This document shows positions 1 to 34,878 of a stretch of 34,878 bases of DNA, in pieces. How positions within the stretch are numbered: the first letter of the stretch is position 1; every line of letters starts with the position of its first letter. Below the pieces are notes generated by a model, which was not told the origin of the DNA, made no database searches, and saw only the letters and a list, made by a program, of their open reading frames with translations. The position numbers and the translations under genes are program-made. Origin of the DNA: Candidatus Thiodiazotropha sp. 'RUGA' (lineage in GTDB: Bacteria; Pseudomonadota; Gammaproteobacteria; Chromatiales; Chromatiaceae); contig JAEPDS010000036.1 of the NCBI GenBank assembly GCA_016842065.1, positions 1 through 34,878 of the forward strand. The letters are read 5' to 3'.

Positions 1-19
1 TCATACAGTTTATTCCAGG

Positions 20-60
20 TGTTACCCATGTCTCCGAACATGTGTTACCTATGTCTCCGG
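20..60. repeat. Two 17-bp direct repeats at left edge
   Basis: A 17-base motif (tgttacccatgtctccg, then tgttacctatgtctccg with one change) occurs at 20-36 and 43-59, a 23-bp period. Short repeated motifs of this sort are found at the ends of some integrase-type insertion sequences, so this may be the terminus of an element lying mostly outside the window. No transposase is visible here, so that is inference. The rest of 1-221 holds no gene that I can see. Confidence 0.5.
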
Positions 61-221
61 TCTATACACCCATCAAGGGAGAGGGGCTTTAGTGAATCTC
101 CCTGGCTAAATTTGAGTTAACGGGAGTGCAGTGACTTCCTATACTTGTCTTTATCAAGGAGCTTTGATTGTCAGGAGGTAGTGAGTAGCCACTTCGCTGG
201 CTGGTTCAGAACTTTAAGGCG

Positions 222-3140
222 ATGAGTTTGCCAACCCGGTTGGCTCAGCGTTATCGCACCGTTTATGAGGCAGGATCAAAAGGTTCAAAGCCTATGGATA
301 ATCGACTCACCGAGAAGATGGTCAAACGGGAAGCCGAAGTCACGGCTGATGCCCTATTGGATCTGATTCAAGGGTTGATCGATGAAATGCCCTCGGCTGG
401 AGATCAACGGCCCAGGCTGGATATGGAGTGTCGTCTGGAGCGGGACCTGGGATTGGACAGCCTCGCACGTACTGAGTTGATTTCCCGGATCAATAAACGA
501 TTCAATCTGCTCATGCCCGATGAGGCGCTGCTGGCGGAAACACCCCGCACCTTATTGATCCTGATGACACAAGCAGCCGGTTTGCCAGTAACTCAGGTAA
601 CAGAGGCAAGGCCATCACTCCCGGATAGCGATGTTCCATTTCCCACCAGCGCATCCACCCTGATGGAGGCATTGTCGTGGCATCTGCATCATCAGCCACA
701 GCGAGTTCATATATTTTACTATGGCAGTGATGAAAATCCCGTTGAGCTGAGCTATCAGTCTCTCTGGTCTGGTGCGTCGAGGGTGGCCTCCAGTTTATGG
801 CAACGATCGATCAGGCCGGGAGACCGGGTCGCCTTGATGCTGCCGACCGGAGAGAGCTATTTCTACAGCTTTTTCGGCACCCTGCTGGCGGGTGCGGTAC
901 CGGTGCCCATCTATCCACCGACCCGCGCTTCTCAACTGGAAGAGCATCTGACTCGCCACAGCCGCATCCTTGAAAATGCGGGTGTGCGTCTGCTGATTAC
1001 CATACCAGCGGCCCACAAGGTGGCGCATCTACTCAAGATGCAAGTGCCATCTTTGCGGCATATCGTCGACTGGAGCGAACTCGACAGCGGCTCGGATGCG
1101 TCGCCATCCGTCGTCAGGCAGAGTGATGACATCGCTTTTCTGCAATACACCTCCGGGAGTACCGGGGATCCCAAGGGAGTCATGCTCAGCCATGCCAATC
1201 TTCTGGCCAACATCCGAGCCATGGGGGAGGCGGTTAAGGTTACCCCCGAAGATGTGTTCATCAGCTGGCTCCCGCTCTACCACGACATGGGGCTGATTGG
1301 CGCCTGGCTCGGCAGTCTCTACTTCGGCGTGCCACTGGTGGTGATGTCGCCACTGCGTTTTCTGGCGCGCCCCTCCCGCTGGTTGTGGGCGATCCATCAC
1401 CACCGGGGCACCCTCTCCGCATCCCCTAACTTTGGTTACGAGCTCTGTCTCAACAGGATTCCGGACGAGGAGATCGCCGGACTCGATCTGACTAGCTGGC
1501 GCTTCGCCTTCAATGGCGCAGAGCCTGTCACTGCTGCGACCTTACAGGGGTTTAGCAAGCGCTTTGCAACCTATGGCTTTGATGCGGCTGCACTGTCTCC
1601 GGTCTATGGTCTGGCGGAGTCGGCGGTGGGTTTGGCTTTCCCGCCATCCCAACGTGGTCCGGTCATCGATCGAATCAACAGGGACCGGTTCATGCTCGAT
1701 GGAGAAGCGGTTCCAGCAACAGAGAACGATTCTGAACCTATGGCGGTGGTCGGCTGTGGTCGAGTGCTTCCCGGTTATCGTGTTCAGGTTGTTAACGGTA
1801 ATAATCTGCCTCTGCCTGATCGCAAGGAGGGACGCCTGGAGTTTCAGGGGCCATCCGCCACAAGTGGTTATTTCAACAACCCGGAAGCCACGGCGAAGCT
1901 CCATCGCGACGGCTGGGTGGATACCGGCGACCGGGCCTACCTGGCGGGTGGGGAGATCTATATAACGGGACGCCTGAAGGAGATGATCATCCGTGGTGGA
2001 CGCAACATCTACCCCTACGAGTTGGAGCAGCAGTTGGGCGAGTTGGAGGGTATCCGTAAGGGGTGTGTGGCGCTCTTTCCCAGTAACGACCCCGCCACAG
2101 GAAGTGAACGCCTGATCGTTCTGGCAGAAACACGGGAGACAGACCCGCAACGCAAGGCACAACTGCGCCAGGCGATTCTGGAGCGCTCCACCGACCTGTT
2201 TGGAATGCCTCCGGATGATCTGTTGCTGGCACCACCGCATACCGTGCTGAAGACCTCCAGCGGAAAATTACGGCGCGGTGCGATGCGTGAACTCTACGAG
2301 CGGGGAGACCTGGGTCGTCGCCAACGCCCGCTGGTGTTGCAGGTGATGAATCTGTTGTTGTCGGGCATGGGGCGTGGGTTGCGCAGTCTCTATCAGCGTG
2401 CCAAGAGCTATCTGTTTGCCTCCTATGCCTGGATGGTCTTCATGATCCTGGCGCCGCCGGTCTGGCTCAGTGTTCTGTTGCTGCCACGCCTCTCCTGGCG
2501 TTGGGCGGTGGTGCGTAGGGCGATTCGCATGCTGCGTTGGTTTACAGCCACACCGCTCCGTGTGGTGGGGGTTGAAAACCTTCCGCCAGAAAACCATCCA
2601 GTCATACTGGTAGCCAACCACTCAAGTTATCTCGATACGCTGGCGTTGATCGATGGCTTACCACGGGATTTTATCTATGTGGCGAAACAGGAGCTGGCAA
2701 ATAAATCTTATGTCCGGCTATTCCTGCAGCGACTCGACACCCTGTTTGTCGAGCGCATCGACAGCCGGCGCAGTGTGATGGCTGTTGGTGAATTTGCCAG
2801 CCAGCTCGCTGCCGGACGATCGCTGGTCTTCTACCCGGAAGGCACCTTTCGTGCAGAACCGGGACTGTTGCCGTTCCGCATGGGTGCGTTTGTTGCCGCG
2901 ACCCAGAATGGGATACCCGTTGTGCCGGTTACGATCAGAGGAACCCGCGCCATACTAAAGGACAATACCAATTTTCCTCAGCACGGCGCAGTGCGGATCA
3001 TCATAGCACCCGCCATTCAACCAGAAGGTGATGATTGGGCTGAGGCGGTTCGTCTCAAAGATGCGGCCAGAGAGGTGATTGCCCGGGATTGTAACGAGCA
3101 GAGTCTTGGGTTGGATGATCAGGTCGACCTGAAAGAGTAA
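222..3140 (+). CDS. ACP - fatty acyl-AMP ligase - acyltransferase fusion protein
   Basis: Cytoplasmic/membrane lipid enzyme with three parts. Residues ~35-115 are an acyl carrier protein with the phosphopantetheine attachment serine in GLDS (Ser80). Residues ~150-700 are an adenylate-forming ligase: the P-loop YTSGSTGDPKG lies near 309-319, with later TGD and KEMIIRGGRN motifs, and the DMGLIG and PNFGYELC segments resemble fatty acyl-AMP ligases more than acyl-CoA synthetases. After a hydrophobic stretch (~735-765) comes a PlsC-type acyltransferase with HSSYLD (HX4D, ~797) and YPEGTF (~870). The inferred role is to activate a fatty acid, load it on the fused ACP and transfer it to a lysophospholipid or other acceptor. 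Starts at 294 or 318 are possible; none has a strong ribosome binding site. The 972-residue length suits a three-domain fusion. Confidence 0.85.
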   Translation: MSLPTRLAQRYRTVYEAGSKGSKPMDNRLTEKMVKREAEVTADALLDLIQGLIDEMPSAGDQRPRLDMECRLERDLGLDSLARTELISRINKRFNLLMPDEALLAETPRTLLILMTQAAGLPVTQVTEARPSLPDSDVPFPTSASTLMEALSWHLHHQPQRVHIFYYGSDENPVELSYQSLWSGASRVASSLWQRSIRPGDRVALMLPTGESYFYSFFGTLLAGAVPVPIYPPTRASQLEEHLTRHSRILENAGVRLLITIPAAHKVAHLLKMQVPSLRHIVDWSELDSGSDASPSVVRQSDDIAFLQYTSGSTGDPKGVMLSHANLLANIRAMGEAVKVTPEDVFISWLPLYHDMGLIGAWLGSLYFGVPLVVMSPLRFLARPSRWLWAIHHHRGTLSASPNFGYELCLNRIPDEEIAGLDLTSWRFAFNGAEPVTAATLQGFSKRFATYGFDAAALSPVYGLAESAVGLAFPPSQRGPVIDRINRDRFMLDGEAVPATENDSEPMAVVGCGRVLPGYRVQVVNGNNLPLPDRKEGRLEFQGPSATSGYFNNPEATAKLHRDGWVDTGDRAYLAGGEIYITGRLKEMIIRGGRNIYPYELEQQLGELEGIRKGCVALFPSNDPATGSERLIVLAETRETDPQRKAQLRQAILERSTDLFGMPPDDLLLAPPHTVLKTSSGKLRRGAMRELYERGDLGRRQRPLVLQVMNLLLSGMGRGLRSLYQRAKSYLFASYAWMVFMILAPPVWLSVLLLPRLSWRWAVVRRAIRMLRWFTATPLRVVGVENLPPENHPVILVANHSSYLDTLALIDGLPRDFIYVAKQELANKSYVRLFLQRLDTLFVERIDSRRSVMAVGEFASQLAAGRSLVFYPEGTFRAEPGLLPFRMGAFVAATQNGIPVVPVTIRGTRAILKDNTNFPQHGAVRIIIAPAIQPEGDDWAEAVRLKDAAREVIARDCNEQSLGLDDQVDLKE

Positions 3141-3206
3141 TCCCACTGCCAATAAACCTTCAATGAGAGCCTTAAACCACTATTGGTTGTTCACGGTGTC
3201 TTTGAA

Positions 3207-3953
3207 TCAGGGGGGGCACTTTGAATCTGTTCCGGTTTCTGATGGGATGTTCTGGGTTATTTGCTTATCCCGAAGATAGTTCATCACGCTTTCCGCTGTG
3301 AACTTGGTTGCAGGAAAGATATCCATGCCGATGCTCTTCAAACCTTTTGCGGTCCACTCGTTGCAGGTATTCAGCATATGATAGCTGCCGGCACCTTTAT
3401 AGAATTGACTGTTACCATAAATGCCTTCGCTGAGTGGTTCCACTTCAGCCGAACTGCTTGTACTGAAACTGTTAGAGATAAACGCCACCAATGAGTCGAT
3501 CTCTTTGTCATTCAAACAGAGCTGTTCAATCTCACTGTTGCCGAAATAACCTCGGACGTTTTCCGGTACGGCCACCGCATGAACCACGGTTTCGGTTGGC
3601 CAGAAGAGTGCTCTTATGGCAAGACCAGCGGTGATCTCCTCGGCCTGATAAAACTTCTTGTCACCCCAGCCGAACTCAATATTACTGCTGAGTCCAAAAC
3701 GCTCCTGTAGAGCGGGAATGGCGTCATAGATTTCAGTCGAGGGAATGACAAAGCCGGTATGCCATTCGTGACTGACAACATAGACCTGATGGCCTCCGAC
3801 TGAGCGATAGTCATCCGCGTGTTGAATGACATTGGGTTTATCTGAACAGGCGGACAGGAATAGTAGCGTGGCAAGGGAGATCGATGCCTTTCGGTATTGC
3901 TGGATAAAGGCTCCAGTCAGCTTGTCTGTGTTGGTTATCGTCTCTTGAAACAT
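3207..3953 (-). CDS. DUF2459 (TIGR02117-like) lipoprotein
   Basis: The segment VYVVSHEWHTGFVIP and the following GWGDKKFYQ and FWPTETVVHAV stretches match my recollection of the DUF2459/TIGR02117 family, whose function is unknown. A hydrophobic stretch ends in LSAC near residue 35, a lipobox that predicts a lipid-anchored periplasmic protein. The charged segment before it is long for a lipoprotein signal, so translation may begin later than 3953. The gene is convergent with the acyltransferase fusion, with 66 bp between their ends, and stands alone. No catalytic role can be assigned from sequence. Confidence 0.75.
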   Translation of the reverse strand: MFQETITNTDKLTGAFIQQYRKASISLATLLFLSACSDKPNVIQHADDYRSVGGHQVYVVSHEWHTGFVIPSTEIYDAIPALQERFGLSSNIEFGWGDKKFYQAEEITAGLAIRALFWPTETVVHAVAVPENVRGYFGNSEIEQLCLNDKEIDSLVAFISNSFSTSSSAEVEPLSEGIYGNSQFYKGAGSYHMLNTCNEWTAKGLKSIGMDIFPATKFTAESVMNYLRDKQITQNIPSETGTDSKCPP

Positions 3954-4413
3954 AAGCCGTTCAGAGTGAATAGTTCGGTATTAACAGCATCATAATTATT
4001 TAAAATATCTTTTTTAATTATTGAGATCATGGTGATGATCACCCTGTTATCAATAATCACTATTGGCTATGCGGTTTTTTCTTCGAAATCGGTTGATTAC
4101 AGATGGCTTTTGCGTGGGAGGATTCAAGCCAAACAGCCAGACTTATTTCAGGATCGGTTGCGTCTGAATTCTGTAAATCTCATATAAAATCATAAGATAA
4201 AGATCATATATGGTGTAAATAATCACAGAGACCAAGAGTTATACTGCAGAATACCTGTGAGTTTTACTCTGCAGGTTATTAAGAAAATTATTAATAAATT
4301 ACTCTCTAAACCTGTTTTTTGCTCCCTTGATATGCTGGTAGGTTGCTTTTATTCTAATTTAATAACCATATCTTATGGCGAATCAAAATAACTATACCCC
4401 AGAGGAGAAAGCA
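3954..4413. other. AT-rich intergenic region without a recognised gene
   Basis: About 460 bp separate two divergent genes. It is AT-rich and holds small dyads only: ggtgat-g-atcacc at 4031-4043, and ctgcaga/tctgcag arms at 4244-4250 and 4268-4274. Promoters for both flanking genes should lie here, but none could be assigned. No open frame looks coding. Confidence 0.5.
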
Positions 4414-4797
4414 ATGCTGGTAAGTGACTATATGAGTTCATCCCCCGTTACCGTTCAGCAGGAAGATAACTATGATCTGGCGTTTGAGATCATGGAAGAG
4501 AAGAATATGCATCATCTACCGGTTGTCGACGAGGGAAACCAGGTCGTTGGTATCGTTACCCGGCGAGATTTGCAGTTGGCCGCACGCTATTTCAAAGAAG
4601 CACCCGTAGAGATTTCAGAAGTCATGCATACGCCTGTCTTGACAACCTCAGCAGGCACTTCACTTGCCACAGCAGCACAGCAGATGAATGACCATCGAAT
4701 CGGTTGCCTGCCGGTTCTCAGCGACGATCAGCATGTAGCCGGTATGTTGACTGAAACGGATCTGTTCCGGGCATTGACTGACCTGTTGAAGAACTAA
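4414..4797 (+). CDS. Tandem CBS-domain protein
   Basis: Cytoplasmic regulatory protein of 127 residues made of two CBS motifs, roughly residues 1-60 and 65-125. Visible hallmarks are MHHLPVVDEGNQVVGIVTRRDL and IGCLPVLSDDQHVAGMLTETDL. CBS pairs bind adenine nucleotides and act as energy sensors; the partner here is unknown. The ATG at 4414 is chosen because gaggag lies at 4402-4407 and because the protein then starts MLVSDYMSSSP, matching the start of the second CBS protein at 23253 (MLVSEIMSKSP). An upstream ATG at 4375 would add 13 residues and has no ribosome binding site. Confidence 0.85.
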   Translation: MLVSDYMSSSPVTVQQEDNYDLAFEIMEEKNMHHLPVVDEGNQVVGIVTRRDLQLAARYFKEAPVEISEVMHTPVLTTSAGTSLATAAQQMNDHRIGCLPVLSDDQHVAGMLTETDLFRALTDLLKN

Positions 4798-4821
4798 AAA
4801 CGGGTCAATGAGGCGAAGTAC

Positions 4822-4902
4822 GGGACACCCAATGTTTGATTAAAGAATCCTGTTGTACCGTTTAATTTTTTGATTCTTTCTATCCGTAAACGATGGGTGT
4901 CC
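4822..4902. repeat. REP-like inverted pair (two copies of dispersed repeat)
   Basis: A minus-oriented copy of the dispersed ggtgtcc repeat at 4822-4837 faces a plus-oriented copy (AAACGATGGGTGTCC) at 4888-4902. Inner arms aaagaatc (4842-4849) and gattcttt (4872-4879) extend the pairing, so the RNA could fold into a long hairpin. This is the arrangement seen in REP/BIME elements. It sits just after the CBS gene and might also act as a terminator. Confidence 0.65.
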
Positions 4903-4958
4903 TGAACATTCGTCAATGCAAAGAGATATCGGTAGCCAGACGTTGAATCGGGTTGGCG

Positions 4959-5432
4959 CTACTTATGTCCAGAGCACTGATAGTGGCGACTTCGCTTAGG
5001 TACAGTGCCTTCTCTACATTCATCCCAGACTATCCCGCCTGCTGCCAGTGATGGAACCAACACCAGGGTTTTGCCACTCAGATCATTGGATTCGATCAAC
5101 AGCAATTGATGCCACCAGGAGATTCCCCAATCGATATCCTGAGTATCGTAGGTAATTTCGATACGGCCTCCATGCTTGAGGTGAATCGAACGAATGTGGC
5201 GATCCTCAATGATCACTTCTGAGGTTAAGTTTGAATCCATGGCCGCATCGGGAAAGACACCGTTTTTGGCCTGATACTCCTCCACGGCAAGCTGAACCGG
5301 ATGGGCAGTTTTAATGCCGCTTGCTGTGATGGAAGTCGCAACATAGCTGAAGTTGTCAATTGGAAAAATGAGTGCGCCAAGGATTCCCAGCGTGCCACAA
5401 ACAGTCAGAAGTGTGCCAAAGGAAGCTTTCAC
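4959..5432 (-). CDS. Type IV pilin-like membrane-anchored protein
   Basis: 157-residue protein with an N-terminal hydrophobic segment (~5-25), followed by AVEEYQAKNGVFPDA, which resembles the post-helix segment of pilins. Near the end GGIVWDECREGTVPKRSRHYQC places two cysteines at the typical C-terminal disulfide loop. A canonical prepilin peptidase site (G/FTLIE) is absent, so it may be a degenerate or minor-pilin relative rather than a fibre subunit. No other pilus genes are nearby. Function is not established; the call rests on overall pattern only. Confidence 0.5.
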   Translation of the reverse strand: MKASFGTLLTVCGTLGILGALIFPIDNFSYVATSITASGIKTAHPVQLAVEEYQAKNGVFPDAAMDSNLTSEVIIEDRHIRSIHLKHGGRIEITYDTQDIDWGISWWHQLLLIESNDLSGKTLVLVPSLAAGGIVWDECREGTVPKRSRHYQCSGHK

Positions 5433-5534
5433 GTATCGCTCTTATCAGTCGAAGAGAGAGTGACACTATCATAACCAAAGGGAAAAATACTCAGTACCGT
5501 TGAAGGATGGGCAGAACAGTTGATTGCGACAGAA

Positions 5535-5566
5535 AGGCAATGGCCGCATAGATGCGGCCATTGCCT
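5535..5566 (-). terminator. Probable terminator of alanine dehydrogenase gene
   Basis: A perfect 15-bp inverted repeat (arms 5535-5549 and 5552-5566) lies 45 bp after the ald stop codon. In the minus direction it is followed by a short T-rich stretch. It is well placed to end ald transcription before the pilin-like gene. Confidence 0.7.
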
Positions 5567-5610
5567 GTTAAGGGTCAATATAATGCCTGACAACAAACAG
5601 GCGTAACGAC

Positions 5611-6729
5611 TTAAGCCGCCAAAGCCTCAGCGGGTACGGCATAGTCGTATCCCAGGTCATGAGCCACCGCCTCGCAGGTCACCTTGCCACGGTAGATATT
5701 GAGCCCTTCGAGGAAAGAGGGGTTCTCCAGTAGTGCGGCAGTGTAACCCTTGTCCGCCAGTGACAGAGCGTAGGGCAGGGTGACGTTGTTAAGGGCATAG
5801 GTGGAGGTGCGCGGTACCGCCCCCGGCATGTTGGCGACACAGTAGTGGACCACCCCATCCACCACATAGGTGGGATCGGCATGGGTAGTGGCTCTGGAGG
5901 TTTCAAAACAACCTCCCTGGTCGATGGCCACATCCACCAGTACCGAACCGCGCTTCATCGACTTGAGCATCTCACGGCTTACCAGCTTGGGTGCTGCGGC
6001 TCCTTTGACCAGTACACCGCCCACAACCAGATCGGCACCGAGCACATGATCATCAAGAGCAGCGCGGGTGGAGTAGACCGTCCTTAGAGCCGCGCCGAAG
6101 CGACCGGAGAGGCGATTGAGTACCTTGATGTTGCGATCCAGTACTGTCACATCAGCGCCCATACCCAGGGCCATCTGGATGGCATTCTCGCCCACCACGC
6201 CACCGCCGATCACAACCACCTTGGCCGGTGCCACACCGGGAACACCACCCAGAAGAATACCTTCACCGCCATGGGCGCGCTCAAGAGCGCTGGCTCCGGC
6301 CTGGATCGACATACGACCCGCTACCTGGGACATGGGGGCCAGCAATGGCAGGCCGCCATGGCCATCGAGTACCGTTTCATAAGCGATGCAGACCGCGCCG
6401 CTGTCGATGAGGTCGCGGGTCTGCTCCGGATCGGGCGCCAGATGCAGGTAGGTGAAGAGGATCTGCCCCTCACGCAGCATCTGGCGTTCGACCGCCTGGG
6501 GCTCCTTGACCTTGACGATCATGTCCGCCCGGGCAAACACCTCGGCGGCATCCGCAACCACCCTGGCGCCTGCCTTGGCATAATCTTCATCACTGCAGCC
6601 GATGCCGGCACCGGCCTGGGTCTCGACGATAACCGGATGTCCATGGGCCACCATCTCCTGCACGCTGGCTGGAGTCATGCCGACCCGGTATTCATGGTTC
6701 TTGATCTCTTTGGGTACACCGACAAGCAT
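5611..6729 (-). CDS. ald: Alanine dehydrogenase
   Basis: NAD-dependent enzyme interconverting L-alanine and pyruvate plus ammonia in the cytoplasm. The 372-residue length fits the family. It opens with [20 protein letters not shown], typical of alanine dehydrogenases, and has YLHLAPD, a glycine-rich NAD-binding region ([12 protein letters not shown], ~172-183) and a late DQGGCFETS segment. A gaggag ribosome binding site lies just upstream of the ATG. It is divergent from an Lrp/AsnC regulator across 145 bp, an arrangement common for ald, so control by that regulator is likely. Confidence 0.95.
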
Positions 6730-6820
6730 CTCACTCTCCTCATCAATTGTTGGGCTGATGAGGGAAACTGTAGTGAAAAAGCGTTTGAATTGGATTGCAA
6801 AATCACCGGTTAAAGCCTTT

Positions 6821-6870
6821 AATATTCGTATAGATCATCAAAATAAACCGAATTATTAGAATATTATTCG
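6821..6870. promoter_or_regulatory. Candidate Lrp-type operator between ald and regulator
   Basis: The AT-rich ald/lrp intergenic region holds an imperfect dyad (cgaat...attcg, 6849-6870) and a further tattcg arm at about 6823-6828. Lrp/AsnC regulators bind degenerate AT-rich dyads near their own promoters. Its end lies only four bases before the regulator ATG, where a ribosome binding site would be expected. Function is inferred from position. Confidence 0.4.
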
Positions 6871-6874
6871 AAAA

Positions 6875-7333
6875 ATGGCTTTTGACCGTATAGATCGCAC
6901 CATTCTGAATCAGCTCCAGGCGGATGGACGCATCACCAATGCCCAGCTGGCGGAGCGGGTTAATCTCTCCCCCTCAGCCTGTCTGCGCCGGGTGCATGCG
7001 CTGGAAGAGCGTGGCGTCATCGAACGCTACACCGCACTGGTCAACCAGGAAGCGGCGGGCAAGCCGAGCAACGTCTTCGTGGAGATCTCCCTCAATCGCC
7101 AGAGCGAGGAGGCGCTGGAAGCGTTCGAACGTCAGGCCGCCGAGAGTCCGGATATTCAGGAGTGCCATCTGATGGCGGGGGATTTCGACTACCTGGTGCG
7201 GGTGGCCGTTGCCGATGCCAAGGACTATGAGCGGATTCATAAGAGCCAGCTGAGCCGACTGCCTCACGTGGCGCATATCAAGACCAGTTTTGCACTGCGT
7301 ACCATTTGTAAGAAAACTGCGTTTGAGTTTTGA
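6875..7333 (+). CDS. Lrp/AsnC-family transcriptional regulator
   Basis: 152-residue DNA-binding regulator. Residues ~4-60 form the AsnC-type winged helix (DRIDRTILNQLQADGRITNAQLAERVNLSPSACLRRV), and residues ~65-145 the ligand-sensing RAM/AsnC domain with ECHLMAGDFDYLVRV. Amino acids are the usual effectors. Its divergent position next to ald suggests that it senses alanine and controls alanine dehydrogenase, as in other ald/lrp pairs. No clear Shine-Dalgarno precedes the ATG; the start is chosen because the family normally begins a few residues before DRIDR. Confidence 0.92.
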   Translation: MAFDRIDRTILNQLQADGRITNAQLAERVNLSPSACLRRVHALEERGVIERYTALVNQEAAGKPSNVFVEISLNRQSEEALEAFERQAAESPDIQECHLMAGDFDYLVRVAVADAKDYERIHKSQLSRLPHVAHIKTSFALRTICKKTAFEF

Positions 7334-7500
7334 TTGTGATCCAGTCTTTAAGTGCTGACTGGCGGTTAGTCTGGATCTAAGCGCAGTGAGCCTATTGGAG
7401 TTGAATGCAGCTAGAGATATTAAGTTTGGTTGGTGAAAGGTGAGTGTGGGAGGCAAGATCTGAAAAGGGGTGCAAATCGGATTCAATCCCTAACCATTCT

Positions 7501-7523
7501 AAATGATGCCTGGACTGGTATTT
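7501..7523 (+). repeat. Dispersed REP-like repeat copy
   Basis: Reads AAATGATGCCTGGACTGGT and onward, the same core as the copy at 12803 with a small change in the TGTCC part. It lies between convergent genes. Confidence 0.55.
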
Positions 7524-7527
7524 CCAT

Positions 7528-7935
7528 CTAATTTTGTTCGCCCTCTATTCTAGCTAACAACTCTCTGATTAAGTTCTCGCGATCGTTTTTAGCCCGTTTA
7601 ATCAGTTTCTTGGGGGTATCGATATTAGGATCATACTTGCTGCTCCAAACGATCATCTCCAACATGATCGGTAGCATATCTTTGCCTGCTGGCGTCAATT
7701 CATAGACTTTTTTACGTCGGTCGTTCGGATCAACACGTTTTGCAATCAAGCCATCCTTCTCAAGTTTCTCCAGGCGGCTTGAGAGTATGTTGGTCGCCAT
7801 TTTTTCAGGCGAATTCAAAAACTCCAAATAGGAGTGTTTGTTGAAAAAAATAAGATCCCGAAGAATCAGCAGACTCCATTTGTCGCCAACAAAGTCCAAA
7901 GCATTGGAAATAGGGCAATCTGAACGCCGAGGCAT
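7528..7935 (-). CDS. HxlR-family transcriptional regulator
   Basis: 135-residue winged-helix regulator. The opening CPISNALDFVGDKWSLLILRDL, then NILSSRLEKLEKDGLI and DRRKKVYELTPAGKDMLPIM are hallmarks of the HxlR family, which sense redox-active or electrophilic compounds, often through the N-terminal cysteine (here Cys7). A gaggaa ribosome binding site precedes the ATG. It is divergent from a SnoaL-like gene, and a pair of near-palindromic sites lies between them, suggesting that it controls that neighbour and itself. Confidence 0.93.
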   Translation of the reverse strand: MPRRSDCPISNALDFVGDKWSLLILRDLIFFNKHSYLEFLNSPEKMATNILSSRLEKLEKDGLIAKRVDPNDRRKKVYELTPAGKDMLPIMLEMIVWSSKYDPNIDTPKKLIKRAKNDRENLIRELLARIEGEQN

Positions 7936-7988
7936 TTTTCCTCACTGTATTACTATCAATGGAAATTTCGTGACCTGAATTATAAAAC

Positions 7989-8032
7989 ACTTGCAAAATG
8001 CAATCAATTATATTAACTTGCATAATGCAAGT
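7989..8032. promoter_or_regulatory. Twin operator repeats, probably for the HxlR regulator
   Basis: Two copies of a dyad with consensus ACTTGCA-N3-TGCAAGT lie at 7989-8005 and 8016-8032, 27 bp apart from start to start. The second is palindromic except at its centre; the first is imperfect on one arm. They sit between the divergent HxlR and SnoaL-like genes, where an HxlR operator is expected. Confidence 0.65.
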
Positions 8033-8087
8033 AAAAAGCGCAGCTAACACTAGTCGTCTTAGTTGTTTAATTGATCAGGAGAATGAG

Positions 8088-8567
8088 ATGCAAAGTCCGA
8101 AAATTGATATCGATAAGCTAGGCAGGCCACACTGGAGCGATGAGGCAAAAAATAGTGCCAAGGCAGTGCTTGAATTTGTTCAGTTGCTTATGAACGATCA
8201 TAATTTCGAAGAGGTTTTACGTCGTTACACTGGTAGTCCGTACAGGCAGCACAATCGCAATATTGCCGATGGGATTCAGGGTGTCATCAAAACGGTGAGA
8301 GATTTTGTAAAGACAGCCCCTGAGTTTAGTTATGATGTGAAGCAGATCTATGTGGATGGTGAGTTCGTTACCCTTCATTCCCATGCGACTTTGAAGGAGA
8401 AACATCGGGGAGATGACTCACAAGGCCTGAATATCGTAGATACCTGGAAGCTGGAGGATGGCCGTTTGGTCGAACATTGGGATGCTATCCAAGGTATTGA
8501 CCTATCAATGAGGATGTATAGCCTCTTTTTTGGTGGAAAAGTTCGCAATGCCAATGGTGTCTTCTGA
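8088..8567 (+). CDS. SnoaL-like (NTF2-fold) protein
   Basis: 159-residue protein with a SnoaL/NTF2-like pattern: YRQHNRNIADGIQGV, then VDTWKLEDGRLVEHWDAIQ near the C-terminus. Members of this fold include small isomerases, cyclases and many proteins of unknown substrate. No specific reaction can be assigned. The start at 8088 is chosen because agga at 8077-8080 precedes it at good spacing; an upstream ATG at 7998 would run translation through the operator repeats. It is probably controlled by the divergent HxlR regulator. Confidence 0.8.
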   Translation: MQSPKIDIDKLGRPHWSDEAKNSAKAVLEFVQLLMNDHNFEEVLRRYTGSPYRQHNRNIADGIQGVIKTVRDFVKTAPEFSYDVKQIYVDGEFVTLHSHATLKEKHRGDDSQGLNIVDTWKLEDGRLVEHWDAIQGIDLSMRMYSLFFGGKVRNANGVF

Positions 8568-8742
8568 CAGGTGGAGAAAGATTCTCAGCAGGATGTCGAG
8601 GAGATAACAGCCCATATGCTCATAAACCCCAATATTTACAACGATGAAGGAACTCTAATTTGCGGTTAGATATCCCAATATAGAGATTCAACTGATAGCG
8701 ACCCGCAGGCCAGGCAAGCGAAAAGGGTTGGAGCGTTCGATA

Positions 8743-9486
8743 ATGGAAAAATGGTTAAAAGGCACGATCGTCGAAAAGCGTCACTGGAGCGATAAGCTCT
8801 ACTCGTTACGCCTCAAGGCCCCGGTGGATGCCTTCATCGCTGGGCAGTTCACTCGTCTGGCCCTCGAAATCGACGGCGAGCGAGTGGCGAGACCCTACTC
8901 ATTCGTCAACCCGCCGCAGGATGAGCTGCTCGAAGTCCATTTCAACGAAGTGGAGAACGGCCCGTTAAGCCCAAGGCTGGCGGCACTGGAGCCGGGCGAT
9001 CGGGTCTGGGTTACTGCCAAAGCCAATGGCTTTTTCACCCTCGATCAACTGCCGCAGAGCGAAAACCTCTGGCTGATCGCCACGGGAACAGCACTGGGTG
9101 TCTATCTCTCCATTCTGCGTACCGAGCTCTCATGGCAGCGATTCCCGCAGATCATCCTGGTGCACAACGTTCCCTACCAGGATCATCTTAGCTATGGTGA
9201 GGAGATCGCTAATCTGACACAGCGTTACGGCGAACGTTTCCACTATCTACCGATCATCAGTCGGGAGCAGGTGGATGGCGCTCTCCAGGGACGCATTCTC
9301 GCCGCACTCGAAGACGGTCGTCTTGAGAAGCGTGCAAGTGCGGTACTTACCCCGGAGAAGTCCCATGTAATGCTCTGCGGGAACATGGGTATGATCCGGG
9401 AGGTCTCTGCAGCCCTGGAGTCCCGGGGCATGCGCAAACATCGCAAGAAGGAGCCGGGGCACTTTACCACGGAAAAGTATCACTGA
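8743..9486 (+). CDS. fpr: Ferredoxin/flavodoxin-NADP(H) reductase
   Basis: FAD enzyme shuttling electrons between NADP(H) and ferredoxin or flavodoxin in the cytoplasm. It has the FAD-binding RPYS (residues 50-53 from the ATG at 8743), an NADP-binding LIATGTALGVYLSILR segment and a family-typical C-terminus ending EPGHFTTEKYH. The 247-residue length matches bacterial Fpr. GGAG at 8730-8733 supports the ATG at 8743 over an in-frame TTG at 8728. It stands alone in the same direction as the SnoaL-like gene but 175 bp away. Confidence 0.93.
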   Translation: MEKWLKGTIVEKRHWSDKLYSLRLKAPVDAFIAGQFTRLALEIDGERVARPYSFVNPPQDELLEVHFNEVENGPLSPRLAALEPGDRVWVTAKANGFFTLDQLPQSENLWLIATGTALGVYLSILRTELSWQRFPQIILVHNVPYQDHLSYGEEIANLTQRYGERFHYLPIISREQVDGALQGRILAALEDGRLEKRASAVLTPEKSHVMLCGNMGMIREVSAALESRGMRKHRKKEPGHFTTEKYH

Positions 9487-9569
9487 GTTCCGATTAGCGG
9501 ACTAATGTGGATTGCATGCCAATTCCAGTCTAAGTTTCACGTTGCCTCAACGAATAGCGAATAGTAGCG

Positions 9570-9591
9570 AATAGTGACTGTCCCCGTTTTT
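9570..9591 (+). repeat. Dispersed REP-like repeat copy
   Basis: Contains TAGTGACTGTCCCCGTTTTT, followed by tgcttt as in the copy at 10378. Just before it the short motif cgaatag recurs three times (from 9551). Confidence 0.6.
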
Positions 9592-9607
9592 GCTTTGTTT
9601 TTTCCTA

Positions 9608-10156
9608 TTACTCAATCGGAAATCCTCTGCAGCTGTTGGACAGGCTGTGATGTGGAGGCAGTTGACCCTGCTTGCCATCTTCCTGGTTCAGTTGTATATG
9701 CACATGAGGTTTGCCATGGTGGAATACTCGAATGTCAATTGCCTTTGGTGTGTGATTAATCGCAAGTGAAAGCATCTTCAGGTCTGGTGCGTAGTAGCTC
9801 AAAGCCCTGCCTTCGGTTGGCCGGGGTAACAATATAGTGGGACTACGATTACCCTTAAAGGTCGAGAGAAATCTTATGCGGTGATTATCCTGATTGCGTA
9901 TGAACTGCCAATAGTGCAGGGAGGCACCGGTTTTTGCCACACCTGCAACTATTCCGTCACTGCAGGTATGAAAGACCATATCGTAGTTCATTGGGCCTAC
10001 CGGCGTTTCAACGGCTTCCCCTATCCAAAATCCGGGCAGAGTTTGCAGAAGCTGCTCCGCGCGCGCTCCTGAGAGATGAGATTCACTTACTGCGGAAGCG
10101 GATGATAATCCAATCAGAACGGCGGTTAGATATGACTTTATCGGCACGATCAACAA
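9608..10156 (-). CDS. Secreted hypothetical protein
   Basis: I do not recognise this family. The frame encodes up to 182 residues with an N-terminal hydrophobic segment (~8-24, ending SSASA) that reads as a signal peptide, so the product is probably periplasmic. The body (LPGFWIGEAVETPVGPMNYDMVFHTCSDG, then LHYWQFIRNQDNHRIRFLSTFKGN) suggests a small beta-rich fold. The start codon is uncertain: TTG at 10156 or GTG at 10147, without a strong ribosome binding site. It is convergent with fpr, with repeat copies on both sides. Confidence 0.6.
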   Translation of the reverse strand: MLIVPIKSYLTAVLIGLSSASAVSESHLSGARAEQLLQTLPGFWIGEAVETPVGPMNYDMVFHTCSDGIVAGVAKTGASLHYWQFIRNQDNHRIRFLSTFKGNRSPTILLPRPTEGRALSYYAPDLKMLSLAINHTPKAIDIRVFHHGKPHVHIQLNQEDGKQGQLPPHHSLSNSCRGFPIE

Positions 10157-10612
10157 GGAGATACCCCGACTTGAGGTTTACATGATACAAGCGTAGATCA
10201 TGAACACCTTGGTTAGCTTTGATCGCAATATCCCACTCTCAGCAATATGAGTAAAAATTCTGGGGAACCCAACGTTTAAAATAATAATATAATTGAATAA
10301 TTTAAAGGTATCTTACTGATTTCTGGTTGATTTAATAAAATGTAAATGGTGTGTGTTCTCATAATAATATCCCTAATAAATGATAACTGTCCCGCTATTA
10401 TTGCTTTATATCGCCAACAAGGTTTGCAATTCACAGTAGGGCTCTATATGGTGTGAGCGTCTGCAAGATCTTAGTCCTTCCTTTAAAACCTGATATTCGC
10501 TGTCTCCTCGCTAGATACGCCCGAATCATGTTGTACAGTGTTTTTCCAAGATTTGTGGTGAACATCCGTCATAAAGGCGGATAAATTTTTAATAAATTTG
10601 AGGTATATAGTG
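10157..10612. other. Intergenic region with repeat copy and cold-shock leader
   Basis: About 450 bp, mostly AT-rich. It holds one dispersed repeat copy at 10378-10400. Cold-shock genes commonly have long untranslated leaders, so part of 10400-10612 may be the csp leader. No convincing gene was seen. Confidence 0.45.
10378..10400 (+). repeat. Dispersed REP-like repeat copy
   Basis: Reads AAATGATAACTGTCCCGC and onward, aligning with the copies at 12803 and 9570. Confidence 0.55.
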
Positions 10613-10822
10613 ATGTCTGAAAAACAAACCGGAATCGTCAAGTGGTTCGATAGTGGCAAAGGTTTTGGATTTATTGAAAGGGAATCAGGAAAAGACCTGT
10701 TTGTCCATTTCCGCTCCATCGTTGGCGAAGGCCACCGCAACTTGATGGACGGTCAAAAGGTTGAATTTACCGAGACCCAGGGTGCCAAAGGGCCACAGGC
10801 GGAAAACGTCGTCCCACTGTAA
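10613..10822 (+). CDS. Cold-shock domain protein (CspA family)
   Basis: 69-residue single cold-shock domain, an RNA/ssDNA-binding OB fold that melts RNA structure. The two nucleic-acid motifs are visible: GKGFGFI (RNP1) and DLFVHF (RNP2), after GIVKWFD. The ATG at 10613 is preferred over an upstream start at 10598 because gagg at 10600-10603 is correctly spaced and [12 protein letters not shown] is the usual beginning. A weak hairpin (10841-10848 with 10855-10862) follows the stop and may terminate transcription. Confidence 0.95.
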
Positions 10823-10945
10823 CCCGCAGTCTAGATAGAGCTTGCCTCACTCACGAGGTAAGTTCCTCTTCCTCTCGCCGGTTCACATCAATCCCTTCTT
10901 TCCGAGATTGATTGACCAGCATTCATTCAACAAAGGCCACTCACA

Positions 10946-11212
10946 TTGATCACCCTCTCAGTACGCGGACTGCCAAAATCGACGACCGAAGCCTCTCTCA
11001 CCGCTCTGTTTTCTGAATACGGAACTGTTCGGTCCCTCAAGCTGGTAAAAGATCTCTTCTCTGGCGAATGCAAAGGCTTTGCAACCCTCGACATGGAAGG
11101 CCATGAGGCCCGAGCAGCGATTGCCGCACTCGACAACAGTGAAGTCAATGGAAGTGTGTTACGTGTAGGACCCGATCGAGGAAAAAAAGGGCGTGGCGGT
11201 AAACGGCGTTAG
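10946..11212 (+). CDS. RRM-domain RNA-binding protein
   Basis: 88-residue protein made of one RNA recognition motif with a basic tail. RNP2 is LSVRGLP near the start and RNP1 is KGFATLDM in the middle; the end (DRGKKGRGGKRR) is strongly positive. Small bacterial RRM proteins bind RNA; a specific target is not known. The start is a TTG at 10946: the RRM fold begins immediately, so little upstream sequence can be missing. It follows the cold-shock gene in the same direction by 123 bp, which hints at a shared role in RNA handling. Confidence 0.88.
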   Translation: MITLSVRGLPKSTTEASLTALFSEYGTVRSLKLVKDLFSGECKGFATLDMEGHEARAAIAALDNSEVNGSVLRVGPDRGKKGRGGKRR

Positions 11213-11361
11213 TTCTGTCTGAAGCGTTGAAAATCGAGGCTTCCATCTATTCACCTGTGGAATAAGTTACGACTCATTCCCCAGTTTAATCAAATACATC
11301 GTTTTGTCATTTATCAATGACAGCTGACTTAGCGCTTTTGTTGTGAGCGATATCAGATATC

Positions 11362-11523
11362 GATATCAAGGAGATATCAGTGATATCAAGGACAGTCATC
11401 GTTTGAAAATGATATCAAGGGTTGATATCAAGGACAGTCATCGTTTGAAAAGATCTCTCAGGTGAGTTAGGACGATATCAAGGACAGTCATCGTTTGAAA
11501 AGATCGCTCAGGTGAGTTAGGGT
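11362..11523. repeat. Tandem repeat array ahead of the transposase gene
   Basis: Two 50-bp units (11424-11473, 11474-11523) differ at only a few positions. A third partial unit (28 bp) is at 11382-11409. The ten bases gatatcaagg occur five times (11362, 11382, 11411, 11424, 11474). Read on the minus strand the units contain AAACGATGACTGTCC, the same core as the dispersed intergenic copies. The array ends 42 bp before the transposase start. Confidence 0.85.
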
Positions 11524-11565
11524 TAAAGAATGTACATGGAATGTATATGAGCCAAGGAGCTGGCA

Positions 11566-12594
11566 ATGACGATATCTCGCAAGCAACAGATCTGTCTCGA
11601 AGAAACCCCCTATTACCACTGTATATCCCGTTGTGTTCGCCGCGCCTTCCTGTGTGGGGAGGATGAACTAACCGGTCGTAGTTATGAACACCGTAGAGAC
11701 TGGATTGTGGAAAAGCTCAAGCAGTTGGAAAGAATATTCTCAATCTCCATCTGTGCTTATGCCGTGATGCACAATCACACCCATACTGTCTTGAAGGTTG
11801 ACCGAGAAACAGCCTTGAATTGGCGTGATGATGAAGTCATCTCCCGATGGACCGAGCTCTACAAGCCAAGCCATATCGTTGACCGCTACCTAAATGGTAC
11901 AAAACTAACAAAGGCCGAATTAGATGTGGTTGCTGAAGATATCGAGAAGTGGCGGCACAGGCTCTACGATATCAGCTGGTTTATGCGTAATCTCAATGAA
12001 GGTATTGCAAGACAGGCCAATGAGGAGGATGGTTGTACTGGAAAGTTTTGGGAGGGCAGGTTCAAAAGCCAGGCTCTGCTTGATGACGCGGCGCTATTGA
12101 CCTGTATGAGCTACGTTGACCTTAACCCGATACGGGCAAAGATAGCCGATAGGCCTGAAGCGTCAGATTTTACCTCTCTCCAGGATCGTATCAGACATTA
12201 TCAAAAAGCGCTTGAACGAAAAGGGAACCGTGCAGATGCCGCAATCGCAGCACCTGCGCATTTAGAGCCATTCGTTGGTGGTGAGCATCTAGACAAAGAA
12301 TCAGGCTTGAACTTTAGCCTGACAGACTACCTGGAACTGACCGATTGGGCAGGGCGGGCCATCAGAGAGGAGAAATCCGGCGCTATTCCCTCAGAACTGA
12401 CGCCAATCCTGGATCGGTTGAATATCGACCCGAATGCCTGGCTTGATAGTGTTAAAAACTATGGCAAAAACTACACCACAGTCATAGGAACAAAGGAAGG
12501 AATTAAACGGTTTACTCAAGCCATTGGTAGAGGTAGAAAGTGGTTCTGCGCGAGTGGATTTACGTTGCAGATCTATCAAACATCTCCTGCTTGA
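11566..12594 (+). CDS. Y1/HUH transposase of REP-associated (RAYT) type
   Basis: 342-residue single-strand DNA transposase relative (Transposase_17/IS200-like). The N-terminal segment YYHCISRCVRRAFLC and the HUH region MHNHTH (His71, His73) are followed by GKFWEGRFKSQALLDD and YVDLNPIRA, typical of long RAYT-like proteins. In IARQAN, where many relatives show a tyrosine shortly before the GRF motif, I see none, so the nucleophile is unclear. Such proteins are usually domesticated and associated with repeats. Here the upstream array and scattered intergenic copies share one core, supporting a RAYT/repeat pair. The frame is intact. Confidence 0.88.
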   Translation: MTISRKQQICLEETPYYHCISRCVRRAFLCGEDELTGRSYEHRRDWIVEKLKQLERIFSISICAYAVMHNHTHTVLKVDRETALNWRDDEVISRWTELYKPSHIVDRYLNGTKLTKAELDVVAEDIEKWRHRLYDISWFMRNLNEGIARQANEEDGCTGKFWEGRFKSQALLDDAALLTCMSYVDLNPIRAKIADRPEASDFTSLQDRIRHYQKALERKGNRADAAIAAPAHLEPFVGGEHLDKESGLNFSLTDYLELTDWAGRAIREEKSGAIPSELTPILDRLNIDPNAWLDSVKNYGKNYTTVIGTKEGIKRFTQAIGRGRKWFCASGFTLQIYQTSPA

Positions 12595-12907
12595 CATTGT
12601 TCTAACTTAGCCTGGTTCATTCATGTCAATCAAAGCTTATTGGCAGGATACTGCTTACACCTTGTTTGGAAAATCAATACGTATCTCACCAAATAAATAG
12701 ATATTAGATGGCTAAGTCTCTCTGAAGAGTCTGTTGCGGCCGTAATTTGATTCCAGCAGAACTAGATGGATGCTGGAATTTGGGATTTGTACGGTTCCTT
12801 CTAAATGATGCCTGTCCCGGTTTATCCCGGTTTATCCGCTTTCTAAATGGTGACTGTCCTGGTTTATTTAGCTTGCCCCGGTTTATTGTATTTGGAATTC
12901 TTAATTA
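12595..12907. other. Intergenic region after the transposase
   Basis: About 310 bp without a recognised gene. It holds a 9-bp perfect inverted repeat (attccagca 12750-12758, tgctggaat 12771-12779), which may terminate the transposase transcript, and two tandem copies of the dispersed repeat. Confidence 0.55.
12803..12868 (+). repeat. Two tandem copies of dispersed REP-like repeat
   Basis: Copies start at 12803 (AAATGATGCCTGTCCCGG) and 12845 (AAATGGTGACTGTCCTGG), each preceded by ttct. The 42-bp spacing equals that between the first two copies upstream of the transposase (11382 and 11424). The tail ccggtttat recurs at 12818, 12828 and near 12880. Confidence 0.75.
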
Positions 12908-13603
12908 TTAAATCAGAGCGCTTGATATAGCGCTCATACCATATAGTGTTTTTGATAGCGCGAAGTAACAAAGTAAAACAGGGAAGATTATGTCTATAAA
13001 GATTAGACTCAAAAATCTTATAGCCAAACGCACGTTTAACTTTCTAATTGAATAAATTGTTTTTTCGTTTTTAATTAAAATTGGAAGAGTGTTATTTTTA
13101 AAATCATTGTAATCATTACGTATTTTTATTATTTCTTGAGATGATAGTTTCGCTAAATCAAGTTCGTCGCTATGTTTGGCTATTTGTATTTTTGAGTATA
13201 TATTTTCAATGTTTGAATTTGTTGTTTCAAGTGTCTGCTCTAAATTATCTATTACTGACTGTAATTTCATCATTTGTTCTACATAAGGACTAACTATAAT
13301 GCGCTCTCTTTTAAAATCCCAAGCTAACAGCTCAATGACAAGATTCAGGGTAAATAAAACTATAAAGTAAATAATGATTATAGATAATATTCCACTTAAG
13401 ACCGGAGCATTAATAGAATCCTCTGGTATATCTAATCCAAGAAAGCCGTTAATTTGTATTGAATATGTACCAATGATAAGTCCAATAAAGCTTGCCAATA
13501 CAAGGCTTTTCTTAATCCTCGTTGTGCTTTCACTAAAAGGGTCAGTAAAAGAAACACTATCAAGATTTTTAGTCAAAACATCTTTCGAAACGATAATGGT
13601 CAC
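12908..13603 (-). CDS. Membrane protein with internal coiled coil
   Basis: Unrecognised 231-residue protein. Predicted transmembrane segments are at about 33-50, 69-92 and 194-215. Between the second and third is a ~75-residue helical, probably coiled-coil stretch (MMKLQSVIDNLEQTLETTNSNIENIY). Translation starts at a GTG at 13603 with aaaggt upstream. Codon use is AT-rich, unlike the chromosomal genes around the block, which suggests acquisition by transfer. It lies in a run of five minus-strand accessory genes, but 171 bp from the next, so co-transcription is uncertain. No function can be assigned. Confidence 0.65.
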   Translation of the reverse strand: MTIIVSKDVLTKNLDSVSFTDPFSESTTRIKKSLVLASFIGLIIGTYSIQINGFLGLDIPEDSINAPVLSGILSIIIIYFIVLFTLNLVIELLAWDFKRERIIVSPYVEQMMKLQSVIDNLEQTLETTNSNIENIYSKIQIAKHSDELDLAKLSSQEIIKIRNDYNDFKNNTLPILIKNEKTIYSIRKLNVRLAIRFLSLIFIDIIFPVLLCYFALSKTLYGMSAISSALI

Positions 13604-13774
13604 GTGATTTACCTTTCTGGACTTAATGGATCAAAGTCTATTAATTCAAGCAGGGTCGATATGTTGTTTTATTTGACAGCCTATTGTTGATCAAAATGGG
13701 CTCTGATCTCTTTGGTTGCTGGTATTATTGATATTGGTAAAAAAGGGATGTGATACCTTAAGTTTCACATAAGA

Positions 13775-15031
13775 TCAAACAATTACTGCATTAATATTAA
13801 ATTCTCTTTTAAATGATAGGCCATTGCTTATAATGCCCATTTTATTATATATAATAAGCCTCTGGTAAGGTGCGGAGTTTATAAAGTTCTCCTCCACTTC
13901 AAGATTATTTAGTGCGAATAATTCGTAAAGTCTTTGTAAGTTATCTATATATTTTTTTTCTCCAAATACTGATATGAAGCATAACTCCGATATACCGCCG
14001 ATAAAAAATAGAAGAAGAGAGATATTTTGGTCCAAAAATCCTTTATAGCCACCTCCCCACAAGCTTAGTAAATTATCAATATCAAGATAATTTGCCCAAA
14101 TTCTAAAGTCATGTAACAAGTCGAATAGCGTATATTTAAAGTTAATTCCTTTTGCTTTTCCTTTGGTTCTAAAGGAGCCATATACATTCTCAAATAATTC
14201 AATGGGTGTTGAGTGTGGTGGTCTAGGATGGCGCGCATATTGATATTTAAGGTGGTCTATCTTTGATATCAATAGATGGCGACGATAAACTCGATCTTTT
14301 GGAGACCAACTTATACTAAGTGGGAATTTCCATATTACTTTTTCTAATTTTGGCAATAGATTGTACTTGAAGGCTGAGAGGGTGGAGCCGTGTTCTTGAA
14401 TTCGGATTGTAGGTTGCTTCTGCAGTGTTACCGCTCGTAAGTAAAAGTATACTGAGTAGTAAGCTGAAGTGATTTTCCAAGAAGGAAAAATAAAGCGTTT
14501 ATTAGTAACATCTTTATTTATGTCAATGTCATTAAAAGAAATACCTAGTGTTGAGTCTTTTAATGGGAATATAAATGATAGTTCGTTATACCAACCTCTT
14601 TTGAGGTCATCTCTAATAAGTTTAGGGTTTAGATGATTAGTTTCGAGGAAAATTCTTCTTAATTTTTTTAAATCCAAGTTGTGTGCTTTAAGATACTCAA
14701 TAAATAGATTGTCAATTCGAAAAGATTTTCTTTTTAAAATCTCCCTTGTCGCATAGGTAGACTTTATAAGCCATGATATCTCATCAATGAGCTGATGCCA
14801 TTCATTGTATCCTGCTATCTCTGAAGATACGTATGTGGTATGCAGCTTTGAGCGACTAGCTCGAAACTTTTTAGAAATAAAGATTTCATTACCTTCTCTT
14901 GGTATGGTTAATTTTCCAAATTTCTTAATAGCTTTTAGATCGCCTTTTTTAATCCAGCGTCTTATGGATGAGTCAGAAACATCCAATAACTCACTCAACT
15001 CTTTAACTGAAAAACCTTCATCTAATGGCAT
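13775..15031 (-). CDS. Helix-turn-helix protein with large unknown C-terminal region
   Basis: 418-residue protein. Residues ~6-55 form an excisionase/MerR-type helix-turn-helix (FSVKELSELLDVSDSSIRRWIKKGDLKAIKKFGKLTIPRE). The rest is unrecognised. The stretch SAYYSVYFYLRAVTLQKQP, followed by EHGSTLSAF and later LLHDFRIWANYLD, faintly recalls HEPN-like helical domains, but the catalytic R-X4-6-H motif of HEPN RNases is not evident. The gene is strongly AT-rich. An aaggtg ribosome binding site precedes the ATG. It could be a regulator or a DNA-targeting effector; I am unsure. Confidence 0.65.
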   Translation of the reverse strand: MPLDEGFSVKELSELLDVSDSSIRRWIKKGDLKAIKKFGKLTIPREGNEIFISKKFRASRSKLHTTYVSSEIAGYNEWHQLIDEISWLIKSTYATREILKRKSFRIDNLFIEYLKAHNLDLKKLRRIFLETNHLNPKLIRDDLKRGWYNELSFIFPLKDSTLGISFNDIDINKDVTNKRFIFPSWKITSAYYSVYFYLRAVTLQKQPTIRIQEHGSTLSAFKYNLLPKLEKVIWKFPLSISWSPKDRVYRRHLLISKIDHLKYQYARHPRPPHSTPIELFENVYGSFRTKGKAKGINFKYTLFDLLHDFRIWANYLDIDNLLSLWGGGYKGFLDQNISLLLFFIGGISELCFISVFGEKKYIDNLQRLYELFALNNLEVEENFINSAPYQRLIIYNKMGIISNGLSFKREFNINAVIV

Positions 15032-15128
15032 TAGTCACCTTGTCTGAACTAGGTAGTTTGTTTATAAACATTAAAGGGATAAGGCCCTTTTATATTAGTA
15101 TGATTGATATATCGGTGTTTCAAAAAAC

Positions 15129-15150
15129 AAACGATAGGTGTCCCAGTTTG
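15129..15150 (+). repeat. Dispersed REP-like repeat copy
   Basis: Reads AAACGATAGGTGTCCCAG and onward, the same core as the copy at 4888. It lies between two accessory genes. Confidence 0.6.
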
Positions 15151-15204
15151 TGTTCAAGCTCGAAAAAAACACAGCGGAGAGCAGGCTCCTATCAATTGCC
15201 ATTG

Positions 15205-15939
15205 TTATGCACGAATATTTTGCAGCTTTGGCCCAAGTGAATTAGCGAGAGCTTGAAGCCCTTCCTGATTCGGGTAATAAGTTAATACTCTATGATGCCT
15301 CATATCAAAAGGAGTATCTTCTAGGGATTGAGAAATAGGTATAACTAACTTTCCTAATGTATGAGCAATTCCTGTTTCATACATAACATTTGGGTTTTTA
15401 CCCGTAAAATCTACCACTACAACAGACGACCGATATATTAGACTAAAAATATCTTGTATTATTACACTATTGTCCCAAATATCATCTGCTCTAAGGGCCC
15501 TGTAGCCTGCAAATATGCATGAATTCCTTATCGTCTCGTAAACACCTGCCATCGATACATCAAAAGGCATCATAACGGCAACCAAATCAGCTTCAACGGG
15601 AGTGTTGGGTATTTCGAATACACTGGGGGAAAATGTTATCTTTCTTTCCGCAGGCCGCGCTGAGACGTAAATAGTTTCTTCTTCGTACTTAGTGTTTAAA
15701 TAATCCTCTATCGCGCTCAAAACCGAAGGATTCTGTGTGGTCATACCGGTTAATACGTTTATAACATTATCTGTGTAGTCTTCATCACCCCAAGCAAGGC
15801 TTCTAAGTAACCTAGAATGTCCGTTAATTAGATCATGAAATCCAGTAAGCAACCCTAACTCAACCCAGTTTTCTCTTGTGAAATTTGCTACAATTCTGTC
15901 TTTTAAGTTGAGTATTTTTTGTCCTTGTTCAAGGTTCAT
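15205..15939 (-). CDS. Protein with C-terminal nucleoside deoxyribosyltransferase/TIR-like domain
   Basis: 244 residues in two parts. Residues ~115-225 have a Rossmann-like pattern of nucleoside 2-deoxyribosyltransferase or TIR-like proteins: VAVMMPFD (121-127), GYRALRADD, VVVVDFTGKNPNVMYETGIAH (from 173), with Glu188 in the place of the family's catalytic glutamate. Residues 1-85 form a separate helical domain (NWVELGLLTGFHDLINGHSRLLRSL) resembling adaptor domains fused to bacterial conflict effectors; that resemblance is my inference. Such enzymes cleave N-glycosidic bonds of nucleotides or NAD. An aaaggag site supports the ATG. AT-rich, in the accessory block. Confidence 0.7.
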   Translation of the reverse strand: MNLEQGQKILNLKDRIVANFTRENWVELGLLTGFHDLINGHSRLLRSLAWGDEDYTDNVINVLTGMTTQNPSVLSAIEDYLNTKYEEETIYVSARPAERKITFSPSVFEIPNTPVEADLVAVMMPFDVSMAGVYETIRNSCIFAGYRALRADDIWDNSVIIQDIFSLIYRSSVVVVDFTGKNPNVMYETGIAHTLGKLVIPISQSLEDTPFDMRHHRVLTYYPNQEGLQALANSLGPKLQNIRA

Positions 15940-16491
15940 CTAAGACTCCTTTTTTGCATAACGAGCCTGTTAAAAAAATGCTTTTGGAAATCATATTTCT
16001 CAATAATAAATTTTAGACGCAGCTCTTTCATCGTTTAGCTGATTAATCTACATTCCTTTTATTTGCTGCAAAAAACCTTGTTCATGCTCTTGTTTTTAAG
16101 CCCATTCCCATCCATATCGATGGGTCTTTAGGATGTTATATAACATCATCATCAATCTCCACTGGCCATCGACTTTTCGCTTACCTCTACGAGTGAATTG
16201 CTTAATTACTGCGGCAGTATTAAAAAAGGTAATTGCCCCATTCTTGCGTTCTTTTGTATTACTAATTACAAATGATGTCCCAGTTTATGGTTCTGTTACC
16301 AACAGAAAACTGCTGGATGTTGGGTTACTCCAATTAGATATTGGTCCTTTGTCTAATTTGTGAGCATTATGTCTAGTCAGTTCGTCCATTCTTTCGGCGA
16401 ATAATTGTGAAAGGATAGGCTTATCTATTAATTTTAACATTTCTCATAACATTTACGTTAACTTTATCCCATGTCTCGTTACTATTTTTAG
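15940..16491. other. AT-rich gap in accessory block
   Basis: About 550 bp with no convincing gene. It contains a perfect 16-bp palindrome (GATGTTATATAACATC, 16132-16147) and one truncated copy of the dispersed repeat (16270-16290). It may include remnants of a lost gene or insertion sequence, but I could not identify one. Confidence 0.45.
16270..16290 (+). repeat. Truncated dispersed REP-like repeat copy
   Basis: AAATGATGTCCCAGTTTATGG lacks about four bases in the middle of the core but keeps both flanks. It is the rightmost copy that I found. Confidence 0.5.
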
Positions 16492-17112
16492 CTAGCTGTT
16501 AATGCGATATAAGGTATTTCCTTTTTTGCTTATTCTGGTCTCTAATACACCTTCAGATACCAAAGTGCGTAACAACGTTCGTAGCAATGTTGAATTACCA
16601 GCCAACTTAGAATAACCAGGCCGCTGTGCTCCCCAGGTTTCCATTCGAAGAGGCGAAAAAGATGATTGTTCGTACTCAGTTAGAAAATTAATAATAAGAT
16701 CTCGTATCTCATTTTCATCTGGCGAAGGCTGAATTTCAACAGCTTTTACTTCACTTACACTTGCTTTTAAAGCTGCCTCTAGCTGTGCAATTTTAATTTC
16801 TAAAGCAGAAATATCCTTGATATGCTCCTCAGACTGTCCTTCGAGTTTTCTTTCAAATTCAATCGGGCCAAATTTCTTGAGACTTAACCCCAATTTGCGC
16901 CACGGAATAGCAAAAAAAAGAAAGCAGACAGCAGAAAAAAGCAAGAGATTTGGTAGCCCAAGGTCTTTTGGTGTAGGCGAAACGTACTGAAAGATAAATG
17001 CTACATAGTAAATGATGATAGTTGATGAAAATACCAGTGATATCCAGAAGCCAACTTTACGGATACTATCTGGAAAAAGTTCTTCTTCTTGGTCAACGTT
17101 ATTGTCAGTCAT
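16492..17112 (-). CDS. Membrane protein with coiled coil and C-terminal winged-helix-like domain
   Basis: Unrecognised 206-residue protein. Two transmembrane segments (~22-44 and ~53-70) are followed by a coiled coil (~90-123, HIKDISALEIKIAQLEAALKAS). The C-terminal ~70 residues (DLIINFLTEYEQ, STLLRTLLRTLVSEGVLETRISKKGNTLYRI) look like a winged-helix domain with its beta-wing. That would put a DNA- or protein-binding head on the cytoplasmic side of a membrane anchor. Composition is AT-rich. It lies 125 bp downstream of the DUF4145 gene in the same direction and could be expressed with it. Function unknown. Confidence 0.65.
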   Translation of the reverse strand: MTDNNVDQEEELFPDSIRKVGFWISLVFSSTIIIYYVAFIFQYVSPTPKDLGLPNLLLFSAVCFLFFAIPWRKLGLSLKKFGPIEFERKLEGQSEEHIKDISALEIKIAQLEAALKASVSEVKAVEIQPSPDENEIRDLIINFLTEYEQSSFSPLRMETWGAQRPGYSKLAGNSTLLRTLLRTLVSEGVLETRISKKGNTLYRINS

Positions 17113-17237
17113 GAAGTTTTCTTCTTGCCCTTGTATTATTTCTAGTAAATAATTTTACTGCTCTAAGGTCAATATAACCGGCTCGACTCAGGAGCATCCA
17201 GCATGTAGTGCACAGTTGATTTTTTGTTATGTGATTA

Positions 17238-18008
17238 TCAGCCATCGGTTTGGGCTATGTGATTTCTAGTGCTTTCTGGAACGACATCATTATACAGCGC
17301 TTCAAGTTCCTTGGGTTTTGTTATTAACTCGTCAGCAATAAAGTTAAGAATATGAAAAAGTTTGAGGGCTACTTCTTGGTTGTCGTCTAAGTTTATTTGG
17401 CCAGGATGTACTGCATTGTTTCCAACAACCCTCAATAGATCCAATGCTTGTTGTATTTTTGGGCTTAGTCCATCTGTCACGAGTTCTCTAATATCACTAT
17501 TTATATTCCTTCCCTCTTTTCCTATCTGCTTCAAAAGCATTTGTAGTGCGAGCCTTAGTAAGGCTGTTGCACCTTTAGGAGAGTCTTTAAATATATTGGC
17601 AGCTTCAAGATACAAAGACTTAATACCTTCTTCTAGGTCTTTGTTAGGAGGATCAATCGTTGACTTTCTTGGGTAAATGATTTCTTGGTTTATCCACAAA
17701 GCAATATCGCCACAAGACTCGCACGTGGATATGGCAAAAGAATCTGGAATATAATTATTGAATTCGCGACTAAATGTTGCCTTTATAACGACTAGGAATT
17801 TTTCAATACATTCCTGCTTGTAGTCTTGTATCCCTTTCCTATATTCAAGGAACTGGTGGCTAATAATGGCATTTACCACCTTGTCAGAATAACTAGCGTC
17901 AAACCAACGTTGTTGAGACACAACTCTGCAATGAGGGCATTCGAACGCATCCGTCTTGTAAGTAGGAAGGTTATTGGGCATGTAATTAGTGTTCCTGTTT
18001 ATTTGCAT
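17238..18008 (-). CDS. DUF4145 domain protein with zinc-binding N-terminus
   Basis: 256 residues. Two CxxC pairs (Cys24/Cys27 in ECPHC and Cys96/Cys99 in CESC) probably bind one zinc. Residues ~145-230 (GATALLRLALQMLLKQIGKEGRNINSDI, then ALDLLRVVGNNAVHPGQINL) match the DUF4145 pattern, which is found alone and in restriction or anti-phage contexts; its biochemical role is not established. An in-frame ATG at 17981 with aggaa upstream is an alternative start. It is AT-rich and the first gene, by transcription, of the five-gene accessory block. Confidence 0.8.
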   Translation of the reverse strand: MQINRNTNYMPNNLPTYKTDAFECPHCRVVSQQRWFDASYSDKVVNAIISHQFLEYRKGIQDYKQECIEKFLVVIKATFSREFNNYIPDSFAISTCESCGDIALWINQEIIYPRKSTIDPPNKDLEEGIKSLYLEAANIFKDSPKGATALLRLALQMLLKQIGKEGRNINSDIRELVTDGLSPKIQQALDLLRVVGNNAVHPGQINLDDNQEVALKLFHILNFIADELITKPKELEALYNDVVPESTRNHIAQTDG

Positions 18009-18216
18009 ATAACTTTAATTGGATGGCCTAAAGGGTGTGTTATAACATGTCACCTCAACATCTAAACTCAAATTTGAAAATACAACCATCTGAATTATAG
18101 GTCGTAACGATATTGTATCTAGGTCTTATATAACCGAAGTGAAATTCAAAAAACCTATTAAGGGTTTTTCTTGTGCTGATGGATAGCGATCGATAGAGAT
18201 ATGAAAAACCAGGCAA

Positions 18217-18252
18217 TGGCGCAAAGCGCCAAAGCCCGCCCGCAAGCGCGGG
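18217..18252 (-). terminator. Paired hairpins after the nrdAB operon
   Basis: Two stem-loops lie side by side: TGGCGC-aaa-GCGCCA at 18217-18231 and CCCGC-aagc-GCGGG at 18239-18252. In the minus direction they follow the zinc-ribbon gene and are followed by a ggttttt stretch, so they probably end the nrdA-nrdB transcript and mark the border with the accessory block. Confidence 0.55.
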
Positions 18253-18278
18253 TAGTGAGGAGAGGAGTAAAAACCTTT

Positions 18279-18470
18279 TCAGGTATGCCGAAGCGTCTGC
18301 CCCGGCAAACGTCCCATCTGTAACGATAAGTGTTCTTTCCATTGATCAATTGTCCTGGTGGTCAACTGGGTCCGTCCACATACCGGGCATTCGTATCTCG
18401 ATTGTTCGGTGTGCCCTTCCTGCTGGGTTTCGAGTTTGGCCATGAGAGAAGCGCAATGTGAACAGTGCAT
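18279..18470 (-). CDS. Small zinc-ribbon protein downstream of nrdB
   Basis: 63 residues with two CxxC knuckles (Cys3/Cys6 in CSHC and Cys28/Cys31 in CPVCG), the pattern of a single zinc ribbon, followed by a short basic/aromatic tail. It starts 30 bp after the nrdB stop in the same direction and has normal chromosomal composition, so it probably belongs to the nrdAB transcript. A role in reductase function is possible but not shown. No named family is recognised. Confidence 0.7.
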   Translation of the reverse strand: MHCSHCASLMAKLETQQEGHTEQSRYECPVCGRTQLTTRTIDQWKEHLSLQMGRLPGQTLRHT

Positions 18471-18500
18471 CTTGTTTACCCCTTGTTGCAGCTCTTCAGT

Positions 18501-19670
18501 TCAGTCCCATTTCAACGCGCCGCCGGTTTGATATTCGGTGACACGGGTTTCGAAAAAGTTTTTCTCTTTGCGCAGGTTCGCCTGTTCGTCGAGCCAGGGC
18601 AGGGTCGCTTCCGCGCCCGGGAAGGGCTCTTCGATGCCGAGTTGTCTGGCACGGCGGTTGGCGGTGAAGCGGAACTGGCCGATGTGGTCCTCTTTGGAGT
18701 AACCCAGGATCGGATCGCGCAGGATGTAGCCGGCGTAACCGATCTCGGCGGCTTCCGCTTCGTCCCACATCTCACGCATCGCCTGTGGGTCGAGGGTGAT
18801 GTTCTCTTCGAGAATAATCTGTTTCACCACGCGGATGCCGAAGGAGGCGTGCATCACTTCATCACGCATGATGTATTGCAGCTGTTCGGCGGTGCCTTTC
18901 ATCAGGCCGCGACGCTGCAGGGCGAAGATCGGGCTGAAGCCGTTGTAGAACCAGCAGCCTTCGAAGATGGCGGCGAAGTAGATGTAGGCCATGACGAAGT
19001 TCTGTAACTCATTCGGATCGCGCAGGTCGATGTCGGCGCGCAGGATCGAGGAGAGTCGACGGTTGGTGATCTGGATCTTTTTGTTGATCTCCGGAACCAC
19101 CCGATAGCGGTTGTAGATCTCGCCCTGGTCGAGGCCGATGGTCTCGATGCAGTGCTGGTAGGTCCAGGTGTGCAGGGACTCTTCATAGACCTGTCGGGCC
19201 TGATAGATCTGTAACTCAGGCGCGGACATCTTCTCCATCACCGCCAGACCGATGTTGCGCATCGCCAGGATGTCGGAGGTGGTCAGGTAGGAGAGTACGT
19301 TCTCGTAGACGTGACGCTCTTCCAGGGTCAGCTTGTGCTGGTAGTCGTGGACGTCCTGGGCCATGTTGATGTCCAGCGGGGTCCAGTGGTTCTTGTTGGC
19401 GTTGAGGAAGTACTCCCAGGCCCAGGGGTACTTGAAGGGGGCCAGCTGGTTGATGTCGGTCATGCCGTTGATCACCCGCTTGTCATCCGGGTTGACCGGC
19501 TCCATGGAGGTGAGTTCCGGGACTTCTGGCTTGACCTGTTCTTCGATCTGCAGTGCACGCGCCGCCTCTTCCACCACATGAGGATGGACCGGTGCGGTCT
19601 CTGTTACCGCCGGGGCAGGGGCGGTTTCCTGAAGCTTTGGCTTGGCGAGTGGATCATCCCAATTCAGCAT
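18501..19670 (-). CDS. nrdB: Class Ia ribonucleotide reductase small (beta) subunit
   Basis: Radical-generating subunit of aerobic ribonucleotide reductase. Metal ligands can be placed: Asp133 (TTSD), Glu164 and His167 (EESLH), Glu237 (FEGCWFY), Glu271 and His274 (DEVMH). The radical tyrosine is Tyr171, four residues after His167 as in E. coli NrdB, so this is not a tyrosine-less class Ic protein. A proline/alanine/glutamate-rich, probably disordered extension of ~60 residues precedes the core. The ribosome binding site is agagg. It lies 50 bp downstream of nrdA and is probably co-transcribed. Confidence 0.97.
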   Translation of the reverse strand: MLNWDDPLAKPKLQETAPAPAVTETAPVHPHVVEEAARALQIEEQVKPEVPELTSMEPVNPDDKRVINGMTDINQLAPFKYPWAWEYFLNANKNHWTPLDINMAQDVHDYQHKLTLEERHVYENVLSYLTTSDILAMRNIGLAVMEKMSAPELQIYQARQVYEESLHTWTYQHCIETIGLDQGEIYNRYRVVPEINKKIQITNRRLSSILRADIDLRDPNELQNFVMAYIYFAAIFEGCWFYNGFSPIFALQRRGLMKGTAEQLQYIMRDEVMHASFGIRVVKQIILEENITLDPQAMREMWDEAEAAEIGYAGYILRDPILGYSKEDHIGQFRFTANRRARQLGIEEPFPGAEATLPWLDEQANLRKEKNFFETRVTEYQTGGALKWD

Positions 19671-19720
19671 CTCTTATTCCTCTTTTATATTCTGGTTCGC
19701 TTGGTGGTTCCGCTAATCGC

Positions 19721-22606
19721 CTATTGGCAGGCTTCACAGTCCGGGTCGAGAATCGAGCAGGCCTGGGGGGTGTCGCTGCTGTTGCCGCCGATCAGGTCGA
19801 CCCCATTGCCGCCGCTGCTCTCCTGCACCGAGGTCTTCTCCGCGCCGGTGGCGCCCATGGAGCGCAGGTAGTAGGTGGTCTTCAGTCCACGCACCCAGGC
19901 CAGCTTGTAGAGATTGTCGAGCTTCTTGCCCGAGGGCTCGGCCATGTAGAGGTTGAGGGACTGGCCCTGGTCGATCCACTTCTGACGACGGGAGCCGGCT
20001 TCCACCAGCCAGCGTGGGTCGATCTCGAAGGCGGTGGCGTAGATCGCCTTCAGCTCCGCCGGGATGCGGTCGATGGGCTGCAGCGAGCCGTCGTAGTATT
20101 TCAGATCGTTGATCATCACTTCGTCCCACAGGCCGAGCTTCTTCAGATCGTGCACCATGTAGGGGTTGACCACGGTGAACTCACCGGAGAGGTTCGATTT
20201 GACGAACAGGTTCTGGTAGGTGGGTTCGATCGACTGGCTGACACCGCAGATGTTGGAGATGGTGGCGGTCGGCGCGATCGCCATGGTGTTGGAGTTGCGC
20301 ATCCCCTGCAGCTGTACCTTGTCGCGCAGGCTGGCCCAGTCGAGGGTGTGGCTCTCGTCCACCTGCAGGTAGTCGCCACGCTCTGCTTTCAACAGCTTGA
20401 GGGAGTCGATGGGCAGGATGCCCTGGCTCCACAGGGAACCTTCATAGGTGGAGTAGCGGCCACGCTCTTCCGCCAGATCCGATGAGGCCTGGATGGCGTA
20501 GTAGCTGACGGCTTCCATCGCCCGGTCGGCGAAGCCGAGGGCCTCTTCAGAGGTGTAGGCGAGACGCTGTTTATAGAGCGCGTCCTGGAATCCCATGATG
20601 CCGAGGCCCACCGGACGGTGACGCAGGTTGGAGTTTCTCGCCTGGGGCACGCTGTAGTAGTTGTAGTCGATGACGTTGTCGAGCATGCGCATCGCGGTGG
20701 TCACCGTCTTCTCCAGCTTGGCCATGTCGAGGCCATCCTCGGTGGTGTGGGCGGTCAGGTTGACCGAGCCCAGGTTACACACCGCGATCTCCTGATCGTT
20801 GGTGTGCAGGGTGATCTCGGTGCAGAGGTTGGAGCTGTGTACCACGCCCATGTGCTGGTTGCTGTAACGCAGGTTGCAGGGATCCTTGAAGGTGATCCAG
20901 GGGTGACCCGTCTCGAACAGCAGGCCGAGCATCTTGCGCCATAGGTCCATCGCACTGACGGTTTTGTAGATGTCCATCTCGCCCCGGGCGGCCTTCTCTT
21001 CGTAGGCGTTATAGGCTTTTTCGAAGGCCTTGCCGGTGAGGTCGTGCAGGTCGGGGGTCTCGTTGGGGGAGAAGAGGGTCCACTCCTTCTCTTCGGCGAC
21101 CCGCTGCATGAACAGATCGGGGATCCAGTTGGCGGTGTTCATGTCGTGGGTGCGCCGACGCTCGTCACCGGTGTTCTTGCGCAGCTCGATGAACTCCTCG
21201 ATGTCGATGTGCCAGGTCTCCAGGTAGGCACAGACCGCACCTTTGCGCTTGCCGCCCTGGTTCACCGCCACCGCGGTGTCGTTGGCCACCTTGAGGAAGG
21301 GAACCACACCCTGGGACTTGCCGTTGGTGCCTTTGATATGGGCGCCGAGACCGCGCACCCGGGTCCAGTCGTTGCCCAGACCGCCGGCAAACTTGGAGAG
21401 CAGGGCGTTGTCCTTGATGCTGCTGTAGATGCCGTCCAGATCGTCGGCGACGGTGGTCAGGTAGCAGCTGGAGAGCTGCGGACGCAGGGTGCCGGAGTTG
21501 AACAGGGTTGGGGTCGAGCTCATGAAGTCGAACGAGGAGAGCAGGTTGTAGAACTCGATGGCGCGGCCTTCCCGGTCGATCTCATTGATCGCCAGCCCCA
21601 TCGCAACACGCATGAAGAAGGCCTGGGGCAGTTCGAATCGGGTGCCGCTCTCACTGTGGATGAAGTAGCGGTCGTAGAGGGTCTGCAGGCCCAGATAGGT
21701 GAACTGCAGATCCCGCTCCGGTTTGATGGCGCTGATCAGACGATCCAGATCGTATTGACCGAGACGGGTGTCGAGCAGCTCCAGATCCTCCGCCTGCTTG
21801 ATATAGCGTTTGAAGTAGTCGCCGTAGAGACCGGCCATGTCGGCCTGGGTATTCACCGGGGCGTGGACATCGAGGAAACCGAGGGCCTCCCGGCGCAGGA
21901 TGTCGAGCAGCAGGCGGGCGGCGACCTGGGAGTAGTTGGGCTCCTGATCGATCAGGGTGCGGGCGCTCATCACCAGGGTCTGGGAGACGTCGCTCTCCTT
22001 GACCCCATCGAACAGGTTGCGGCAGGCATCCTGCAGGATGCGCGGGGCGTCCACCTCTTCAAAACCGTTGCAGGCCTCTTCCACCAGGGCGTGCAGGCGC
22101 TCCACATCCAATGGACGCTGGCTGCCATCTTCCAGGGTGACGTTGACCCGGTGCTCCTCGGGAATGCCTTCGGTCTCGGCCCGCTTGGCGGCCTCTTCCT
22201 GGCGTTTCAGATTCTGACGTTCACGATAGAGGACGTAGGCGCGCGCCGCCTTGTGCTCACCGGAGCGCATCAGGCAGAGTTCCACCTGATCCTGAATATC
22301 CTCGATGTGGACAGTACCGTTGTCCGCCATACGACGGGTCAGGGTGCTGACCACCTGATCGGTCAGATCCCGTACGGTGTCATGAACCCGGCTTGACGCG
22401 GCCGCACTGCCACCTTCCACCGCAAGAAAGGCCTTGGTCATGGCGACGCTGATCTTACTTGGGTCGAAGTTGGTGACCTTGCCGTTGCGCCGAATCACCT
22501 GGATGCCGCTACTGGGGGTGGATTGACTCTGGCCTGTAGGTTGGTGCATCTCAGGTGGTTGGGGCACTGCAACTGTCACGTCGCTATCGGCTACTGGTGT
22601 CGCCAT
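19721..22606 (-). CDS. nrdA: Class Ia ribonucleotide reductase large (alpha) subunit with two ATP-cones
   Basis: Catalytic subunit reducing ribonucleoside diphosphates. Two ATP-cone regions occur in tandem: the first begins IQVIRRNGKVTNFDPSKI and the second RVNVTLEDGSQRPLDVERLHALVE, an arrangement known from Pseudomonas NrdA, where the first cone gives overall activity control. Catalytic-core segments include FAGGLGNDWTRVRG and NLCTEITLHT. The C-terminal redox pair is DCEACQ. The ATG at 22606 follows a taggag ribosome binding site, giving 961 residues; an upstream ATG at 22639 would add 11 residues and has no such site. Transcription is probably repressed by NrdR (see boxes upstream). Confidence 0.97.
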   Translation of the reverse strand: MATPVADSDVTVAVPQPPEMHQPTGQSQSTPSSGIQVIRRNGKVTNFDPSKISVAMTKAFLAVEGGSAAASSRVHDTVRDLTDQVVSTLTRRMADNGTVHIEDIQDQVELCLMRSGEHKAARAYVLYRERQNLKRQEEAAKRAETEGIPEEHRVNVTLEDGSQRPLDVERLHALVEEACNGFEEVDAPRILQDACRNLFDGVKESDVSQTLVMSARTLIDQEPNYSQVAARLLLDILRREALGFLDVHAPVNTQADMAGLYGDYFKRYIKQAEDLELLDTRLGQYDLDRLISAIKPERDLQFTYLGLQTLYDRYFIHSESGTRFELPQAFFMRVAMGLAINEIDREGRAIEFYNLLSSFDFMSSTPTLFNSGTLRPQLSSCYLTTVADDLDGIYSSIKDNALLSKFAGGLGNDWTRVRGLGAHIKGTNGKSQGVVPFLKVANDTAVAVNQGGKRKGAVCAYLETWHIDIEEFIELRKNTGDERRRTHDMNTANWIPDLFMQRVAEEKEWTLFSPNETPDLHDLTGKAFEKAYNAYEEKAARGEMDIYKTVSAMDLWRKMLGLLFETGHPWITFKDPCNLRYSNQHMGVVHSSNLCTEITLHTNDQEIAVCNLGSVNLTAHTTEDGLDMAKLEKTVTTAMRMLDNVIDYNYYSVPQARNSNLRHRPVGLGIMGFQDALYKQRLAYTSEEALGFADRAMEAVSYYAIQASSDLAEERGRYSTYEGSLWSQGILPIDSLKLLKAERGDYLQVDESHTLDWASLRDKVQLQGMRNSNTMAIAPTATISNICGVSQSIEPTYQNLFVKSNLSGEFTVVNPYMVHDLKKLGLWDEVMINDLKYYDGSLQPIDRIPAELKAIYATAFEIDPRWLVEAGSRRQKWIDQGQSLNLYMAEPSGKKLDNLYKLAWVRGLKTTYYLRSMGATGAEKTSVQESSGGNGVDLIGGNSSDTPQACSILDPDCEACQ

Positions 22607-22823
22607 GTCATCTCCTAATTGTTTTTCGTTGGCGGTCATCGTCGTACAGGATGGCCGGGCCGTGGCCTAACTTTTAAATCTTGTGGTAATTCTGTTGGTC
22701 GTATTTGCCGGCGATTCGTTGTCCGCCGTTTTTACGCAGGTTAACAACCCTGCAGGCCGGGTTTGATTGCCGGTCTTATTGTCTGGCTGGTGAAATCAGG
22801 GTGGTGATGTTCAAAACCAGTAA

Positions 22824-22839
22824 ACACAATATATATCGT
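22824..22839. promoter_or_regulatory. NrdR box, proximal (nrdA)
   Basis: ACACAATATATATCGT matches the NrdR consensus acaCwATATATwgtgt on its left arm and core. It overlaps the proposed nrdA -10 element. NrdR is the ATP/dATP-sensing repressor of ribonucleotide reductase genes. Confidence 0.75.
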
Positions 22840-22855
22840 ATCTGACGGATGTCAA
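22828..22855 (-). promoter_or_regulatory. nrdA sigma-70 promoter
   Basis: On the minus strand TTGACA (22850-22855) and TATATT (22828-22833) are separated by 16 bp, a near-consensus sigma-70 promoter. The -35 abuts the distal NrdR box and the -10 lies inside the proximal one. Confidence 0.7.
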
Positions 22856-22871
22856 CCACAACATCTTGTGC
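22856..22871. promoter_or_regulatory. NrdR box, distal (nrdA)
   Basis: CCACAACATCTTGTGC is a dyad fitting the NrdR pattern. It starts 32 bp (three helical turns) from the proximal box, the usual spacing of paired NrdR boxes. Confidence 0.7.
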
Positions 22872-23252
22872 ATTACCTTGTGGAAAAGGCTCTCCAATCT
22901 GTGTGCTGTTTGTGGATAACTTCTGGATAGATAGCCGCTTTTCACGGCAAATCATTGGGTTATGATGATGTTCAATTTTTATCCCCAGCCTGGTGTGAAA
23001 GTGGAAATGTTGGGGCTCTATGGGGGCTGATCCGGTTTGTCCGCTATTTCAGGGAATGAGCTTCCTGTCAGGGGAGGCTTGCCGGTTTTCCTGCTGGTGG
23101 GATGCAGGCGGTGGATTTGGGGGAGAATATTCCCAATGATCAGCCGCTTGCCGATAAAACTATTGGCATAGCCCATGAGAATGCGTATGGTTGGGTTCGG
23201 GGTAGACCCCGAAGAATAACGATTAATTAACCGAAGATGAGGAGTTGTTTCG

Positions 23253-23711
23253 ATGCTGGTAAGCGAAATAATGTCAAAATCACCGAAAACGGTGACTCCA
23301 GACACGAAGCTGCTGGAGGTAGTCTCACTGATGTGCCTGTTCCGTTATAGCGGCCTTCCAGTTGTGACTGATGGCAAGCTGTCCGGGATTATCGCTGAAA
23401 AGGATGTCCTGCACAGACTGTTTCCCACCCTTGAAGAAGTAATGGATGGGCTCTCGTCACCCGATTACGACGATATGATGATGCAGTATAAGGATGTGGT
23501 GAACCTGCAGGTCTCCGATGTGATGACTTCCAATATCATCACAGTGAGTCCCGATATGCATATCCTGAAAGCGGCCACCGTGATGGTGCGGCATAAGTTC
23601 CGTCGTATTCCTGTTGCGGATGCGGGTCAGCTGGTTGGCATGTTGAGTCTGGGCGATATCCATAAAGCGATCTTCCAGAGCAATCTGGCGCATAGCATAG
23701 TTTTGAGTTAG
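23253..23711 (+). CDS. Tandem CBS-domain protein
   Basis: 152 residues with two CBS motifs (~1-60 and ~85-145) and a ~25-residue acidic, methionine-rich linker (SPDYDDMMMQYKDVV). It opens MLVSEIMSKSPKTVTPDTKL, like the CBS protein at 4414, and ends with FRRIPVADAGQLVGMLSLGDI. A gaggag ribosome binding site fixes the start. It is likely an adenine-nucleotide sensor with unknown partner. It is divergent from nrdA and followed by a clear terminator, so it is a single-gene unit. Confidence 0.9.
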   Translation: MLVSEIMSKSPKTVTPDTKLLEVVSLMCLFRYSGLPVVTDGKLSGIIAEKDVLHRLFPTLEEVMDGLSSPDYDDMMMQYKDVVNLQVSDVMTSNIITVSPDMHILKAATVMVRHKFRRIPVADAGQLVGMLSLGDIHKAIFQSNLAHSIVLS

Positions 23712-23740
23712 TTTCAGACCAATATCTGTCAGTAGCGATG

Positions 23741-23771
23741 AAAACCCGTGCCTGAAGTGCTCGGGTTTTTT
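23741..23771 (+). terminator. Rho-independent terminator of the CBS gene
   Basis: aaaacccg (23741-23748) pairs with cgggtttt (23762-23769) and is followed by a T run, 30 bp after the stop codon. Confidence 0.85.
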
Positions 23772-23833
23772 ATTGCCTGCAGAAATCCCCACCGTAGGTA
23801 AACCAGAGCGCCTCACAGCTGAATCATACGGGC

Positions 23834-23860
23834 AATAAAAAACCGGCATCGAGGCCGGTT
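23834..23860 (-). terminator. Rho-independent terminator of the cytochrome/DUF302 operon
   Basis: aaccggc (23841-23847) pairs with gccggtt (23854-23860). In the minus direction the stem runs into a T tract, about 60 bp after the DUF302 gene. Confidence 0.85.
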
Positions 23861-23921
23861 CGAAAGGCTGTGCCCCGTACCCTGACGGGTACGGATTTAT
23901 TGTTATTATTGTTGTATTCGC

Positions 23922-24431
23922 TCAGAACTCGCCGGTTGCACCAGCCACCATGACATCCAGCATGGCCTGATTGACTCGAATCGCGATCTCGGTCAGATCC
24001 GGTGGCAGCAGAGCACTGTTGATCAGCATATCCAGATTCAGCATCATTAGCCAGAGCTGTCCTTTCTTATCTTCCACCATCGCGATACGGCAGGGCATGT
24101 AGGCGGCATAGATCGGATCGTGCAGGATCATCTGTCTGGCATCTTCCGGGTTACAGAACTGGAAAATGTCCAGGTAAGGGGTTTTCAGTCCACGCGCTTC
24201 GAGCTCCTTGGAGACCTGTTGGCGGGCCACGAACTTGAGGTTGATTTCAGCGGCTCTGGACATCAGTGCCTGGACCGCATCCTCTTTGGTGATACCATCT
24301 TTAACGCTCATCTGCACCACGGTCTGATTGATATCCGTGATGTTGATTTCAGGTTGATCGCCGGCAACTACAGTGCTCAGAAAGGCCAGATTGACCAGCA
24401 GAGCAAATCCCACCGCTTTGAGTGATTTCAT
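23922..24431 (-). CDS. DUF302 periplasmic protein
   Basis: 169-residue protein with a signal peptide (residues ~1-23, ending VVAG). The body matches the DUF302 pattern: DGITKEDAVQALMSRAAEINLKFV, FQFCNPEDARQMI and YMPCRIAMVEDKKGQLWLMMLN. DUF302 proteins often occur beside sulfur-oxidation or cytochrome genes; their biochemical role is not established. A gggaga ribosome binding site precedes the ATG. It begins 51 bp after the stop of a dihaem cytochrome gene in the same direction, so the two probably form an operon and the product may serve that cytochrome or its substrate. Confidence 0.85.
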   Translation of the reverse strand: MKSLKAVGFALLVNLAFLSTVVAGDQPEINITDINQTVVQMSVKDGITKEDAVQALMSRAAEINLKFVARQQVSKELEARGLKTPYLDIFQFCNPEDARQMILHDPIYAAYMPCRIAMVEDKKGQLWLMMLNLDMLINSALLPPDLTEIAIRVNQAMLDVMVAGATGEF

Positions 24432-24482
24432 AGGGTTCTCCCAGTTATATTCTTTATCTGCGTTATGTATATGGTGTCCAAT

Positions 24483-25100
24483 TTATTTTTTGTTATTGGG
24501 CGCCATTGATGAGACGTAGGAGAGCAGTGCTTCGATCTCTTTGTCAGACAGGGCGTCGAAGGTATCATCTTCCGGATCGTCGTCGTGCACCCGTTTATCC
24601 CATTGAAACATTTTGATCTGGCGGAACAGGTAGCGGGGGTATTGCAGCGCCAGGGCCGGGATACCCTTACGGGATTTACCCATACCGTTTTTCCGGTGAC
24701 AGCTTTTACAGTCTCCCTCGTAGAGTTCTCTGCCAAGTGCGGCATCTCCCTGCCAAAGCGGGATATGGCCCAACCTGGGGTTAATCTTATCAAGATTGAT
24801 ACTCTCGTAATAGGCGGCGATGTCGTCGATATCCTTTTCACTGAGTGAATGCAGGGATGAGGTGATTACCATACGCGGGTTGATACGATCTTCATTGATG
24901 TAGGCTTCTATCTGTTTGATCATATAACCGGCCGGCGTGCCAGCCAGCCGGGGTGAGGCTGGTCCAGGCGTACCCTGGCCGTAGTGTCCGTGGCAAAGTG
25001 CACAGCTTCGGGCCTGCTTTTTGCCGTTCTCCAGATCAATTGCATGGGATGCAAATGGGGTTATGAGCAATAAGATAAGGGGTAATAGTAGCCTGTTCAT
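24483..25100 (-). CDS. Dihaem cytochrome c (c4-like)
   Basis: 205-residue periplasmic electron carrier. A signal peptide (MNRLLLPLILLLITPFASHA) precedes two class I haem sites: CALCH (Cys33-His37) and CKSCH (Cys131-His135). Met77 is a candidate distal ligand for the first haem. Two-domain layout and length suit the c4/c553-type dihaem cytochromes that link membrane complexes to oxidases. An in-frame ATG at 25157 would put 19 polar residues before the signal peptide and is therefore not preferred. It is followed by the DUF302 gene and divergent from another dihaem cytochrome. Confidence 0.9.
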   Translation of the reverse strand: MNRLLLPLILLLITPFASHAIDLENGKKQARSCALCHGHYGQGTPGPASPRLAGTPAGYMIKQIEAYINEDRINPRMVITSSLHSLSEKDIDDIAAYYESINLDKINPRLGHIPLWQGDAALGRELYEGDCKSCHRKNGMGKSRKGIPALALQYPRYLFRQIKMFQWDKRVHDDDPEDDTFDALSDKEIEALLSYVSSMAPNNKK

Positions 25101-25460
25101 TTTTGTCGGCACCTGTATTGTTTGGTCGTTGTTTTGAGGGTGGGAATTGCAGGGCAAATCCCGAACATTCTAACCTTAGCAGGAAATAAAATTTTCCCCG
25201 CTTAAACTGTGTGAATGTCAGTTGTTTCAGTCTTCTTATTCTGTTTTGGCAAACTGCGGACCCCTATACTTGAGGTTGTGTTATTTTCTTTATTGTGCCG
25301 CGGCATTCGCCTCGCTATATTAAACACTGAGAAGATTAAATTAGATATGGCTGCACGCAATAAAATTGTTTATCACGTTATAAATAGATGTGAAAGAATA
25401 TTGTGACTGCGAGTAGGATCTAAGCAGTCGCGTGCAAGCGAATTTGAATCAGGAGTTTCA
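25101..25460. other. Divergent intergenic region between two dihaem cytochrome genes
   Basis: About 360 bp that should carry promoters for both cytochrome units. I see no clear dyad, promoter or gene. A short open frame (25215-25406) has no family resemblance and is judged non-coding. Confidence 0.4.
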
Positions 25461-26234
25461 ATGAGAAATTTTATTTTAGTCGCTTCGCTGGTCTGCGTTT
25501 TAACGCCGGCACTGAGCATGGCTCAGCCTGCGGATGACGCCATGCGAGAGTATGAGCAGGCGATGAATCTCAGCCCGAATCTGGAGAGTGGTAAAAAGGT
25601 CTACAAGATCTGTGCAGTCTGCCATACGCCGGAAGGCTGGGGGCTGGAGAGTGGCGCCTATCCTCAGGTGGCGGGTCAGTTGCCAACCGTTCTGATCAAA
25701 CAGTTGGCTGACATACGCGCGAGAAACCGTGACAATCCAACCATGTTGCCCTTCACCTCACCACAACTGCTTGGGGGGGCTCAGGAGATTGCTGATGTGG
25801 CTGCCTATATCTCCCAGCTGCCAATGAGCCCGTTTAATGGCGTGGGGCCGGGTATTGATCTTGCTCTGGGTGAAAAGCTCTATAAAGATAACTGCGTTGA
25901 GTGTCATGGCGAGCATGGCGAGGGTATCCTGGATGACCATATCCCGTTGATCTATGGTCAGCACTATCGCTATCTGCTGCGACAGTTCGAGTGGATCAAA
26001 AATGAACGCCGTCGTAACGCGGACAAGAAGATGGTCAAACAGATCCACGGCTTCACCCATCGGGACATTCGTGCGGTGCTCGATTACGTTTCGCGCATCA
26101 AACCACCGAAGGAGAAACTGGCTGAACCAGGCTGGCGTAATCCGGATTTCCCGAAGTTTGCCAGACCGGCGAATCTCCACTCCGGAGCAGGCTACACGAT
26201 CGATAAGCGTCCACCCAGGCCGTCACGGCCCTAG
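25461..26234 (+). CDS. Dihaem cytochrome c (c4-like)
   Basis: 257-residue periplasmic protein with signal peptide (ending ALSMAQ, ~22) and two haem sites: CAVCH (Cys51-His55) and CVECH (Cys145-His149). Met95 (NPTMLPF) is a likely distal ligand. The C-terminal ~40 residues are proline-rich (WRNPDFPKFARPANL, KRPPRPSRP) and beyond the normal c4 fold. An aggag site precedes the ATG. It is divergent from the cytochrome/DUF302 pair and convergent with fccB, from which a strong terminator separates it. It is probably part of the electron path serving sulfide oxidation; the partner is not shown. Confidence 0.9.
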   Translation: MRNFILVASLVCVLTPALSMAQPADDAMREYEQAMNLSPNLESGKKVYKICAVCHTPEGWGLESGAYPQVAGQLPTVLIKQLADIRARNRDNPTMLPFTSPQLLGGAQEIADVAAYISQLPMSPFNGVGPGIDLALGEKLYKDNCVECHGEHGEGILDDHIPLIYGQHYRYLLRQFEWIKNERRRNADKKMVKQIHGFTHRDIRAVLDYVSRIKPPKEKLAEPGWRNPDFPKFARPANLHSGAGYTIDKRPPRPSRP

Positions 26235-26364
26235 TGGTCAGAGTGCTTCAGGTTCGAGTTGTCTTGAACCTGAAACAGAGTGACATGACAGATTGTCAGT
26301 TTTGAGTGTTTGGCAGCCATGAGATCGGTGTTGTGAAATCACTGGCTTGACGAGGTTAAAAAAA

Positions 26365-26390
26365 AGCGGGGCATTGCCCCGCTTTTTTTA
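26365..26390. terminator. Bidirectional terminator between cytochrome gene and fccB
   Basis: agcggggc-att-gccccgct (26365-26383) is flanked by an A run on the left and a T run on the right, so it can stop transcripts from both convergent units. Confidence 0.92.
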
Positions 26391-26420
26391 TTTGGAATCG
26401 ATCCCTGATTCCGAGCTGGA

Positions 26421-27728
26421 TTACATGAAACTATCAGCAGTGATATTGTCGAACCAGCTGTAGGCGTAAGCCACTTCACGCGCCCGCATCTCCGGGGTGG
26501 CGTCGGTTGGGGTCAGACCACCGGAAACCTTGGTGATCTTGGAACCGTCCTCTGCCAGCTTGTAGACTGCAGCAACAGAGATGCCCCAATCCTTGCCGAT
26601 GATGGAGTAGCAGGTGTTGACGTAAGCCGGTGTGCCTGGCTCCTGGCCATTCAGCAGTGCTGCTACGCTGGCTGCACAGACCTTGGCTTCGGAGTTGGCC
26701 GCATAACCGGATTTCGGCATACCCTTGGCGATGGATGCGTCACCAATCACGTGGATGTTCTTGTGAATGGTGGACTCGAAGGTATGCAGGTCGATCGGAC
26801 ACCAGCCGCTGTCATTGGTCAAACCGGCGGCAAAGGCGATCTTGCCTGCTTTCTGGTTTGGAATGATGTTCAGCACATCGGCTTTGATGGTGTCGTCGAA
26901 ACCGGTGGTGACACTCATGGCGCCGGCATCCACTTTGACAACCGCGTTGTCATTGGAGCCCTGAGCACTACCACGCCATTCGATCATGGAGTTGTCGGTC
27001 TCATAGCCATAGAGTGCTTTCCAGCCCTGGGTGAAGAGACCCATCTTGGAGAACTTCGGCTTAGAGTCAAGGATGATGACCTTCGACTTAGGCTTGTGCT
27101 GTTTCATATAGTGAGCGATCTGGGAAGCACGCTCGTAGGGTCCAGGAGGACAGCGGAATGGGTTGCCTGGAGCGGCAATCACCACGGTGCCGCCATCTTT
27201 CATGGCTTCAAGCTGTTTGCGCAAGGTTACGGTCTGAGAGCCGGCTTTCCAGGCATGAGGAATGGTCTCTGCAACCTTTGCGTCATAGCCTTCCAGGGTC
27301 TCCCATTTGAAGTCGACACCTGGGGCAACAATACAACGGTCGTAGTTGAAACTCTGACCGCCTGCGGTTTTAACGGTTTTTGCGCCGGCATCGATGGCGG
27401 TAACCACATCGTGGACCACTTTGACGCCGTGTTTGCCAAGGCCGGAGTAACCGAACTTGATGGAGTTGATACTACGGTCGCCGCTCAGTACTTCATTGGA
27501 CAGATAGCAAGTGTAGTAGTCTTTATTGGCTTCGATCAGGGTGACCTCAATGGTCGGATCGGCCATACGCAGATATTTGGCAGCCGTTGCACCACCGGTA
27601 CCACCACCGACGACCACGACTTTCTTGGAAGCGCCGAGGGCAATATAGGGAGTCCCCATCATGCCGACAGCGGTAGCTGCGCCTGCGCCTTTAACAAAAC
27701 CTCTTCGGGTAATCTTCATGTTTCTCAT
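26421..27728 (-). CDS. fccB: Flavocytochrome c sulfide dehydrogenase, flavoprotein subunit
   Basis: Periplasmic enzyme oxidising sulfide and passing electrons to its cytochrome subunit. A Tat signal (TRRGFVKG) is followed by the FAD-binding [17 protein letters not shown]. Cys74 (YYTCYLSN) fits the covalent flavin attachment and Cys193 (FRCPPGPYE) the first redox-active cysteine; both are offset by 32 from the Allochromatium mature numbering (42, 161) as I recall it. Cys373 (NTCYS) is the likely disulfide partner. Length 435 is normal. The start may instead be the ATG at 27719. It lies 7 bp after fccA, so the two are co-transcribed. Confidence 0.95.
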
Positions 27729-27735
27729 TCCCCTC

Positions 27736-28350
27736 TTATTTTTGGCCTGAGGCGTAGAAGTGGTTCAGAGCGTCGATTCCAGCGTCGCCCTCTTTCTTCA
27801 GCAGTTGATTAACCTTCTTCTTCATCTTCTTGGTCATCTCGCGATCACCAGATTTGAAGTCGGCCATGGTGTACTCCAGATAGGGGACTAACTGACCCAT
27901 CAGGATGCCGGAGTCGTCATCGGGAGAGGTGCCGTTGTCCGCATGACACTTCTCACAATATTTATCATGCAGCTTGGCGCCTTTTTTGGCTTTAGCGGGA
28001 TCAAAATCCTGCTTGGCCATAACAAAGGGCTGTTTACTGAAGAATTCACCCATCGCCTTGATCTCGTCATCGGTATAACCTTTGGCGATACGGGTCATGA
28101 TGGTGGAATTGATATCACCCGCTTTGAAGCCTTGCATGACTTCTTCGAAATAGACGGCAGACATGCCACCGATAGAGGGTGAAGCGGGACCGATACTGGC
28201 GCCATTGGTACCATGGCAGCCGGCACAGGTGTTTGCCAGCATGGCAGCACTGGCACCCGACATCAGGGGTTTGTCAGCAGCGAAAGCCGCAGATGATGCA
28301 CTGAGGGCCAGTGCGCCGATCAGGGCTCTCTTGAGATTTTTGTACGCCAT
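27736..28350 (-). CDS. fccA: Flavocytochrome c sulfide dehydrogenase, dihaem cytochrome subunit
   Basis: 204-residue periplasmic cytochrome with Sec signal (ending SSAAFA, ~24) and two haem sites: CAGCH (Cys42-His46) and CEKCH (Cys132-His136). The dihaem form is that of purple sulfur bacteria, in contrast to the monohaem FccA of green sulfur bacteria. The strong site aaggaggt precedes the ATG. fccB follows after 7 bp. It accepts electrons from the FccB flavin and passes them to soluble cytochromes. The upstream 193 bp hold a hairpin (28494-28500 with 28507-28513) that may end the ankyrin-gene transcript. Confidence 0.93.
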
Positions 28351-28543
28351 GTTACCTCCTTTGGTATTTAAACAGGCTTACACTAGTTTCAACAGGGAAC
28401 ATGACGAACCCTGTCACACGAACCGGAGCAGTAATATGGGACTGTTCCTGTTGCGTTCAGCTTGGAAGGAGGCGTTATTGCTCATTTATAAGCCGTCTTT
28501 TTTTACAAAGACGTGCCGGTCTCCACCCAGGCTTATGCTCTTT

Positions 28544-29476
28544 TTATTTTAAAAGGCCTGAAACTTTATTGTGTTTCTTCTTCACCGCGATATCAGCCGC
28601 GGTATGTCCTTCGTTATCTTTATTCGTTTTGTCTGCGTTGTGCTGCAGCAGCAGCGTGACAATCTCTTCCGAGCCGGTACGGGCCGCTTCCATCAATGGT
28701 GTGACACCATCGTTATCGGCCAGGTTGACATCAGCGCCGGCGTCCAGCAGCAGTTTGACACTCTCCAGCTGATCCTGGCCTACCGCCCAGATCAGTGCTG
28801 TCGCGCCATCGTTATCCTGCTTGTTGATCTCGGCTTTGTAAGAGAGCAGGGTTTTGACCGTCTCCAGATGACCCTGATCAGCCGCCAGGATCAGTGCGGT
28901 GGAGCCGTTTTTATCCCGGCTGTTTACATCGGCATGGTGCTTGGCCAGCATGGCGACCGTCTCTGCATGGCCTTTTTCCGCAGCCATCATCAACGCATTA
29001 TGCCCATGCTTGTCGGATGCTTTGGGGTCGGCGCCTTTGAACAGCAGCTGCTCAACCATATCGGTGATGCCGTAGCGTGCCGCAATCATCAGGGCGTCCC
29101 ATCCGGCACGGGTTCGGTCGTGCAGATTGGCGCCCCGCTCCAGCAGCATGGCGGTAAGTGCCGGGTGACCGTTCTCCGCTGCAAAGGTCAGCGCGCTGCA
29201 ACCGGCTACGGTGCGGGCATTCACGTTGGCGCCCCGGTTCAACAGGATGACAACGGCTTCAAAATTGTTGTTCTCTACAGCAATCATCAAGGCGTTTTTG
29301 CCGAATTTGTTCGCACTGTCAGGTGAAACGCCCTTATCCAGAAGCTTGGTGACAGTTTCCACATCACCAACATCCGCTGCAAGCCGCAGTTCCCTCTCAT
29401 CTTCAGCGCTTCCCGCCATAACCTGTGCAGTCAGCAGCAATGTGAGTGTGGCAATTAACAGTCTGGTTGTTTTCAT
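28544..29476 (-). CDS. Exported ankyrin-repeat protein
   Basis: 310 residues: a signal peptide (~1-21, ending VMAG) and then about eight consecutive ankyrin repeats through to the C-terminus, each with the G-x-x-ALMIAA/ALILAA helix pattern (for example GKNALMIAVENNNFEAVVILL). Ankyrin stacks mediate protein-protein contact; export puts this one in the periplasm. No catalytic domain is present. It sits between a tetrahaem cytochrome gene (52 bp upstream) and fccAB in the same direction, so it may be an assembly or scaffold factor for these redox proteins, but that is inference. Confidence 0.9.
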   Translation of the reverse strand: MKTTRLLIATLTLLLTAQVMAGSAEDERELRLAADVGDVETVTKLLDKGVSPDSANKFGKNALMIAVENNNFEAVVILLNRGANVNARTVAGCSALTFAAENGHPALTAMLLERGANLHDRTRAGWDALMIAARYGITDMVEQLLFKGADPKASDKHGHNALMMAAEKGHAETVAMLAKHHADVNSRDKNGSTALILAADQGHLETVKTLLSYKAEINKQDNDGATALIWAVGQDQLESVKLLLDAGADVNLADNDGVTPLMEAARTGSEEIVTLLLQHNADKTNKDNEGHTAADIAVKKKHNKVSGLLK

Positions 29477-29528
29477 GAATTATCTACAAACCCTGGTATA
29501 AAAAAACGGTTGTGTCAGATAGTGACAA

Positions 29529-30095
29529 TCATGGTGTATCAGGTTCTTCGGGCTCATCCGGCTCCTCATGTGCGACACCTGCGTGACAATCGATACATGC
29601 CTTGCCTTCGTCCATGGCCTTCGGGTGGCGTTTGCGGGCACTGCGATCCTGTTCGCTCAGATCCATATTTTCAAACTCGTGGCACGAGCGACACTCTCTG
29701 GAATTTGAAGCACGCATTTTGTCCCATACCCGGTTGGCCATATCCCAACGGTGGGCCTCGTACTTCTCTTTGGTATCAATGGTGCCCATGATCTCGTGAT
29801 AGACATCTTTGGCAGCCATTACCTTGGCGATCATCTTCGGAATAAAAGGTTCGGGTACATGGCAGTCTGCACAGGTTGCCTGGACGCCTGATGCATTCTT
29901 ATAGTGCAATGTCTCTTTGTACTCCTCCAGATTGACCTTCATGGAGTGACAGGAGGTGCAGAATTCCATTTCATTGGTATAGGCCATTCCCATGCTGAAT
30001 AGCCCGGAAAAGATGATGCCGGCAACAAAAATGATGCCGACCAGTATCAAAGATATCTTGCCTGCGGACTTTCTGGCCGCGCGCTCTCTGAACAT
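29529..30095 (-). CDS. NapC/NirT-family tetrahaem cytochrome c
   Basis: 188-residue membrane-anchored quinol dehydrogenase. One transmembrane helix (~14-37) is followed by four haem sites: CTSCH (46-50), CADCH (75-79), CRSCH (135-139) and CIDCH (167-171). The family takes electrons from menaquinol/ubiquinol and hands them to periplasmic reductases. The C-terminal tail is acidic and proline-rich (EEPDEPEEPDTP). No reductase partner is encoded nearby, so its acceptor is unknown. The start at 30095 is preferred (gaggg upstream); an ATG at 30164 would add 23 polar, basic residues. The ankyrin gene follows after 52 bp. Confidence 0.92.
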   Translation of the reverse strand: MFRERAARKSAGKISLILVGIIFVAGIIFSGLFSMGMAYTNEMEFCTSCHSMKVNLEEYKETLHYKNASGVQATCADCHVPEPFIPKMIAKVMAAKDVYHEIMGTIDTKEKYEAHRWDMANRVWDKMRASNSRECRSCHEFENMDLSEQDRSARKRHPKAMDEGKACIDCHAGVAHEEPDEPEEPDTP

Positions 30096-30288
30096 ACTCC
30101 ACCCTCTGTGTCGGAAAAGTTTTCCTTTTCCTTGTCGTTTGTTTGTTGTCCCCCCTATTTCCATACAGGTAGAGGCATTTTTCTTGACTGTGGGATGTTA
30201 CGTCAACTCGGTAGCCAATGCAAAAAATACTATGTAAACAAACTCATATGACTGTATTAGTAGAAACTAATCAGGAACCCGCTATCGC

Positions 30289-30927
30289 TTACTGGGTATT
30301 CTGACCGTCAGATGATCGGCAAGTTTGCCATTTATGATCGGTCTTGCCTAATGTTAAAAGCCTATTAATTAGCGCCTTTTGCTTGTCTGGTGGGCTGTTG
30401 AGGGGGTGGTGTGTGGTTCTGATCTGGTGGGGAATACCGCTCTCTATCAATATCTCTGCGCACTGCCAGGCGGCTCTGCCACTGTTGGCGCTACCAGTCA
30501 ATGCTGCATAGTCTTCAGCCAGCGCCTTGATATCCAGGCCTACCCAATCCAGGTAAGGCAGTAGTGCGGCAAAGCGCTGTGGATAGGGGCCGGCGCTGTG
30601 CAGGCCGACCAGAAAACCCATTTTTTTTATGGTTTTTATCGCAGCGGGCAGCGCGGCTTGAAGTGTCGGTTCACCGCCACTGAATACCACCGCATCAAGG
30701 AGTCCTCGCCGCTGATCCAGAAAACGCACGATCTCATGCCAGGGGATAGAGGTTGTTGCCTCTCTCGGGATAAGTTCAGGATTGTGACAGTAGTCACACT
30801 TTAGCGGGCAGCCCTGGCAGTAGACCACCGCTGACAGCGCGTCAGGGTAGTCGATCGTAGTCAGCGGTGTAATCCCTCCCACCTGCAGTTGTGAGGGATC
30901 TTCCGCTTTCGGGCATGCTTTGAGCAT
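30289..30927 (-). CDS. nrdG: Anaerobic ribonucleotide reductase activating protein (radical SAM)
   Basis: 212-residue radical SAM enzyme that installs the glycyl radical on class III ribonucleotide reductase. The iron-sulfur motif CPLKCDYC gives Cys40, Cys44 and Cys47, followed by FSGGEPTLQ and later LDWVGLDIKAL. The N-terminal GGITPLTTIDYPD is typical of the TIGR02495-type NrdG. It starts 6 bp after the small glycyl-radical ORF and completes a nrdD-(glycyl radical ORF)-nrdG operon. Confidence 0.92.
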   Translation of the reverse strand: MLKACPKAEDPSQLQVGGITPLTTIDYPDALSAVVYCQGCPLKCDYCHNPELIPREATTSIPWHEIVRFLDQRRGLLDAVVFSGGEPTLQAALPAAIKTIKKMGFLVGLHSAGPYPQRFAALLPYLDWVGLDIKALAEDYAALTGSANSGRAAWQCAEILIESGIPHQIRTTHHPLNSPPDKQKALINRLLTLGKTDHKWQTCRSSDGQNTQ

Positions 30928-30933
30928 CGCCTG

Positions 30934-31116
30934 TCAGGGGTGTGGCGTGAGCCTGTTGGGTTTGCTGGATAGGGGCTCCTGGTAGCAGAGGCGTTCCGCC
31001 TGCTCCGCCTGTTTGCCTGGATTGAAAGCAGAGATCGGGCGGTGATAACCCATCACCCGGGTCCAGACTTCACAACGGGTGCGTTCTTCATCTTTCAGTT
31101 CAATTGCTTTGTTCAT
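30934..31116 (-). CDS. Separate glycyl-radical segment of anaerobic ribonucleotide reductase
   Basis: 60-residue ORF containing EVWTRVMGYHRPISAFNPGKQ, which corresponds to the C-terminal glycyl-radical loop of NrdD; the radical glycine would be Gly23 in RVMGY. The main NrdD ORF ends just before where this segment should be. The ATG at 31116 lies inside the nrdD end, overlapping its stop codon by 17 bases in another frame, and is preceded by an aggag ribosome binding site within the nrdD coding sequence, pointing to translational coupling. nrdG follows after 6 bp. A frameshift or assembly error splitting one NrdD is the alternative, made less likely by the well-placed start signals. Confidence 0.82.
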   Translation of the reverse strand: MNKAIELKDEERTRCEVWTRVMGYHRPISAFNPGKQAEQAERLCYQEPLSSKPNRLTPHP

Positions 31117-33145
31117 TGAGTTGCTCCTGTAGTTTCTGTTCACGCAGGTGTTGGTCGCACTCCGGGCAGAACTCATGTTCACCACTCAGGTAGCCGTGAA
31201 CAGGACAGATGGAAAAGGTCGGGGTGATGGTCAGATAGGGGAGACGAAACTTCTGCAGGGATCGTTTGATCAGGTTCTTGCAGGCCTGAGTGCTGCTGAT
31301 GCGCTCATTCATATAGAGGTGAAGAACGGTCCCACCGGTATATTTGCACTGCAGGGGCTCCTGATGTTGCAAGGCAGCAAACGGATCCTCGGTGTAGCCG
31401 ACCGGCAGTTGGGTTGAGTTGGTGTAGTAGGGTGTCTGCGGGGTTCCGGCCTGCAGAATGCCGGGAAACCGTTGGCGGTCGATCTTGGCGAAGCGATAGG
31501 TGGCGCCTTCTGCCGGCGTCGCCTCCAGGTTGTAGAGATGTCCACTCTGCTCCTGGAAGCTCACCATCCGCTCGCGGATGTGGTCGAGAAACCGTTCTGC
31601 CAGCGCCTTGCCCTCAGGATCGGCGATATCCCAGCGATCGGCGCTGAAGTTGCGGATCATCTCATTGACGCCGTTGATGCCGATGGTGGAGAAGTGATTG
31701 CGCAGGGTGCCCAGGTACCTTTTTGTATAGGGAAAAAGGCCGGCGTCCATGTGGCGCTGAATGACCTTTCTTTTGATTTCCAGGCTGTTACGGGCCAGGC
31801 GCAGGAGATCGTCGGCGGCTTTCAGCAGCCCGGCTTCATCCTCGGTAAACTGCTGGCCGAGACGCGCGCAGTTGAGGGTGACCACGCCGATGGAGCCAGT
31901 CTGTTCGGCCGATCCGAACAGGCCGTTGCCCCGTTTCAGCAGCTCCCGCAGGTCGAGTTGCAGTCGGCAGCACATGGAGCGTACCTGGTGCGGGCTCAGC
32001 TCGGAATTGAGAAAGTTCTGGAAATAGGGCAGGCCATACTTGGCGGTCATGCGGAACAGTCGTTCGGCATTCTCGCTCTCCCAGGGGAAATCGGCGGTGA
32101 TGTTGTAGGTCGGGATGGGGAAGGTGAAGACCCGGTCTTTCGCATCCCCCTCGGTCATCACCTCGATATAGGCGCGATTGATCAGATCCATTTCGGTCTG
32201 CAGCTCACCATAGGTGAAGGGCATCTCCACACCGCCAATCAGAGGAACCTGCTGGCGCAGATCCTCCGGGCAGACCCAATCGAAGGTGAGATTGGTAAAC
32301 GGCGTCTGGGTGCCCCAGCGGGAGGGGACGTTGAGGTTGTAGATCAGCTCCTGGATCGCCTGTTTGATCTGGCTGTAGCTGAGATTGTCCTTGCGAATGA
32401 AGGGCGCCAGGTAGGTATCGAAGGAGCTGAATGCCTGGGCTCCCGCCCACTCATTCTGCAGGGTCCCCAGAAAGTTGACGATCTGACCGACAGCACTGGA
32501 GAGGTGTTTGGGGGGTGAGGACTCGACCTTGCCTGGAACGCCATTGAGTCCCTCGTGCAGCAGGGTCCGCAGCGACCAGCCTGCACAGTAACCGGCCAGC
32601 ATATCCAGGTCATGAACATGCAGAGCGCCGTTTCGGTGAGCCTCGCCGATCTCCGGTGGATAGACATGATTCAGCCAGTAGTTGGCGATCATTTTGCCGG
32701 AGGTGTTAAGGATCAGGCCGCCGAGGGAGTAGCCCTGGTTGGCATTGGCGCTGACCCGCCAGTCGCTTCGCTGCAGATACTCGTTCACCGAGCTGGCGAC
32801 GTCGAGCAGGGTGCGTTGATCCTGGCGCAGCTTTTTATGTTGCTCACGGTAGACGATATAGGCCCGGGCCGTCTGCAGGTGGTTGGCGCTGATCAACACC
32901 TGTTCCACCACGTCCTGTATTCGCTCGATGTCGGGATTACTCTGCCGATAGCCGGTGTGGGTCAGGACTTTTACCACCTGGGCGGTGATCAAGGCGGCCT
33001 CTTGATCGTCAAATTCACCGCTGGCTTGGGCGGCCAGCAGGATGGCGTTGTGAATTTTTGCGGGATCGAAATCCGCTTCGCTGCCATCTCTTTTGACGAT
33101 TTTGCTGGGTGTGCGGAGTCTCTGTCGCCCAATGGTGGCTTGCAT
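31100..33145 (-). CDS. nrdD: Anaerobic (class III) ribonucleoside-triphosphate reductase, main chain lacking the glycyl-radical loop
   Basis: 681 residues. An N-terminal ATP-cone (~13-105, KIVKRDGSEADFDPAKIHNAI) is followed by the ten-stranded barrel core, with NLTFDWVCPEDL and FPIPTYNI, and a C-terminal zinc site (CPVH 647-650, CPEC 660-663). The chain ends 18 residues after the zinc site (LQEQLNEQSN), before any RVxGY radical motif. That motif is on the overlapping 60-residue ORF, so both products seem needed for activity. It acts in anoxic cytoplasm and reduces NTPs. Paired NrdR boxes upstream indicate repression by NrdR. Confidence 0.93.
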   Translation of the reverse strand: MQATIGRQRLRTPSKIVKRDGSEADFDPAKIHNAILLAAQASGEFDDQEAALITAQVVKVLTHTGYRQSNPDIERIQDVVEQVLISANHLQTARAYIVYREQHKKLRQDQRTLLDVASSVNEYLQRSDWRVSANANQGYSLGGLILNTSGKMIANYWLNHVYPPEIGEAHRNGALHVHDLDMLAGYCAGWSLRTLLHEGLNGVPGKVESSPPKHLSSAVGQIVNFLGTLQNEWAGAQAFSSFDTYLAPFIRKDNLSYSQIKQAIQELIYNLNVPSRWGTQTPFTNLTFDWVCPEDLRQQVPLIGGVEMPFTYGELQTEMDLINRAYIEVMTEGDAKDRVFTFPIPTYNITADFPWESENAERLFRMTAKYGLPYFQNFLNSELSPHQVRSMCCRLQLDLRELLKRGNGLFGSAEQTGSIGVVTLNCARLGQQFTEDEAGLLKAADDLLRLARNSLEIKRKVIQRHMDAGLFPYTKRYLGTLRNHFSTIGINGVNEMIRNFSADRWDIADPEGKALAERFLDHIRERMVSFQEQSGHLYNLEATPAEGATYRFAKIDRQRFPGILQAGTPQTPYYTNSTQLPVGYTEDPFAALQHQEPLQCKYTGGTVLHLYMNERISSTQACKNLIKRSLQKFRLPYLTITPTFSICPVHGYLSGEHEFCPECDQHLREQKLQEQLNEQSN

Positions 33146-33177
33146 CTCGGTAGCCCTCCGGCGTTATTATCAATGTT

Positions 33178-33193
33178 TATCTATATGTAGCGA
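33178..33193. promoter_or_regulatory. NrdR box, proximal (nrdD), degenerate
   Basis: TATCTATATGTAGCGA matches the NrdR consensus at most core positions and starts exactly 32 bp from the perfect box. It overlaps a possible -10 (TATAGA on the minus strand, 33180-33185). Confidence 0.5.
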
Positions 33194-33209
33194 GTGATTA
33201 ATAATTCAA
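33180..33209 (-). promoter_or_regulatory. nrdD promoter candidate
   Basis: On the minus strand TTGAAT (33204-33209) and TATAGA (33180-33185) are spaced by 18 bp. The -35 abuts the perfect NrdR box and the -10 lies in the degenerate one, the same geometry as at nrdA. Confidence 0.5.
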
Positions 33210-33227
33210 ACACAATATATTGTGTTT
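33208..33227. promoter_or_regulatory. NrdR box, distal (nrdD), perfect palindrome
   Basis: The 20 bases AAACACAATATATTGTGTTT are a perfect palindrome containing a full match to the NrdR consensus (33210-33225), about 65 bp upstream of the nrdD start. Confidence 0.88.
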
Positions 33228-33351
33228 TCAAGGTCAGTAATTGACTGATGTCAAAACTCTGACGAAATCTTTTGCTTGCCGGCTGGAATGATTGCTGAAA
33301 AGGGGGGGCGGCAGCAGGATTCTGCTGCCGGAATGTCGCGCTGTTGCGGGT

Positions 33352-33990
33352 TTAGAGTCCGTCCGCCACGAACGGATTGGTCTGGCGCTCCTCGCCAAAG
33401 GTGGAATCGGGTCCATGACCGGGTATGAAGCGGACGTCATCCCCCAGCGGCCAGAGCCGCTCTCGGATTGAACGCAGCAGGGCCTGGTGGTCACCGCGGG
33501 GGAAGTCGGTTCTACCAATGGAACCTTTGAACAGTACGTCGCCAACCTGGGCGACCCGGCTCTCCCGGTGAAAAAATACGATATGGCCTGGGGTATGGCC
33601 TGGACAGTGGATGACTTCCAGCTTCTCATCCCCCAGAGAGACCTGGTCCCCATCTTCCAGCCATTGATCCGGCGTGCATTTTCTACCGTCGCCAAAACCG
33701 AACATCTCCGCCTGCTGGTCCATGTTGTCGAGCCAGAAGGCATCCTCCTTGTGTGGGCCATGGATCGGTATGCCAAGCCGCTCCGCCAGCTCGACTGCGC
33801 CACCGGCATGATCCAGGTGGCCATGGGTGAGCAGAATCATCTGTGGTTTCAGCTCCAGATCCTCAAGCATGGCGGTCAGCCGCTGACTCTCCCCGCCCGG
33901 ATCGATGATGGCGGCCGCCCGGGTGTTTTCACACCAGAAGAGGGTGCAGTTTTGCTCGAAGGGGGTTACGGGTATGACTTTGTATTGCAT
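33352..33990 (-). CDS. YcbL-type metallo-beta-lactamase-fold hydrolase (glyoxalase II-like)
   Basis: 212-residue cytoplasmic metallohydrolase. The metal motif THGHLDH (55-61) is followed by CPGHTPGH, GDVLF and a late IPGHGP, the complete set of the family. It starts MQYKVIPVTPFEQNCTLFWCE, closely parallel to E. coli YcbL, a type II glyoxalase-like enzyme hydrolysing thioesters such as S-lactoylglutathione. An in-frame GTG at 34023 would add 11 residues that have no counterpart in YcbL, so the ATG at 33990 is chosen. It is a single gene between the nrdD promoter and the thioredoxin-like gene. Confidence 0.9.
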   Translation of the reverse strand: MQYKVIPVTPFEQNCTLFWCENTRAAAIIDPGGESQRLTAMLEDLELKPQMILLTHGHLDHAGGAVELAERLGIPIHGPHKEDAFWLDNMDQQAEMFGFGDGRKCTPDQWLEDGDQVSLGDEKLEVIHCPGHTPGHIVFFHRESRVAQVGDVLFKGSIGRTDFPRGDHQALLRSIRERLWPLGDDVRFIPGHGPDSTFGEERQTNPFVADGL

Positions 33991-34115
33991 GGGTGTAAAC
34001 AGGTTCCTGGTGTCGAATGACACTTAACTTATTAGAGAATAGAGCCGCCAATCAACGCAAAACAGAGACTGTATCGCAAAAGCCATTTGCGGCATTTTGC
34101 GGTGATTGGCGTCCA

Positions 34116-34496
34116 TTAGCGGTTAAGCTTGTTCAACAGGCTCTCAATCTGGTTGGCTTTTTTCGCGCCCAGAAGGATATCATCGATTACCCCGTCTTTT
34201 ACCAGAATCAGCGTCGGCGTGGCGCGGATTTTATACGCTCTGGCCGCGTCCGGGTCATCGCTGACGTTGATTTTGCTGATATTCCCGTGTTGCGTAGACA
34301 GATCGTCGATAATCGGCGTCATCTGTTTGCAGGGTGGGCAGCTTTCACTGTAGAAGTAGAGCAGCTGGTCCTCCGTTTCCCCATTCGCCGATGCCACCTT
34401 ATGGCCAATCTGTCGTTTGGCGGAGAGGTAGGTGAGCAGCGGTACCAGAATCAGATAGCTGGCAATCAGCAGCAGTATGATCATCACCCAGGACAT
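34116..34496 (-). CDS. Membrane-anchored thioredoxin-like protein
   Basis: 126 residues: one N-terminal transmembrane helix (~4-24, IILLLIASYLILVPLLTYL) and a thioredoxin fold with the active site SESCPPCKQM (the two cysteines near 53 and 56) and the conserved cis-proline segment RATPTLILVKDG. The CPPC dithiol suggests thiol-disulfide exchange. The membrane orientation is not certain. There is no gene partner in the same transcript. Confidence 0.85.
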   Translation of the reverse strand: MSWVMIILLLIASYLILVPLLTYLSAKRQIGHKVASANGETEDQLLYFYSESCPPCKQMTPIIDDLSTQHGNISKINVSDDPDAARAYKIRATPTLILVKDGVIDDILLGAKKANQIESLLNKLNR

Positions 34497-34750
34497 TAGG
34501 CTATCTCCAGTGGACTTTAATTACCCGGCCAACTAATAGGCCTTAGTTTAGGCTGTTTTTTTCTGTCTCAGTTCTTTGAATCAGCACGATACTTACGCCT
34601 TGCTCAAATGTAAGCTGTGGTTATCGGTCCGGCAAACCTATGTCAAATCCCATCGGTCGGACCTGGCGCAATGCCGATTACCCTTGAAGTGAGATTGAAT
34701 GCCTATTATTGTGCCTGAAAATCCCTACACTTCAGGTAGAAATCCCATCG
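34497..34750. other. Intergenic region before the last gene
   Basis: About 250 bp between divergent genes. The motif aatcccatcg occurs twice (near 34647 and at 34741-34750); otherwise nothing was recognised. Confidence 0.35.
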
Positions 34751-34878
34751 ATGGAACAGACAACGCTCTTTATTGTGGTTGGTGGACTGTTAGTCCTCAC
34801 CTTGGTGCTGGCAAGCATCATTCAGCGTTATAACGACTTTGTTGAAGAGCGTAATCAGAAGGTACAGCGTATTCTCAA
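34751..34878 (+). CDS. Start of a membrane protein, cut by window end
   Basis: An ATG at 34751 opens a frame without stops to the window end (42 codons). It begins MEQTTLFIVVGGLLVLTLVL and continues ASIIQRYNDFVEERNQKVQ, that is a transmembrane helix followed by a charged helix on the likely cytoplasmic side. No strong ribosome binding site is seen (only aggtag upstream). Family not recognisable from this fragment. Confidence 0.5.
   Translation, partial: MEQTTLFIVVGGLLVLTLVLASIIQRYNDFVEERNQKVQRIL

Follow-up and report, generated by a model that had tools for sequence, protein, structure and literature searches.

Gene organization of the nrdD locus

The window, a stretch of 34,878 nucleotides from Candidatus Thiodiazotropha sp. 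'RUGA' (contig JAEPDS010000036.1), carries on its reverse strand three consecutive genes related to class III ribonucleotide reductase. The first, nrdD (33145-31100, with the stop codon TGA at 31102-31100), encodes a main chain of 681 aa (77.2 kDa) with an ATP-cone, a barrel and a zinc site. It matches NF006126 (1124.8 bits against a cut-off of 548, model positions 3-651 of 684) and, in the ATP-cone, PF03477 (83.6 bits). The finger-loop motif MCCR (residues 391-394, 31964-31975) is the expected site of the thiyl radical, a role given in passages of PMC9669993, and the motif CPVH...CPEC (C647, H650, C660 and C663, 31157-31207) would bind zinc, as in the family. Judged from its sequence alone, the chain has the barrel, ATP-cone, finger-loop cysteine and zinc site of a class III NrdD; the glycyl-radical loop is absent from it and sits on a separate ORF of 60 aa.

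This small ORF (30934-31116, 7.0 kDa), a standalone glycyl-radical domain, starts with the ATG at 31116-31114 and stops at 30936-30934. It overlaps nrdD by 17 nt (31100-31116), and its own ribosome-binding site, AGGAG, lies within nrdD at 31128-31124, 7 nt before the ATG; the overlap and the ribosome site suggest coupled translation. The radical loop RVMGYHRP is encoded at 31059-31036, with the codon of Gly23 at 31050-31048. After a gap of 6 nt follows nrdG (30927-30289, 212 aa), a radical-SAM activase of the NrdG2 type (TIGR02495, E 3.5e-56, 189.6 bits against a cut-off of 131.15). An earlier note on this DNA had described the overlap, the AGGAG, the ATG inside nrdD and the separate loop-bearing ORF ahead of nrdG, and all of these were found as described. 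Its placing of the nrdD end just after the zinc site needs one correction, as 18 residues separate C663 from the C-terminus.

The match to PF13597 (NRDD) is divided over both chains: profile positions 2-530 of 562 fall on nrdD (580.6 bits) and positions 532-562 on the small ORF (30.8 bits, cut-off 26.2), so that the family model continues from one chain into the other. At E ≤ 1, the small ORF has no other Pfam match than PF13597 and a weak one to DUF6191 (E 0.29).

The same window contains class I ribonucleotide reductase genes (18507-22639, reverse strand), which some 7.7 kb separate from those of class III, encoding a large chain of 971 aa with an ATP-cone and a small chain of 388 aa. Beside the reductase genes (26424-30164, reverse strand) lie genes for a flavocytochrome c sulfide dehydrogenase flavoprotein, an ankyrin-repeat protein (310 aa) and a NapC/NirT cytochrome, a neighbourhood in line with a sulfur-oxidising symbiont.

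Conservation and separateness of the small gene

Of the 22 genomes of the window's genus (G000-G021), 20 gave a match to the small ORF, at E 1.6e-15 or better; G012 and G014 gave none. Among all 56 relatives searched, 34 gave a match at E ≤ 0.1, the weakest of which are probably due to chance. The loci L001-L021, comprising 19 loci of the genus together with L012 and L021, which belong to different genera within the family, and leaving out the broken locus L025 of G017, were compared with each other. A loose Shine-Dalgarno motif precedes the start of the small ORF in all 21, and the pairwise dN/dS has a median of 0.11 and a maximum of 0.26 (170 of the 210 pairs, with dS of 0.1-2). The overlap with nrdD measures 17 nt in 16 of the 19 genus loci and 8 nt in the other three. 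The small ORF is a real gene under purifying selection.

In L025 (G017:C71), frame changes appear to interrupt both nrdD and the small ORF, which would fit either ongoing loss of the anaerobic reductase in that genome or a faulty assembly. Given this locus and the missing matches in G012 and G014, the split system can be lost or missed. Decay of both genes in G017 would also suit a reading of the large chain as a dead remnant and the small ORF as its leftover. This is very improbable, as the finger loop reads MCCR in 178 of 184 split rows (a count in which one locus may recur; the large chain of a split row lacks the glycine loop by rule of classification), and 168 of the 184 keep all four zinc ligands and 13 the half site of a second kind of split, described below.

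A profile of 13 aligned small proteins, searched against genome contigs, gave at least 580 confirmed relatives, and the best 80, chosen by likeness to the small protein and two motifs, were kept as named loci. Of these best 80 of at least 580, 73 are split with nrdD upstream, none is fused, and in 7 the flank examined shows no upstream nrdD; since the loci were picked by similarity, this share is no census. The small gene is followed by nrdG in 72 of the 73. The set includes Chromatiales, Thiobacillus, Cupriavidus, Pseudomonas (split at L063, L105, L110 and L114), Stutzerimonas (S. stutzeri, split at L088 and L108), Stenotrophomonas, Chromobacterium, Rhodospira and Thioglobus, and it also takes in MAGs labelled Omnitrophota, Verrucomicrobia and Actinobacteria, labels that may hide contamination. 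The earlier note had proposed searching related genomes for a truncated NrdD followed by a small RVMGY-type ORF, and both the genus and the named loci bear out that layout.

In wider samples, the small-protein profile matched 36 of 369 genomes of the window's class (E ≤ 0.001), and 30 loci examined out of 37 class matches comprised 27 split, 1 fused and 2 without nrdD in reach. Of the 398 genomes sampled in the window's phylum, 16 exceeded the NF006126 cut-off, 13 of them split (G693 with unlinked genes) and 3 fused (G047, G088, G759). In the phylum of the Actinobacteria-named MAG G810, 9 of 246 genomes exceeded this cut-off, 2 split (G810, G1058) and 7 fused. L147 of G180 has a short small ORF, its genome has no NF006126 match over the cut-off, and the locus was placed in no class.

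The split also occurs on plasmids of Cupriavidus necator H16 (pHG1), Bradyrhizobium and Sulfuricurvum, where the annotation calls both pieces reductase, and the one-chain form on plasmids of Acidiphilium, Actinomyces and Geoalkalibacter. The suggestion in the earlier note that such ORFs occur beside nrdD elsewhere proved right, several plasmid annotations already naming one nrdD. The large chain of C. necator is of 76.2 kDa, in agreement with the size of NrdD that Siedow et al. reportedly gave in 1999. According to passages of PMC2864759, NrdDG is essential in C. necator H16 for complete denitrification; since the pHG1 locus is split, the split enzyme most likely works in the living cell. The same passages give NrdDG of C. 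metallidurans as Rmet_5137 and Rmet_5139, and the skipped number between them would fit a small gene.

The differing frames and the short overlap in the window might suggest a single gene broken by sequencing error or mutation. We regard this as extremely improbable, as the same layout recurs in the genus relatives and in 73 of the 80 named loci (best 80 of at least 580), and the distance from the nrdD stop to the small-protein start, extrapolated from the alignment, ranges from -28 to +583 nt (L077, with a broken nrdD frame, being excluded). The low dN/dS likewise speaks against an error. Of the two findings named in the earlier note as counting against a split, fusion in close relatives and a missing base, neither holds.

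Programmed frameshifting or readthrough, joining both frames into one chain, is hardly more credible. It could draw on the 23 of the 73 split named loci in which the small gene is in the frame of nrdD, 19 of these behind a single stop; however, spacer length and frame vary, a few spacers hold several stops, and within the genus set each small ORF begins at a start codon of its own, with a ribosome site before it. Moreover, unlinked copies cannot be joined in this way. In the Holosporaceae MAGs G779-G781, the small gene and nrdG lie together, and nrdD, on a different contig, ends after its zinc site without a radical loop following it; in G693 nrdD is about 9 kb from the small gene and nrdG. 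Since spacers vary and the small gene lies away from nrdD in these four genomes, error, frameshifting and readthrough are untenable.

For all 7 named loci without an upstream nrdD, the genome has an NF006126 match over the cut-off elsewhere, and plasmid pALVIN01 of Allochromatium vinosum carries a small gene without an adjoining nrdD. A single small-gene copy is present in 39 of the 41 genomes of named loci, with extras in G789 and G826. We found one linked small gene and an extra copy elsewhere in each of G782-G785, the genomes of four of these 7 loci, and further extra copies in G300, G1073 (two extra) and G1080. The unlinked extra copies match the host's own type of split: those of G1073 and G1080 keep a fourth zinc cysteine, as in the second kind, whereas G300 and G782-G784 have copies of the first kind. 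In L302 (G1073:C25), the radical loop stands at the N-terminus of a 175-aa ORF that runs on into a lipoprotein-like stretch, and L393 looks similar. Near L303 (G1080:C3), the peptide VSNPLRLEGD recurs in ORF translations, a pattern that could stem from a CRISPR-like array.

A second kind of split and its evolutionary history

In the phylum searched around the Verrucomicrobia MAG G815, 64 of 145 genomes exceeded the NF006126 cut-off. The loci examined there comprised fused forms; splits like those above, here called the first kind (L251-L259, L271 and, in G815 itself, L267); and, at 14 loci (L260-L266, L268-L270, L274-L276, L278), splits of a second kind. The large chain of the second kind ends like ...CPVHGYIPGxHxxCPLE, with variants, and its small chain begins like MAKCGEKTEVYSRVCGYFRP, so that the break lies inside the zinc site and the fourth cysteine is on the small protein. 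In the alignment, the fourth zinc cysteine of fused kin falls at the start of the second-kind small chain, from which we infer that the zinc site of the second kind would bridge two chains.

Trees were built by a quick method with one support measure on thinned rows (173 classified, then 114, then 78), the second tree also without L222, L210, L285, L037, L205, L163, L160, L170, L174, L064 and L267. The 14 second-kind rows formed one clade (SH-aLRT 100). The first kind formed one clade as well (support 99), enclosing three fused rows, L035, L036 and L162, which indicates that separation is not needed for function. Fused L035 and L036 retain the longer linker of the split form and its CEVW signature, suggesting that these two arose by re-fusion.

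A single clade of all split rows was rejected by the AU test (p 2.6e-55). Two further groupings were defined post hoc from the tree topology: one clade of first-kind rows minus the fused L035, L036 and L162 was rejected (p 2.9e-5), and one clade of both kinds including these three was not (p 0.485). Because of the latter, a single fission, followed by re-fusions and a moved break, is a possible history.

Phage copies and a proposed role of the small chain

Searches of IMG/VR gave 164 relatives with the first-kind alignment, of which the best 80, near-copies included, were analyzed. In these best 80 of 164, the frame that contains the domain is no longer than 362 codons, and neither nrdD nor nrdG was found at any of them in the flanking stretch examined; each of the 50 whole records among them has one PF13597 match, to the C-terminal piece. 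The second-kind alignment gave 155 relatives. Its best 80 of 155, on 78 contigs, comprised 74 standalone domains, 5 with nrdD (4 as fused NrdD and L417 as a separate gene) and L393, where the domain lies in a 263-codon frame without nrdD. A loose fourth-cysteine pattern fits 70 of these 80 loci, and at L434 and L435, among the 74 standalone, a stop cuts the domain just behind the loop. Of 50 whole second-kind records, picked for having no nrdD in the stretch examined, 49 hold the small domain alone, two of them twice. In the remaining one, the 188-kb record behind L450, the large chain ends CPVHGYIPGDHETCPYDT, a half zinc site, and the small chain, which begins MPCNQPCERYSRVCGYYRP, is encoded at a distance of 69 kb. 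The partner is thus absent from 99 of 100 viral records searched whole, although IMG/VR records may be fragments.

Of 30 ORFs from 12 first-kind viral loci, 20 matched PHROGs at E ≤ 1e-5. Virion genes (tail, head, portal, tape measure) occur at L349, L382, L312, L332 and L306; polymerase, clamp loader and UvsX-like genes at L338; a helicase at L379; and an endolysin at L364. The phage context is weaker at L371 and L354; the match at L352 is to a family without known function, and the two ORFs of L316 gave no match. Among the unlinked extra bacterial copies, phage-gene neighbours were shown for three: orphan L075 lies beside endolysin, tail-type and integrase genes, L085 beside endolysin and integrase genes, and L121 beside a RecT-like gene. 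L091 has, by eye, no phage genes alongside, and the single ORF checked beside L302 had no PHROGs match. The small chain thus appears to be carried by prophages and phages. The best PHROG of the window's small protein is phrog_4132 (E 3e-8), listed with unknown function. In INPHARED, queried with the window's protein and one phage copy, no close match was found, the matches being two annotated NrdD genes and one unannotated record.

In class III reductases, NrdG makes the glycyl radical, which is then transferred to the finger-loop cysteine. We propose that the locus very probably encodes a class III reductase of two chains with its activase, and that the radical subunit works in trans and has phages among its carriers. 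The two-chain reading of the earlier note is strongly supported: as the genes are unlinked in the three Holosporaceae MAGs, one other genome and one viral record, the pieces must meet in trans. The window retains every part of such an enzyme, distributed over two chains, and a complex of the large and the small chain is the most economical model. The large chain would supply the nucleotide-binding sites, barrel, finger-loop cysteines and zinc site, without a radical glycine, and the 60-residue chain would bring the glycine loop. The small chain most likely receives its glycyl radical from NrdG, probably when already docked on the large chain, and the radical would then pass to the finger-loop cysteine, as expected from one-chain NrdD. 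Because it works in trans, the small chain can be encoded elsewhere in the genome. An AlphaFold2 model of a linked proxy, L051 read through its stop, recovered the fold (mean pLDDT 77.7), with low confidence in the glycine-loop stretch (block means of about 50-55), and its best Foldseek matches are the class III reductases 9d3x, 8p23, 4u3e and 1h7a.

Prophage and phage copies would, on this model, give a fresh radical subunit to the large chain of the host, and such a donation would be a cheap way to raise the host's dNTP supply. We lean towards the view that the radical subunit is mobile and exchangeable, having been split off in two ways, one of them sharing the zinc site, and that phages carry it to charge or revive the host's large chain, one large viral record holding the whole two-piece enzyme with unlinked genes.

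As a reason for the split, adaptation to oxygen, with a consumable small chain swapped after oxygen cleavage and the large chain spared, is an attractive reading that we hold to be possible but not the likelier one. YfiD and T4 Y06I do so for pyruvate formate-lyase (PFL), according to passages of PMC8683613, and copies beyond the linked one occur in G300, G782-G785, G789, G826, G1073 and G1080. On the other hand, the small gene is single-copy in nearly all genomes of named loci, as given above, and COX1, a coarse proxy for oxygen with at most 3 independent pairs on the tree, is present in 19 of 46 split as compared with 11 of 28 fused genomes (Fisher p = 1; 75 genomes picked from those already classified, 74 counted, G1077 dropped). 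Within the G815 phylum, the proportions were 1 of 22 split and 7 of 19 fused. Oxygen-driven splitting, tested in this way, showed no association. Separate control of the large chain and the radical subunit is an alternative reason for splitting.

It is also conceivable, though rather unlikely, that the phage orphan copies do not serve the host enzyme, and either inhibit it, as a decoy for NrdG or a dead-end subunit, or serve another glycyl radical enzyme. The missing partner in 99 of 100 whole viral records, the truncation of L434 and L435, and a Cys-rich N-terminal extension on some copies are consistent with this. Against it, the glycine loop is kept, and the unlinked extra copies in bacteria match the host's kind of split, only L075, L085 and L121 among them being shown to lie beside phage genes. 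The Cys-rich extension, seen in the viral or extra copies L307, L331, L359, L367, L381, L328, L336 and L104, is possibly a metal site.

The proposed two-chain reductase can be set beside several known systems. One-chain class III reductases (E. coli, T4, Thermotoga maritima, Prevotella copri) have in common with it the barrel, finger loop, zinc site, glycine loop, NrdG and, in many, the ATP-cone; here, in contrast, the glycine loop is on a second polypeptide, and the zinc site of the second kind would be common to two chains. In passages of PMC9669993 and PMC4009431, a single class III chain contains both the radical glycine and its cysteine. PMC4009431 describes class III as NrdD and NrdG, the radical being located in the C-terminal domain of the former. 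It also notes the split class II reductase of Pseudomonas aeruginosa, NrdJa/NrdJb, which is likewise made from two consecutive ORFs (PMC4009431, PMC4520616); that system is a B12 enzyme of another class without a glycyl radical. The accessory subunits of BSS and HPAD are likewise small extra subunits on glycyl radical enzymes, but, in the excerpted text of PMC12590467, they bind FeS clusters and the glycine stays on the catalytic chain.

The comparison with YfiD/GrcA drawn in the earlier note is apt as an idea. Like YfiD/GrcA and T4 Y06I, the small ORF is a small standalone protein with a glycyl-radical loop that would act in trans, and a phage version exists (passages of PMC8683613 and, on vs.6, of PMC1524935). 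However, the partner here is NrdD, not PFL, and the small ORF has no Pfam match at E ≤ 1 to the PFL-type Gly_radical family. What YfiD supplies to PFL is a part that this enzyme originally possessed, whereas split NrdD chains never carry the glycine, and the window's NrdD has no glycine loop of its own for O2 cleavage to remove. Passages of PMC8683613 name YfiD and Y06I as the only validated spare parts and allow that others may exist. Searches of the open-access literature, with subscription papers largely outside their scope, yielded no account of a class III reductase in split form, nor of a spare part for a ribonucleotide reductase.

Ribonucleotide reductases are essential, and the two-piece form makes an overlooked design of such an enzyme testable: with a natural two-chain form, activase access to the glycine, turnover of the radical subunit and entry of the loop into the barrel can be probed on a mixture of two purified proteins. 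The question raised in PMC8683613, in the text excerpted from it, of spare parts for other glycyl radical enzymes likewise becomes testable, and the phage copies, with their best PHROG of unknown function, would gain a function. Two IMG/VR records carry two differing standalone second-kind copies each, L392 with L394 and L386 with L409.
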